DNA of 64,000 nt from Corallium rubrum (taxonomy: Eukaryota > Cnidaria > Anthozoa > Scleralcyonacea > Coralliidae). Below the pieces are notes generated by a model. The model worked only from the letters and a program-made list of their open reading frames with translations, did no database searches and was not told where the DNA came from. Position 1 is the first letter of the stretch. Every line of letters starts with the position of its first letter. Both the position numbers and the translations under genes were made by a program. The stretch is from contig OZ036005.1 in assembly GCA_964035015.1 (NCBI GenBank), positions 4,065,714 through 4,129,713 on the forward strand, in the 5' to 3' direction. Below are positions 1-64,000 of the stretch, in pieces.

Positions 1-77
1 TCCTTCCTTCCTTCCTTCCTTCCTTCCTTCCTTCCTTCCTTCCTTCCTTCCTTCCTTCCTTCCTTCCTTCCTTCCTT
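1..77. repeat. (TTCC)n microsatellite
   Basis: A pure TTCC tetranucleotide run begins at the window edge and ends in TTTTAAG. It may extend further upstream. Confidence 0.97.
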
Positions 78-173
78 TTAAGTAGAAGAGGTTGGGGTTG
101 TTTTCGTTACATTCAATTATACTCATTCATACTTGTGAAGTTATTTCTAATAATAAACCATACTTATTTTCAG

Positions 174-273
174 GATGTATTTGAATAATCCTGATATATT
201 GAAACCAATGCTCAATCCAGTTTACGAACTAAACGAGGCAGTGCTCAGACCATCAGCCGCCGCACAAAGTTTG
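174..273 (+). CDS. Internal exon of an unrecognised gene (third from last)
   Basis: The exon is preceded by a ...TTATTTTCAG acceptor and followed by a GTATGTAAG donor. One base (174) completes a codon, then 33 codons follow, starting MYLNNPDILKPML and ending PSAAAQSL. The exon ends in phase 0. It joins in frame to 2329-2456 and then to 11166-11238, which ends in a stop, so the three form the C-terminal 99 or so residues of one protein. The joined tail is polar and becomes charged and helical (probable coiled coil) towards its end. I see no catalytic motif and do not recognise the family. Upstream exons lie outside the window. Consistent phase at all three junctions and coding-like composition are the main support; chance is unlikely but not excluded. 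Confidence 0.68.
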
Positions 274-288
274 GTATGTAAGAGAGTA

Positions 289-474
289 TATAGACCACTT
301 TCATAATGGCCACCACTTTAAATATTCTTTTATGTGCATCTAAATTAGCCTTTCTGGCCTCGTATGAAGCAAAGATTCTTTTGAAATGCAGACACACAAA
401 CGAGGCCAGAAAGGCTTATTAAGATGCACACAAAAGAATATTCAGATTAGTCGCTAATACGAAAGTGATCTATA
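289..474. mobile_element. MITE, TATAGACCACTTTCAT family, copy 1
   Basis: This imperfect hairpin of about 185 bp begins TATAGACCACTTTCAT and ends in its inverse (GAAAGTGATCTATA). Inner arms match around AAGCCTTTCTGGCCTCGT. A second copy lies at 41493-41677 with the same ends and inner arms. No coding capacity. It sits in an intron of the unrecognised gene. Confidence 0.85.
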
Positions 475-557
475 GCACAGAGAAAATAATCTGATTTTTC
501 ATAGCTTTTCGATCTGTCGAGATCCCTTTAAAATAGTAAAGATAAAATTTAAAACTA

Positions 558-2200
558 GAGCAGCAGTGTTTTATCAGGTTTAAAACACGAAATGATAGCC
601 GTGTGTTTTATCTCTGGTAAAACACGCAATGCGAATGTTTTGAATAGCTTCAAAAACGACCCATTTGCTAAGTAATTTTGAAAAATAACGTTGTTTAAGC
701 CGGGAAAATCAAAGCTAAAGTTTATGTAAATCAGGACGATCGTTTATCAAATAAAAACCACGGACATGGTACTGATTTTCTTTGTGTTCTCCTCATGAAT
801 TGTTAGTGCGTTTTTAAGTAATAGATAAAACGTGAGCAGCAAATCTTTATTTGATCCTGTTTACATGAAGCGGATTGAGTGTTCAAGACAAATCTCGCAT
901 GTTGTTTCTCCTTGTTGTGTTTACATGAAGAAGATTAAAAGTTTTCGATGGTTGAAGTCAATCCATGCAGATTGACTTGAGATTCAAGCAAGGATCGACT
1001 TGAATGTCTCCAATCTGGTTTATCTTAACACGGTTTGATTTCAAAATTACTTGATACACATGAGTGAAGTTAGTGGCGGACATGGCGGACATTGAGGAAA
1101 GTCCAGAAAATAGTGTTGAAAAACCGCTTACAAGAAGCAAAGACAGATCGGATTCTCCGTGTAAACATGTGCCCGGATTGACTTCGCGTTTTCCGATTTG
1201 ATTGGACTGTCCATCCGCTTTATGTAACTGTGGCCTTTGATATTGCGCTCTTGCAGGTGACGTCAAAGTCGCCATATGAATGGTAATCCTTTTGTTTATA
1301 TGGATTTTCCACCCAGCTTAGGAATACGTGCAACAGCTCAATATAGACGCGGGTCAAAACTGGTGCATTTTTATCAATTATTTTAAAAATACAAACTGTT
1401 TTAGCTGAGAAAATCGATCGGTAAAGCCACTGTTACACGATGCGATTTTTCTTGCAACTTGTTACAAATAGCCTGAATGTTGCAGGTTGCAAAAAGAATT
1501 GCACGTGTGACAACCCGTAGCAACTTGTGATTTTGTTATTTTTGCCGTGTTGCAAGTTGCAAGAAAAGTTGGATGGGTTTTACTTTTTGCTGCAACTTGC
1601 AACACAGTTCGCAAGTTGCTGAACGTGTAACACCCTTCCTGCAACTTGCGATTTTTTTTTCCATCGGTAAATTTGTTGCAAGTTGCAAGAAAATCACATT
1701 GTGTAACAGCACCTTAAGTTTATGAAAATGAGGACGATTTTCTTACCTACTTACAGATATTGATTAAATATTAATTTCTTTTGAATTTTTCTCATGAATT
1801 ATTTATGAATTTTTAATGTACATTAGAGAATGGTTGCATCCACTCAGCCAATCCCTATCGAGTATTTCAACGCTCTATATATTTTGATTCATCAATATTA
1901 GACATACTAGTGAGCTCTATATACAGTCCACTGCAAAGATCTTTTGTTTTCTTTTGTCATAGCACAGTGAACTCTCTAGTATATAGAGTCACTAGTGAAG
2001 TCAATAGAGTCACTACTGTAGTCAGACTGTCTATAAAGAGTAAATTCTCCGGTAAACGTGCTAGACGCAAAAAAACACATTTATAGTTAAAATTGAAACT
2101 TCTTCGTGGTTGTAAATAATCGCAGTACGTGTTTTATCAGATCTAAAATACTCGATTACCACCTCGTGTTTTAAATCTGCATGCTAGAACACTGCTGCTC
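558..2200. mobile_element. Decayed DNA transposon or composite with inverted ends
   Basis: The ends carry GAGCAGCAGTGTT (558-570) and its exact inverse (2188-2200). Both ends continue into related blocks with runs of TTAAAACACGA and TAAAACACG. Internal sequence includes a direct repeat around AGGACGAT and CTCATGAATT (near 730-800 and 1730-1800), a degenerate inverted pair CCTGTTTACATGAAGCGG/CCATCCGCTTTATGTAA (855-1232), and the hairpin at 1430-1709. No transposase frame is recognisable, so this is probably several nested non-autonomous insertions. Confidence 0.5.
1430..1709. mobile_element. MITE, GTTACACGATGCGA family, copy 1
   Basis: The ends are TGTTACACGATGCGATTTTT and the inverse ending in GTGTAACA. 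The interior repeats GCAACTTGC/GCAAGTTGC words many times, so it can fold on itself. The related copy at 14535-14817 has the same ends, internal order and spacing. Confidence 0.85.
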
Positions 2201-2328
2201 ATGTTTTTAATATTACTTTAAAATAATATAAAACTGTAAAATATGGAACCCATGTCGAATCTTGGAATATTAATATCAATGATATTATGTAATACATTAA
2301 CATTTTGATGTTTGTTGTTTGTATTTAG

Positions 2329-2456
2329 ACTGTGTGGTCTGGTATATTCCTGCGAGGTCGTATTGATCCAAAAATCGACGAACAAGTCTGGGATGAAGTG
2401 AGGAATATTCAAAGTAGGAATAAAGAACTTAAAACCAAAGCTGTTGAATTGAGAAG
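2329..2456 (+). CDS. Internal exon of the unrecognised gene (second from last)
   Basis: Acceptor GTTTGTATTTAG and donor GTGAGT flank 128 bases that read TVWSGIFLRGRIDPKIDEQ and then an acidic/basic helix-prone stretch ending KAVELR plus two bases (AG). The missing base comes from the exon at 11166. The reading frame continues from 174-273 without a stop. The following intron (2457-11165) carries the large minisatellite and the palindromic Polinton-like element. Confidence 0.72.
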
Positions 2457-2629
2457 GTGAGTCAAGTAGTTGTTTAGATCAGAATCTTTGGTATTAGTTT
2501 TGATGAACTCGCTTACTTTCAGAAGCTTTACTCGGAGTATGGTGTAGATTAGGGTGCCTACGGTTGCTATAATCACCGTCGTCGTCGTTATCATGACCTT
2601 CATCATGACTATCGTCACCATGACCATGA

Positions 2630-3890
2630 CCATCATGATCTTCAGACCATTACTATGATCTTCAGACCATCACTATGATCATCACTATATGATCTTCAGA
2701 TCATTACTATGATCTTCAGACCATCACTATGATCTTCAGACCATCACTATGTGTTCTTCAGACCATCATGATCTTCAGACCATCATTATGATCTTCAGAC
2801 CATCACTATGATCTTCAGACTATCACTATGATCTTCAGACCATCACTATGATCTTCGGACCATCACTATGATCTTCGGACCATCACTGTGATCTTCAGAC
2901 CATCACTATGATCTTCAGACCATCACTATGATCTTCAGACTATCACTATGATCTTCGGACCATCATTATGATCTTCAGACCATCACTATGATCTTCAGAC
3001 TATCACTATGATCTTCAGACCATCACTATGAACTTCAGACCATCATTATGATCTTCAGACCATCACCATGATCTTCAAGCCATCACTATGATCTTCAGAC
3101 TATCACTATGATCTTCAGACCATCACTATGATCTTCAGACTATCACTATGATCTTCAGACCATCACTTTGATCTTCAGACTATCACTATGATCTTCGGAC
3201 TATGACTATGATCTTCGGACCATCACTATGATCTTCGGACCATCACTATGATCTTCAGACCATCACTATGATCTTCAGACCATCACTATGATCTTCAGAC
3301 CATCACTATGATCTTCAGACTATCACTATGATCTTCAGACCATCACTATGATCTTCGGACCATCACTATGATCTTCGGACCATCACTGTGATCTTCAGAC
3401 CATCACTATGATCTTCAGACCATCACTATGATCTTCAGACCATCACTATGATCTTCAGACCATCACTATGATCCTCAGACCATCACTATGATCTTCAGAC
3501 CGTCACTATGATCTTCAGACCATCACTGTGATCTTCAGACCATCACTATGATCTTCAGACTATCACTATGATCTTCGGACTATCACTATGATCTTCAGAC
3601 TATCACTATGATCTTCGGACTATCACTATGATCTTCGGACCATCACTATGATCTTCGGACCATCACTGTGATCTTCAGACCATCACTATGATCTTCAGAC
3701 CATCACTATGATCTTCAGACTATCACTATGATCTTCAGACTATCACTATGATCTTCGGACCATCATTATGATCTTCAGACCATCACTATGATCTTCAGAC
3801 CATCACTGTGATCTTCAGACCATCACTATGATCTTCAGACTATCACTATGATCTTCAGACCATCACTATGATCTTCAGACTATCACTATG
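2630..3890 (+). repeat. 20-bp minisatellite, left block
   Basis: About 60 tandem copies of ATGATCTTCAGACCATCACT occur, with frequent C/T (ACCATC/ACTATC), A/G (CAGAC/CGGAC) and ACTATG/ACTGTG variants. The array resumes in the same orientation at 9996, so it was one array before the 3891-9995 insertion. It is preceded by a CATGACCAT-rich stretch (2560-2630). Confidence 0.97.
3885..3890. other. Target site duplication, left copy (ACTATG)
   Basis: ACTATG immediately precedes the element's AGTAGATAAC end and is repeated exactly at 9996-10001 after the TTATCTACT end. Removing the element plus one copy restores a normal 20-bp repeat unit. Confidence 0.9.
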
Positions 3891-3899
3891 AGTAGATAA

Positions 3900-3918
3900 C
3901 CCCCCCCCCCCCCCCCCC
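3900..3918. repeat. Homopolymer C run at left terminus
   Basis: Nineteen consecutive C lie just inside the AGTAGATAA end. The mirror run in the right arm (9971-9986) is G with one A interruption and is slightly shorter. The run is part of the terminal repeat. Confidence 0.95.
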
Positions 3919-3959
3919 ATACAGCGTACAAAGGGATGCCGCCTCATTAAATATTCGGT

Positions 3960-4311
3960 ATGATGCACGGTATGATGCACGGTGTGACGCCCGGTGTGAC
4001 GCCCGGTGGTGTGACGCCCGGTTGTGTGACGCCCGGTGGTGTGACGCCCGGTGGTGTGACGCCCGGTTGTGTGACGCCCGGTGGTGTGACGCCCGGTGGT
4101 GTGACGCCCGGTGGTGTGACGCCCGGTGGTGTGACGCCCGGTGGTGTGACGCCCGGTGGTGTGACGCCCGGTGGTGTGACGCCCGGTTGTGTGACGCCCG
4201 GTGGTGTGACGCCCGGTTGTGTGACGCCCGGTGGTGTGACGCCCGGTTGTGTGACGCCCGGTGTGACGCCCGGTGGTGTGACGCCCCCGTGTGACGCCCG
4301 GTGTGACGTCC
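3960..4311 (+). repeat. 15-bp GC-rich minisatellite, left arm
   Basis: Tandem GTGACGCCCGGTGGT units occur with GGT/TGT variants and some 10-bp partial units (GTGACGCCCG). The unit length is a multiple of three, so open frames run through it (VTPGG or CDARW). No independent evidence of translation exists. It is mirrored at 9577-9930 with a slightly different unit order. Confidence 0.95.
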
Positions 4312-4620
4312 GGAATTAATTATTCTGTGTTGCGATTATAAAAAGGAGCATAAACCTATAGTTCTCCTCACTTTAACTACAGTGTTTACACTTAGCTATC
4401 TCGGAGTTTGCGGTATATTGTTGGATAGAGACTTTTTTTGGAAACCGTGTCTCGATGAGTATAGAGAGTTTTGGGCAGCCTAAGTGTCTGAATTGGCAGA
4501 GCTCGTATAGACTCAGATTAATAGCATACATGAATATTATATCAGTTTAGAACTTAAACGGCCAAACAGTTCTTTACCCATTTACTTGGACATATGTGCC
4601 GAATTGTCGCTTATTTGGCT

Positions 4621-4818
4621 TTAGTTTATGAAGTAAACGATGCCTTGAATGAAGAAACCGTTCGGCAAGCTGTTGAAAAGACATTGAAACACTTTCTTCA
4701 GATAAACGGCTGACTCGGCTATTTTATTAACGTCGTCAAGCATCTTGTTAATGTTGCTACGGCTGATATTTGCATATTTATCCTCAGTGCACGTGCAGGA
4801 GACAAAAGAAAAACTCAT
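4621..4818 (-). CDS. Small hypothetical ORF of the palindromic element, left-arm copy
   Basis: The 65-codon frame starts MSFSFVSCTCTEDKYANISR and ends in a hydrophobic stretch (CLFNSLPNGFFIQGIVYFIN). The right-arm copy at 9073-9270 is the same length and differs at one residue (K here, N there), so the frame is intact in both arms. It is downstream of the ATPase gene and on the same strand in each arm. I recognise no domain. It could be a small gene or chance preservation in very similar arms. Confidence 0.4.
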   Translation of the reverse strand: MSFSFVSCTCTEDKYANISRSNINKMLDDVNKIAESAVYLKKVFQCLFNSLPNGFFIQGIVYFIN

Positions 4819-4925
4819 TAGGGGTCATTAAGAAGATTAAGCGCTTGGGCAAGTTTGGACGACAAGAATAACAGGAGACACTGCGTTTAAAAATATTTAT
4901 TTCACTTTACAAATATGTCATTTAT

Positions 4926-6360
4926 TTAAAACATTTTTCTTGGACTGTGATGCCGACTCCTTGTTATAGGATAAGGTCTGCTCCTGAAATCATATCTAGG
5001 TACTCTCACTTTATAAGCAATATGAGGTTCATTCCTGGGAACCATTGAGATGCGAGGGTCTTCGTCTTGACTATTATTGACTGTTGTTTCATGTGAATCT
5101 TCATCAGAAGAATTTTGATATTTATCATTTTCTTGACGACCATAGTCATCTGAGTCGGCTTCCGAAACTTCTTCGTCCGAGTCGTTTTCTCCTGAATCAC
5201 TTTCATCTCCAGTTATCCATTTTTGCAAAGGTTTCGGCTTTAGGTATTCAACAGTCGGAGGAGGAAATAGAAAATATGGTTTAGGCACGCTAAGTCCAGA
5301 CGGAGGATTTAACAGGCTATGTTCAGGTTGTTCAGGTTTTTGCGGGGGTCTCTGTCAAGTTTTGTATAACTTTTAGTAACTGTGTTTGAAGATTAGTTTG
5401 AATTTGATTCTGCTGGTTCTGCAGCTGTTGTTGGAATGTCAGAAAACGCTCGAGTTGATTAGAGTATAGGATGTTCTTTTCATCGGGTGTTAATTGTGGT
5501 GTTTGTACAATATCTTGCATTAGCTGTTCTGTATTGTACATAGCGTTGACGATCGGAGGTTGCTGATACGATTTCTTTTGAATATATCTGCTTATGTTCT
5601 GCTGCAGAACGGAGCTATTTTCGTCAGGTAAAACATTGGTCTTGAGGCGATGATCGTCATCCGTAGTCGGTTTCAGATCAAGCATTAAATACCCATGAGG
5701 GCGACTTGTGGCTTCCTCGTAGCTCTTCATAAACTCTTGAACATGTCCAGGATTCACTTGTCGTGCCAAAATAGAAATTTGCTGCTTATCCCTTGGAGAC
5801 TTGAAGAGTACGATATAGTGTGCGTTGAGACTGATGTTTCTGGTTTCCTTTCCTTGATGAAATATATTCTGAACAATATAGATCACGGAGAGATTCCTGT
5901 GATGACTGCCCCTTGTAAATAAACTAGCAATACGTTTATCTCCCCCTGATTGATCCATAAGATCATCTAGGACAATAAGGTTTCGCCTCGAAACATCAAG
6001 AAAATCTTCCGAGTCGATGTTAGTAGGTATTCCTTCATTCAGTTCAATGCCCGGTATAGTCTTGATCATCTCAAGATACATGGGTTGCCACTGGCCATAA
6101 CACCAAATGATACGTTCAGGAGGAGGATTAATCGTAGTTTTGGCGTTTTCCAGAAGAGTTTTTACCCATACGGTTTTACCACTCTGAGTACACCCTGCAA
6201 CAATGCACGTAAATGGATGCTGCAGGACTGTGGATCCATTGACGAGAGGAAATGCTTGTCGTATTTGTTTTGTCGATGATCTATGAACCATCTTCATGTG
6301 ACGGAGGAGATTACTTGAATTAGCGAAAGATTTTCCACAAACTTCACAAACGTAGGACAT
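4926..6360 (-). pseudogene. Packaging ATPase, left-arm copy, frameshifted
   Basis: This is the inverted duplicate of the intact gene at 7532-8965. The first 342 codons (6360 down to 5332) keep the C2H2 finger, Walker A and Walker B. One extra G in a G run near 5343-5348 then shifts the frame, giving an early stop. The remaining C-terminal 120 codons (acidic region and basic tail) lie in another frame at 4926-5288. Four substitutions cluster within about 35 bp of the indel. Upstream of it the protein is identical to the right-arm copy as far as I can read. A truncated ATPase with both nucleotide-binding motifs could still be made, but the shift makes this copy look broken. The damage is recent relative to the duplication. 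Confidence 0.85.
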
Positions 6361-6429
6361 GTTTCAGGTATGACGGTCAGATAAGTAATGAATAATTTTC
6401 TATTAGCCAACCTTGTTCATAGTGATTCA

Positions 6430-7455
6430 ACACAACAGTCCTAAGACTATATAGTCCTAAATCCTAAGACTATATAGTCCTAAATCCTAAGACTATACTC
6501 CTAAGTCCTAAGACTATAGTCCTAAATCCTAAGACTATAGTCCTAAGTCCTAAGACTATAGTCCTAAGTCTATATATAGTCCTAAGACTATATAGTCCTA
6601 AGACTATATAGTCCTAAGACTATATAGTCCTAAGACTATATAGTCCTAAGACTATATAGTCCTAAGACTATATAGTCCTAAGACTATAGTCCTAAGACTA
6701 TATAGTCCCTAAGACTATAGTCCTAAGACTATATAGTCCTAAGACTATAGTCCTAAGACTATAGTCCTAAGACTATATAGTCCTAAGACTATATAGTCCT
6801 AAGACTATATAGTCCTAAGACTATAGTCCTAAGACTATATAGTCCTAAGACTATAGTCCTAAGACTATATAGTCCTAAGACTATATAGTCCTAAGACTAT
6901 ATAGTCCTAAGACTATATAGTCCTAAGTCCTAAGACTATAGTCCTAAGACTATATAGGCCTAAATCCTAAGACTATATAGTCCTAAATCCTAAGACTATA
7001 GTCTTAGGATTTAGGACTATATAGTCTTAGGATTTAGGACTATAGTCTTAGGATTTAGGACTATATAGTCTTAAGATTTAGGACTATATAGTCTTAGGAC
7101 TTAGGACTATAGTCTTAGGATTTAAGACTATAGTCTTAGGATTTAGGACTATATAGTCTTAGGACTTAGGACTATAGTCTTAGGATTTAGGACTATATAG
7201 TCTTAGGATTTAGGCCTATATAGTCTTAGGACTATAGTCTTAGGACTTAGGACTATATAGTCTTAGGACTATATAGTCTTAGGACTATATAGTCTTAGGA
7301 CTATATAGTCTTAGGACTATAGTCTTAGGACTATAGTCTTAGGACTTAGGACTATAGTCTTAGGATTTAGGACTATAGTCTTAGGACTTAGGAGTATAGT
7401 CTTAGGATTTAGGACTATATAGTCTTAGGATTTAGGACTATATAGTCTTAGGACT
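6430..7455. repeat. AT-rich minisatellite spacer with central inversion
   Basis: Tandem CCTAAGACTATATAGT-type units (11-17 bp, some with CCTAAAT) run from about 6430 to 6998. The inverse (ATAGTCTTAGGATTTAGG) runs from 6999 to about 7453. The turning point is GACTA|TAGTC at 6998/6999. The left half is about 110 bp longer than the right, a copy-number difference. The region lies between the two divergently transcribed ATPase copies, so it would hold both promoters. Confidence 0.95.
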
Positions 7456-7531
7456 GTTGTGTTGAATCACTATAAACAAGGTTGGCTAATAGAAAATTAT
7501 TCATTACTTATCTGACCGTCATACCTGAAAC

Positions 7532-8965
7532 ATGTCCTACGTTTGTGAAGTTTGTGGAAAATCTTTCGCTAATTCAAGTAATCTCCTCCGTCACATGAAG
7601 ATGGTTCATAGATCATCGACAAAACAAATACGACAAGCATTTCCTCTCGTCAATGGATCCACAGTCCTGCAGCATCCATTTACGTGCATTGTTGCAGGGT
7701 GTACTCAGAGTGGTAAAACCGTATGGGTAAAAACTCTTCTGGAAAACGCCAAAACTACGATTAATCCTCCTCCTGAACGTATCATTTGGTGTTATGGCCA
7801 GTGGCAACCCATGTATCTTGAGATGATCAAGACTATACCGGGCATTGAACTGAATGAAGGAATACCTACTAACATCGACTCGGAAGATTTTCTTGATGTT
7901 TCGAGGCGAAACCTTATTGTCCTAGATGATCTTATGGATCAATCAGGGGGAGATAAACGTATTGCTAGTTTATTTACAAGGGGCAGTCATCACAGGAATC
8001 TCTCCGTGATCTATATTGTTCAGAATATATTTCATCAAGGAAAGGAAACCAGAAACATCAGTCTCAACGCACACTATATCGTACTCTTCAAGTCTCCAAG
8101 GGATAAGCAGCAAATTTCTATTTTGGCACGACAAGTGAATCCTGGACATGTTCAAGAGTTTATGAAGAGCTACGAGGAAGCCACAAGTCGCCCTCATGGG
8201 TATTTAATGCTTGATCTGAAACCGACTACGGATGACGATCATCGCCTCAAGACCAATGTTTTACCTGACGAAAATAGCTCCGTTCTGCAGCAGAACATAA
8301 GCAGATATATTCAAAAGAAATCGTATCAGCAACCTCCGATCGTCAACGCTATGTACAATACAGAACAGCTAATGCAAGATATTGTACAAACACCACAATT
8401 AACACCCGATGAAAAGAACATCCTATACTCTAATCAACTCGAGCGTTTTCTGACATTCCAACAACAGCTGCAGAACCAGCAGAATCAAATTCAAACTAAT
8501 CTTCAAACACAGTTACTAAAAATTTTACAAAATTTGACAGAGACCCCACAAAAACCTGAACAACCTGAACATAGCCTGTTAAATCCTCCGTCTGGACTTA
8601 GCGTGCCTAAACCATATTTTCTATTTCCTCCTCCGACTGTTGAATACCTAAAGCCGAAACCTTTGCAAAAATGGATAACTGGAGATGAAAGTGATTCAGG
8701 AGAAAACGACTCGGACGAAGAAGTTTCGGAAGCCGACTCAGATGACTATGGTCGTCAAGAAAATGATAAATATCAAAATTCTTCTGATGAAGATTCACAT
8801 GAAACAACAGTCAATAATAGTCAAGACGAAGACCCTCGCATCTCAATGGTTCCCAGGAATGAACCTCATATTGCTTATAAAGTGAGAGTACCTAGATATG
8901 ATTTCAGGAGCAGACCTTATCCTATAACAAGGAGTCGGCATCACAGTCCAAGAAAAATGTTTTAA
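7532..8965 (+). CDS. C2H2 finger-packaging ATPase (A32/FtsK-HerA type), intact copy
   Basis: This 477-residue ORF has an N-terminal C2H2 zinc finger (C5, C8, H21, H26). Walker A is GCTQSGKT (56-63), Walker B is LIVLDD (128-133), and a downstream NLSVIYIVQNIFHQG motif (156-170) fits the sensor strand of P-loop DNA-pumping ATPases. The ATPase domain spans roughly 30-240. It is followed by a Gln-rich, probably coiled stretch (about 310-350), a long Asp/Glu/Ser-rich segment (about 390-440) and a basic Arg-rich tail. Proteins of this type drive DNA into capsids in Polintons, virophages and large DNA viruses (established knowledge). A fused C2H2 finger suggests direct DNA binding (inference). The ATG is the first after the AT-rich spacer and is identical in both arms. 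A polyadenylation-like AATAAA overlaps the stop and another follows at 8990. The gene is recognised by motif, not by search. Confidence 0.85.
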   Translation: MSYVCEVCGKSFANSSNLLRHMKMVHRSSTKQIRQAFPLVNGSTVLQHPFTCIVAGCTQSGKTVWVKTLLENAKTTINPPPERIIWCYGQWQPMYLEMIKTIPGIELNEGIPTNIDSEDFLDVSRRNLIVLDDLMDQSGGDKRIASLFTRGSHHRNLSVIYIVQNIFHQGKETRNISLNAHYIVLFKSPRDKQQISILARQVNPGHVQEFMKSYEEATSRPHGYLMLDLKPTTDDDHRLKTNVLPDENSSVLQQNISRYIQKKSYQQPPIVNAMYNTEQLMQDIVQTPQLTPDEKNILYSNQLERFLTFQQQLQNQQNQIQTNLQTQLLKILQNLTETPQKPEQPEHSLLNPPSGLSVPKPYFLFPPPTVEYLKPKPLQKWITGDESDSGENDSDEEVSEADSDDYGRQENDKYQNSSDEDSHETTVNNSQDEDPRISMVPRNEPHIAYKVRVPRYDFRSRPYPITRSRHHSPRKMF

Positions 8966-8995
8966 ATAAATGACATATTTGTAAAGTGAAATAAA
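8965..8995 (+). promoter_or_regulatory. Polyadenylation signals of the intact ATPase gene
   Basis: AATAAA occurs at 8965-8970, overlapping the TAA stop, and again at 8990-8995. The left arm carries the mirror pair. They fit 3' processing of a polymerase II transcript. Confidence 0.5.
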
Positions 8996-9072
8996 TATTT
9001 TTAAACGCAGTGTCTCCTGTTATTCTTGTCGTCCAAACTTGCCCAAGCGCTTAATCTTCTTAATGACCCCTA

Positions 9073-9270
9073 ATGAGTTTTTCTTTTGTCTCCTGCACGT
9101 GCACTGAGGATAAATATGCAAATATCAGCCGTAGCAACATTAACAATATGCTTGACGACGTTAATAAAATAGCCGAGTCAGCCGTTTATCTGAAGAAAGT
9201 GTTTCAATGTCTTTTCAACAGCTTGCCGAACGGTTTCTTCATTCAAGGCATCGTTTACTTCATAAACTAA
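9073..9270 (+). CDS. Small hypothetical ORF of the palindromic element, right-arm copy
   Basis: The 65 codons lie 107 bp downstream of the ATPase gene on the same strand. The N-terminal half is polar with CTCTEDKYANISR. The C-terminal half is hydrophobic and could be a membrane-associated helix. It matches the left-arm ORF (4621-4818) except for one residue. Family unknown. Confidence 0.4.
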   Translation: MSFSFVSCTCTEDKYANISRSNINNMLDDVNKIAESAVYLKKVFQCLFNSLPNGFFIQGIVYFIN

Positions 9271-9576
9271 AGCCAAATAAGCGACAATTCGGCACATATG
9301 TCCAAGTAAATGGGTAAAGAACTGTTTGGCCGTTTAAGTTCTAAACTGATATAATATTCATGTATGCTATTAATCTGAGTCTATACGAGCTCTGCCAATT
9401 CAGACACTTAGGCTGCCCAAAACTCTCTACACTCATCGAGACACGGTTTCCAAAAAAAGTCTCTATCCAACAATATACCGCAAACTCCGAGATAGCTAAG
9501 TGTAAACACTGTAGTTAAAGTGAGGAGAACTATAGGTTTATGCTCCTTTTTTATAATCGCAACACAGAATAATTAA

Positions 9577-9930
9577 TTCCGGACGTCACACCGGGTGTCA
9601 CACCGGGCGTCACACGGGGGCGTCACACCACCGGGGGTCACACCGGGCGTCACACAACCGGGCGTCACACCACCGGGCGTCACACCACCGGGCGTCACAC
9701 CACCGGGCGTCACACCACCGGGCGTCACACCACCGGGCGTCACACCACCGGGCGTCACACCACCGGGCGTCACACCACCGGGCGTCACACCACCGGGCGT
9801 CACACCACCGGGCGTCACACCACCGGGCGTCACACCACCGGGCGTCACACCACCGGGCGTCACACAACCGGGCGTCACACCACCGGGCGTCACACCGGGC
9901 GTCACACCGTGCATCATACCGTGCATCATA
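9577..9930 (-). repeat. 15-bp GC-rich minisatellite, right arm
   Basis: This is the inverse of the left-arm array, with GTCACACCACCGGGC units on the + strand. Its units are more homogeneous than the left array and it has an extra GTGTGACACCCGG-type unit near the inner edge, so unit turnover has continued after the arms formed. Confidence 0.95.
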
Positions 9931-9995
9931 CCGAATATTTAATGAGGCGGCATCCCTTTGTACGCTGTATGGGGGGGGGAGGGGGGTTATCTACT

Positions 9996-10945
9996 ACTAT
10001 GATCTTCAGACCATCACTATGATCTTCAGACTATCACTATGATCTTCAGACCATCACTATGATCTTCAGACCATCATTATGATCTTCAGACTATCACTAT
10101 GATCTTCAGACCATCACTATGATCTTCAGACCATCACTATGATCTTCAGACCATCACTATGATCTTCAGACTATCACTATGATCTTCAGACCATCACTAT
10201 GATCTTCAGACCATCACTATGATCTTCAGACTATCACTATGATCTTCAGACCATCACTATGATCTTCAGACTATCACTATGATCTTCAGACCATCACTAT
10301 GATCTTCGGACTATCACTGTGATCTTCGGACCATCACTATGATCTTCAGACCATCATTATGATCTTCAGACCATCACTATGATCTTCAGACCATCATTAT
10401 GATCTTCAGACCATCACTATGATCTTCAGACCATCATGATCTTCGGACCATCACTATGATCTTCAGACCATCACTATGATCTTCAGACCGTCACTATGAT
10501 CTTCGGACCATCACTATGATCTTCAGACTATCACTATGATCTTCAGACTATCACTGTGATCTTCAGACCATCACTATGATCTTGAGACTATCACTGTGAT
10601 CTTCAGACCATCACTATGATCTTGAGACCATCACTATGATCTTCAGACCATCACTATGATCTTCAGACCATCACTATGATCTTCAGACCATCATTATGAT
10701 CTTCAGACCATCACTGTGATCTTCAGACCATCACTATGATCTTCAGACTATCACTATGATCTTCAGACCATCACTATGATCTTCAGACCATCACTATGAT
10801 CTTCAGACCATCATTATGATCTTCAGACCATCATTATGATCTTCAGACCATCACTATGATCTTCAGACCATCACTATGATCTTCAGACCATCACTATGAT
10901 CTTCAGACCATCATTATGATCTTCAGACCATCACTGTGATCATCA
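9996..10945 (+). repeat. 20-bp minisatellite, right block (starts with target duplication)
   Basis: About 47 more copies of the ATGATCTTCAGACCATCACT unit in the same orientation as 2630-3890, beginning with the duplicated ACTATG at 9996-10001. Variants such as CTTGAGAC occur only in this block. Confidence 0.97.
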
Positions 10946-10961
10946 CTATGATCATGACCAC

Positions 10962-11011
10962 CCACCATCACCATCACCATCACCATCACCATCACCATCA
11001 CCATCACCATC
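10962..11011 (+). repeat. (CATCAC)n microsatellite
   Basis: About eight CATCAC hexamers close the minisatellite region. Confidence 0.95.
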
Positions 11012-11165
11012 AATATGACCGTCTTCCATGAAAGTGCCGAAAAATATGAGAATGTAAAACTTCGTGTCTGTGAATAGTGTAGATATTTACTTTCCCGCTT
11101 TGCGGCTCGGTGAATATTCAACACTATTCACCATGAATAATTGTTAAATATACCTTCTTATTCAG

Positions 11166-11238
11166 GGAATACGTCGAGCTTCAAGCAAAAGTTCGTTCCA
11201 AATTAAAAATGGATCGCAGGACGGATAACACAGTATGA
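11166..11238 (+). CDS. Terminal exon of the unrecognised gene
   Basis: Acceptor CTTCTTATTCAG precedes base G, which completes AG|G (Arg) from the exon at 2329-2456. Then EYVELQAKVRSKLKMDRRTD and three more residues precede TGA at 11236-11238. The charged, heptad-like pattern suggests a short coiled coil at the C terminus. No clear AATAAA is seen nearby, so the 3' end is undefined. Confidence 0.68.
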
Positions 11239-11287
11239 AAGCTTTGCATAGCTGAGTATTTTTAACGACGTAATTTGTAAGTACACT

Positions 11288-11465
11288 GTAAACCTTATTG
11301 AAAAATGGCCACGAATTCAAATTCTTTTATATACGTATATACGTATAAATTAGCTCTTACGAACTCGTTTTAATGTGGGAAATTCGAAAGAATTTTTACT
11401 TTAAAACGATATTATAATAGCTAAAAAGAATTCTTATTCAGCGGCCATTTTTGAGGAAGGTCAAT
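11288..11465. mobile_element. MITE-like hairpin
   Basis: Outer arms match: CCTTATTGAAAAATGGCC near 11288 and its inverse GGCCATTTTTGAGGAAGG near 11447-11464. AATTC...CTTTT blocks continue the stem. The middle holds a TATACGTATATACGTAT self-complementary stretch. Single copy here. Confidence 0.6.
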
Positions 11466-11614
11466 ATACATAGAATTACTTAACGGACAACATGACATTT
11501 TTGCAAAGAATCGTTATGTTTGTGAAGTGGAGAGCATACTACTTTACTAGTGAGTGGTCTATGTAACGCATGTTTAATGTTTTATTCGGAATACTCTCAG
11601 CAAACGTTAACTCA

Positions 11615-11830
11615 GTCACTTACCCAGAGCCTGCGGTCTTTTTGTTCAGCGTCAAGGACCCGTTGGCTCTACTTTCCTTCTTTTCTTGCGTGGCCAACCT
11701 TCAACGTCATGGCACATGTTCCCTTCGACATTTGTCTGACTTTACTTTGTTTTCGTTCCGATAGTCTGACCAGAACCGATGGCTCCTCTCTGGAGAAACG
11801 GACCGCAGGCTCTGCGTACAAGATTGACGT
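11615..11830. mobile_element. Short inverted-end element (weak)
   Basis: CAGAGCCTGCGGTC near 11625 is matched by the inverse GACCGCAGGCTCTG near 11802-11816. The interior is unrelated and non-coding. It may be a worn MITE. Confidence 0.35.
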
Positions 11831-11836
11831 TTAATT

Positions 11837-12021
11837 AAGAAATGGTTCATGCTTTGGCGTGCTCCATCGATCGAGTTACGGATGCACGTGGGATATTCGG
11901 AGAGCACGAAAAAAGCGCAAGAGTTTGTCGAGGCGTAGCCGTAGATTTTTGAGTGCTTTCTAAGTTCCCAAGTGCATCCATAACTCAATGGAGCACGCTA
12001 GACCATGAACCATTTCTTTTA
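11837..12021. mobile_element. MITE-like hairpin, AAGAAATGGTTCATG ends
   Basis: The left end AAGAAATGGTTCATG is matched by CATGAACCATTTCTTT at 12005-12020. Inner arms share GTGCTCCATCGA...GTTA.GGATGCAC with its inverse. About 185 bp, no coding capacity. The stretch 12022-12589 that follows shows only one half-related GTGCTCCATCGAGTTATGG block and AT-rich sequence. Confidence 0.75.
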
Positions 12022-12589
12022 TAACAGAGAATCAGACACAAAACAACGGAAAACAATATTTATTTCGCAGATTAAAAATGAGTTTCTCATTACGTTTGAA
12101 ATTGCCGTGCTCCATCGAGTTATGGGCACGCACGGTAGCCAATCAGAAACGGCGTTATATTACATCTATGTTATAACAGGTTTTCGAGGTCGACTGCGCA
12201 TGCACATTATCACTATGTTCGAGCAAAGTGAAAAGGCGATAAACCGCCGAGATTAAATACTGACGTTTTTGGCGGAGCCTTCCACCACTTCTCACTCTGA
12301 TGACGGGTTTCGCTCAAAACTAACCTCGACAATTTACCATCTTTTTACTTTGCTCCATCTAAAACACTGCATACACAGCATTCTACTAGTTCTGTGGTAG
12401 TTTGATGAAAATTTGATAGTAAATAGAATTTAAAATATATAGGAAAGATAATTGATATTGTGTAAATGAATTAATATGTAATTGTAAACAACAAAATTTA
12501 ACGAAACATTTCTTTGTGTTTGTAATACTAATATGATATAACAGACGTTCGGTGGACGTTCGTCAAACTCAATTACTCAGAAAAGATTT

Positions 12590-12675
12590 CTGAACCCCAG
12601 ACAGGGTTTGAACCTGCAACCTTCTAATGACCGGTTAGACGCTCTAACCATTGAGCCACTGAGGCTCAGATGGAG
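12590..12675 (-). repeat. tRNA-derived SINE head
   Basis: On the minus strand an A-box-like TGGCTCAATGGTTAGAGC is followed by a B-box-like GGTTCAAACCC. Acceptor-stem pairing is absent, so it is not a functional tRNA. Related sequence occurs near 13845-14245, 14355-14435 and 15655-15725. Confidence 0.75.
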
Positions 12676-12833
12676 AGCTAAGGTTGCAAACTCATAATCA
12701 TATGTGCTCCTAAGTAGTAGCGTAACGTTTGTGTATGAGATGTTGTTAAAGTGATATGATAAGTTCTGCGTATACACGTAGTGCATGTGGTGTAAGCACA
12801 CAAGTAAAGCACACAGGACGTTCTAATTCTTTA

Positions 12834-13007
12834 TTAAGGCGGATTTCCATTCCGCTTTTTTTGTCGAGCGAGCGACTTTTTGCGATCGCTTTCTTTGTCT
12901 CATGAGCCCTCGGGTGGAACGGATCCAGTGCAGAGCCCACAAGACAAAAGAAAGCGATCACAAAATGTCGATCGCGCGATAAAAAGCACTGAATGGAAAC
13001 CAGGCTT
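12834..13007. mobile_element. MITE, shared-core group, TTTCCATTC stem
   Basis: The ends TTAAGGCGGATTTCCATTC and GAATGGAAACCAGGCTTTA are roughly inverse. The stem contains GTCGAGCGAGCGAC/GCGATCGC words. The loop core CTTTGTCTCATGAGC...CAAGACAAAAGAAA is the one shared with copies at 22.6-24.0 kb and 59.6 kb, although the stems differ. Confidence 0.75.
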
Positions 13008-13101
13008 TACAGTCGAAGAAAGATTTTTGTGACATAAAATCAGCAGCCCCGTAACCGGGCTAGCCCGGGCTATTCATAGGCGCCCTGTAGAGTCTAATTA
13101 A

Positions 13102-13518
13102 GGCCTGGCCAAACGCTTTCAATATCGCATTCAACATCATTCAACATTGTTGAAAGCACGAGTGGCCAACTGAATTCAACATCGTTCAACATTCATGAAT
13201 GACAATTAATTGAACGCGGGCTACCACAAATGCTGGAATCGACAATATCCCGCATGGCGCATGTCTCTGTTCAACAAAGTTGAATGAAATGTGGCCAAAT
13301 GCGTTCAACACCTTTCAACATTTTGAGAACAATAGAAATGTTGAACGCGTGTTGAACGAAAATTTGAACATGTTCATATTTCGTTCAACATCATTCAACA
13401 CCATTCAACAACGTTCAACATCATTCAACAGGGGTGGTCAAACGCTTTCAACATGTTGAATTCAACAATGTTGAACAATGTTGAATGAAATGTTGAAAGC
13501 GTTCGGTCAGGCCAGGCC
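13102..13518. mobile_element. MITE with TTAA target duplication
   Basis: GGCCTGGCC at the left and GGCCAGGCC at the right are flanked by TTAA on both sides (13098-13101, 13519-13522). The interior is dense in TTCAACATTGTTGAA-type words that pair across the whole length. TTAA duplication is typical of piggyBac-like transposition (established knowledge). Confidence 0.85.
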
Positions 13519-13604
13519 TTAAAGAAGATTTCGTTAAATTGATCCAATTGATCGTCGCTGTGGGACACTTGTCAATTTAGTTTTGTGCCAGACATTTGTA
13601 TATT

Positions 13605-13630
13605 ATATATTTAAACATATATATTATATA

Positions 13631-13676
<46 letters not shown>
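13605..13676. repeat. (TA)n microsatellite
   Basis: An AT dinucleotide tract with a few interruptions, ending at ACGTTTG. Confidence 0.95.
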
Positions 13677-13678
<2 letters not shown>

Positions 13679-13724
13679 GTTTGTCTAGCTCAAATTTACA
13701 ATCAATTCCTTGAAATTTAGAAGA

Positions 13725-13835
13725 CAAAGAAACGGCGGCCATTTTGGAGGAAAACATACTTCAAGTACAATAGCTGCTAATGCATGAGATTCTTTTGTAA
13801 GAGCTCTTCCAACATGGCCGCCAAGTGCATAACAA
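13725..13835. mobile_element. Short hairpin with GGCGGCCATTTT ends (weak)
   Basis: CGGCGGCCATTTTGGAGG is loosely matched by an inverse near CCAACATGGCCGCCAAG, with AT-rich sequence between. Its status as a MITE is uncertain. Confidence 0.35.
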
Positions 13836-13844
13836 GAGTACTCA

Positions 13845-14245
13845 GAAAATGTTTCTGAGCCTCAGATATGCAGAGATCAAAATTGAAACTTTTTAATCAG
13901 TAGTTAAACGTTCTAACAATAGGCGAGTTTCAGGGTGTTGTGCGCGCATCATTTTTCAAACAAACTGGCAAGCTCCACTCAAATTAAACATACTGTTTAA
14001 AATAAACAAAATATAGATAGAGTTTCTGGATATACAACACTGTTATTCTGCTGTTGTTGGATCGCTAGCAAGTCTGTTTGCCATTGCTTACTTTGTGGGG
14101 AGTCCGGCAAGAGCCCGCCAATTTCTTTGCAAGATGATGCGCGCGCAACACCCTGAAATTCGCCTATTGAGCTATTCTGCTACTGAGGCTCTGATGGAGA
14201 GGTAAGGTTGCAAATTCATAGTCATCAGTGTGCTTTCTAAAGCAG
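13845..14245 (-). repeat. tRNA-derived SINE copy interrupted by a MITE
   Basis: Both halves align to the SINE at 12590-12740: the left half ends ...TTCTAACA and the right half starts TTGAGC.ATTCTGCTACTGAGGCTC. The 245-bp MITE at 13921-14165 separates them with an AT duplication. Confidence 0.75.
13921..14165. mobile_element. MITE, AGGCGAGTTTCAGGGTGTTG family, copy 1
   Basis: Ends AGGCGAGTTTCAGGGTGTTG and CAACACCCTGAAATTCGCCT are inverse and flanked by AT on both sides. The second copy (45736-45980) is in the opposite orientation and about 85 percent similar, including the TGCTAGCGA...AACAACAGCAGAATAAC interior. Confidence 0.92.
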
Positions 14246-14354
14246 TATAGTGTTTCCATATGAGATGTAGTGTGCATAGTATGTCTACATGTGGTACATA
14301 TACCACATGACGCTTATAATGTCTATAATACTAAACCTGGTAAAATAAAAATAT

Positions 14355-14435
14355 TTCTGAGTCCCAGACAGGGATTCAACCTTAAACCTTCAGAATGCTA
14401 ACCTCAAACCATTGAGCTACTAGAACTCAGATAGC
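14355..14435 (-). repeat. tRNA-derived SINE fragment
   Basis: CCCAGACAGGGATTCAACC...AACCATTGAGCTACTAG...CTCAGAT is a diverged copy of the 12590-12675 head on the minus strand. Confidence 0.6.
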
Positions 14436-14534
14436 AGACCGGGGTTGTTTATGATATTTATACCTGGGAACGAGTTAAACCGTTACGTGTGTTACAAGTA
14501 CTTGTTGGGCTACAAGTCGCATTGTGTCAGTTTA

Positions 14535-14817
14535 GGTGCTGTGTTACACGATGCGATTTTTCTTGCAACAAATCACTGAATGTTGCAAGTTGCATAAAAA
14601 ATCGCACCGTGTAACACCCCGTAGCAACTTGCGATTTTGTCATTTTTGCCGTGTTGCAAGTTGCAAGAAAAGTTGGATGGGTTCTACATTTTGCTGCAAC
14701 TTACAACAAAAATCGCAAGTTGCTGAACGTGTAACACCCTTCCTGCAACTTGCGATTTTTTTTCCATATGTAAATTTGTTGCAAGTTGCAAGAAAAATCG
14801 CATCGTGTAACAGCACC
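14535..14817. mobile_element. MITE, GTTACACGATGCGA family, copy 2
   Basis: Ends are GGTGCTGTGTTACACG and CGTGTAACAGCACC, almost perfect inverses. The GCAACTTGC/GCAAGTTGC interior is the same as in copy 1 (1430-1709). Confidence 0.9.
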
Positions 14818-14937
14818 TTTAATTTCCATGCATTCAAATGTTTTTCTACGTTGGTCTATAAATAGTGTTTTCAGCTTGAAGTTGCTAAAGTTTTAGTTGT
14901 TTTTGCTGTACACTCAGAAAACTCTGCATGAGCTCTA

Positions 14938-15305
14938 GGCAACACCGTTGCCAAACGCTTTGCGCATGTGTGACGTCCTAGCTCGTCCTCGGAAAAAGAG
15001 CGGGAGCACACTGAAATATTTCGACTGGTCCGAGAGTCCGACACAAAAGTTAAAATTATAAGCATACTACCAAAAAGATAAGGTAGGTAATTTGTGCATG
15101 GCTTCCTTGTCAATATTGTAACATATTCTGAATTTACCCCTTCGTAATATTCTTTACCCTTTTTTTAAAACACAAATGAATAGTTGAGTCTTACTTAGTC
15201 TTCACTGTCTGGTTGTTGTCGCCACGACTAGTTCCCACTTCTCTTGCAATGTTTACTCAGCGAATTCACGCATGCGCAAACGTTTGGCAGCGGTGTTGCT
15301 CCAAG
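14938..15305. mobile_element. Inverted-end element, GTTGCCAAACG family
   Basis: GGCAACACCGTTGCCAAACG...GCGCATG near 14938-14968 is matched inversely by CATGCGCAAACGTTTGGCAGCGGTGTTGCTCC near 15270-15302 (given here as landmarks). The interior is non-coding. Confidence 0.6.
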
Positions 15306-15388
15306 CTCGCTTGTGACACACGTACAGTTTGACTCGTTTCCAAGTATATATATTACGACATTATTACGTGCATTACGACATTAACATA

Positions 15389-15416
15389 CATCATCATCAT
15401 CATCATCATCATCATA
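15389..15416 (+). repeat. (CAT)n microsatellite
   Basis: About nine CAT/ATC trinucleotides. Confidence 0.95.
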
Positions 15417-15477
15417 CTTGCACATAGCAGTATATAATGGCATACATCGAACTCAACCTACGTTCAAATCATCTGAG

Positions 15478-15535
15478 TCCTAGTACTGACGATCAGTAGG
15501 TTGTGGGTTCGAGTCCCGCTTGGGAACTCAAGCCG
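15478..15535 (+). repeat. tRNA-like fragment, B-box only
   Basis: A GGGTTCGAGTCCCGC B-box-like sequence is present without a convincing A-box or acceptor stem. Probably a decayed SINE head. Confidence 0.45.
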
Positions 15536-15654
15536 AAAAAAGGTTTCTACGTAAAATAGAACATTTACATGCACTCAATTCTCACATCCAAGGTAGCATA
15601 ATCATCCCTTCTCTTATTATAAACACGCTCGGTCTGCCATCGTTAATTCTATAG

Positions 15655-15725
15655 TGGCTCAATGGTTAGAGCGTCTGGCTAGTAACACCGATGGTTGCAG
15701 GTTCGAGTCCTGTCTGGACTGTCAA
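15655..15725 (+). repeat. tRNA-derived SINE head, + strand copy
   Basis: AGTGGCTCAATGGTTAGAGC (A-box) and GCAGGTTCGAGTCCTGT (T arm, 4-5 pairs) are clear. The 5' bases (TCTATAG) do not pair with the 3' CTGGACT, so the acceptor stem is missing and it is not a working tRNA. Confidence 0.75.
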
Positions 15726-16135
15726 AGCTTTTCTGAATATTTACAACTTACGACAAGCTTACAACAAGGACTTTGAAAACTTTACTCCAAACTTAAAATA
15801 TTAGAATAACTAATTTTCAAGACAATTGAATTGTTTGTTTAAAATAATTCTCATTGATTATAATGACTGTTTCGACGAAAATGTAGGCCAGAATTTTTAA
15901 AACAGCAAGGCACATTATTTTGAACAGTTAGAGGATATTAAGAACATCCCAGAATCTCGGACACCTGTCTCGCTTTTTACCAAGGTCTTCTATAATTAAT
16001 TCAAATTCACAGAGGCGGCTATGGGAGCAAGGATGCCTATATTTACTTAACAGCAATTTATAATTTAATTGCTGTGACAAACTTTTGATAGTAATACTTT
16101 TTTTGGACTGTGTAACTAAGAAGGAAATATTTGAA
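15726..16135. other. AT-rich stretch, nothing recognised
   Basis: No ORF, repeat or palindrome that I can support. Confidence 0.5.
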
Positions 16136-16453
16136 GGAGCTTGAGCAAATACAACGCGAACGTCAACGACGTCCTTATACAATAGAATTTTCCTTATACA
16201 CAGCCAAGAAAATGAGTAGTTTTTACTCCCAAGATTAATCTTAACGCCGTCCCGTTCCACATACAACGTTATTCAGATCATTTCCACGTCTTCAGCACGA
16301 CGTTAACTTGTTCGCGGTGAAACTCGTTCGTTGAGTTGGATGTCGAAGAACATACTTTGAGTATTCAATACTACGTAAATGGATTCGTAGTTTCTGCTAG
16401 ATACTGAACTTTAGATTGCTGTCATCGTCCTACCTAATTGTTTAAGCTCCCTA
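16136..16453. mobile_element. MITE, GGAGCTTGAGC family, copy 1
   Basis: Ends GGAGCTTGAGCAAATACAAC and TGTTTAAGCTCCCTA are inverse at the tips. The interior shares ACGTTATTCAGATCATT and CACGTCTTCAG.ACGACG with 46588-46959, and the core also with 20698-21050. Confidence 0.85.
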
Positions 16454-17122
16454 TATTAAAATCATCCGTGTTGCCGACTTTATTTGACCACAGCATTCTC
16501 TATTACTGTTTAATCAGCTATACTATATTTATATATACGTGTATATATATATAATATTAACCTAATATAATTGCGACGCTGTTTCATCAACTTATTGTCG
16601 TAGTGACAACCTATATTGCTTTGTAATTAAAAACAATTTATTTTTGCCAATTTAACAAATTTCGCTTTGATATTGCGGTTATGAACTTAAAAGCAAGCCG
16701 AAAAAATACAAAAATAAATTTCCCTCCGACTCGGTAAACACATAATATATATATGCATGTATACACATGGTCAACCACCGTCTTTTTATCTTATCTGATT
16801 GTAATTTAAAAAGAGTTTTTCTCTGAGTTTAACTTACGACAGCTTGTATCGCAAAAACAAACGAAACTTTACCAACTTCAAGTTGAAAACGCTGTACTAT
16901 AACGTAGTAATCGAAATGTCTAAACTGTCTAAAAGATTCGGTTGTTTTTTGTTGGTATAATAGAGACAAGTTAGAAATCTTGAGCTACTGGCTTTTTCAA
17001 GGAATTGTATATTTTATTGAATTGAGTAATTCATGTGTGTTGGGTACTATATTTCGATTTGGAATAAATATATCCTGTCTGTTGACAAAACCATATTTCC
17101 ATAATTGCACTAAACACTGAAT
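16454..17122. other. AT-rich stretch, nothing recognised
   Basis: Includes short TATATA tracts near 16530-16555 and 16745. No gene or element is supported. Confidence 0.5.
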
Positions 17123-17712
17123 TAACTTTTGAGTACTGCCGAAAATATTCAACGTGTTTCTAACGTTTCGAGCGAAGGCCCTTCGTCAGAGACTGAAACT
17201 ACCGTAAATGTTCGATTTAGCGCCGCGGCGCTTATTAAAATTTGCAATCTTTTGGTGCGGCGCTTAATCGAGAGCGGCGCTTATTAAAAAAAGTTACCAA
17301 AATGCTCATAACACAACTTTAATTATCCATAGAAAAACCCAATAAATTTAACCCAATAATTTTCATAATACCCAATAGCACAAATTCAAAAAAGAACGTC
17401 AACGTCCGGGTCATCGCCTCCTTTATCGTCGTCTATCCATAGATGTGGATCAGAGGCATCTTCGACATCTGAATCAGAGACTTCAAAGAGATATGTTGAT
17501 ATGTTAGCGTATCGGTTTGTGTTTTTTTGCTGATTCATCTTTTTCGAAGGTGCGGCGCTTAATCGAGAGCGGCGCTTATTAAATTATCCTGCTAGCTTCT
17601 GGATGCGGCGCTTAATCGGGAGCGGCGCTAAATCGAACATTTACGGTATATATTTATATATCACGTTTCTCTCTGACGAAGGACCTTCGCTCGAAACGCT
17701 AGAAAACTCTCA
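17123..17712. mobile_element. Outer element interrupted by a second MITE
   Basis: CGTTTCGAGCGAAGGCCCTT and CGTCAGAGA on the left are matched inversely by CTCTGACGAAGGACCTTCGC...GAAACG on the right. The element at 17202-17646 sits in its loop. Related GACGAAGG/CCTTCG ends occur near 60075 and 56870-56985. Confidence 0.7.
17202..17646. mobile_element. MITE, CCGTAAATGTTCG family, copy 1
   Basis: Ends CCGTAAATGTTCGATTTAGC and GCTAAATCGAACATTTACGG are perfect inverses, flanked by TA on both sides as in Tc1/mariner insertions. The interior has repeated GCGGCGCTTAATCG blocks. Copy 2 at 49300-49827 is about 80 bp longer. Confidence 0.95.
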
Positions 17713-17867
17713 AACCTTACTATATTTCGAACTCAAACTTTACTACATTTCAGTTATAAAATTCCGTTTGACGGTCTTCTAGAATTAACTGAAGTGTATA
17801 CAGGGAAAATTTTGTGCAGGGTGTGTTTCTAGTCACAGGCGTCGGAGCGAGAAAATAGGTGTGTGTG

Positions 17868-17887
17868 GGGGGAGGGGGGGGGGGGGG
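17868..17887. repeat. G-rich homopolymer tract
   Basis: A run of G with one A interruption, after GTGTGTG. Confidence 0.9.
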
Positions 17888-18917
<1,030 letters not shown>

Positions 18918-18920
18918 AAA

Positions 18921-18949
18921 AATAAAAAAATAAAAAAATAAATAAATAA

Positions 18950-19009
<60 letters not shown>
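18921..19009. repeat. A-rich then (TA)n tract
   Basis: AAATAAATAAA is followed by about 28 TA units. Confidence 0.95.
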
Positions 19010-19012
<3 letters not shown>

Positions 19013-19204
19013 TGATTTATACGCACGTCATGCACTACGTCATGCAATACGTTTTGCATTACGTCCCTGTACGTCATGCAACCTTAGCTCTTTGTTGGAG
19101 CCTTGTGGTGCGGCTACTTTCAAGAGGCGGCTATTTTTTTTGGATAAAACTTCCACTCAGTCTCAAGCAACAGTTCCACATCTTGTGCATGGTAAGCTGA
19201 CGTC

Positions 19205-20310
19205 ATCGTGAAGACGTGAAGTGGCGTTGTATAAAGAACAAGGTCGGTTTTGAGATTACTCTGGAGTCTAAAATTTATTTATTCTTTTCATGTTTTGCAA
19301 AAATAACTATTTTGTTTACTGATGACGTTGTTGTCGTCGAGGTTGACGTCGTAGATCTTAAAGTGTCTGAAGTGAAAAATACGTTGGCATTTTTGTTGTT
19401 TTATTGTACAGAGGAGCATGACAGGAGCACTCACTGAAAATTTCAAGAGAATCTGATGCGTAGTTTTCGCGCTATCAACTCTCAAAATTTGCCGTGGATA
19501 GTTTGTTTGGGGGAAATTTGGGCTTCTTGGTAACAATGCCTTATGACGCACGCAGATGGACCATTAATAGTTAACAATTATTCACCGAAGTGGAGGTGAA
19601 TAGTGCTGGATATTCACCGAGCCGCTTCGGCGAGGTGAATATCCACACTATTCACCGACACTGAGGAGAATAATTGTTTTAGCATATACCTCATAAATGA
19701 AATGACAAGTTTAACATTCTTATATTTTTCGGTATTTTATACAAGACACGGCCGCTAGCAACTTGGGCACTTGGCGTACTCGATATTTGTTGACAAAACA
19801 GTTTTTACAACTTTTGAATACATTAATGGCTAGAAAATTGTAAAGAAACATACCTGTGGACACTCTTCTACTTAATTTTGTTGACTTTTCTCGTTATTCT
19901 ACAACATCAGCCTAGTTTATCAACAAAATCTCCTGCTTCGGTAAACAAAGCAAAACTGTCCGCCATTTTGTTTTGCCCGCAGGTGAATAGTGCAGGATAT
20001 CCCGAGCTAGAGGAACCAATCAGATTGCTTGAAAAGCACTATTCACCTGCGAGGTATATGCTAATGAAACCTATTGTTCTTATGCATAGTTGTCCATCTG
20101 CGCACGTCATAAGCATTGTTACCGAAAGCCCAATTTTTCTCCAAGAACGAACTAGCCATGGCAAACTTTGAGAGTTAATAGCGCGAAAACTACGCATCAG
20201 ATTCTCTTGAAATTTTCAGTGAGTGCTCCTACCATGCTCCTCTGTACAATCAAACAACAAAAATGCCAACGAAATTTTCATTTCATAGACACTTTAAAGT
20301 CCCTAATAGA
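19205..20310. mobile_element. Nested foldback element with arms of about 200 bp
   Basis: Sequence 19355-19560 is inverted at 20088-20300: it shares TGTACAGAGGAGCATG, TTTCAAGAGAATCTGATGCG, CGCGCTAT.AACTCTCAA, TGCGCACGTCATAAGCATTG and similar blocks. The outer part (19205-19395) carries ACGTCGT-rich sequence like the 16136/46588 family. Another palindrome (19565-20085) fills the loop. Confidence 0.8.
19565..20085. mobile_element. Inner element, GGTGAATAGTGC inverted ends
   Basis: GTGAATAGTGCTGGATATTC and AGCATATACCTC on the left are matched inversely by GAATAGTGCAGGATATCCCG and GAGGTATATGCTAATG on the right. GGTGAATATTCAACACTATTCACC-like words recur near 11110. Confidence 0.65.
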
Positions 20311-20697
20311 CCAATTTGCACGATGACGTGAGATCGCGTTGGGTGACTACAACTACCAGAATGCTTTGCCAGTTTTCTAGAGTTTCGGCTAAAAGGGATG
20401 ACTTAGGAGGACCCGTCCAGTCCATTCCGCGCCTTTTCCAAAATATGTCATCAACTTTCAGTGAGTCTCAAGATTTTAGCAGTAACCACAACATAAACCG
20501 TAACAGACTAATCTGAAATCTGGTTTACCGCCTGGCTTTTTGGAAAAACATATTTTACGACGTATTTTGGAAAAGCCACGAAAGGACTGGACGGCTCCCT
20601 TCGAGTGATCCTTTTTAGCCGAAACCCTAGAATACTGGCAAAGCATTCTGGTAGATGTAGTCACCCAACGCCATCTTGCGTCATCGTGCAAATGGCT
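20311..20697. mobile_element. MITE, GCACGATGACGTGAGAT family, copy 1
   Basis: The left arm has TTGCACGATGACGTGAGATC, TGGGTGACTACAACTACCAG and AATGCTTTGCCAG. The right arm carries their inverses. The copy at 42846-43226 has the same layout. Confidence 0.92.
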
Positions 20698-21050
20698 TAT
20701 TTGGGACTTAAGATCTACGACGGCAACTTCAAGGACGACGTCCTTCAATCATTCTTCTTGCAAAACAAAGATAATAAATAATTTTTAGTCCCAATAGTAA
20801 TCTGAACACCGTCTTCGCTCTGTATACAACGCCCCTCAGAGCATTTTCACGTCTTCAGGACGACGTTGACTCGTTGTCTGAGATTGCTTTAACATAGACA
20901 CTGCAACGGTTTTAACACTTTGAAAGTTATAAAACAAGCTTCAAGTATTGAATACAGTAGTCAGTTAACCGTGACTTCTTTTTAATGCTAAAATTTGAAT
21001 TGCTTTTTAACCGCCGTCGTCGTCCTTGCATCTTAGTCCCTAGTGTATCT
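20698..21050. mobile_element. MITE related to the GGAGCTTAAGC family, altered ends
   Basis: Ends GGGACTTAAGATC and GCATCTTAGTCCC are inverse. The core CATTTTCACGTCTTCAGGAC matches the 46588-46959 copy, but the tips differ. Confidence 0.75.
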
Positions 21051-21547
21051 TCGTATAGACCAACATGAATAATGGATTAACAAATTAGTATTGTCATATA
21101 TTCAATGTAGTCATGCACTTAAGGAATCACTTATAGCTCAGCTAATTGACGGAAAATTGTACGATAATAAATATGAATATTAACGACACAAAAAACTCAC
21201 GCAATGGTCAAACGTGAACTATACACACACAGGAACATCGTTATTTCTTTTAGTGGCAATAAGAACTCCAGTCAAAACTTAAGTATTATACTGACTTATA
21301 AATTGATGGGCTTTCTTTATGTTTTCTGCATGTATGTGAAACCGTTTCTGACAAGCCATTCTAAGTTCGTGTTTATATTAGGTTTACATGCGTAAACGAT
21401 CTACATAAAACGTATGTAAAGTTTCCATAAAATAACATTTTAAAAACGCGAGTGGCGATTGGTTAACAAGCCGTGTTTTTATAACTCTATGGAAAACATG
21501 GAACATATAGTTGATAGAGGGAGATGGTTATAGGAAACCCGACAAAC
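21051..21547. other. AT-rich stretch, nothing recognised
   Basis: Only a short TTTACATGCGTAAACGATC self-complementary segment near 21380. Confidence 0.45.
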
Positions 21548-21622
21548 TTCAAATATGTTCAAGGGATTTTTGGTGAAGGAAAATTCGAGTGTTCACCAAA
21601 AATCCCTTGAACGTGCTATGTA
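21548..21622. repeat. Hairpin, TTCAAGGGATTTTTGGTGAA stem
   Basis: The stem is inverted across a 13-bp loop (AAAATTCGAGTGT region). A partial relative occurs near 60626-60660. Confidence 0.7.
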
Positions 21623-21899
21623 GTCGAGTGAAATGCCCAATATTACTTCTAATAAACTTCAAATATATTGAACAAAGAACCCACTTGGAGGTTGAACGGG
21701 GTTTGACCGTGCATGCATGCACCAAGTTTGTTAAAGCTCATTTGATATGGACAAACGACTGAACACAAACGTTTTCTATTGGAAGCACGGCTCGAAATAT
21801 GTCATTATTTTTTTAGGCAATGCAAGTCCTCTATTTATACAAAACAGTTAATTAAAAATTATAATGTTCTACAAAAAATCTCTTATGTTCAATCCATTT

Positions 21900-22425
21900 G
21901 GGACAAATTAGTTCAATTTGTACGCCCAAAAACCTTCTCTATTTGTTGGTTCATTACTGTTTGTCTTATCTATTATTTTCCTCTTATTTCTAGTATCTTG
22001 ACAAAGGAGATCTTTTCTTTTTTTCGCTTTGGCTCTCAATAATTGCTCATCTACTAAACCCTTCTTAAAACCTCTCTTAACAAAATGGCCCCTAAGATCT
22101 TTAAGTCTTTCCTCGAACACTTCATCACAATCACAAACGCGTCTCATTCTTAAAGCCTGACCATAAGGAATTCCCCTCTTTACATGCGCCGGATGACATG
22201 ACCTATACTGTCTAAATATTGATGTGTGTCCGTAGGCTTCGAATAAACATCAGTAACAATCCTATTATTTCTAATCTCCACCAAAACATTTAAATATGAC
22301 AATTTGCTTTCCGACCATTCCCATGTGTACTTAATGTTTCATGATAGCTATTAACATACTCAAAAAATTCAAGTAAGGCTTCTTTCCCACGCATGCAGCC
22401 AAATAAAACAACAGTTAAGCCTGGT
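21900..22425 (-). pseudogene. Penelope-like element reverse transcriptase fragment
   Basis: Reading the minus strand from about 22425, one frame encodes LSYLNVLVEIRNNRIVTDVY then SKPTDTHQYL. After a frameshift another frame gives CHPAHVKRGIPYGQALRMRR and then VCDCDEVFEERLKDLRGHFV with a following RGFKK...LLRAKAKKRKDLL stretch. This order (thumb-side conserved KPTDTHQYL, CHP..K.GIPY.Q.LR, then an RG-helix) is characteristic of Penelope-like reverse transcriptases (established knowledge). The frameshift, stop codons below 21908 and missing N-terminal palm show it is dead. A MITE (22433-22600) abuts its 5' side. Confidence 0.8.
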
Positions 22426-22432
22426 TCTCATA

Positions 22433-22600
22433 TGTCGCCGATCGTCGCCGACCCATGATGTAGATGCATGTTAAGTAAAAGAATAAAAGCACTGATTTTC
22501 TGCATTGTTCTTTATTACTTAACATGCTGCTGCACTTTCCGTTTTAACATGCATCTAAATCACAAATCGCCGACGATTGGCGACATATGAGAACCAGGCT
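22433..22600. mobile_element. MITE, CCTGGTTCTCATATGTCGCC family
   Basis: Ends AGCCTGGTTCTCATATGTCG and CGACATATGAGAACCAGGCT are perfect inverses. Inner TAGATGCATGTTAAGTAA pairs as well. A one-ended relative lies at 42325-42440. Confidence 0.9.
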
Positions 22601-22606
22601 AATATG

Positions 22607-22828
22607 GCCCATTTCCACTCAGGAGAATTTTCCTCGGACAGGACATTTTCTTTTGTCTCAAACTCATTAGTTCTGCCCAAGAGCTCACAAGACAAAGGGA
22701 AATTTCCTATCCAAGGAAAATTCTCCTGGGCTGAGTGGAAATGGCCTTGAGCTCTTGGGCAGAACTAATGAGTTTGAGACAAAAGAAAATTCCTGTCCGA
22801 GGAAAATTCTCCTGAGTGGAAATGGGCC
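22607..22828. mobile_element. MITE, shared-core group, CATTTCCACTCAGG stem, 1.5 copies
   Basis: GGCCCATTTCCACTCAGGAG begins a hairpin with core TCTCAAACTCATTAGTTCTG. An overlapping inverted half-copy extends it to CCTGAGTGGAAATGGGCC. It looks like one copy inserted in or recombined with another. Confidence 0.88.
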
Positions 22829-22836
22829 TTAAATTA

Positions 22837-22999
22837 GGCTAGTTTCCACTCAGGAAAATTTTCCTCAGGACAGGAACGGACAGGGAAGTTTTCTTTGTCT
22901 TGTGAGCTCTCGGTCGGAACTAATGACTTTAACACAAAAGAAACTTTCCTGTCCATTCCTATCCTGCGGAAGATTTTCCTGAGTGGAAACTAGCCTTAA
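22837..22999. mobile_element. MITE, shared-core group, GGCTAGTTTCCACTCAGG stem
   Basis: Ends GGCTAGTTTCCACTCAGG and CCTGAGTGGAAACTAGCC are perfect inverses. The core CTTTGTCTTGTGAGCTCTCG and ACTAATGACTT is as in neighbours. Confidence 0.9.
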
Positions 23000-23350
23000 A
23001 TCAGTAATAGCCTAATAGGTCAATTTGCATGCATGCATAGCTTTATGTGGGTGGCAACACAATACCTCACTAGTCAGTGCATTGTCATAAGGTCTGTCAA
23101 AATTCAATAGGCATTTGCACGATGACGTAAGATGTCGTTTTCCATTAAACAGCCTAGTCGTCTCACATAAACACTCATCTTTTTTCTACTCGGCTGGCCA
23201 GGTAACTCGCCTAGCCGGGTAACTCAGCTCCATATAAACAGGCCCTTATTAGTTTATGCGAGTTTTGAAACCACCGTATACCGATCCTAATCAGTAATGA
23301 AACGAGTTAGCCGGGCCAACTCTCCTCATGTAATCGGCTTTTTACACGCA
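23000..23350. other. Mixed MITE debris
   Basis: Contains partial AATAGGTCAATTTGCATG and GCACGATGACGTAAGATG ends of the 20311 family and a CGGCTGGCCAGGTAACTCGC/GAGTTAGCCGGGCC inverted pair. No gene is recognised. Confidence 0.45.
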
Positions 23351-23552
23351 CGTTACAGTCAAAATGGAAACTACCTTTTCACTTCTTCTTCTGTAGTTCG
23401 TAGCGTATTACTGTAGCCGTTACTGAAGCCTGAGAAAATTTTTTTGTTGAAAACTGTACAAAATAGTATAATTTAGCTGTAAATGGCATTTCATCATAAT
23501 ACAATGGATGTTTATATCCCAAATCGATACCAATAGACAAGTATATAAGGCG

Positions 23553-23695
23553 GTTTTCTACTAGGCGACATTTGTCGACCAACTCGACATTTTTCTTTTA
23601 TCTTGGCTAATTAGTTCCACTCGAGAGCTTGCGAGACAAAAGAAAATGTCGCTTCCCGCGACATTATTCGCCTAGTGAAAAACCACCTTTAAAGG
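23553..23695. mobile_element. MITE, shared-core group, CTAGGCGACATT stem
   Basis: Ends GGCGGTTTTCTACTAGGCG and CGCCTAGTGAAAAACCACC. The core TAATTAGTTCCACTCGAGAG and GACAAAAGAAAATGTCG is that of the group. Confidence 0.88.
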
Positions 23696-23850
23696 CTGAT
23701 TTCCAGGCAGTGGAATATTTTGCGAGCGGGCGGAATTTTTCTTTGTCTTGTGAGCACTCGAGCGAAACTAATCTAATTCAGAGCACAAAAGACAAAGAAA
23801 AATTCCGCCCGCTCGCAAAATTCATGGCCACTGACTGGAAATCAGCCTTA
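23696..23850. mobile_element. MITE, shared-core group, GCGAGCGGGCGGAA stem
   Basis: Ends AAGGCTGATTTCCAGGCAG and CTGACTGGAAATCAGCCTT. The stem GCGAGCGGGCGGAATTTTTC pairs with its inverse, and the core CTTTGTCTTGTGAGCACTCG is shared. Confidence 0.9.
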
Positions 23851-23990
23851 TGGCCCATTTCCACTCAGGAAAATTTTCTTTGGACAGGACATTTTCTTTT
23901 GTCTCAAACTCATTAGTTCTGCCCAAGAGCTCACAAGACAAAGGGAAATTTCCTGTCCAAGGAAAATTCTCCTGAGTGGAAATGGGCCTT
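23851..23990. mobile_element. MITE, shared-core group, CATTTCCACTCAGG stem
   Basis: A single clean copy of the 22607 subtype with ends GGCCCATTTCCACTCAGG and CCTGAGTGGAAATGGGCC, placed end to end with the previous MITE. Confidence 0.92.
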
Positions 23991-24118
23991 TATACATCAA
24001 GAATTAGCGACTTTTATCGCTTGACTTTCCTCGTGCTTCGTAGTCGGGGAGCATATGTCATGAAATGAAGTCCCGTAGGCATTTAATGCTGAAATATTGT
24101 CACCTATCTGCATAAGTT

Positions 24119-24657
24119 ACGGAGACCGTAAGAAACCAAAAAAATGTTGTTGGCAATTTTGGAACTTGCAACGAACGCTGTAATTTAGCTTTTCTGACGA
24201 TTAGCCCATTAAACTGCTATGATCAATAAAAAAGTGAAATTTCAAGGTCGCTTGTGGCAAGTATAACCTATATCGTTAGAAAGCTTGCAAAAAAACTACA
24301 CATAGGTCATTTAACTCGTAATACTGAATTTCCTAACTATTGATGCGTTATTACAGCTCGAAATCTGAAAAAAGGGGAAAATGGCTCGAAATACCAGTGC
24401 ATTTTACAGATTTAACTACACGTAACTCAAAATGGACTTAGAAAACGATGGTAACCGTTCAAATGACTTATATACAGTTTTTTCCAAGCTTTCTGATGAT
24501 CCAGGTTATATTTACTATACGTGAACCTTAAATTAAAATTTTTTTTTGATATTAGTAGTTTAATAGGCTAATTGTAAAAAAAGTTAAATTTTAGACGTCC
24601 GTGTGAGTTGCAAAATTGCCAACAACATTTTTCATGTTCCTTATGGTCCCCTTAACA
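24119..24657. mobile_element. MITE, ATGTTGTTGGCAATTTTG inverted ends
   Basis: GGAGACCGTAAGAAACC and AAATGTTGTTGGCAATTTTG on the left are matched inversely by CAAAATTGCCAACAACATTT and GGTCCCC on the right. AT-rich interior, no ORF. Confidence 0.8.
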
Positions 24658-25943
24658 CAACTAGACTAGTCGCTTGCTTTCTTCACGAAATTCCCACGGG
24701 ATTACATATGCTGCCAGACTATCGTACAGAAGCGAAGTGGGAAGTCAAAATTGACTGTAACCGTTTTTGAAATTATTAAGCCTATATCGAAAGTTACTGA
24801 GTCGTTGTCATGCAAATGCTTATTGTATTATCAGCTTTTAGAAAACTGCTGGAACTGAGCAGATTAAAAGTTGTCCTCTGCATGTTTTATGTTTGCCAAA
24901 AGTCGAAAGATATATGTCCTTTCTATTTTCCCTTCGGGAGACGAGTTTTGAATTGTTTTCACAGTCAGAAATCTGTTTTCGTGGTGTATATTGCTGCTCT
25001 GGTTTAAGGTGTAAACCAGTATCATAAACTGAGTTTATCACAACTTTTGTGCCGGGGCATCTCTTGGACAATAAGATGAAAAAGGAAACTATATGGGGTC
25101 ACCACATAGAGTGCATGGGTGATCTCCCCAAAACTATAATTATAGAAAAATAGTCATTTGCAACTGTCTTGTTCGTTAGTGCACAACATGCCAATAGCGC
25201 GTAACATCTTTCGGTTTTGGAGTAACCCAGGATAACTCGCGTCACGATTTTTTTTCCTCGGCCGGAAGAGAAGATTTGAATCAACGTAAGAATTGATTTG
25301 CGTCTAAACTAAACCAATTCTTTTGAGATTTAGTTTAAGGGAATTTCAAAACCACAGTATGATCCTATAATCAAACGAGAGTCGACCCGCGGTTAACCGG
25401 CCTCGTGCATGTTATATAATATATACCAGACTCTAAATTTCTGTCTCGACGAAGACCTAATCCTTATTAGTTCGGTTTGAAACAATTATAAAGTAAATAG
25501 AACCAGTGTATCTAACGGCAGATGTATTCCCCACATTTAACGAGTCGTGAAATTGATTATTGTTATATTATACTTCAAGTTAAATTGGTCTAGGGTCCCC
25601 CGCCGAGAACCACCTTGCGTCTATTTTCGGCGATGCCTTTCCAATCACTCGTGACGAAAGCTTGGGAAAAACACAACTGGGACTGCAAGCTTGATAAAGC
25701 GTCATTCAAAACGTTAAAATACAATGTGAATTGAAGCATATTTAAAAGAAGCCACGGTATACTGACTGATGTTTCAAGTCAGTTGTTTCATGACCAATTT
25801 TGCTAAGCAACGCAACGCAGTATTGCGTAGTATGTAGTGTAGTTGTCTGAGTTGAAATCAACGTTAAGAAACAGCTCCTATAGTTCTCCGCGTGTTCACG
25901 TCGTCGTGAAGACGACAAAATGCTCAGAGTGGCCGGCCTTGTT
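24658..25943. other. Intergenic stretch without recognised gene
   Basis: Short ORFs only, without domains. A GTTCACGTCGTCGTGAAGAC segment at 25895-25920 recalls the ACGTCGT core of the 16136/46588 MITE family. Confidence 0.5.
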
Positions 25944-26427
25944 TAAAGCCTAGTTTACACGGGCAATTTTTCTTTGGCAATTTTCAACTTGACAAGTTTT
26001 ATTTGCCCGTGTGTATGAGGAAATATGGCAAGTTTTTCCATGACAAGTCTCCCTTTTGAAAAGCTGGCATGCCAGCTTTTCAACAAGGAGACTTGTCATT
26101 GAGGTTGGTAGATTGCTGAATAAATAAGCCAAATATTATAAATAAGTTTTGTGGAAACACCACGTAAACTATTTCTTTGCTAAGCTTAGCAAAGAAATAG
26201 TTTACGTGGTGTTTCCACAAAACTTATTTATATTACTTTATCGCCATGAAAACGTTCAAAGAATTAAGCCAAATATTATTATAATAACCTTTTGTTTTCT
26301 TTGTTGGAAACAAAGAAATCAAAGGGCCGCTTATAACAATGTTTGGCTTATTTATTCAGCAATCTACCAACCCTGCTTGTCAAGGAAAAACTTGTCAAGG
26401 AAAATTGCTCGTGTAAACTAGGCTTTC
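25944..26427. mobile_element. MITE, GCCTAGTTTACACG family, with a second palindrome in its loop
   Basis: Ends AAAGCCTAGTTTACACG and CGTGTAAACTAGGCTTT are inverse and surround CTTGACAAGTTTT-type stems. AGGTTGGTAGATTGCTGAAT near 26102 and its inverse near 26350 bound an inner insertion that contains the perfect palindrome at 26137-26232. The 30594-31560 tandem pair is related. Confidence 0.85.
26137..26232. repeat. Perfect 96-bp palindrome
   Basis: Two 48-base arms match without a mismatch and without a spacer; the centre is TAAG|CTTA at 26184/26185. Confidence 0.97.
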
Positions 26428-27171
26428 GAGGACGAGGATGGTGCATGTTGATGAAATACTTTTGGGCTTGGGAGTTCAATTAATATATATATATAGTTCT
26501 TTATATCTTTGTTTTCATTAATAATTCTTTTCTTTGTTTTTTGGGGGGGGCCGCATCATAGTTGTAAGGTTCCTGTTATTCTGTTAATATAATGACGCAT
26601 TCTTACAGCAAAATATATCTCAAAAACAAATAAATTGTTTAACAGTTATATAGAATGTTCTCCACATTCTTGAACCTGTTAATTGTACGTCACTGAGACA
26701 GGCAATTTGCGTTGTTCTATTTTTTGACAACCGATAAGTACTTGGGGCAAAAAAAGTTAAACCAGTGACAAAAATTGCTTTAACAATTTAAGGCTATTAA
26801 GAAAATTCACTAGAACAATGAGTGCTTGTGTTAAATTCTAAAACGTTGGCCATATTCAACTTGTGTATGTATAAGACACAATATTATATAACGTGGCACT
26901 AAGAATTAGAACACTTTAAAACTGACGTTACTGCGGTTACAAATTTTTTACAAGTTTAACACCCCGTTTAATTCTTTTCTAGATCTCATTTTTTTCTACA
27001 TAGATACCAAAAGGGATTCTTGATTAGCATTCTAAATGTTTTCTTCGAAGCCTGTTGAAGAATACATGAATAACGGACCACGCAGTAAATGATTGAATGA
27101 CCTACGTCTACGTTTTTGTTATTATTAGAGCTAAAAAATATTTAATCAAAATTTCTTTGCCAAATAGATTA
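26428..27171. other. AT-rich intergenic stretch, nothing recognised
   Basis: Includes a GGGGGGGG run near 26543. No gene or element is supported. Confidence 0.5.
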
Positions 27172-27252
27172 GACTACGTTTACACGGAACCGGACGAATT
27201 ATTAGACCGGTTCCGAATTCGTCCTGTATACCGTGTAAACGGTACTTTAGTT
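27172..27252. mobile_element. Mini-MITE, TACGTTTACACGG ends
   Basis: TACGTTTACACGGAACCGG and CCGTGTAAACGGTA enclose GACGAATT...AATTCGTC. About 80 bp, close to the limit for a mobile palindrome. Confidence 0.5.
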
Positions 27253-27263
27253 ACAGTGTTCAG

Positions 27264-27289
27264 AAAGAGAGAGAGAGAGAGAGAGAGAG
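27264..27289. repeat. (GA)n microsatellite
   Basis: About thirteen GA units. Confidence 0.95.
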
Positions 27290-27451
27290 TTGCTTTTATA
27301 AGCAAGATATTTTAAAACCCGATATTGTTATACGGTAAAAACGGTTTAATTAGTTTCATTAAGAACTAGAGTTTCGTTGACTATTTGATAGAAAAGACGT
27401 GCCTCAGCTTGGTCTTTGGAATTTTCGGCGTTTACCATTTATATTTCGACA

Positions 27452-28116
27452 TTAAATAGACACCCGTCGCCTACTGTACATCGTCCTATACGTTGTAAAC
27501 GTTATCTCGTCTTCAAATTGCCGCAATAGATCCGATACATAGTCTTCATCGGTTTGTTGTGTTATACCATTCGTGGACAAGCGGTGACAGTTTTCACAAT
27601 TGTCGTCCGTTCCGGGTAATAAACCGCGTTCTTTCGGTTTCGACGTCTTGTTCCGAATCTCCATCATACGTAAAACAAGCAGATTGAGAAACGACGAGGC
27701 TATTGTTAGTCCAATAAATATAAACAACATCGAGATACTAATATAGAAAATACTAAACCGTGACTCGATGCTATCTTGTAGAGCAACCATATCGCCGAAA
27801 CCTATCGTAGTCAGTGTCACAAAACAATAGTAAAACGAATGGAAATAACTCCAATGTTCGTAGTAGCTGAATATTCCAGCGCCAAAACACATTGTAATAG
27901 CCATGCCAACTAAGCCAGTGACAACCATATTGTTTGTACTAATCTCGCGTTTTTTGCCTAGCCTTCTCATCGAGATACGGTAGATGTAACGAACTAGAGC
28001 GTTAAAGCGCTCACCAATCGACTGCAGTGCTGTGATGGCAAGAGGAATTCCTATTGTGGCGTAGATCATACAAAATATCCGTCCTCTGTCTGTGCGAGGT
28101 ACCGTGTGTCCATAAC
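27452..28116 (-). CDS. TASK-type K2P channel, exon 2
   Basis: Acceptor TTGGTTGGTCAG precedes GT, which completes the split glycine codon, then YGHTVPRTDRG through the stop TAA at 27452-27454. Carries M2, M3, pore 2, M4 and the C tail. Confidence 0.93.
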
Positions 28117-29086
28117 CTGACCAACCAAGAAGAAAATATAGCATTGTCTAAGAATAATTATACGATAATGCAACCTACGATACTGTAGATTATTTCAAGT
28201 GTTTAAATGAAGAGGCCTATGTCATGATAAATTTGAAGATAATAAGGAAATCTTTGTTGTAATCGTTGAGTGCGATGTCAGTGACATTCGCTGACACATC
28301 ATCTTCGAACAAAGCTTGTATAATTAATATACATGAATACTTCGACATATATACACATTTATATATTTGTGTGTGTATACAACTCGGTATATATAAGATA
28401 ACGTTCCAGCCAATAGCAAAGTTATCTCGGAACGTTATTCCGGTTGCATGTTATCTTAATCTTTGCAACAGTATTGACTAGTGTACGGATGTACAACAGA
28501 CCACACATGAATATACACATAGTTCGTACAGAGTTATTACTGTAAAGCTAAAATTCTAGCGATTTGATGCATATATGCCTGTGGCTCTGTCGTGTTCGAT
28601 ATAACCGGTATTCTGTCAAAGCGTTTTCTTTTTCTCTGAGTTTCAAATCGAATTCGTATTTCTGTAAAAGGCAAACAAACTCGTGTTTGACGATATTACG
28701 TTGTTTGAAGTATCTAGGAATAGGGATTTGACGTGTTTTAATTTTTCGTCTCTACATATATTGGCTACGCTACGTGACTCACCGATAGTTGTAATGACGG
28801 TTGTAGCGAAGTACACCGAGCCAGCGAAACTCCACTGTTCGACATTCGAGGTCATCGTCCGTTGGTAGCGCTGGACTTCTGCCCATTTCGCAAAATCCTC
28901 TGCTGTTATGTTGTACTTGGCTTGGAAAAGGCGGAAAAGTTTCTGCGTTTCTTGTTTGCGTCTTTGATCCTCCTCGAACTCAAGAGCACTGAAAACTGCT
29001 GCTCCAACAAGAAGATAGCTAAGCGAACATATTATAAGCAGTACTGTCCGCGTTCCGTTCTCCGAAATACAACGCTTAACCATCAC
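27452..29086 (-). CDS. Two-pore-domain K+ channel, TASK-type (exons 29086-28783 and 28116-27452)
   Basis: Joining the two exons gives 322 residues containing a full K2P channel. M1 is LLIICSLSYLLVGAAVFSAL. The extracellular cap has an N-glycosylation site (NIT), at a position comparable to TASK channels. P1 is TTVITTIGYGH, M2 is FCMIYATIGIPLAI, M3 follows NMVVTGLVGMAITMCFGAG, P2 is VTLTTIGFGDMVALQ, and M4 ends LLVLRMM. The histidine right after the GYG filter is the proton sensor of TASK channels, and VLRMM corresponds to their VLRFMT motif (established knowledge). It would conduct a background K+ leak at the plasma membrane as a dimer. The short cytosolic tail (about 60 residues) ends soon after EDEITFTTYRTMYSRRR. 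Two Met codons open the frame (29086, 29083). The KCNK3/9/15 side of the family fits best, but orthology is not established, so no symbol is given. Confidence 0.93.
28783..29086 (-). CDS. TASK-type K2P channel, exon 1
   Basis: Encodes the short N terminus, M1, the cap and most of pore 1. It ends ACTATCG at donor GTGAGT, one base into the codon for the first glycine of GYG. The 666-bp intron (28117-28782) holds no recognised element. Confidence 0.92.
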
Positions 29087-29089
29087 CTG

Positions 29090-29712
29090 ACAATCATCGT
29101 CGGATGCCCCTACCTTCGAGTTGGATCGGTGAAAAACTTGCCGGGTTTTAGTTAGGAATACGCTGCTGTTGACTTGCTCTAGCGAAGTTAAGTATTCTTT
29201 TGTTGGGTCAGGGTGGCGGCAGGATACTTAAGCCGAACGGGCTTACCATTGGCTAAACACTTGGAGATAGGTCGGCAAGCAATTAACAATCGAACTGTCA
29301 TTTGTTTGGCCTTATTATTAGTTTTACAATGAAAACCGCAGCTGATGGTTGGCGATGTATTTTAATAAAGTTTCCAGAATACGCCATATCCATTATAACT
29401 CTGTTGCATGAGAACTTTTACAATGACATACTCAATCCGTCATTCTTTATATCGCCTAGCTGTCAAACTTGCTTAGGAATTGCGTCATAGCCATATATTT
29501 CCCCAAGCGGGCTACACTTATACTTATATAATTCTTATCAATGTCATTGCAACGTAAAGCCATGTCCATCAGATTTGTTTACATTTAAGTAGTGTTGTCC
29601 ATACACCGATTTCGGTGATCCCCTGTTGATGAATTGCTCAAAATTATTATTTCGCCCAAATATGCCATCTTGACTTTTCGACCAATAAACGCAAGTTTCG
29701 GCTGCCCTGCGG
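29090..29712. other. Probable upstream region of the K2P gene
   Basis: Non-coding sequence just 5' of the channel start codon. No TATA box or known motif that I can defend. Short ORFs here have no domain. Confidence 0.4.
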
Positions 29713-30106
29713 CAAATAGGGACTTTAAAATTCAGACAACGGACTACGGCTACGGTAGAAAGTTTAACAGTGATATTAAATGGTGGTGTATTTATACATT
29801 CAAATTTCAAGATACATAATCGCACGGACTCGTTTTGTTCTTAAATTCTTGAGGAAGAACACTTGTTCAATCTATGGTAGTCGCGAGAGTAATGTTAAGC
29901 TTTTCCAAGGCTTCTGTAGTGACTCAGGTTTCGCGTTGTCTTTACAACGTAAAAATGCTTTTTCTACGTTGTCAACAGAGTCACGACGGCGTAAAGATTA
30001 CTCTTGGGACCGTCATTTGCAAAAGTTCTTTGCATACGACGTAAAATTCTATTGTGCAAACACGTTGCCGTAGTCGTAGTCGCTGTGTTTTCTTAAAGTC
30101 CCTAAT
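29713..30106. mobile_element. MITE, ATAGGGACTTTAA ends
   Basis: AATAGGGACTTTAAAATTC at the left is matched inversely by TTCTTAAAGTCCCTAATT at the right. Inner ACAACG.ACTACGGCTACGG/CCGTAGTCGTAGTCG blocks pair. Similar tips occur on the 20698-21050 element. Confidence 0.75.
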
Positions 30107-30593
30107 TGTTCAATGTTTACAGCAGAAACTAATTTTCCGTGACCAATATACGTTATATTGACCCATCATTTCAGGCCATTTCAGGGACGGTTTCGAGGGT
30201 TTGATGTCAGACATAGACGTAATCGATAAATGGATGAATTATTTATTTTGCTTTGTAACTTTTACAGTAACATTAATTCTGACTTAAAGTGTTCGACGTG
30301 AGCGTTGTTCTACGAAATTACAGCAGAGTCATTACGGCTTCAAAGTTCACGGAGTTTTTTTCGTGTTTTTGAAACCGTGAACGAAAGCACCAGTTGAATT
30401 CCAATAAAAACAGGTCCCATCACAGCGGCTGTGTAAAGAATGTTGCGATTATTTTAAGTGGAAAACCCAACACGACAAGAAGCAAAACACATAAAAGTAC
30501 CAGCATGAAAACATGAAATCTGAAACAAAGTGATTTTAATTTGTCGTCTCGCACTATGTTTACGACCGCTATGAAAGCAATATTTTCTAAAGC

Positions 30594-30905
30594 GCCGCAC
30601 AGACGACCAAGTTTTTCTTGACAAGTTTTATTTGTTCGTGTGTACAACACAAATTGACAAGCTTTTCCTTGACAAGGAGCCTTGTTCAAAAGCTGGTCAT
30701 GCCAGCTTTTGAACAAGGAAAATTGTTCGTGTGTATAGTCGTCAAGGAAAACTTGACAAGACCATCTCCGAAGCTTATTACGCGACCATTGCCGTCAAGG
30801 AAAACTTGTCCAACCGTACACACGAGCAATTATAAATTGTCAAGGAAAATGTTTGGGGAAACAAATGTTCGTTGTACACACGAGCAAGGAAAACTTCGTC
30901 TGTGC
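30594..30905. mobile_element. MITE, CTTGACAAGTTTT family, tandem unit 1
   Basis: CACAGACGACCAAGTTTTTC at the left and AACTTCGTCTGTGCCG at the right are inverse tips. The inner stems are GCCTTGTTCAAAAGCTGG/CCAGCTTTTGAACAAGG and CTTGACAAG words. Related to 25944-26427. Confidence 0.85.
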
Positions 30906-30918
30906 CGGGCTTATGCCC

Positions 30919-31560
30919 CACACAGACGACCAAGTTTTCCTTGATATGTTTTCCTTGACAAGTTTTATTTTTTCGTGTGTACGCTACAAATTGACAAGTT
31001 TTTCCTTGACAAGGAGCCTTGTTCAAAAGCTATATAGTCATGCCAGCTTTTGAACAAGGAAAATTGTTCGTGTGTATAGTGGTCGTCAAGGCAAACTTGA
31101 CAACATCATCTCCAATGCTTATTACGCGATCATTGCCGTCAGGGAAAACTTGTCCAACCATACACACGAGCCATTATAACTTGTCGAGGAAAATTGCTGG
31201 GGAAAAACTTGTTCGTCGTACACACCATAGTCAATCGAGATATGGTCTGGAAACTCGGCAAACTTCAAAGCGCCTATAATGAGCAGGGATTTTATGTTGA
31301 ACCGTACCTTACACCGTGCACATCCTTTGTTTTAGGTTTATTAATATTTAAATAGCACGGTTGAGTGATTGAACTGGAACGTTGCTATTGGACAATTCGT
31401 TCATTATACTAAAATACAATGTGTTCAGTGACTGTGCACCGTGCACAAAAATGCATAAAGGCGAACAAAAAGATAGACCAAAGACTTTAGCTGAGTTTCC
31501 AGACCATATCTCGATTGACTATGTACACACGAGCAAGGAAAGTGACCGAGCATTAAATTA
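30919..31560. mobile_element. MITE, CTTGACAAGTTTT family, tandem unit 2, interrupted
   Basis: Repeats unit 1 in the same orientation from CACAGACGACCAAGTTTTCC. The 298-bp element at 31226-31523 splits its last part, and GAGCAAGGAAAGTGACCGAG finishes it. Confidence 0.85.
31226..31523. mobile_element. hAT-like MITE with 7-bp duplication TACACAC
   Basis: Ends CATAGTCAATCGAGATATGG and CCATATCTCGATTGACTATG are perfect inverses, extended by TCTGGAAACTC/GAGTTTCCAGA. TACACAC flanks both sides (31219-31225, 31524-31530). The duplication could be 8 bp if a terminal G is shared. Inserted into tandem unit 2. Confidence 0.92.
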
Positions 31561-31638
31561 CGCAAAACTATTTAAATAATGCTTTGCGCGCTGGGTTAAA
31601 CGAACGGGGTCTGGGTACTAGTGGAGGAATCTCGTATT

Positions 31639-31649
31639 GCATTGTGGGA
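31639..31649 (-). promoter_or_regulatory. Possible ZNF143/Staf-type site in the RPLP0 promoter
   Basis: GCATTGTGGGA is the inverse of TCCCACAATGC, close to the known TCCCAGAATGC core. It lies 13-23 bp upstream of the presumed TOP start. A short motif, so chance is possible. Confidence 0.3.
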
Positions 31650-31661
31650 TAGCGAGAAAAT

Positions 31662-31688
31662 TCTCTTCAGTTCCACGTTGTCTTGAAG
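31662..31688 (+). other. RPLP0: Probable untranslated first exon of RPLP0 (TOP-like)
   Basis: TTCTCTTCAGTTCCACGTTG is followed by TCTTGAAG and a strong donor GTAAGATGG at 31689. Ribosomal-protein mRNAs start with a pyrimidine tract, and vertebrate RPLP0 keeps its ATG in exon 2 after an untranslated exon 1 (established knowledge). The matching acceptor is at 36971-36975. The start base is an inference. Confidence 0.42.
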
Positions 31689-32053
31689 GTAAGATGGAGT
31701 CTTTACAGATGATCTTTATTTCGCTTTTTTTACTTGTTAAATATATCCAAGGGAAGTTCTTGATACGTTAAATACAAAGATTAAAGCCTCATTTATTAAT
31801 TTAGATAGAAATAAATAGACCCAAAAGCTATTTGATGAGGAAATTTTTCGGTTATAGTACAACCCTATATCACAGTATTATTTAAAAGACGCGTGTAAAG
31901 AACAATCATTTTCTCAACTGACTTTAAAAAGGCTCTGTATTTAGTGTCTACTGAGAACACAGAATTTTTAGGTAAATTGTGTTCTTATATCTTAATGGGA
32001 AAAGTGCTTTATATAATATGTAATAAACTGCACTTTTCCACATAAAGTTGTAA

Positions 32054-33192
32054 TGTCATCGACTTCCCCCTGGGACTTACCCCCGGGGACCCAGGGGGAT
32101 TTGTCCAAGCATGATTGGAAATTGCGGCTGTCAACGGGGACCTAATCCAGGCTGACCTGTTTTAGCTGTGCATGCATAGAACGAATATCTTGCGTGTAAA
32201 CGTCATCAATACACGGTCGACAGGAGTGAGGAGTGAGGACACCCTGAGCTCAAAGTCGAACATGTCCTCCCAAAATTGTTGCTCGACCATAATTCTTCCA
32301 TGAGCACATAGCACGAAGGTTGGGCTTGCCATAGAATACGCTTTGTTGACAACTCGTTGAATTTTCACGATGTACGAACCCATTACCCTTCTCAAATTCA
32401 TTAGTTTAAAATGTTCTCAGCACTCACTTGAGCCATCACGCATGTGCACTGCAAACTGCCCCATGAAAGTGGCTGATTTTCTATGCGATTTCCGATCGTG
32501 AGTCCAATACAATCACAACAAATACCCCAGTGTACAGTGATCTATTAGTAAAAAATTGGAAAAAGCCCCCACCCCCTGGGTACAAGATTCTGTGTGACTT
32601 GAATATTTTAAGAGAAATCACATCATTTTTCATAAATAAAAAAATATGGACTGTTTGTTATATTATGATAGTATTGTTTTAGCCAATTGATGCCCTTGAC
32701 CAAATATTTCAAGAAATATAAACTAGTTGTAATAACAGTTTACAGTGCAACCATTATACTGTATGACCATTAATGTTTAATAATATGCCAATATATTTAT
32801 ATATGTTAAAATATGCCAAATATTATTCGAACCAAATTTCAATGACAATATCATACATATCTTTGCTAACAAATTCCTCAATTGAATTTTCCACTAGCAT
32901 TATAAACAGGCATGTTTTGTTATGGGTATACTATATTATAACATACTTTTGAAATAGTATGCTGTCAAAACCTTGAAAAAATGCTCCCATTGCTCAAAAA
33001 TGCAGGAAATCCCACCATGATAATACCAACCACTGACCACTCAAGACAAAACCCTGTGGTATAAGACCCTGTAGGTAATATATGATTGAGAAAAATGTTG
33101 CCAATGCCTTGTGCCCTGGGAGAACAAGGAAAGCTAAAAAATCAACAAAAGCCCCTGGATTCCCGTGAGTTCCCCAGGGGGAAGCTGATGAT
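32054..33192. mobile_element. Inverted-end element with CTTCCCCCTGGG tips
   Basis: TGTCATCGACTTCCCCCTGG at the left is matched inversely by CCAGGGGGAAGCTGATGATA at the right, and GACTTACCCC/GTGAGTTCCCC continues the arms. The 1.1-kb interior has no transposase frame. Confidence 0.6.
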
Positions 33193-33389
33193 AGATGCAT
33201 AATAAAAGCACATGGAATATATTTCAACGAGGGATAAACAAGAATCAGATTGTGAATCAATGAGATCAGATTGTATAGATACATTCACACCATTGTGATA
33301 AGTTCCTCTGGCACTCTTTGATGGCTAAAACTGATGGTAGAAGTAGAACTCACCAGGACAGTGTGTTGTGAAGTTCATTGAGAAGTGGT

Positions 33390-33601
33390 CCAGGGTGCAT
33401 TCCATGTCAACCCCACACTGAAAATAAGCCACTGGTGTTCAGGTGCTGCACCAAGGGAAGTCAAGATGAATGCTGGTGCTGGCACCACCCACTGGCTTGT
33501 ATATGTGCGCTGACTGCAGTGTGATTGTGCATCAACACGCCGAACACTTTTGAAACTCACACCAAAAATCTTCGGTGTGACCTACATGGAATGCACCCTG
33601 G
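33390..33601. mobile_element. hAT-like MITE with 8-bp duplication GAAGTGGT
   Basis: Ends CCAGGGTGCATTCCATGT and ACATGGAATGCACCCTGG are inverse. GAAGTGGT flanks both sides exactly (33382-33389 and 33602-33609). Confidence 0.92.
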
Positions 33602-33688
33602 GAAGTGGTGAAGTTAATTTGGAACTTGGGAACTACATTGTCCACAGAGCCTGAAATTTTCACTGGATAATTGACAACCATGGGTACT

Positions 33689-34147
33689 GTATTTATTCTA
33701 ATAGTCACCCACTATCAAATAAATGCCCCCTCCAATGAGCCCCCTAAAACTAAACTACTTAATAGCAAAATGCGCATTTTGGCCTTATAAGGCCATATAC
33801 CTCCTACAATATAATGTATACTTTGCAAATTTATATTCATCTACATTATATAACCCCAGTGCTTGTCTAATTACCTTCATCTTATTAAATCAATCATGAG
33901 ATTGTGTGAACATTTGTGTGACAGTTTTCTTTTAATAACCAGACACAAGTGCTAAAAAATATAGTATTGATTCCTAACGAACAAACTCACACACAGAATA
34001 TAAAGCGGTTTGAAAGTTAGCCGCACCTGCAAGCCAACTTTCAGGGCACCGCAATTGAAATATCAAATTTTGAAGCCTCTCTAATAAATGCTCCCCTTTA
34101 AAGCTCAATTTTTAACAAACACCTAGGGCATCTATTGGAATAAATAC
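33689..34147. mobile_element. MITE, GTATTTATTCTAATAG ends
   Basis: The left GTATTTATTCTAATAG is matched by CTATTGGAATAAATAC. Interior blocks AAATGCCCCCTCCAATGAG and AATGCTCCCCTTTAAAGCTC are related but not paired throughout. Confidence 0.65.
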
Positions 34148-34426
34148 ATTATACAACATACTCGCCAATTTCTGAACAAACTTTGCAACTTCCCAATAAA
34201 CATTTGCAACACACTGCGGTAAAGTAATATGAAATCAACTGGAAGATAAGTGAGGCAACATGTGTGAGAATATACATGTAAACTTTGAAGGCACTAACAT
34301 GAGTTGGACTTCTGCTGACTGCATGTGCATGAGTGCAGCTCATTTACAGTAGGTGCGTAGGTTTTATAACAAACACACTTGCAGGGAATAAAAGTAGCGT
34401 GCTGCATAGGCGGTGTTAAAACAATT

Positions 34427-34557
34427 GAAATATAGTAAGGTTTGATATACTGTACTGCTGAAACAGAGAATGTAGGAGTCTAAGGCCCTTTTTAAAGAGA
34501 AATGTCAGGCTCCTACATTCTCTGTTCCAGCAGTATATCAAACCTTACTATATTTCA
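34427..34557. mobile_element. Hairpin, GAAATATAGTAAGGTTTG ends
   Basis: GAAATATAGTAAGGTTTGAT, ACTGCTG and ACAGAGAATGTAGGAG pair with their inverses to 34557. The same tip sequence occurs near 17715 and 60040. Confidence 0.8.
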
Positions 34558-34869
34558 ACACTTGTAGGGAGGTGTGTTTGGCATTGATGCACAGGTGGTG
34601 TGTGCTGTCAGTGCGCTGCCTCTCACTGGGTTCTCCAGTTTTCCTCCCATAAAATCAACACGTAACATCTTACTGTAGCTGTGATTTGTGGTCCGAACTG
34701 TGGCTGCTTCATGCACCTTTGATATGCCTTGACATGGCCACATTGATCTGTGTCCTTTGCAATTCAGCCGCTGGCTGCAAGTAAGGATGATTAGCCACCC
34801 AGTCCTTTCCTGAAAGGTCTCTAAACCCACTGTGTATAGAGAGGTGTCCTTGGGGAGCTTTCACTATTC

Positions 34870-35330
34870 CTTGAAGTGCCTATGAAATGGAAATTAAGTT
34901 TATCTTATTTGAAAGAACACTTAAAATTGTAGAGTAACATCTTTTGCAGTTTTCTGTTTCCTTGCTTCGTTATTGAGATATTTTAGTTCGTTTGATATGC
35001 AAATTAAACATTTTGATGTTGACACATAGGTGCTATCAGAGAAGGTTAGATCAGTATCTTTTCTATTAAACCAAATTAATTTGAATGAAGCATGTGGATG
35101 TGTTTCACCCACAACAGTACTAAACATGTAGATCTCTGAATGATTATATTTGATAATAGCAAAATATATAACTTTTTCGTTAACTCATTATGCATGTGTG
35201 ACGTTAAAATGTTTAATTTGCATATCAAACAAGCAAGGAAACGAAAAACTGCTAAATATGTTACTCTACCATTTCAAGTGTTCTTTCAAATAAGACTAAC
35301 TTATTTTTCATCTCATAGACACCTTAATTG
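34870..35330. mobile_element. Element with long inverted ends, TTGAAAGAACACTT family, copy 1
   Basis: TTGAAAGAACACTTAAAAT, TAGAGTAACAT and TTTGATATGCAAATTAAAC on the left have inverse partners on the right (to CATAGACACC). The copy at 53587-54240 is a longer and cleaner palindrome. Confidence 0.82.
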
Positions 35331-35839
35331 CATATTGATGAAATATGCTACTATTCTTATTCTGCTTATATCAGAGTTAAATTTGATCCTTACACATCAG
35401 AGGTGTGTTTGGATTAAACTCACTTATACTTGTCAGTAAGTGAGTGGAAAAAACTCTCCACGTCTTTTGAAAAAAATGGGCAGTGGTGTAGGAAGCAAGT
35501 GATATTGGAGGGGCACAGCTTCAATAGGGCATTTTGTTTGGTGGGTAAAGCTTCAAAAATACACTTGAGGCACATGTTTTATCAAAGAAAGGGCACTTCT
35601 CTTTTTCAAAAATGGCATTTTATGGCAAAGTTGCGGGGACATGCCCCCCCCTCCTGGATCCTATACCCCTGAAAATAGGAAAGCTATTTTTATGCCCAGA
35701 ATGGGATAATCTATAACATCACTCTGAGTATTACCACAGGAGAACAAGATGTGTTATTTGGGAAAACCTAGAACCCAGGCTCTTATTACATACGCCTTAT
35801 AATTATAAACATGATAAAAATTTACACCAAATATCTGAT
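35331..35839. other. RPLP0 intron 1 sequence, mostly unrecognised
   Basis: Includes GGGCAGTGGTGTAGGAAGC (35478) and TGCCCCCCCCTCCTGGATCC (35642), which may be worn ends of a GGCGTAGCCAGG-type element. Confidence 0.4.
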
Positions 35840-36152
35840 TAAATACACTTTAAAATAATATTGAAATAATGTAAAGATAACTTGCCCAATGTCTTTGTTA
35901 TTCTTTGGTGTACTAATGTCAAGTTAATCGTCGAGTTCACCTGGATTCTGAAAGCCCATCCTACTATAACATGGATACCTAGGATGGATACCTTAGGACA
36001 GGCTTTCAGAATCACGTTATGGTTACCTAGGATGGGCTTTCAGAATCTGGGTGAACTTGTCGATTAACTTGACATTAGTACACCAAAGAATAACAAAGAC
36101 ATCAGGCAAGTTATCTTTACATTATTTCAATATTATTTTAAAGTGTATTTAA
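35840..36152. mobile_element. Large hairpin with arms of about 124 bp
   Basis: TAAATACACTTTAAAATAAT...GCCCATCCTA (35840-35963) is inverted at about 36029-36152 with very few differences. The short loop contains ACCTAGGATGGATACCTTAG. It abuts a (TA)n tract. Confidence 0.9.

Positions 36153-36232
<80 letters not shown>
36153..36232. repeat. (TA)n microsatellite
   Basis: About 38 TA units directly next to the hairpin. Confidence 0.96.
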
Positions 36233-36233
<1 letters not shown>

Positions 36234-36975
36234 ATACCCACTTAAATGCCATTAAATCTCACATAAGCAGTGATCAACACAATGCATTACCTACTTTGAT
36301 CACTGCACACATATTTTGTATGTTATTTCCTAACCATGCACCAGAATAACAATATTATACTTTGTAATTTATGTAAACCATGTGAAATAAAATTTGATTT
36401 GATTGGATTTGACTAGCAATTGCAAATTTGAATTCAGTGTCAGGAATTTGAATTTGGTGTGTTGAATTTGACACTTACTAATTTGAATGTCCAGTAACTA
36501 AGCAATATGGATTTTGATTAATTTTTGGTGTTGCACTTGCAAGCCACTATAATTATATAAATTTTGTTTGTTGTACTGTGGGAATACACAAAAAGTGATC
36601 TGCTTGGGGGTGTGATTATCTTTTTTGATGGCTTAGGCCTTCTATGCAATACAGTATATGTGTACTGTATTTTTATAAACAGAACTTTTGCAAGAGGTAA
36701 ATTTGGATAGTCAAATTACAAGCCTGTCTCTGTTCAAATTACATCTTGAATCATAAGAAAATAATTCCAATTCATGTGTTCTAGATTTCCTTGTAGTAAA
36801 AAACTAGTTAACACAAGCAATATTGTGCAAAAACAATTGATAAAATTATGAAAATTGCTGAAAATTATAATATAGTGTACATTGTATGGTAAAAAAAAAT
36901 TAAATTTTTTTTCAATTCTATTACAAAATTTCATGTTTACATGTTTCATTGATTTTTGTCATTTGTTGTTTTTAG
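36233..36975. other. RPLP0 intron 1, 3' part
   Basis: AT-rich, with a short TTTGAATT-rich degenerate repeat (36370-36490). Ends in TTTGTTGTTTTTAG, the acceptor of exon 2. Confidence 0.5.
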
Positions 36976-37020
36976 TAAATCTTTAAACGTTTTAATAACG
37001 CAATCCTTTATCAAAACAAA

Positions 37021-37074
37021 ATGGTCAGGGAAGATAAGGCAGCATGGAAATCCAACTATTTTACTAAAATTATA
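37021..37074 (+). CDS. RPLP0: RPLP0 coding exon 1 (residues 1-18)
   Basis: The exon starts at acceptor TTGTTTTTAG (36975), has a 45-base leader and then ATG GTC AGG. Encodes [18 protein letters not shown], the usual P0 N terminus. Donor GTAAGT, phase 0. Confidence 0.96.
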
Positions 37075-39465
37075 GTAAGTAAAATGTTTTGCATTTGCCT
37101 AACTTCATTTATTTTAACTCATTTTTGCCTTAGATGACCTCTTCTAGGAGATTGTTTAGCGTGAATGCTTTATGGGTTATAGTTTTTAAACCAATAAATG
37201 TTTTCCATTCATTGAAAGCTAAGAAATAAACTTTTCTATTTTTGATGGCCATTACAATGAAACCTGAGTTTTGCGACCACCATAGTGGTCGCAAAACTCA
37301 GGTTTACCTGCAATGAGCGACCACCTGCCTTAAGCCCGTTCTCCACGAGGCGAATTTGTTCGCGCGAATCGAATCGAAATACCCGTTCATGCAATGTAAT
37401 TGGTTGGTGCTGCTAGTTTTCGGGCCAATTTTCTTACTTGCCAATCATATTGCCCGAGAATTCGCTTCGAGCGAACAAATTCGCCTAGTGGAGAACGGGC
37501 TTTACGCGACCAGCGACCGGTTTTTTGTGTCCCAAACAAGACATTTACCTGTTATGAGCGACCAACTCAACGTAAATCTGCCGAAATACGTAAAAGAAAT
37601 ACCCGTTTTTTCGTAGTAAACAAACGCGAATGCGACCCCACATGTGAAAACAAGAAACCGGAAGTGTTGCTCAATTGCCGTGTTACCGCATCTTAGTCTT
37701 GTTTCGCTTCTCTTTTGAGCATTATTTGATGAAAATCTGTGTGAATTTCTCCTGCCAAAGCCAAATACTTTTTAGTTGATGTTTGAAAGTCAATACAATG
37801 AGTGAACAATCCAAAACCATGAGTAATATTTGTTAACTTTAGACAAGTTGATCTTGACGATCGTTTACAGCGACAAGTTTGTATATTTTACAACGGCTTT
37901 TTAACTTGGAAAGTAAAGTAACAAAACTGGGTGTTCACATCTAAAAAATACTACTGAAAGATCGTAAATAAAGCCAAGAGCTTTTAACAAGACCAAACCA
38001 GCGCAAGAATTGAATCTGAAACGTAACAAAAACACAGCGCAAAAACTGAAGTGAACGACAGTACGAGACCATACGAGACCTTGACTGAGAACCGCTGCGG
38101 GTCGCGGCGCTGCCAAAATGGCTGCTATGACGTCACATCACTACCTGTCTGAACGACCACCTGTCGTTAACAACCACTTTTACGTGGCACCTGCGGTGGT
38201 CGCAAAACTCAGGTTTCACTGTACCTTATTTTCTGGGTGATAACCCGCATGGCGTATAACCTGCAGAGCAACAAAAATGTCACTTTTGAAAAAATAAATC
38301 AGCATATTACCTGTACCAGTGGACAACCCCAGCTGCTAATAATACTGTAGGTTTGGGACCACAAAATTTTAAAAAAGTACTGGCAGTTGAAAGATGAAAG
38401 TAGAATCCTTGGTCTTCATGGTGGCGTCGTCTAACGAATTCAACAGATACCCACACTACCCTATTACCTGCACTAATTATGTTTCCTAGCAAAATTACGG
38501 TACTGGTAAGAAAATACGGTACTGGTAAGTTTTGCTTGTACTAGCCAGTTTAATTTTTTGCTATCCCATTGGCCTAAAGGTAAAATAATTATCTGAATGT
38601 GGTATCTATACATACTTTGAAATAGCGAACTTTTTCAATTAAATACTACGTAATACAAGTAGCATCAAAAATCGAAAATGCTGAAACAGTTGAATAAGAT
38701 AAAAGCAGCTTGCATTCTTGCAAATGCACAATGACAGATGCAGCCTGCAACAGCAACACTATACTGAAATGATAAATATTTCATTGTTTTCTAGAACAAA
38801 TCGTTGCATCATTTGTGCAAGGATATACAAAACTTAGACAGGTTAAGGTCATGTAATAAACCTTCAGAACACTTTCGAATTGTTTACAAATCGCCGCTGG
38901 GTTTGGCAAGAATATAGAAAGACGAGTCATTGAATATGAAACTTGATATTCGATCAAAGGTGATGCCCATCAAAATTGTGTGACCGTGATGCTTTTCGAT
39001 TTTTTGAAGAATAGGAAATTTATCTTTAAACTTTGACTTGGATTAAAAAAACTGACAAATATTTCCTGCAAGATACAAAAAAAAATTTTCTCGGAAAATC
39101 ATGTTTGTTAATTTTTAAAAAAATTCGTTCTGCAGAATTTTTTTAAAATCGGCCTATTGATTACTTATACTTCAAGGAAAGTTTTAATGAAAAAAAAATT
39201 GGGGGTCACCAAAGTTTTTTCCGAATTAAATTAGTTTGAAGGGTAATTGGCAGCCATTTTGAAACGTCATTGTTGCCATAGCAACAAGTCATTGTTGCCA
39301 TAACAACTGTTGCTATTTATTTGGTAGCTGTTTTTGATTGTCAGACTGTTTAACTATGCATAACATTTAATTTTATTCTTTTCCCGAATTGTTTAATCAT
39401 GTGTTTTGGACTCTCAATCTTGTATTTTCCATTTTGCAAGAAACTGTATGGAGCCACCTTAAATG

Positions 39466-39500
<35 letters not shown>

Positions 39501-42500
39501 TACCGGCTGGGAGGTCCGTATAGAGAAATATTTCCCGAGGTCTCAAAAACTGCCCGAGGCCGCAGGCCGGGGGTCGTTTTTGAGACCAGGGAAATATTAT
39601 ACACTTGCTGACTGGCGCCGAGGGAAACATCGAGTTTTACGGACCCGAAGGTTTCAATGTCACCCGAGGGCTTTAGCCCGAGGGTGACATTGAAGCCTGA
39701 GGGACCGTAAAACTCGATGTTTCTCGAGGCAAAAGTCAACAAGCGTTTTGTTATATACCAAAGACTTTTAAAATACAAAATACAAAACGGCCTTGAAACT
39801 TGCAAACGGCGAAAAGACTTACCAAAACACTTTGACTTTGTCTTCGTAATTTCAATTCAAGTCATTCAACTAAACAAATACACCACACTCAACACTAAGA
39901 ACAGCTTTAAATTTCTGCAAGTGTTTTTCAGAACTTCTTTGAAGATATGTATAGAAATTTTTTCTTTCGAAAAATGGACTATTTCGTACCAGAGAAGCTC
40001 GAAACAAACTCTTGTTTTCAAAATGCCCGAAGAGTCCAAAGTTCCTGATCTGATGCAATCGTCGTGTATTCACGTGAACAACGCATGATTAAAGCGACGT
40101 CGGAGGGAAACATTGCACTGTTTCCCTCTCCATTGTTGACGTCAGAGGGAAACAGTGCAATGTTTCCCTCGGCAGAAAGAAACATTGAGTTTGTTGAACA
40201 ACACGTGACCATGATTTGACCAATAGGATTTCATCTTTGGCAAACGAAAGTCTTTGGTATATAACAATTCTCTATATCTTCGCTTGGTTCTTTTGGTCTT
40301 CATCAGTGTTTAGAGTGAATAAAAAAGGGAAGTTTCTGCTGTTTCTTTCGAAAAAGAAAATTAGATTTTAGGTCTCTTTCACAGATGAAAAACTCGATTT
40401 CAAAATTTTTAATTTCGTTTAAGTTTATTTTCAAACGTTTTAAGAATATTTTACGGCCTATAGAACACATTTAAAAAAAATTATTTTGAGCGGTCCGTAC
40501 GGGCTCATACCATTAGCCAATCAGAAAGCAGGATTTGGTAAAATACGGTCCGAAAAATAATAAACAGTAGTATTTACGACTTATTAACCGAGTGCGAGGT
40601 CTGTACGAGAAAGTATTTGCCTGAGATTTTCGTACAGAGCAAGCGACGAAGGAGTGAGGTTTGTGCGATAAAACCGATGGCAAATACTTTCCCGTACAGA
40701 CCAAGCAAATGAGGTTAATAAGGAATTTATTATATGGCTATTGGTTCATTTTATTTTTAAGTTTCAAGCGTTGGTTTTGTCTTCGGAGTATGCTGTTTAC
40801 CTTACCTGTTAACTTTTGTAGGTGTCGCTTCTTGGCCTTCTTGTTTACACCAGTTCGGCTTTTATTTGTCCTGTTTTTAGATAAGCAGCTTTAAAGAAAA
40901 CCAGCAGTTCAGAATATTTGAATAAAGATACCCAGTTCTCTTTTATTTGTATTCAAATCAACTCAGAAATTTTCTCCGCAAAACTTACAGGGCCGAGAAA
41001 AAAGTGCATTGACCGGTCGGTCAATATCGTAAAATCCCGACCTCTTGGGAACCAATCAGCGTGCGTCATTTTGCGTACGAACCGGGAAACAAACCCAGCC
41101 ATATAATAAAAGTATTTATAGATTTAAGTGGGAAAAAGCTCTAAATGCTAATACAAAGATATCATATATCCCTTCCCATAGAACTGACTCATATCTACTG
41201 TTGCTTTATTGCCCCCTACCAAGTAAACTGCTCTCAATTAAGTCATGGTTGTTGATTTTCCCTTGAGGGTGGCATTGATTGTCTCGGTTGGAAACCACTG
41301 AATTAAGAGGCTAATTTTTTCTACAGTATGTCACTGAACATTTGGAAGTTGAGAAACAAAATATAAAAAAGTCATAATTACAAACGAACAAAGGTTGTTT
41401 GGAAGGCAGTCGAACATTCATGTTATGAAAACAATTTTTTTTGTTTTTATTCATGTGGTGCTCTTTTGATCACACTTCCCTTTATCCCAACCATAGACCA
41501 CTTTCATAATACAGTAGACTAATTTGAATATACTTTTATGTGCATCCTAATAAGCCTTTCTAGCCTCGTTTGTGTGTCTAAAGTATCTTTACTTCATTAT
41601 TAAGTGAGGCCAAAAGGGCTTATTTAGATGCACGTAAAAGAATATTTAAAGCAGTGGCCATTATGAAAGTGGTCTATGTGAGCTGTCATCTTGGAGGTAG
41701 GAAGTAGCCATATCCTAGCATCTTGTCGATGGTGAATGCCATGTGAAGGGGCTGGTGGGAGAAGGGGGCCATGAATCCAATTGCTCCTTGCATGCTCCCC
41801 CTTCTAATCATGCCATGGGTAACAATGAGGCAGGGAAGTGGCCCCCAAAAATATTGAGAGGTGGCAGAGGTGCGAACCTGGATCAATAGACGACTTTCAC
41901 GATCATGCGCAGTAGCAACAAATATTCGAATTTTCGTCGGAGATAAAAACAACTGTTTTAGCTGGAACGAGCATATTGAAAATAGTAGAAGTGCAAAGTT
42001 TGAGACGAATTGCTTAACAAATGGAAAAGTTTCACAAGCGGAAAGTTGACCATTCCAACAGGGATTTATTAGTGATTTAATAGGGATTTTGGCTTGGCGG
42101 GCGGGAGTTGCACGCCAAGCCAAAATCCCTATTAAATCCCTAGTGGAGAGCAAAACTTCCGAAGAGCGTAGCTTTCGCACTATTTGTCCGATTTATTTTA
42201 AACTTTGCACTTTTACTATTTTTAATATGATCTTTCCAGCTAAAACAGTTGTTTTTACCTCCGATGAAAATTTGAAGTAAAGTTGCTACTGCGCATGAGC
42301 CTGAAAGTCGTCTATTCATGATTTCGATGTATGTTAAAATGGGAAGTACAGCATGTTACTTGTAATTCCCCATTACTTAACATGCATCTAATTCTAAATC
42401 ACAAATTGGCGACCGTCGGTGACATATGAGAACCAGGCTTAAGTGCAGTACGTGTACTGTATACAAAAATCTTATTGTTATTTCTAACAGTCGTACTGGA

Positions 42501-45500
42501 ATCCGGGGTTTGTACAAAACTTGAAAGTCCTTGAATTTGAAAACAAAACTTAAAAGAAGTCCTTAAAAGAAGTGCTTGAAAGTCCTTGAATCCTTCTGAT
42601 TTAATTTTTGTGAATTCGTGAATTTGTTTCCTCATTAAAGTGGCAATTTGAACAGTTTTTCGTGACTTTTTACTGCTTTCTGAAGCCTTTTCTTTTCTTG
42701 TCCTTGAATTTCCTAATTCATGGCCTTGAAAGGCCTTGAAAAGTCCTTGAATTTCACTCTTCCTGCCATTTACAAACCCTTTGGAATTACTCACTCCCTC
42801 ACTTGCTTGCTCACTCACCCACTAACTCAATCCCCTCTCTGTTCAAGACCATTTGCATGATGACGTGAGATGGAGTTGGGTGACTACAACTACCAGAATG
42901 CTTTGCCAGTATTCTAGGGTTTCGGCTAAAAGGGATGACTCAAAAGGATCCGTCCGGTCCTTTCACGGCTTTCCCAAAATATGTTGTCAAGTTCGTTTTT
43001 TCCCCCAAATTTGTCATCCAGTTTCAGTGAGTCTCCAGATTTTAAACCCTACACTAGCTTTTCGGAAAAAAAAGCCATTTTACAACATATTTTGGAGAAG
43101 TGGTGAAAGGACTGGGCGCGTCCTTTTGAGTGATCCCTTTTAGCCGAAACCCGAGAATACTGGCAAAGCATTCTGGTAGTTGTAGTCACCCAATGCCATC
43201 TCACGTCATCGTGTAAATGGCCTATTGCATTCCACACTACAGTAGATTGAGTCCAATCCAAGTCCTTGCTCAGACCCCGTTTACACGTTGCCGGTACAAT
43301 TTGAAAACGGAACAAAATCATGCCGGTGTGTAAATACAGGCCAAAAAGTCTTGCGTATACACGGTGCCGATATAATATAATGACGGATTAGCATGTGACT
43401 ATTCTCTTCCAATGAGAATTGAGAAGACTTTGTGAATACTGCTGACCCGAATACTGTGGTCGTATATATCGTGATTACCGTCATCAAACTGTTACGGCAC
43501 GGGCGTTTACATTTCGATACCGGTTAGTGTTCCGTTTTCATTTCATACCGTCAAGGCATTTTGTGCCGTTTTTATGTCATTTTTGTGCCGTTATCGTGTA
43601 AACGCAAGGCCTAAACGGCATGATTTTGTTCCGTTTTCAAATTGTACCGGCATCGTGTAAACGGGGTCTAAGTGTGCAATATAAGCCCCTATAAATTCCC
43701 ACCATATTCATCACCTGTGATTCACTAATACGTATCTCTCCTATTAAGGGGTCGTTTACATGAATCCGAATTGAGTTTCAATCCGGATTGAACTCATTCC
43801 GCTTCCGATCAAATCCCTTTATCTGTTTACATGAATCCGGATTGAGATTAGCTCAATTCGTATTGAGGTCAATCCCGGATTGAAATTTCGTTCCGGATTC
43901 ATGTAAATGCGGTGTGAGTTTCATTCTGGAATGAAAAATGTAACAGAGAGGACTAGAACAAACAATGCATGCGTGTTTTCTAATATTTACGGATTTCAGG
44001 CGACAGGCGGATTTCAATCCAGAAACCCAACTCCCATGTAAACACGGACTGACTTTGCATTTCAATCTGGATTGAAACCCAATCCGGATTCATGTAAACG
44101 GCCCCTAAAAATGTGCTAAAGTATTGGTTTTATTGTGTAGGATTTTCTCGATGAGTTTCCCAAAGTTTTTATTGTTGGTGCTGATAATGTGGGCTCTAAG
44201 CAAATGCAGCAAATTCGAATTTCTTTACGAGGCAAAGGAGAGTTGTTGATGGGGAAGAACACAATGATGCGTAAAGCTATCCGAGGACACTTGGAAAAAA
44301 ATCCGGATCTTGAAAAGTAAGCAAGGAAAATCGGGGCTTGAAATTTTAAATTTTCGGCGTATCCAAGTGGGATACCAGGTTTCTGAATTTGGTATCCCTT
44401 CTTGAAATCTATTATCCCACTTTTGAATACTAAACATCTCAACTTTCAATATCTTAAATTAACTATAACAGTTTGTGTCAGTGCCTGCAGTTACGTTACG
44501 TTTTAAACGCTACATTGTAAGACATGACGTTACATTGTAAGACGTTACGCTACATTATATAACGTTACGCTACATTCTAAGTCGTTACGCTACATTGTAA
44601 GACATGACGTTACATTGTAAGACGTTACGCTACATTATATAACGTTACGCTACATTCTAAGACGTTACGCTACATTCTAAGACGTTACGCTCCTTATTAT
44701 ATGCATGACAAAATTACTACATTCTGATTGGTTGAGAGGAGTACAATTATTTTATTAATTGTACTGCCCGCAAGGCCCTGGGAACGATGTTGACAATAAA
44801 ATTCAAAATGGCGGCCAATTCTGCAATGGAAAGTTTTCACATTTCCAACGACTTGTTGTACACTATGAACTAAAAATTCCATGTAAATATTTTGAAATGA
44901 GTACGGAGAACACCCAGAGTGAAAATGTTTCTTATCAAGTATAATGAAACAAGATGTTTTTAAATGCGTGGGTGAGTACGAAGCGTAGGTGTCGTAATTT
45001 TGTCATGCATATAATAAATGAGTAATCATGATTTTGCTCGTGCAATTAAGGATTTACACTACTCGTGATGTTTGAAAATTATGCCAAATTGCACTCGCCT
45101 AACGGCACGTTAGGGGCGTTGTGGTTGGGGTGTGAGAGGTGGGACTTTTTCCCCGGAGGGTTTTGGTTAGGTTTAGGTCCACCGGGGGGTCGTGGTTAGG
45201 TTTAGGGTTGCCAGGGGGGTTGTGGTTAGGTTTAGGGTCAGGTTTAGAGTTAGGGTTAGGGTTTGGGGGTAGGGAATTATTTTTTAAAATTGAGGATTAT
45301 CGTTAATTCTACGACATTTCACAATTAACGATAATCATGACTTCTAAGCGAGAGAATATGCTGAATTTTCAAATATCACTTGTAGTGTAAAATCCTTAAT
45401 TGTACTCGCTATCATATGATTACCTATACATATAAGACGTTTACGCTATTATAATTATGGCTTTGCCTCGTTGTAGCACTTGAGTTTGAACTTGAGTGTA

Positions 45501-48500
45501 GTAAGGACTTGAACTTGTCAAGACTGGACTCGGCTAAATAAGACGGGGGGGGGGGGGGGGCTTTCCATTTACACGGTTAGGCCGGTCAGTCCAGTTAAAT
45601 GGAACACGGTTCGTTTGAGGCTTAGGATGGTCAGACTGGAAAATTTGGTCCTAATCAAAAGCAAGTCCAAAGCAAGTCTGGTCGGACAAAATCAAAAGCA
45701 AGTCTGGTCGGACTGACCGGTCTAACCTTGTCAATAGGCGAGTTTCAGGGTGTTGCGCACGCATCGTTTTGCAAAGGAATTGGCGGGCTCTTGGCGGGCT
45801 TCCCACAAAGTAAGCAATGACAAACAGACTTGCTAGCGAGCCAACAACAGCAGAATAACAATGTTGAACATCCAGAAACTGTATCTATACTTTGTTTACC
45901 TTCAACAGTATGTTTACTTTGAGTGGAGCTTGCCAGTTTCTTTGAAAAATGATGCGCGAGCAACACCCTGAAACTCGCCTATTGGAAAGCACCCTAGGAC
46001 TCACGTGGTCAGGACCAGTGAACTCCATATTTCCCATTCTCCCCTCAAATCTGGAACGCTAACTTCAGGTCAAAAAGTGACATCAAGCTCGATTACGTCG
46101 CCTTCAGTCCCCCTATATACGCGGCCAAGACGCGGTTCGCGTCAGGGGACTGGAAGCGACGTAATAAGTACAAAATGTGCACTTCACTTTTGAAGCGTGA
46201 CAATGACTGAAGTTAGCGTTCCAGGTATAGGGATGGATATACTGTAGGAAATGGAGTTCACTGGTTAGGACCCAATGATTCATTCACTGAGTACAGACCA
46301 AGTTCGGCAAAACTTTGCCTTATTATTTGCTTGTTTCATTCCAAAAGATTTGTCGCATTAGAGTGAAGTACAGTTAGTAATTCATTAAAGATTTAAATTT
46401 TTTGCCGTGTTTTTGTCAAAAAGTAGTGTACATGTAATTTTTCAACAATCAAGTTACGATACACTGCATGTGGGAGGTCTCCAGTTGACAAATAAAATCA
46501 TCTGCCACAGTCAAATATATATTAAAGTAAGGACAAAATGTACGATTGCCTGTTAAAGGGTAAGAGACTCCGTCTTAAACTCAACACTAGGGAGCTTAAG
46601 CAAATACAACGCGAACGTCAAGGACAACGTCCTTAATACAATAGATTTTTCCCCACACAACAAAGAAAATGAATAATTTTTAGCCCCAAGAGTAATCCTA
46701 ACGCCGTCCCCGTTCTACATACAACGTTATTCAGATCATTTTCACGTCTTCAGGACGACGGTAACTCTTGAAACGGCGAAACCTGTTAGTTGAGTTTGAC
46801 TTCAAACTGTGCGACAAAAATCCTTTTGGAACTCTGAAGCTTTTGAATGTCGGAAAACATAGTTTATGTATTCAATACTACGCAAATGATTCGTGGTTTC
46901 TGCTAGATACTGAACTTTAGATTCCCGTTGCCGTCCTAGCTTGCTTAAGCTCCCTACTACTGCTTTGTAATATCCTGAGTTCTGATTGCCAGGTGTACTA
47001 CAGTAACCTTAGCATAATTCTCATAAATTTGGTTTCCTTGCAATTTCTTTCTCAAGGCTTATTCCTTATATCAAAGGAAACATTGGTTTTGTGTTCACTA
47101 AGAATGATTTGAATGAAGTGCGTGAGGTTATCGAAAGCAACAAAGTGGGTGCTCCTGCTAAGGCTGGTGCACTTGCACCTATTGATGTGAAGATTTCTCC
47201 TGTGAACACAGGTCTGGGGCCTGAGAAGACCTCCTTTTTCCAAGCCTTGGCTATCCCAACGAAGATCACAAGGGGTACCATTGAAATTTTGGTATGTGTA
47301 AACTGTCATAATATACCCTTTATAATAATAGCCTAAGACATGGTGTATAGCGCTACTGTGGTTTTAAGTAAAAAATAGGTACGCAATGCGTACATGCGTC
47401 TACGTTTAGGGCTACGGTTACATCGTTTGCAATGACGTGACATTGGACGCCGTCTTGGTTGATGTCCGTTAATTTCAAATACCCTTGCTAAAATAAAATG
47501 ATTGTCAGCAGTGTGTCAACAGTGTTTGCCAACAGAAAGAAGCAAGGTGACGTCATGTGTAAACGATCTATTTACACAATCTGATTTTTCTCATGCCATA
47601 ACACATAACCGACTACTATAATAAGTAAATCCACATTCCTATAGTAAGTAAATCCACATTACTATAGTAAGTAAATCCACATTACTATAGTAAGTAAATC
47701 CACATTACTATAGTAAGTAAATCTACATTACTATAGTAAGTAAATCCACATTTACTATAGTAAGTAAATCCACATTACTATAGTAAGTAAATCCACATTA
47801 CTATAGTAAGTAAATCTACATTACTATAGTAAGTAAATCCACATTACTATAGTAAGTAAATCCACATTACTATAGTAAGTAAATCCACATTACTATAGTA
47901 AGTAAATCTACATTACTATAGTAAGTAAATCCACATTACTATAGTAAGTAAATCCACATTACTATAGTAAGTAAATCTACATTACTATAGTAAGTAAATC
48001 CACATTACTATAGTAAGTAAATCCACATTACTATAGTAAGTAAATCCACATTACTATAGTAAGTAAGTCCACATTACTATAGTAAGTAAATCCACATTAC
48101 TATAGTAAGTAAATCTACATTACTATAGTAAGTAAATCTACATTACTATAGTAAGTAAATCTACATTACTATAGTAAGTAAATCCACATTACTATAGTAA
48201 GTAAATCCACATTACTATAGTAAGTAAATCCACATTACTATAGTAAGTAAATCCACATTGCTATAGTAAGTAAATCCACATTACTATAGTAAGTAAATCC
48301 ACATTACTATAGTAAGTAAATCCACATTGCTATAGTAAGTAAATCCACATTACTATAGTAAGTAAATCCACATTACTATAGTAAGTAAATCCACATTACT
48401 ATAGTAAGTAAATCCACATTACTATAGTAAGTAAATCCACATTACTATAGTAAGTAAATCTACATTACTATAGTAAGTAAATCCACATTACTATAGTAAG

Positions 48501-51500
48501 TAAATCCACATTACTATAGTAAGTAAATCTACATTACTATAGTAAGTAAATCCACATTACTATAGTAAGTAAATCCACATTACTATAGTAAGTAAATCCA
48601 CATTACTATAGTAAGTAAATCCACATTACTATAGTAAGTAAATCTACATTACCTGCAGCAGCAGGAGGAAAACTGAGTTCTGATTAATCAGATCATGTGA
48701 ATGGGCATTTGGTTGAGATAATCATTAAGACACTGGCAGTATAATTAATACCTATAACATTAGAGCACATAGCAATACACCTAAACAGGAAATGACCAAT
48801 AGACGATTTTCACGATCAGGCGCAGTAGCAACAAATATTCAAATTTTCGTCGGAGATAAAAACAACTGTTTTAGCTGGAACGAGCATATTGAAAATAGTA
48901 GAAGTGCAAAGTTTGAAACAAATTGCTTAACAAATGGAAAAAGTTTCACAAGCGGAAAGTTGACCATTCCAACAGGGATTTATTAGTGATTTAATAGGGA
49001 TTTTGGCTTGGCGGGCGGGAGTTGCACGCCAAGCCAAAATCCCTATTAAATCCCTAGTGGAGAGCAAAACTTCCGAAGAGCGTAGCTTTCGCACTATTTG
49101 TCCGATTTATTTTAAACTTTGCACTTTTACTATTTTTAATATGATCTTTCCAGCTAAAACAGTTGTTTTTACCTCCAATGAAAATTTGAAGTAAAGTTGC
49201 TACTGCGCATGGGCCTGAAAGTCGTCTATTTCATTTAATAAAATACATAGTAAAAGCTTTTCAGAATGTCTGTTAATACCTGTAGGTATTTGACTAGTAC
49301 CGTAAATGTTCGATTTAGCGCCGCGGCGCTTATTAAAATTTGCAAACTTTTGGTGCGGCGCTTAATCGAGAGCGGCGCTTATTAAAAAAAGTTGACAAAA
49401 TGCCCATAACACAACTTTAATTATCCATAGAAAAACCAAATAAATTTAACCCAACAATTTTCATAATACCTAATAGCACAATAAATTCCAAAAAGAACGT
49501 CAACGTCCTGGTCATCGCCTTCTTCATTGTCGTCTATCCATAGATGTGGATCAGAGGCATCTTCGACATCTGAATCAGAGACTTCAAAGGGATTTGTGTC
49601 CGGCTCTTTTAGGACCTCGCGACCTTGACCGGCGAAAAACTCCAGTGATGTATTAAAGATATGTTGATATGTTAGCGTATCGGTTTGTGTTTTTTTGCTG
49701 ATTCATCTTTTTCGAAGGTGCGGCGCTTAATCGAGAGCGGTGCTTATTAAATTATCCTGCTTCTGGATGCGGCGCTTAATCGGGAGCGGCGCTTAATCGA
49801 GAGCGGCGCTAAATCGAACATTTACGGTATAGCATGTAACAATTTGCTACCATACCCAATGCAGAAAAAGATATCTCAAACAAACAAAGAATGAAACCAA
49901 AGAAAGAATCCAAAGATAATTATTTCCAACGGGTAAAATAGAATTCTTGACTAGAATTAAAATATATCTTCGACTAGAAAAACTAGTATTAATAATTATT
50001 GCTTGTGATGAAAGAGATCAAAGAAAAATGACAAAAAGTTCCAAGAAAATATTTGACATAAACTTGTGTACATAAAGTGGCAGGATGAAATTTCCCCCAG
50101 TTTACTACCAAAATCAGTAGAGTGTCTTTTCTGGAGGAAAAAAGGTTGTCTGGAAGGCGGTCAAACGTGTATGTTTTGTGACGTCAACGACTCAGGAATG
50201 TAGCGTGGCGTGTGAACGAATTCAACGAAATCAACGAATTCTGTTGAACAAGATGTTTTTTGAATGGCGTGTACTACAGTATCACATTCATTTTACACTA
50301 CGTTCAAAATTAACATCTTATTGAACTGAATTCGTCTATTTTGTTGTATTCGTTCATACGGCACGCGGCATTCGCGAGCCGTTGACGTCATAAAACATAC
50401 ACGTTTGGCCGCCTTCCAGACAACATTTTTTCTTCCGGAAAGGACGCACTACTGATTTTGGTAGTATCAGTTCTAGTGACGTGTCTGATCTTTTTTTTTG
50501 TTTTGTTTGTGTAGAGTGAAGTGCATTTGATCAAGAAAGATGAGAAAGTTGGTGCTTCTGAATCGACATTACTTTCCATGTTGAAGATTTTCCCTTTCTC
50601 TTATGGCTTGCAGATTAAGCAAGGTACGTCTGTCTTTTATAATTTTCATACTTAACTTTATTTTATCTTGACCCTAACTTGTGCCTACACTTTAAAGGGG
50701 TTCTCAGATAAAAATACTGTTGGCAATGTTTTTGCATAATCCTAAAGATCTTATGGTACACACGCAGGGCCGTAGATAGCGAGGGGGGGGGGGGGGGGGG
50801 GGAGAAATCCAAAATGTGATTTTTATAATGTCACACATCACATTTGTTCCCAGAATCACAGAATAAAGAACTAACAATCGTTTAATTAAAATCATAACTC
50901 TGACAATGAATTTTCGCGTTGTGTTCGCGCTTTATCCCGTTAGAGTAACTATCATTTTACAGTCACTTGCTACTCACTTTCACCAAAATGTTCGGAAGTT
51001 CGCTCCAAAGTTCGTTGGGAAGTTCAAAGCTCGTTTTAATATTTTAAACTAGGTTCCTAGTAGCCGGCAATCAATTGCCTAGTTCAAAACGAACTTTGAA
51101 CTTCCAAACGATCTTCGTAACGAACTTCTGAACATTTTGGCGAAAAGTGACAAGTAGGTTGCAAATGACTGTAGTTGTCTTTGTAAATATGTAATACTGT
51201 AGTTTTAGAAAAATCTTTTGTAAAAATGAGAGAATGTGTCTTAAAAAATATGTGTTAAAATGTTCAAAATTTTGCTCAAATACGATGTCAGATCGCGGGG
51301 AAATGCCATTTCAGAGACTCAATTTTCAAAAATTTTACCGGGGACCCCCCTAGAAATTTGGCAGTCTTACTGCCCCCCTGACTAAAAAATCCTGCCTACG
51401 GCCCTGTACACACGTAAAAATCTCACAGCTTGTCAACAGGATGTGTTCGCAACAGGCTTGTAGCAAGGCTGGGAACAAGTTGTAACAATGCTGTTCATTC

Positions 51501-54500
51501 AAGAAGCTACTACAACCTTGTTAGCATCAACCTGTTAACAACTTGTTAAGTGCAGAGCGGTAACAGGTTGTTGGAACAACTTGTCATCAGTCTGTTGGAG
51601 TCATCAGCCTTGTTACAAGTTGTCAACAACCTGTTACAGACATGTTAACAGACTGGGACAGCCAGTGCGAACACATGACGGTGACAGCTTGTTGAACAGC
51701 CTTGTAACAACTTGCTTGCAGGTTTGTAACAGCTTGTGCGTTTTTACGTGTGTAGTTGGTAATCGTGCAAAGTTTCATTTCAAAATTCGTTGAAGAAAAG
51801 GTGGTATTTTACGTGTGAAGTTTGTATTTTGGAGCACCGCCATTAAAGTGGACGAGCTTGAGAAGAATGAGTCAAGGAAGCTTGTGACGTCATCGATTCA
51901 ATAACAACAATGACCCTTTTGTTGACAACAACAATGATCTTTTGTTTTTGTTGAGGCTATGACGTCGTAAGTTCTCCTCAACTCATTCTTGTCAAATACG
52001 GCCGATTTAAGGTGGCTTGACGAATAATCACAAGAAATTATCGCTTCCCTTCATGAAAAGTTTTTTTTAGTTCATTGCATAGCTCTAGTCGTGGTTTTGA
52101 TTATTGAAAAGTTTTATATTCTCAAAGTTTATCCTGTTTACACGATGCCGGTACAATTTGAAAACGGAACAAAATCATGCCGTTTAGGCCTTGCGTTTAC
52201 ACGATACCGGCACAAAAATAACATGAAATGTTATATATTGTATTTGCATACCGGCATGATTTTGTTCCGTTTTGAAATTGTACCGGCATCGTGTAAACGG
52301 GGTCTAAGTGAAGAAATCATGTTTGCAGTTAAACCATACCTCGACTAGATTTGTCGGTCGGTTGCCAGAACGTTTGGAATGTTGGGTAACAGGTCCCCCG
52401 ACTGGTTCCTGCTTGTTGTGCCTTGGTGCTTGGATAAGGATCAGGTTGACTGGTCCTGTTGATCCTGATCCGCTCACTAGTCGGAGTTTACCTGTACCCT
52501 TCAAACATCAGTTTAGATAACTGATGGAATTACGTAATTTTGTTTAAGAGGTGAGATGGTGGGTGCGACTTTCGATAGCGTTTCGTTGTGCTCCTTACAC
52601 TGTCTTCGCCGCTCTAGCGTACTATGAGATTGCGCGCTATCGAGTTTCGCTTACGTTGCATACCTGTCTGTCATCGACCATGTGTTGCGTGCAGCGCAGC
52701 ATGTCTCCTTTGGTTTAACCTTGGTTATTTCATAACCCCATTAAATTTAGAAAACTTAATTTGCGTAAAATCTGTCGCTTACCACAAACACAATTTCTCT
52801 AGATACGGCAAGCGCTACAATCATCAAGACCACCACTAGAGCTATGCAATGAACTAAAATGAAGCTCATGAGACCTGTGCAAAATTTTTCATGACTTTTA
52901 ATGTTGGCGACTCAAGAACTATTGATTTAGAAATTAGCCCAACAACATAAGCCAGTCAATGATTAAAAATCTTGCTGTTCACATACTGATATTTGTGTTG
53001 ACACTGCTTATCTAATATGAGACTGGTTTAGTTTAAAGTGTCAATGAAACGAAAATTAATAACTTCTTATTAACCGAACGCGAGGTCTTTACAGCGAAAT
53101 ATCGGACCGAGGTCTTTTTGGTACAGACCGAGCCCGTAGAGCGAGGTTTGTACACAAAGACCGAGGTCTGATATTTCTCTGTAAAGACCGAGCAAGCGAG
53201 GTTAATAAAAAGTTTATTATATGGCATTTTGAAACAACAAACCTTACATTTATACCTTGTCATGATACGTACTTTAGTCAGTTTAGTGTGACCTCGAGCG
53301 TGTGACATAAACTCATCGTTTTCAATGTTGTTGCTTTTGTTGTCATCGCTTTCGGACTCCTAAACTCGCTTCCAGATTGCTCTCGTCCCAATCATACATA
53401 ATTTAGTCCTCAGGTTGTTGAATTCACAAAATTCTTGCGGTTTTCTTTCGTTGTTTAGTTGCAAACAACATGGCTGACAATATCCGTAATCGACCGGTCG
53501 ATTACGGAAAATAATCGACCGGCACGTGACACGTCTCGGCCAATGGGAACACACGATTTCAACGGAAGTAACTTGTGCCATATAATAAGTTAGCCTTACT
53601 TGAAAGAACACTTAAAATGATAGAGTAACATATTTTGCAGTTTTTCGTTTCCTTCCTTCGTTCTTGAGATATTTCAGTTTTGTTTGATGTAAATATCGCA
53701 TGTTGCGACGTCACACGTGCATAATGAGTTATGGAAGAACGTTTATATATCTTTGCTATTGTCAAATATGATCACTTGAAAATGTACATGTACATATAGT
53801 GTTCTTGGCGAAACACACGCACACGCTTCCCTCGATTTTTTTTGTTTGATAATGGCAGATATATAACTTTTTTCAATAACTCATTATGCACATGCCCTTA
53901 AAATGTATATGCAAATTAAACATTTTAAGGGCATGTGCATAATGAGTTATTGAAAAAAGTTATATATCTGCCATTATCAAACAAAAAAAATCGAGGGAAG
54001 CGTGTGCGTGTGTTTCGCCAAGAACACTATATGTACATGTACATTTTCAAGTGATCATATTTGAAAATAGCAAAGATATATAAACGTTCTTCCATAACTC
54101 ATTATGCACGTGTGACGTCGCAACATGCGATATTTACATCAAACAAAACTGAAATATCTCAAGAACGAAGGAAGGAAACGAAAAACTGCAAAAGATGTTA
54201 CTCTATCATTTTAAGTGTTCTTTCAAATAAGACAAACTTAATTTTCGTTTCATAGGCACTTCAAGAGTGTCATAGTGGGCAATAGGTAACGACAACTATG
54301 GTGCAATGTCAACTGTAATGTCACACTTGATTCTTTCCGAGGGTATATTCCAGAAATAATAGGGATGAGCCGATCAATGAAAATCAAATTTACCGATCCG
54401 ATAAATTCCGATACGATTTACGATCTGATCGGCCGATTTATCGGTACCGATATTTGCCAACAAGAATTCTGGACACTTGAATTTGCGACAAAACACTAGC

Positions 54501-57500
54501 AAAACATAACATTGTATATTGTTTGACAAAGATAACGTGATCATTAACCATCAGCAAGAACGGAGTTTAAGTTCAAAAATGATGATGAAAAATGCGATTG
54601 ATGAAAGTCAGAAAAAAAAAAGTTTCACAAAACAAGAAATACGACGTGTTAAACATGATGCACTTATCAAATTAAATTTGACTGTTTCTTTGTGGAATCA
54701 CTATAACTTAGCGTTTTTCTTAAAAAAGAAAATGAAATTCACAAGTATAAAACCCAGGATAATATTTATCGGACCACCGATATATGTTGATGTGATCGGC
54801 CGATAACCGATCAGCCTGAAAGTTGCCGATTATCGGCTTCTACCGATTAATTTCCGATTATCGGCTCATCCCTAAGAAATAAGTATTGGTTCATAAAGCA
54901 GTGTTATATTGTTATTTTTTTAGTGTATGAGGCTGGCAGTGTATTTTCACCTGATGTTCTTGACATAACAGATGATGACATTTTGGCAAAGTTTATTCAG
55001 GTAAGCAAGAGTCAAGTAGACCTTTGCACCTTGTGTGGAAAATAGATTGTGGACATTGGGACAGTAGACAGACTAACCTATCACCCTGCAATTGCTATAT
55101 TTGTGCGCCCATGGGACAATTCTATGTACTCTTATAAAGTACGTTTGACGTCACTTGAACACGACAGTTCTACTCAACTTCTTTCCTGTTCCAACGACGT
55201 CATACGTACCTTTATAATAGTACATATGCACGAAGCTTTATGTTTTATTTGTTAACTATCATGCTTACAACATAGTTGCCAATTGTAGAGCGAAATTTCA
55301 AATTTCGAGTACCTCTCTAATAAACTTGCTAATACATTACCTAATCTTTCTTTTGCAAACATAGGGTGTGACCAATGTTGCTTCTGTGTCTTTGGCAATT
55401 GGCTATCCAACTGTCGCATCTGTCCCACATTCCGTTATAAATGGATTTAAGGTAAGTCTATAGAAGAATGTTTACTACTTAAAAATTAATTGACAAGTAT
55501 TGTTTAATTTTAAGATTTTAAATTTAACCCTTGAGAAGTTGAGAACCCTTAGACATTCTGGGCAGCAGCGATTGACCCATTTGCACCTGAGTACGCCAAA
55601 AATGGCCTTTTATTGTTTTACTCTGTCTTAATTACACCATACGATTTTACTTATTTGCATATTCAGTAGCTAAAATGTAAATTGTGAAGGATGCAGATCA
55701 ACGTGACTGAGTCGAAGGTCCATTAAAGGCGCTCCAGGCACCGCCATACGAAAGATACTGACCGCGGATCACAGCTAAGATTTTGGGGGTGATTTTACGG
55801 AGGGAGAAAAAAACGGAAAACCCGGCTAAAAATCCTGCGAAAACCCCTCGAAGCACAGGAGAGATGAACTACAACTCTACTCACATGAGTCCCAAGCTCG
55901 ACAACGGGCAGTGGCGTAGCCAGGGGGGGGGGGGCGAGGGGGGGGCGGTCGCCTCCCCCCCCCCCCCAATGGTCTCCAAGACGTTCTCGTGAAAAGTTTA
56001 AAACCGTGGAGAAACCTGTAGGTGGGGTGGGGGGTGTACAGTTGTTTTAAGTCCAAGTGAATAGATAGTGATGTGTTATATGTATTGCAGGCATGCATAT
56101 GCTATAAATTACAATACTAAGGGTCTATACAAAATGCCTCCAACCTGTTTTTACATTTACGACTTTGTTTATAAATAAATCTAAAGATATTCTGACGTGT
56201 ATCATTCTATGTTCTGGTTTGATTTCAACAAAATTATGTAATTTATGGCTTTCAGATTACTCTTAAATACTTGCCTCAAAATGCAGGAAATAGTGTTTCC
56301 GAGACCCTAGAAATCCAAAATTTTCCGGGGGGCATGCCCCCAGACCCCCCCTAGGAGATCGAGGTTCTTGCCCCCCCCCCCAAACCCATGACCCTGGCTG
56401 GTCACCCATCCAAGTACTAACCCCGTACCACCGGGCTTAACTTTGAAGTGCACGGGTGAGAGACAGTGCGATAACAGCAACCAGAGCCTGAAATAATTTT
56501 AAAATTTGTCCGGCAAAACTTCCGAGCAAAATGAAATTTGACCGGAAATTTTCAGATTTGGTCGGAAATTTTTTAGTTTAGTTTGACCCCCTCCGTTGAG
56601 TAAATTCTGTCAAGCATGCAGTAAATCACTCTACTTGTTATTTGTAATAATAAAACACAAATGTTTAATTCTGAATTGCGTATTAGTTATAGCGAATAAT
56701 AATTTAATTAAAATGGTAACTATGAAACAACTTAAACTGAAAAGCTGGATTACACGATAAGTTTCTGTGATTACAATGGCGTCAATCGCAGTTTAACGCA
56801 ATGGTTTTGAATTAAAAATCACGCACTGTTGTTATCTCGACTCGACAACCTGGAAGATAAAGAATACGTTTCCTCGACGTTTTGAGCTCAGGACCTTCGT
56901 CAGGAGAGTCAAATAAGCCTATTTGATCAGCCTATTTAACTGTCCTGATCATGAAGGGCCTTTGCTCGAAACGTCGAGGAAACGTATTCTTGATCTTCCA
57001 GGTCGTCAAATTAACAACAATGAAAACAGTCACTCTGACTCGTAACTCACTGTCACAATACTTAAGTTAACTAAACTTTGTTCAAAGCATACTCTGATCG
57101 AAGAAATTTTGATAGTGCACTGTAAAGTGTAAAACCAACTTTAACTAAAAACTGATGGAAAACCCAATGGAAATTTAACAAGAAAAATGGAGTGTTGAGC
57201 GCCGACCCGATCATTTAAAAAACAGATTATTTTTTTTTTCAAAATTTGTCCGGACAAAATTTCCGATCATTTCAGCATTTGGTCGGAAAAACTGGAATTT
57301 GGTCGGAAAGCCGCCGGCCGTTATTTCAAGCTCTGCCAACCGTGCTCCCCTTACTGAAGGAGAACCCTCAGACATCCTAGACAGCAATGGGGTAATATTC
57401 AGATCTCTGAACGAGACTCAAACCATTATGATGATCAAAATGACTTTATTATATTTTCTCCTTGTTTACAGAATGTTGCTGCTGTCGCTTTGGAAACTGA

Positions 57501-57684
57501 CATCACATTCCCACAAGTGGAAAAATTGAAGGCTTACTTGGAAGACCCGTCTGCTTTTGCTGCAGCAATGCCTGCATCAGGGGCTGGCGATGAAGAAAAA
57601 GAAGCTGACAAGGAAGAAGAGAAGAAAGAGGAGGAGGAAGAAGAAGAAAGTGATGATGATATGGGCTTTGGATTGTTTGATTAG
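37021..57684 (+). CDS. RPLP0: 60S acidic ribosomal protein P0 (seven coding exons)
   Basis: Exons 37021-37074, 44141-44316, 47057-47291, 50515-50623, 54924-55000, 55365-55451 and 57472-57684 join to 951 bases, 316 codons plus stop. All have GT/AG borders and compatible phases. The product has the N-terminal L10-like rRNA-binding part ([36 protein letters not shown]), then the [20 protein letters not shown] and RGTIEIL blocks of the P0 insertion and core. The spine helices ([18 protein letters not shown]) carry P1/P2 dimers, and a charged hinge leads to the universal tail [11 protein letters not shown], which binds elongation factors. It is the base of the ribosomal stalk at the GTPase centre. 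Length matches the usual 310-320. The introns total about 20 kb and are filled with transposon palindromes, but the coding sequence is uninterrupted. Confidence 0.98.
37258..38219. mobile_element. Element with AACCTGAGTTTTGCGACCAC ends
   Basis: AATGAAACCTGAGTTTTGCG opens it and CGCAAAACTCAGGTTTCACT closes it. Near the left tip the same end is present inverted as well (a 40-bp hairpin). A one-ended relative is at 60433-60510. A second MITE (37333-37502) sits inside. Confidence 0.8.
37333..37502. mobile_element. MITE, AGCCCGTTCTCCAC ends
   Basis: AAGCCCGTTCTCCACGAGGC and GCCTAGTGGAGAACGGGCTT are inverse. The inner AATTTGTTCG/CGAACAAATT stem pairs. It lacks the shared core of the 22.6-24 kb group, though the CC(A)CTAGGCGA-like tip is similar. 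Confidence 0.85.
38220..39459. other. RPLP0 intron 2 sequence without recognised element
   Basis: AT-rich. Contains two CATTGTTGCCATA.CAAC repeats near 39265-39310 and a direct repeat AAAATTACGGTACTGGTAAG-like near 38490-38530. Confidence 0.45.
39466..39496. repeat. (TA)n microsatellite
   Basis: About fifteen TA units. Confidence 0.93.
39505..40265. mobile_element. Nested hairpins with GAGGGAAACAT words
   Basis: Three palindromes are nested: AATATTTCCCGAGGTCTCAA (39525) with its inverse near 39570-39596; GAAACATCGAGTTTTACGG (39626) with its inverse near 39706; GGAAACATTGCACTGTTTCC (40107) with its inverse near 40150. TTATATACCAAAGACTTTT (39752) and its inverse (40245-40264) bracket the middle. 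Confidence 0.75.
40575..41110. mobile_element. Element with CTTATTAACCGA...GCCATATAATAA ends, copy 1
   Basis: A terminal hairpin TTATTAACCGAGTGCGAGGT...GCAAATGAGGTTAATAAG is followed by TTATTATATGGC, and an inverse GCCATATAATAA closes the element near 41100. The copy at 53055-53588 has the same arrangement. Confidence 0.75.
41111..41492. other. RPLP0 intron 2, nothing recognised
   Basis: Only a partial AAAGGTTGTTTGGAAGGC.GTC segment (41390), similar to the arm of 50104-50468. Confidence 0.45.
41493..41677. mobile_element. MITE, TATAGACCACTTTCAT family, copy 2
   Basis: Ends ATAGACCACTTTCATAAT and ATTATGAAAGTGGTCTAT are inverse. Same inner arms as 289-474. Confidence 0.9.
41887..42314. mobile_element. 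MITE, TAGACGACTTTCACGATC family, copy 1
   Basis: AATAGACGACTTTCACGATC and the inverse-like CCTGAAAGTCGTCTATT flank arms with CGCAGTAGCAAC, AAAACAACTGTTTTAGCTGG and TTTGGCTTGGCG hairpins. Copy 2 (48800-49228) is in the same orientation and nearly identical. Confidence 0.92.
42325..42440. mobile_element. One-ended relative of the CCTGGTTCTCATATGTCGCC MITE
   Basis: Carries only the ACTTAACATGCATCTAA... and GACATATGAGAACCAGGCTT side of the family seen at 22433-22600. Confidence 0.7.
42441..42845. other. RPLP0 intron 2, CCTTGAA-rich repeat
   Basis: Multiple degenerate AGTCCTTGAA / AAGTCCTTGAATTT repeats (42520-42760), a satellite-like segment of unknown origin. Confidence 0.55.
42846..43226. mobile_element. 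MITE, GCACGATGACGTGAGAT family, copy 2
   Basis: Same arms as 20311-20697: TGATGACGTGAGATGG, TGGGTGACTACAACTACCAG, GCTAAAAGGGATGACTC and their inverses. Confidence 0.92.
43273..43670. mobile_element. MITE, CCCCGTTTACACG family, copy 1
   Basis: CCCCGTTTACACGTTGCCGG then TACAATTTGAAAACGGAAC on the left are inverted at the right end (CATCGTGTAAACGGGGTC). The interior also has inverted GTGTAAA...TACCGG words. The shorter copy is at 52129-52309. Confidence 0.9.
43748..44105. mobile_element. MITE, GTTTACATGAATCCG family
   Basis: GGTCGTTTACATGAATCCG and CGGATTCATGTAAACGGCC are inverse. TTCAATCCGGATTGAA words recur through the interior. The degenerate pair at 855-1232 may be related. Confidence 0.88.
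44141..44316 (+). CDS. RPLP0: RPLP0 coding exon 2 (residues 19-76)
   Basis: Acceptor TTATTGTGTAG, donor GTAAGC. Carries the rRNA-binding [14 protein letters not shown] and [15 protein letters not shown] segments and ends two bases into Lys77. Confidence 0.97.
44510..44695 (+). repeat. 20-bp tandem repeat in RPLP0 intron
   Basis: Units such as GTTACGCTACATTCTAAGAC and GACGTTACATTGTAAGAC alternate, partly in a higher-order block of about 100 bp repeated twice. Confidence 0.9.
44696..45016. mobile_element. MITE, TTATATGCATGACAAAATTAC ends
   Basis: TTATATGCATGACAAAATTA and its inverse TAATTTTGTCATGCATATAA flank 320 bp with an internal GTACAATTA...TAATTGTAC hairpin. Confidence 0.9.
45020..45421. 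mobile_element. MITE, GTAATCATGATTTTGCTCG ends
   Basis: Left GTAATCATGATTTTGCTCGT and AATTAAGGATTTACACTAC pair with GTAGTGTAAAATCCTTAATT and ATCATATGATTAC at the right. The interior contains the GGTTAGGTTTAGGG-type degenerate repeat (45120-45265). Confidence 0.82.
45576..45728. mobile_element. MITE-like hairpin, GGTTAGGCCGGTCAGTCC ends
   Basis: The left GGTTAGGCCGGTCAGTCC is matched by GGACTGACCGGTCTAACC. Preceded by a poly-G tract (45545-45560). Confidence 0.75.
45736..45980. mobile_element. MITE, AGGCGAGTTTCAGGGTGTTG family, copy 2
   Basis: Inverse orientation relative to copy 1 (13921-14165). AT flanks both ends. Confidence 0.92.
46009..46271. mobile_element. MITE, GACCAGTGAACTCCAT ends
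   Basis: GGACCAGTGAACTCCATATT and the inverse AAATGGAGTTCACTGGTTAG flank an inner CGCTAACTTCAG/CTGAAGTTAGCG pair and CCAGTCCCC/GGGGACTGG. Confidence 0.88.
46272..46587. other. RPLP0 intron 3, nothing recognised
   Basis: AT-rich, non-coding. Confidence 0.45.
46588..46959. mobile_element. MITE, GGAGCTTAAGC family, copy 2
   Basis: TAGGGAGCTTAAGC and GCTTAAGCTCCCTA are perfect inverses. The interior aligns to 16136-16453 and adds about 50 bp. Confidence 0.92.
47057..47291 (+). CDS. RPLP0: RPLP0 coding exon 3 (residues 77-155)
   Basis: Acceptor TTTCTCAAG, donor GTATGT. Starts [18 protein letters not shown], contains [20 protein letters not shown] and ends TRGTIEIL. Confidence 0.97.
47616..48651 (+). 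repeat. 23-bp minisatellite in RPLP0 intron 4
   Basis: About 45 copies of a unit beginning ACTATAGTAAGTAAATC and ending CACATT, with a C/T variant (TCCAC/TCTAC). Several copies carry a GTAAGTAAAT that resembles a splice donor. Confidence 0.97.
48800..49228. mobile_element. MITE, TAGACGACTTTCACGATC family, copy 2
   Basis: Nearly identical to 41887-42314 and in the same orientation. Both lie in RPLP0 introns. Confidence 0.93.
49300..49827. mobile_element. MITE, CCGTAAATGTTCG family, copy 2
   Basis: Same perfect ends and TA flanks as 17202-17646. It has an extra internal segment (about 49597-49655) and one additional GCGGCGCTTAATCGAGA block near the right end. Confidence 0.95.
49830..50103. 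other. RPLP0 intron 4, AT-rich, nothing recognised
   Basis: No element borders seen. Confidence 0.45.
50104..50468. mobile_element. MITE, ACTACCAAAATCAGTAG ends
   Basis: ACTACCAAAATCAGTAG.GTG and GGTTGTCTGGAAGGCGG on the left are inverted at the right end (CCGCCTTCCAGACAAC, CTACTGATTTTGGTAGT). Ends 46 bp before RPLP0 coding exon 4. Confidence 0.9.
50515..50623 (+). CDS. RPLP0: RPLP0 coding exon 4 (residues 156-191)
   Basis: Acceptor TTTGTGTAG, donor GTACGT. Encodes [20 protein letters not shown] to GLQIKQ plus one base. Confidence 0.96.
50760..51405. mobile_element. Element with CAGGGCCGTAG ends and poly-G
   Basis: ACGCAGGGCCGTAGATAGCG with a 20-base G run on the left is matched by GCCTACGGCCCTG at the right, next to a C-rich stretch (GGGGACCCCCCTAG). 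An internal GAACTTTGAACTTCC/GGAAGTTC palindrome is present. Confidence 0.75.
51413..51756. mobile_element. MITE, ACACACGTAAAAA ends
   Basis: ACACACGTAAAAATCTCACA and GTTTTTACGTGTGTAG are inverse. The interior is built of AACAAGTTGTAACA/TGTTACAAGTTGTT words. Abuts the previous element. Confidence 0.85.
51757..52128. other. RPLP0 intron 5, small palindrome only
   Basis: Contains AACAACAATGACC.TTTTGTT and CAACAACAATGATCTTTTG repeats (51903-51950). No gene seen. Confidence 0.4.
52129..52309. mobile_element. MITE, CCCCGTTTACACG family, copy 2
   Basis: Short internal-deletion version of 43273-43670: TGTTTACACGATGCCGG, TACAATTTGAAAACGGAAC and inverses ending CATCGTGTAAACGGGG. Confidence 0.92.
52310..53054. 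other. RPLP0 intron 5, no recognised element
   Basis: Contains GATCAGGTTGACTGGTCCTG...TCCTGATCCG words near 52440. Short ORFs have no domain. Confidence 0.45.
53055..53588. mobile_element. Element with CTTATTAACCGA...GCCATATAATAA ends, copy 2
   Basis: Terminal hairpin CTTATTAACCGAACGCGAGG...GCAAGCGAGGTTAATAA, then TTATTATATGGC. Closes with GCCATATAATAAG. Compare 40575-41110. Confidence 0.78.
53587..54240. mobile_element. Near-perfect palindrome of about 650 bp, TTGAAAGAACACTT family
   Basis: Arms of about 320 bp face each other around a 15-bp loop (53906-53920). Sequence such as TTATGCACGTGTGACGTCGC, ACACTATATGTACATGTACA and GAGATATTTCAG occurs in both. ORFs of 64-68 codons in the two arms are mirror images, not genes. 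Related to 34870-35330. Confidence 0.95.
54360..54874. mobile_element. hAT-like MITE with 8-bp duplication AGAAATAA
   Basis: Ends TAGGGATGAGCCGATCA and GATTATCGGCTCATCCCTA (inverse tips) are flanked exactly by AGAAATAA (54352-54359, 54875-54882). The interior is rich in CCGAT/ATCGG words. The 95-codon ORF inside has no recognisable domain. Confidence 0.95.
54924..55000 (+). CDS. RPLP0: RPLP0 coding exon 5 (residues 192-217)
   Basis: Acceptor TTATTTTTTTAG, donor GTAAGC. Encodes [20 protein letters not shown] then LAKFIQ. A hAT-like MITE ends only 49 bp upstream. Confidence 0.95.
55365..55451 (+). CDS. RPLP0: RPLP0 coding exon 6 (residues 218-246)
   Basis: Acceptor TTGCAAACATAG, donor GTAAGT. 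Encodes [20 protein letters not shown] then PHSVINGFK, the conserved spine. Confidence 0.97.
55452..55908. other. RPLP0 intron 7, 5' part
   Basis: Probably the left part of a 5S-derived repeat that continues at 56401 after the next insertion (inference). No gene. Confidence 0.4.
55909..56398. mobile_element. Element with GTGGCGTAGCCAGG tips and poly-G/C
   Basis: CAGTGGCGTAGCCAGGGGGG at the left and CCCATGACCCTGGCTG at the right, with G and C homopolymers just inside both. GGCGTAGCCAGG tips are common on invertebrate DNA transposons (established knowledge). Borders are uncertain. Confidence 0.6.
56401..56450 (-). repeat. 5S rRNA-derived fragment (SINE3-like)
   Basis: On the minus strand AAAGTTAAGCCCGG is followed by GTTAGTACTTGGATGGGTGA, matching the A-to-C box stretch of animal 5S rRNA. 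Only the 3' half is visible. The rest of the 5S is absent or replaced, so it is a retroposon or pseudogene, not a 5S gene. Confidence 0.7.
56483..57335. mobile_element. Element with AGAGCCTGAAATAA ends
   Basis: AGAGCCTGAAATAATTTTAA and TTATTTCAAGCTCT are near-inverse, followed inward by AAAATTTGTCCGG and TTTGGTCGGAAA motifs at both ends. The middle (56840-57010) holds an independent hairpin AATACGTTTCCTCGACGTTT...GACGAAGG. Confidence 0.8.
57472..57684 (+). CDS. RPLP0: RPLP0 coding exon 7 (residues 247-316)
   Basis: Acceptor CCTTGTTTACAG. Encodes [20 protein letters not shown], the Lys/Glu hinge and [12 protein letters not shown] before TAG. Confidence 0.98.
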
Positions 57685-57705
57685 GTTTTCTGAGACATGA
57701 ACTAA

Positions 57706-57711
57706 AATAAA
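57706..57711 (+). terminator. RPLP0: RPLP0 polyadenylation signal
   Basis: AATAAA lies 22 bases after the stop codon, giving a very short 3' UTR as usual for ribosomal-protein genes. Confidence 0.85.
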
Positions 57712-57767
57712 ACTTGCACTAATGTTTTTGTCTTTCCATGGTCTTTCTCTGCTGTATGTGTTTTTGT

Positions 57768-58740
57768 CGTGATTATCATCCTTCTCATCATTACCGTCCT
57801 CATCATTATCGGCATAATTTTTGTCATAGTCGTTCTCGTCATCGTTATCATCATTCCTATCCTCGCTCTTTTTTCCCTCACCATCCTTATTATCATCCTT
57901 TTTGTCATCATCATTCCCATCATCTTTCTCACCCATTTCATCATTAATCTTTCTCCTCATCATTCCTATCATCTTTCTCCTTTTCCTCACCATCCTTATA
58001 TTCATCCTTCTCCTCATCCTCATCCTCACCCTTCTCATCATATCTTTGTTCTCCTTTTCCTCACCATCCTTATAATCATCATTCCCACCATCCTTCTCTC
58101 CCTCCTCCTCCTCATAATCTTTCTCATTCCTATCATCTTTCCTCTTTCCTCACCATCCTCATCATCCTTCTCAACCCTTCTCATCATCCTTCTCATCATC
58201 CTTCTCATCATCCTTCTCATCCTCCTCACCAATCTTATCTTCATCGTTCTTCTCATCATCATCATCATTGCCATCATCCTTCTCGCCATTCTTTTCTTCT
58301 TCATCATTCCCTCCTCACTTTTCTTACTTTCTTATCATCGTCTCTTCATCATTCCCATCATCCTTCTCACCAATCTTCATCCTTCTCAGGGTCATCCTCT
58401 ACCTATACTAAAAAGGCTTCTGATTGGGTTAGATAACCTAACCCAACAAAACCCCTAATATGGAAGCGAATTGACAATGTGATTGGTTACTTATAGCCAA
58501 TCAGAAAGCTCGTTCATATTAGGTCTTTACTGGCTCCTCATTCCCATCGTCCTCGCCATTCATTATCATTCTCATCTTACCATTATCATCCTTTTTCTCA
58601 CCTTCCTTTTAATCATCATTCTCCTTCCATCATTTCTATCATCCTTTCCCACATCATCATGCTTATCTTCCTAATCATCATCCTCTTCCTCATTTTTACC
58701 ATACTCCCCAGTCTCATTCTCCTCCTCATTCCTATCGTCT
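57768..58740. repeat. (CATCATCCTTCT)n-type pyrimidine-rich satellite
   Basis: Long degenerate array of CATC, CTTCTCATCATC and TCCTCATC units, starting about 60 bp after the RPLP0 poly(A) signal. It is interrupted at 58430-58520 by a TTGGGTTAG...CTAACCCAA hairpin. The long hydrophobic (Ile/Leu) and Met/Arg open frames here are composition artefacts. Confidence 0.9.
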
Positions 58741-59574
58741 TTAGCATCTTAGGATGAAAGTTGTCCCAGTCAAAGGGGCGAGTGCCACAGTGTGACCTTC
58801 GATTGTCCGGAAGGGCAAACCAACTTTTAACCAATCACGTTGAAGCATTCCTTTGGAGTCATCCCCACGGTGACCCTGCTACCTGTTGTATATTGAACTT
58901 GTACGAGTAAACAACAGCCTAACATTTATTCAGACAAAGTCAAGCTTTATATACATACTGATATTTAGCTAATTAGCATAATGTAAACTTGAATATATTA
59001 CAACCCCCCTAATGAATGAAAAAAAATGCAATTTTTTCCCCTTGTTTTTGTTGATCAAAGAGGGTCACAATCACTAAACGTTTCCAAACCGAGAATATAA
59101 ATGTTCTTAAAACATGCTTCTATAATCTACAAGTGTCAAATTCCCCATGCAAACACCCACTGTCGAGACTAAAATAAAATGAATGCAAAGTTGGCTCTTC
59201 CAGTGGGGACAACTCTCGTGCTTGTAAACCTTAATGTCATCATCATCTTGTAGAATTTCGTTGGCAGCCGGTTTATAGATCCTTTCAATAGGTATAAAAT
59301 GCGTGATTTTCAATTTTTCTGTTGAATTTTTCTATTTTGTTTATTGTCTTAGCTTTTGTACATTTTCGGTAGTATTCAAAAAGCTAAAATAACGCCAGTA
59401 GCGGAAAATGACGTATTCTGCACATATCACTAAAAAGGTATATACGGAATAACTTGTGTACGGTCAGGTGTACGAGCTCAAAAATGGGGAGGAATTTCTC
59501 TATTTCCCTCTTAAATTTTCTAGTCTTATCTCCATATAATAGAGTCAATTAGTCATTAATAGAGTCAAATTTAA
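58741..59574. other. Intergenic stretch downstream of RPLP0
   Basis: AT-rich, without a recognised gene. A 68-codon minus-strand frame at 59107-59313 has no identifiable domain or clear splice sites. Confidence 0.45.
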
Positions 59575-59705
59575 AGGCCCATTTCCACTCAGGAAAATGT
59601 TCCTTGGACAGAAAATTTTTCTTTGTCTTGTGAGCTCTCATGAAACTAATGAACTTGAGACAAAGAAAAATTTTCTGTCCAAGGAACATTTTCCTGAGTG
59701 GAAAC
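59575..59705. mobile_element. MITE, shared-core group, CATTTCCACTCAGG stem (distant copy)
   Basis: GGCCCATTTCCACTCAGG and CCTGAGTGGAAACGAGG. The stem GACAGAAAATTTTTC and the core CTTTGTCTTGTGAGCTCTCA are as in 22.6-24.0 kb. Confidence 0.9.
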
Positions 59706-59788
59706 GAGGTTGGATGGCTCATCTGGGCCACGTGCACAGGCGCGCTAGGAATGATGGGGGCGGATCAACACTCAAGAAGAGAGCAAAC

Positions 59789-59846
59789 ATGGCGAATTTT
59801 GGCGAGAAAGGGAGGTATGCTGTTTTGCAAAGAAATTTACTCGAAG
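59789..59846 (+). CDS. Possible first coding exon of an unknown gene
   Basis: ATGGCGAATTTTGGCGAGAA opens a frame reading MANFGEKGRYAVLQRNLLE, ended by donor GGTACGAC. Upstream is GC-rich with CCACGTGC and GGCGCGC, unlike the flanking AT-rich DNA, as expected of a promoter. No downstream exon could be assigned. Weak. Confidence 0.3.
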
Positions 59847-59879
59847 GTACGACTATAAGATCATGATTTTACTAACTAG

Positions 59880-60432
59880 AAATACTTATACACAAATATA
59901 GATATGATTTATGATATACAGAAACTTTTAAGATGTAAAAGCGAACTTCAAGACAACGTTTGATTTTCAACACAGTATATTAACAAACCATAGTTAACTT
60001 AATAAGTAGTGTGCTGTGCAGGCAGTGTTGAAATACAAATCGAAATATAGTAAGGTTTGAGTACTGCAGAAAATATTCCTTCGTCAGAGAGAAACGTGAA
60101 TAACGTAAGCTAAGCTTGGTTAATAGTTGTGGATATCTAGAGACAAATGGTTCTTGAATCTTGATTGCCAATACTGTAAAGTGCTCGAACTTTTTAACTT
60201 ATTTTATTATTGTCTGTGTACGTATTTTCTCCAGCACTTTCTACTATTAAATATAACGGCTGTTTTATTTTGGTTTCATTAGACACTGCCCCTCCCCAAA
60301 TTCGTTTGTAATAAAAGCACTCGACTGCGACAGGAAGTGCGAGCCAAATTAAATTTATATACATGTAGAAGAATCTTAAATTTTAATAAGGTCTATGTTG
60401 TATGTACCTGAGGTAAAAAAAATATAATAATT
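59880..60432. other. AT-rich stretch, nothing recognised
   Basis: A GAAATATAGTAAGGTTTGAG tip near 60048 matches the end of the 34427-34557 and 17123-17712 elements. Confidence 0.45.
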
Positions 60433-60510
60433 ACAGTAGAACCTGAGTTTTACGACCACCCCTGTTGGGAAAGTGGTTGTAAATCGCAGGTGGTCGTAAA
60501 TGTATGGTAG
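60433..60510. mobile_element. One-ended relative of the AACCTGAGTTTTGCGACCAC element
   Basis: AGAACCTGAGTTTTACGACC and an inverse-like GGTGGTCGTAAAT near it. The other end is not seen. Confidence 0.5.
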
Positions 60511-60732
60511 GATGTGATAGGCTCTATACCGTGCGAGCAAAGGTGGGAGTGGGCCGAGGGAGATCTGATCATTGATGGGTGAATGTGGTGCATACTTCAC
60601 AGAGGTGAACATATTAACAATCATGTTCTAGGGATTTATGGTGAAGGAAAATTCGAGTGTACTGTAGTCTGAGTATATACATTATAAGACCAAACTGGGA
60701 CCAGTTGCGAAAAATGCAACTGCACAGGCCTT

Positions 60733-60802
60733 CTGGCAGGAATTGAACCCATGACCTTGCGATTCTAGTGCAATGCTCTGACCACTGAGCCACAGAGGCC
60801 GT
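60733..60802 (-). repeat. tRNA-derived SINE head
   Basis: On the minus strand an A-box TGGCTCAGTGGTCAGAGC and a B-box GGGTTCAATTCC with spacing of about 30 bp. The acceptor stem is not paired. Confidence 0.75.
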
Positions 60803-61414
60803 TGCCGAGAGCTTGATCGCGAGTTCTGTATATATTAAGGTGGTAATGCCAGGAGAGAATTGGGTTTACTGGAAGTAATATTGGGCATTTCACTCGATTA
60901 CATAGCATGTTCTAGGGATTTATCAACTTGATAAAGGACTACAAAGTCAGTCAGTTTCAAAATCTACCTACAATGTGCAAGAACACCTTGATCAAATGGT
61001 GAAGCTGTTCAACTTTTTGTCCTACTCCAAAAGCGAAAGGAGCAAAGAACTCACAACATGCCTCACAGCCTCACTCAGTCACACGGCAAACAACGCACCG
61101 GAAGTATGAATAGTATCGGAAGTAAAATGTACAAAAATATGAAATCGTGACACAAATAAAGCCCAAAAAACACAAACCCAAGTTGAAACCTAGACTTGTC
61201 CTACCATAGGTAGCCCGAGCAATAATGTATTGTTTAAAACTCAAAGAAACCGCTGGTTTATAAAGAACAAGATGCCTGGGTCAGGCGTTCACTAGGGCTA
61301 CTGGCACTGTGCAAAGTACATGTAGAGATCAAGTAGAGATATACCGCGTGAACAAAGGTGGGAGTTGGGCCGAGGAAGATCAGTCAGGTCGACGACGGGT
61401 GAATTGGTGCTTAC

Positions 61415-61971
61415 CAGGGTTGTTAGATTCATTTGGCTTTTTTTAAGCCAAATTTTACAATTTTGGCTTTTTCTTAGCCTGGTTGGCGTAGAAAAAATCG
61501 TTTGGCGTAATGGCTTTTTTTTGGCTTTATAGTGATTATTCGAACAAAATTTTAATAAATATTAAATTTTTAATTATATAACTATACTGAAAGAGTGAAA
61601 TTCTGTCTTGTAAAAGAAAAATAAAGCTGTGTTGTGCATTCATTTTTATATGGTAGCAATAGTACATATTCTCAAGCTGGGAAGCAAAACATCTCAAAGC
61701 AACACTCGGTTTTTGCGCGCCTGCGCTACTTTGTTTAACGTGAACATGCACTTGACATTTACAATTTTACATTTTACAACGCAAAGGACAGAATTTCGAT
61801 GCACAACTATTCAAGGTTAACAACATGTTGGCTTTTACTTGGCTTAAAGTCCGAATCATTGGACTAATTTGGCTTTTTTTGGCTTTTATTTCATAGCAAT
61901 GATTTGGCTTATTTTGGCTTTTTTTGAAATCACTTTTGGCTTTGAGCATGCGCTGGGATCTAACAACCCTG
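61415..61971. mobile_element. hAT-like MITE with 8-bp duplication (ancestral GTGCATAC)
   Basis: Ends CAGGGTTGTTAGAT and ATCTAACAACCCTG are perfect inverses. Flanks read GTGCTTAC (left) and GTACATAC (right). The undisturbed paralogous site at 60588-60600 reads GTGCATAC, so each flank has one later mutation. The interior repeats TTTGGCTTTT. Confidence 0.93.
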
Positions 61972-62130
61972 GTACATACTTCACAGAGGTGAACATATTT
62001 ACGATCAACTTGATCAAGGAGTTGTCGGGCACATCCTCGTTAAATAAACTACAAAGTCAGTCAGTCTCACCAGAAGTATGATAGTAGCGGAAGACTCGGC
62101 CTACCATAGTAGCCCGAGTAATTAACAAGC

Positions 62131-62925
62131 TGCAAACAGAAAAATCTGGAACATTTCAAAGAAGTACACTCTCAATTTAATCGTTATTTTGGTATTTAAA
62201 AGAAATGAAATCCGTCATTTGTGTCTTTATTGATTTTAATGCATAGCCTCAACATGTTTGATTCTCTATATTAAAACAGTGCCATTTTATTCACATTTCT
62301 CACTGTATTCTTTCTAGAGTTTAACACTGTTGAAGGTTTTTGCCTCATCACACAATCACTTTTGGTTTCTTGTATTCGCATTTGGTAGCATTCTGGCTTG
62401 TTTAATTACTATGAAAAAATGAACACTTATTTCTCACATTTCAGTGGTTTTAAATTGAAATGGTCACTCATAACAGGTAAATTACTTGTTTGGGACACTA
62501 AAAAGTGGACATTGGTTGTGTTAGACAAGTGGTTGCTGTTGGTTTTGAAACACTTGAGACAAATGTCATCACTAGTACTATTGCATGTGCGACGCAAGAT
62601 ATTTATAGCGATAAGTTCTGTGCTTGCGGTGCGGAAACCGCGTTTTCTTGGCTATAATAACAACCCTCCCATTTGGCATTTGGCTATTATCTTCTATCTG
62701 CGCTATTCGAGTCTAATTTGGTGCGTGTGCAAACCAAAGTAAGTACCCTAGCTATTTCTTCTTTACTATTATAACATTGGGTTGCTTCAGTTAGGCCATA
62801 TTAAAATCTGTTGTTCGATAATTCTATTTACAATACGTTTATATATAGTTAATGTTGTATTCTAGCATGCTTGTGTACCATTTGAAATTATTGCTTGTAG
62901 TTGTAACTGCGTGCTTTATATAATA
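62131..62925. other. Intergenic stretch, no recognised gene
   Basis: A 114-codon + strand frame (62398-62742) is hydrophobic with no domain. I do not support it as a gene. Confidence 0.4.
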
Positions 62926-63031
62926 GTTCAAATACGAGACGGAGGACTTTACCGGGATTTAAAAGTCCGAGTGCTTTTTAATGCACAAGGGCTTTGTAAT
63001 CCCAGTAAAGTCCGACGTCGAGTATTTCAAC
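62926..63031. mobile_element. Short MITE, GTTCAAATACGAGACGGA ends
   Basis: TCAAATACGAGACGGAGGAC, CTTTACCGGGATT and their inverses (AATCCCAGTAAAG, CGTCGAGTATTTCAA) enclose a small hairpin AAAGTCCGAGTGC/GCACAAGGGCTTT. Confidence 0.8.
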
Positions 63032-63493
63032 TGACTTCTCAAACTCAAAACTCCAAAGATACCCCTGAAACGTAATATAATTTGCCTTATTTCAAAGTAC
63101 TAGTACTTTTCCTCCGATTTCAAAGCACTGATTAAACATTAATTTCTTTTTTGATTCATGAATTATTATCATTAATAATTTGAGAAGTTATACGCAATGG
63201 TAACCGTAGTATACGTTCTTAACTATCGTGTTATTTAAATAAAAGTAGCGTGATGCGTAGGCAGTGTTGAAACAACAACTATATTTCGATTACTATCTAC
63301 ATTTCTACGTTGTCCTACAATTTACATAACGTGAACATTACCAGATTTAGACTGCTAAATTGTTAATCGTCACCATTCAATCTAACTTACGTCACCATTC
63401 AGTTTAACTCTACAGTATATGGTATGTTTATTAAAGGAACATTGAACTTAACAAGAAATGTCATAACGTACTTCGAGATATCTCTTCTTAACA

Positions 63494-63548
63494 AACGTTT
63501 GGTAGACGTTCGTCTGAGCATTGAGCTTGACGAACGTCCACCAAAACA
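63494..63548. repeat. Hairpin, ACGTTTGGTAGACGTTCGTC stem
   Basis: Paired with GACGAACGTCCACCAAAAC across a short loop. A related GACGTTCGGTGGACGTTCGTC lies near 12543. Confidence 0.8.
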
Positions 63549-63550
63549 AC

Positions 63551-63823
63551 TTATCGTATCTCTTCATAGTTTCTTATCGCTGCTACATACTTTGGTATAA
63601 GTTTACTAACAACATTTATAGTTAGCCTCTGGGTTAGAGACATCTTCTCTTTCGTATACCGAGATTTCAATGCAACTGAACGACGATAGTCGACACCTAA
63701 TTTACATTGCAGAGCCAGACGAAATGCTCTACTTGCGCTACTAAATGCTATTGAATTCGGTAGTAAAATAAGTCGATACAAATATCGCGAGACCACACGC
63801 TGTTTATAGACTTTCTGTAGCTT
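63551..63823 (-). CDS. Possible terminal exon or ORF of unknown function
   Basis: An open frame of about 90 codons ends ...KYVAAIRNYEEIR before TAA/TAG. It has a mixed basic/hydrophobic composition (SRYLYRLILLPN, LALQCKLGVDYRRSVALK) that looks more protein-like than its neighbours. There is no ATG at its start (the first candidate is GTG), so it would have to be a downstream exon. A minus-strand AATAAA lies about 120 bp beyond the stop (plus-strand TTTATT near 63427). I do not recognise it. Confidence 0.27.
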   Translation of the reverse strand, partial: KLQKVYKQRVVSRYLYRLILLPNSIAFSSASRAFRLALQCKLGVDYRRSVALKSRYTKEKMSLTQRLTINVVSKLIPKYVAAIRNYEEIR

Positions 63824-64000
63824 TGGTCATTGTTATTATATACTTATACTATGTAGAGTTTTCACCCAAAAAATTGAGATGAAAAATAAGACAAATGAGA
63901 CTCAAAAATTGATCCAAAAAATGGTCCAAAAATGGTCAAACAATAGTCCAAAAATAGTCCGAACTTAACTGTCTCTGTGTTCACGCTGTTGTCAACTGTC
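63824..64000. repeat. Short tandem CCAAAAATGGT-type repeats at window edge
   Basis: GGTCCAAAAATGGTCAAAC and AATAGTCCAAAAATAGTCCG units repeat four to five times. Confidence 0.6.

What the first reader, a model, noticed from the sequence alone, without database searches (positions are those of the whole stretch)
3891..9995. Whole-element palindrome with Polinton-type ends and one packaging ATPase per arm
Seen: 6105 bp, AG...CT termini, exact 6-bp ACTATG duplication, two near-identical inverted arms of about 3 kb, each with a C2H2-finger/A32-type ATPase. Known: Polintons/adintoviruses have 6-bp duplications, AG ends, a packaging ATPase and protein-primed replication. Viruses with protein-primed linear genomes generate palindromic panhandle defectives from one end. 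Inference: this is an integrated, non-autonomous panhandle derivative that kept only terminal sequences plus the packaging ATPase, and was integrated by a helper integrase. I know of no described Polinton derivative whose two arms are complete mirror copies carrying a gene.
Basis: partly seen in the sequence, partly recalled or inferred. Interest (0 to 1): 0.93.

Follow-up and report, generated by a model that had tools for sequence, protein, structure and literature searches.

The report
Palindromic Polinton satellites keeping packaging ATPase
The window holds one copy of a family of mirror-image mobile DNA elements in an animal genome, apparently satellites of virus-like Polinton elements, that seem to have arisen several times by copying one end of a Polinton back on itself and that keep one gene, the motor thought to load DNA into virus shells.

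Summary
3891-9995 is a 6,105-bp whole-element palindrome with AGTAGATAAC ends and a true 6-bp target duplication; one of its two C2H2-finger/A32-type ATPases is intact, the other frameshifted. The surrounding 474-Mb animal genome shows a family: 25 of 30 elements examined (picked, not random) have exact 6-bp duplications, and mirrored ATPase pairs occur at 15 of 26, 5 of 43 and 33 of 111 scored loci of three ATPase lineages. A full-length Polinton with the same ends (PolB, rve+chromo integrase, protease, C2H2-ATPase) sits in the genome, and so do palindromes of its PolB end. The window arm is the opposite, E1B-19K-like, end joined to the ATPase. Axes lie in unrelated minisatellites beside the ATPase, arguing for about four origins. 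L040/L041 show a palindrome moving as a unit. The ATPase evolves under purifying selection (N/S 0.26, P 7e-8); its finger looks exchanged like a cassette. Best reading: snap-back satellites of Polintons moved by helper proteins. Snap-back, helper use and packaging are inferred.

The parts
3891..9995 (.). whole palindromic element, 6,105 bp
   Evidence: mirror coverage 100%; ends and duplication
3885..3890 (.). left copy of 6-bp target-site duplication ACTATG
   Evidence: host satellite in phase when one copy is dropped
9996..10001 (.). right copy of 6-bp target-site duplication ACTATG
3891..3956 (+). left terminus: AGTAGATAAC, poly-C, then the 27-bp block AAAGGGATGCCGCCTCATTAAATATTC (3930-3956) shared with the left end of the full-length Polinton
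9933..9995 (-). right terminus, mirror copy
3981..4303 (+). terminal minisatellite, unit GGTGTGACGCCCGGT
9601..9908 (-). terminal minisatellite, mirror copy
4558..4710 (+). remnant of an E1B-19K/Bcl-2-like gene, 44% identical over 41 residues to the protein at the left end of the full-length Polinton; mirror copy about 9181-9333 (-)
   Evidence: E 1e-11 for this one comparison; the helper protein matches PF01691 with E 0.001, below the curated cut-off
5332..6360 (-). left C2H2-finger/A32-type ATPase, frameshifted (342 aa open)
7532..8965 (+). right C2H2-finger/A32-type ATPase, open, 477 aa
6439..6963 (+). axis minisatellite, unit AGTCCTAAGACTATAT, strongly self-complementary
   Evidence: z -13.6; z -9.9
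6994..7453 (-). axis minisatellite, mirror side
6959..7038 (.). longest perfect palindrome at the axis, 80 bp centred at 6998/6999
2635..3890 (+). host 20-bp satellite (target), left part
9996..10945 (+). host 20-bp satellite (target), right part, same orientation and phase

Best explanation
The element is a non-autonomous satellite of Polintons (Mavericks). A Polinton-like linear genome first lost its middle, joining the non-PolB end to the 3' side of the packaging-ATPase gene (inferred from gene order). During replication a strand folded back in a minisatellite beside the ATPase and was copied into its own complement (snap-back), giving a linear palindrome whose two ends are both a replication and integration end (inferred). 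Such a palindrome can be copied by the helper's DNA polymerase and inserted by the helper's rve integrase with a 6-bp duplication (inferred; ends, duplications and a helper are shown). Once formed it can move as a palindrome (shown for L040/L041). The ATPase is kept by selection (shown), most likely because it drives or biases loading of these small genomes into helper-made capsids (inferred); its apparently exchangeable C2H2 finger may set DNA specificity (inferred).
For: Same ends and exact 6-bp duplications in 25 of 30 elements examined. Full-length Polinton with the same ends, DNA_pol_B_2 (9e-47), rve (5.5e-16) + Chromo, an S273R-like protease (2.6e-05) and a C2H2-ATPase. Window arm carries a remnant of that Polinton's left-end gene. 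Palindromes of the PolB end too: the four inverted PolB pairs that I noticed in the capped listing all have these ends and a duplication; one was read through its arms. 53 paired ATPase loci: 51 diverging, 2 converging, none tandem. Axes of lineages A, B, C and the PolB type lie in minisatellites without BLAST similarity to each other; A and C arrays fold far better than shuffles, B moderately. L040 and L041: 1 mismatch and 10 gap columns in 6.2 kb if one is flipped, 113 mismatches and 122 gap columns if not; unrelated flanks, different duplications. ATPase: 34 synonymous against 33 amino-acid changes on 301 and 1,130 sites over 20 arms of 10 palindromes, P 7e-8, non-coding rate 0.093; core dN/dS about 0.01-0.11 among lineage-B copies.
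Against: No molecule, virion or transposition was observed. L032 and L036 lack the ATPase yet have duplications, so it is not needed in cis. The minisatellite of the full-length Polinton, shared with the PolB palindrome, does not fold better than shuffles (z +0.4), nor does the GAG array of L047. The helper's ATPase is only about 47% identical to the window's; no full-length element with the window's own ATPase lineage was found (one search scored 89 of 2,400 candidates). No helper with L040-type ends (AGTAGTAATAC) was identified. The second near-identical pair, L042/L043, does not match in either orientation as whole elements (208 and 149 mismatches), so transposition as a unit rests on one double-ATPase pair (and L037/L038 for the single-ATPase type). 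Close lineage-A pairs have few changes and dN/dS from 0.1 to 1.07. Changes private to one arm show the same low N/S as those shared by elements (0.22 and 0.24), and the six changes shared by both arms of one element give 0.53, not below neutral, so relaxation after insertion is not seen. Finger type does not follow end type in the few groups compared.
Confidence: 0.74

Rival explanations
1. Chromosomal inverted duplication: host replication or repair (fold-back or origin-dependent inverted amplification) or arm-to-arm gene conversion made the palindromes after insertion of ordinary elements.
For: Inverted duplication with flanks occurs at one locus: at C25:493-507 kb (L048/L049) the host flanks are mirrored too. 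The full-length Polinton also has a 230-bp inverted match (88%) in its host flanks. Arms stay near-identical in most of the ten elements compared, as conversion would give.
Against: In 12 ATPase-double elements the mirror symmetry stops at the element ends, which are flanked by direct 6-bp duplications (window, L030, L031, L039-L043, C1:25.46M, L069, L070, C18). L040/L041 show transposition as a palindrome.
Confidence: 0.12
2. Pure defective by-product: palindromes are replication junk, and the ATPase stays only because it lies next to the fold-back site.
For: ATPase and minisatellite are neighbours in the full-length Polinton, so any left-end snap-back at that site carries it; ATPase-free palindromes exist (L036, L032); 7 of 20 lineage-A arms are not open.
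Against: Purifying selection across lineages and over the palindrome set; no nonsense change among 67 coding changes. In the palindromes window, L030, L040, L042, L069, L070 and C18 no integrase, PolB or capsid-region frame was seen beside the ATPase.
Confidence: 0.2
3. Another transposon class, such as a Foldback-type element with whole-arm inverted repeats and its own transposase.
For: Inverted arms rich in tandem repeats resemble Foldback elements (recalled; the repeats are those).
Against: No transposase frame; 6-bp duplication and AGTAG ends are close to those of Mavericks (PMC8097293 passages) and equal to those of the full-length Polinton of this genome.
Confidence: 0.02
4. Assembly artefact of fold-back reads.
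For: L048/L049 shows that mirrored flanks exist in this assembly.
Against: Direct flanks in phase at the window, many loci with their own direct duplications, and arm-specific differences.
Confidence: 0.03

Closest known systems
Polinton/Maverick (adintovirus) elements
   Same: AGT-type ends, 6-bp duplication, packaging ATPase; a full-length member with the same ends is in this genome
   Different: The window palindrome lacks PolB, integrase, protease and capsid genes; its arms are complete mirror copies, where the full-length element has an inverted repeat of about 180 bp inside its ends
AAV snap-back genomes (PMC8235507, outline and abstract seen)
   Same: Fold-back double-stranded subgenomes formed from either end of a linear virus genome
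   Different: AAV is a parvovirus with hairpin ends (recalled); those are particle genomes, not germline insertions or amplifying families
Palindromic defective genomes of protein-primed replicons (adenovirus; yeast linear plasmids), recalled, no paper seen
   Same: Both ends derived from one end, symmetric linear DNA
   Different: Known to me only as laboratory or episomal derivatives, not as transposing families with a gene under selection
Satellites that redirect packaging (PICI, P4), recalled
   Same: A small genome that keeps or brings packaging specificity and depends on a helper capsid
   Different: Bacterial, unrelated genes; packaging was not shown here
Foldback (FB) elements, recalled
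   Same: Long inverted repeats made partly of tandem repeats
   Different: Other duplication length and no viral genes

Membership tests
Polinton/Maverick (as a non-autonomous derivative) | 6-bp target-site duplication | tested here: met
   window ACTATG; 25 of 30 elements examined
Polinton/Maverick (as a non-autonomous derivative) | AGT/AG...ACT/CT ends | tested here: met
   window AGTAGA, 5 of 6 bases of the vertebrate (AGT)2//(ACT)2 motif; L039-L043 AGTAGT, all 6 (PMC8097293 passages)
Polinton/Maverick (as a non-autonomous derivative) | Termini homologous to an autonomous Polinton of the same genome | tested here: met
   AGTAGATAACCC and the 27-bp block shared with the left end of C8:47653962-47667159
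Polinton/Maverick (autonomous) | PolB and rve integrase encoded by the element | tested here: not met
   No frame of 80 aa or more apart from the ATPases and the tandem repeats; so it is not an autonomous Polinton
Polinton/Maverick | FtsK/A32-type packaging ATPase | tested here: met
   Pox_A32 over cut-off; same architecture in the full-length Polinton
Protein-primed snap-back derivative | Both ends derived from one end of the parent | tested here: met
   Arms mirror each other up to the ends; PolB-end palindrome C49 likewise
Protein-primed snap-back derivative | Terminal protein on free linear DNA | not testable with these tools
   needs extrachromosomal DNA
Packaging satellite (PICI/P4-like) | Own genome found in helper particles through its own packaging gene | not testable with these tools
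   only selection on the ATPase was shown
Packaging satellite (PICI/P4-like) | Packaging gene required in cis | tested here: not met
   L032 and L036 have no ATPase match but have duplications

The most novel reading that the evidence does not exclude
A class of eukaryotic capsid-hijacking satellites: palindromic mini-genomes, born repeatedly by snap-back replication of Polintons, that keep their own DNA-packaging motor, with a swappable zinc finger that sets which DNA is packaged, so that they are carried in helper Polinton virions and reinserted by the helper integrase. If so, Polintons do form particles in this animal.
Probability: 0.33. Interest if true: 0.93.

Novelty: new variant of a known kind. 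Interest (0 to 1): 0.86.

Why it matters
Polintons encode capsid and packaging genes, but as of 2021 an extracellular form had yet to be detected (start of the abstract of PMC7805220, seen in the listing). Palindromic elements that shed nearly everything but the packaging ATPase, apparently in three ATPase lineages, and keep it under purifying selection are indirect genetic evidence that packaging matters to their spread. Palindromes of both ends also fit linear, end-primed replication of Polintons in an animal germ line. Some 180 ATPase loci of three lineages in one genome (lower bound, full Polintons included) give a natural set for testing snap-back formation, end recognition and finger exchange.

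Tried and rejected
IMG/VR scans with the whole ATPase, its middle, the end motif, a degenerate motif and a 5-sequence alignment gave no relative (the 13 matches of the end motif, L001-L013, lie inside contigs, were taken as chance and not analysed); prokaryote genomes none. A Bcl-2 fold for the arm remnant was not supported by Pfam or PDB on its own and became credible only through the helper protein. Two other PolB families were checked for AGTAG ends near the PolB start, at three places and two places: none found. That the finger follows the end type was not borne out in the few groups available. That changes private to one arm would be neutral was tested and not found. MCP and penton assignments of L054 2-1249 and L055 6124-6930 found no Pfam or PDB match and are left as recalled resemblance, as is the name PX. 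A note said 17 duplications in the first batch; the listing gives 16 of 20 elements.

Literature: ten searches of the held open-licence PMC library; among the papers listed (each listing capped) I saw no palindromic Polinton derivative; subscription papers are not covered. Papers: passages of PMC10045372, PMC2836005, PMC11071296, PMC11071308, PMC4028283, PMC8097293, PMC6431247; outline with abstract of PMC8235507; all others only as search listings. Adenovirus and yeast-plasmid palindromes, PICI/P4, Foldback elements and sliding-back of terminal repeats are recalled.
Full report
WHAT IS THERE. Positions 3891-9995 form a 6,105-bp element that mirrors itself from end to end. Ends are AGTAGATAAC followed by a C run; the flanks carry ACTATG on both sides. 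The target is a 20-bp host satellite that runs the same way on both sides and is in exact phase when one 6-bp copy is dropped. Each arm reads, from the end inwards: terminal minisatellite, about 0.6 kb with a decayed gene, the ATPase gene transcribed outwards, and the axis minisatellite. The right ATPase is open (477 aa, C2H2 finger at residues 3-26, Pox_A32 over the Pfam cut-off), the left one frameshifted.

A FAMILY, NOT A ONE-OFF. The window lies at C23:4065714-4129713 of a 474-Mb genome in 312 contigs; frames matching Ion_trans_2 in the window look like a two-pore potassium channel (recalled) and indicate an animal. Terminal and arm sequences gave 42 matches each (40 scored of 1,099 and of 1,701 candidates), many in inverted pairs 5-13 kb apart; one same-strand pair of arm pieces lies at C53:82767-85692. 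I fetched 19 further elements, chosen from such pairs (20 stretches), so the following rates are not genome rates. Exact 6-bp duplications flank 16 of these 20 elements counting the window; exceptions are L044 (right end not found), L045 (none; its two ends differ, so perhaps a recombinant), L046 (5 of 6 bases) and L048/L049 (host flanks mirrored too). In L031, L036 and L038 the duplication lies in a simple repeat and weighs less. Of ten more elements nine have one, seven of them read by eye from the printed flanks: C49, C20, C25:666 kb and C1:17.7 Mb (PolB palindromes or pairs), C1:25.46 Mb, the full-length Polinton and C18, and by script L069 and L070; the ends of C28 (L071) were not in range. 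That is 25 of 30, with 24 different sequences (CACACA twice).

ATPASE LINEAGES. A protein search with the window ATPase gave 90 matches from 89 scored of 2,400 candidates: lineage A (92-100% identity, 41 matches, 26 loci), lineage B (67-70%, 48 matches, 43 loci) and one second fragment at an A locus. A search with the Polinton ATPase gave 144 matches (144 of 1,340 candidates scored) at 111 loci, lineage C, which includes full Polintons. Pairs of neighbouring copies within 10 kb: A 15, all diverging; B 5, all diverging; C 31 diverging and 2 converging; no tandem pair. Counts are lower bounds. Palindromes with two ATPases and a duplication were confirmed by alignment in A (window, L030, L031, L039-L043; C1:25.46 Mb by its ends and ATPase pair only), B (L069, L070) and C (C18, 9.85 kb, with a stretch of about 0.5 kb in the left arm only); L044 and L045 are double-ATPase palindromes without a duplication seen. 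Six other B elements (L033, L034, L037, L038, L046, L047) have one full ATPase, in L033 and L034 broken, between mirrored arms of about 1.2-3 kb; in L033, L046 and L047 both arms hold a PX-like gene, in L037 it is found once, and in L069, L070 and the window not at all.

THE HELPER. C8:47653962-47667159 (about 13.2 kb) has the same ends and a CACACA duplication. In order from the left end: GRF zinc-ribbon protein (PF06839), E1B-19K/Bcl-2-like protein (PF01691 E 0.001, below cut-off), integrase with rve and Chromo domains, frames that I take for capsid proteins (recalled, no match found), a protease similar to African swine fever virus S273R (E 2.6e-5), then on the other strand a PX-like protein (recalled name), C2H2-ATPase (277 aa), a minisatellite, and PolB in two frames (DNA_pol_B_2, 9e-47) next to the right end. 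Its terminal inverted repeat is about 180 bp; outside the ends the host flanks also hold a 230-bp inverted match, 88% identical, unexplained. The window piece 4558-4710 is 44% identical over 41 residues to its E1B-19K-like protein, so the window arm is best read as the left, non-PolB end of such an element joined to the ATPase.

PALINDROMES OF THE OTHER END. C49:8475191-8487475 is a 12.3-kb palindrome with PolB in each arm (99.8% identity over 5.0 kb), the 5' part of a C2H2-ATPase in the unpaired centre, the same ends and duplication GACCTC. Three further inverted PolB pairs noticed in the capped listing also have these ends and duplications; their middles were not read. So mirrored products of both ends are present, as with AAV 5' and 3' snap-back genomes (PMC8235507, abstract).

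WHERE THE AXES LIE. In the A, B, C and PolB palindromes compared (window, L069/L070, L072, L050) the axis lies in or beside a minisatellite next to the ATPase 5' end, but the repeat units show no BLAST match between the four types. This argues for about four separate origins, though repeat turnover after one origin is not excluded. As single-stranded DNA the A and C arrays fold far better than shuffles (z -9.9 and -13.6; -11.7), B moderately (-2.9); the arrays of the full-length Polinton (+0.4), L047 (no structure) and the window's terminal minisatellite (-1.0), and three non-repeat controls (-1.5, -0.1, -1.3) do not. Self-complementary arrays may therefore be cause or consequence. The number of AGT units at an end varies between the two ends of one element (C8, C1:17.7 Mb, C1:25.46 Mb), which fits sliding-back in protein-primed initiation (recalled).

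MOVING AS A PALINDROME. L040 and L041, at unrelated sites with different duplications, are the same sequence when one is flipped (6,155 identical, 1 mismatch, 10 gap columns) and differ by 113 mismatches and 122 gap columns when not; so the asymmetries of one palindrome were copied whole. L037/L038 (one ATPase) behave likewise (3 mismatches flipped, 1,271 not). L042/L043 match fully in neither orientation (208 and 149 mismatches). In the arm tree the two arms of an element are nearest neighbours in W, L030, L031, L039 and L044; L040/L041 and L042/L043 interleave as near-identical copies; in L045 the arms are 2.1% apart and one groups with L039. The W group and the L039-L045 group share the arm interior but differ in the terminal stretch on both sides. 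Arms are thus kept alike by re-copying or exchange.

SELECTION ON THE ATPASE. Over 20 arms of 10 lineage-A palindromes, whether open or not, 34 synonymous and 33 amino-acid changes map to 301 and 1,130 sites (ratio 0.26, P 7e-8 under equal rates; non-coding rate 0.093, synonymous 0.113; no nonsense change). By a simpler count the ratio is 0.22 for changes in one arm only (16 against 19), 0.53 for both arms of one element (4 against 2) and 0.24 for those shared by elements (10 against 11); private and other changes do not differ (Fisher P 0.80). Between A and B, dN/dS is 0.21-0.27; close A pairs, with few changes, range from 0.1 to 1.07 (open frames only). Among the B copies compared the core (residues 48-250) has dN/dS of about 0.01-0.11. 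The finger and linker are near saturation at synonymous sites in most pairs of different finger types where the core is at 0.12-0.29, although the finger has only 27 codons; L069 and L070 share finger and tail but differ in the core. The plainest reading is that finger, core and tail are exchanged as cassettes among elements. The finger did not follow the end type in the groups seen: A elements with two end types share a finger.

READING. Shown: Polinton-type ends and duplications, a same-genome helper, palindromes of both ends in several lineages, one case of transposition as a unit, purifying selection, mosaic ATPases. Inferred: protein-primed snap-back, separate origins, use of helper polymerase and integrase, and a packaging role of the ATPase. 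Against a strict need in cis: L032 and L036 were inserted without it. Such palindromes were not seen among the papers listed in ten literature searches, which cover open-licence papers only.

Noticed in passing
C25:493300-506900 (L048/L049): A larger inverted duplication in which host flanks are mirrored too (tgatcgctattg ... caatagcgatca), with several ATPase copies about 65% identical to the window's; assembly fold-back or true inverted duplication.
   Followed up: partly
C23:4250891-4252375 and 4291178-4292665, also C1:68-76 Mb and small contigs: Another abundant PolB family (open frames up to about 1,370 aa) with other neighbouring genes and no AGTAG ends near the PolB start at three places looked at; two members lie 0.12-0.16 Mb beyond the window.
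   Followed up: partly
L035 (C32:12974467-12980052): A 5.6-kb element with a duplication whose middle 2,500 bases read N.
   Followed up: no
L031:926-1408 and mirror, also L035: A 160-aa frame without Pfam match in each arm, present only in some elements.
   Followed up: partly
L071 (C28:8696400-8703700): A lineage-C ATPase palindrome next to a lineage-B ATPase in one stretch: nested or composite element.
   Followed up: partly
L055:3207-3435 and L054:9373-9601: Inverted 230-bp match (88%) in the host flanks of the full-length Polinton, outside its ends.
   Followed up: no
window 4337-4344 and mirror: TATAAAAA facing inwards just inside the terminal minisatellite, ahead of the decayed E1B-19K-like gene; differs by one A between arms.
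   Followed up: no
window 47614-48652: 45 copies of a 23-bp minisatellite, 97% alike.
   Followed up: no
window 27452-29227 (-): Frames matching Ion_trans_2, by look a two-pore potassium channel, which marks the host as an animal.
   Followed up: partly
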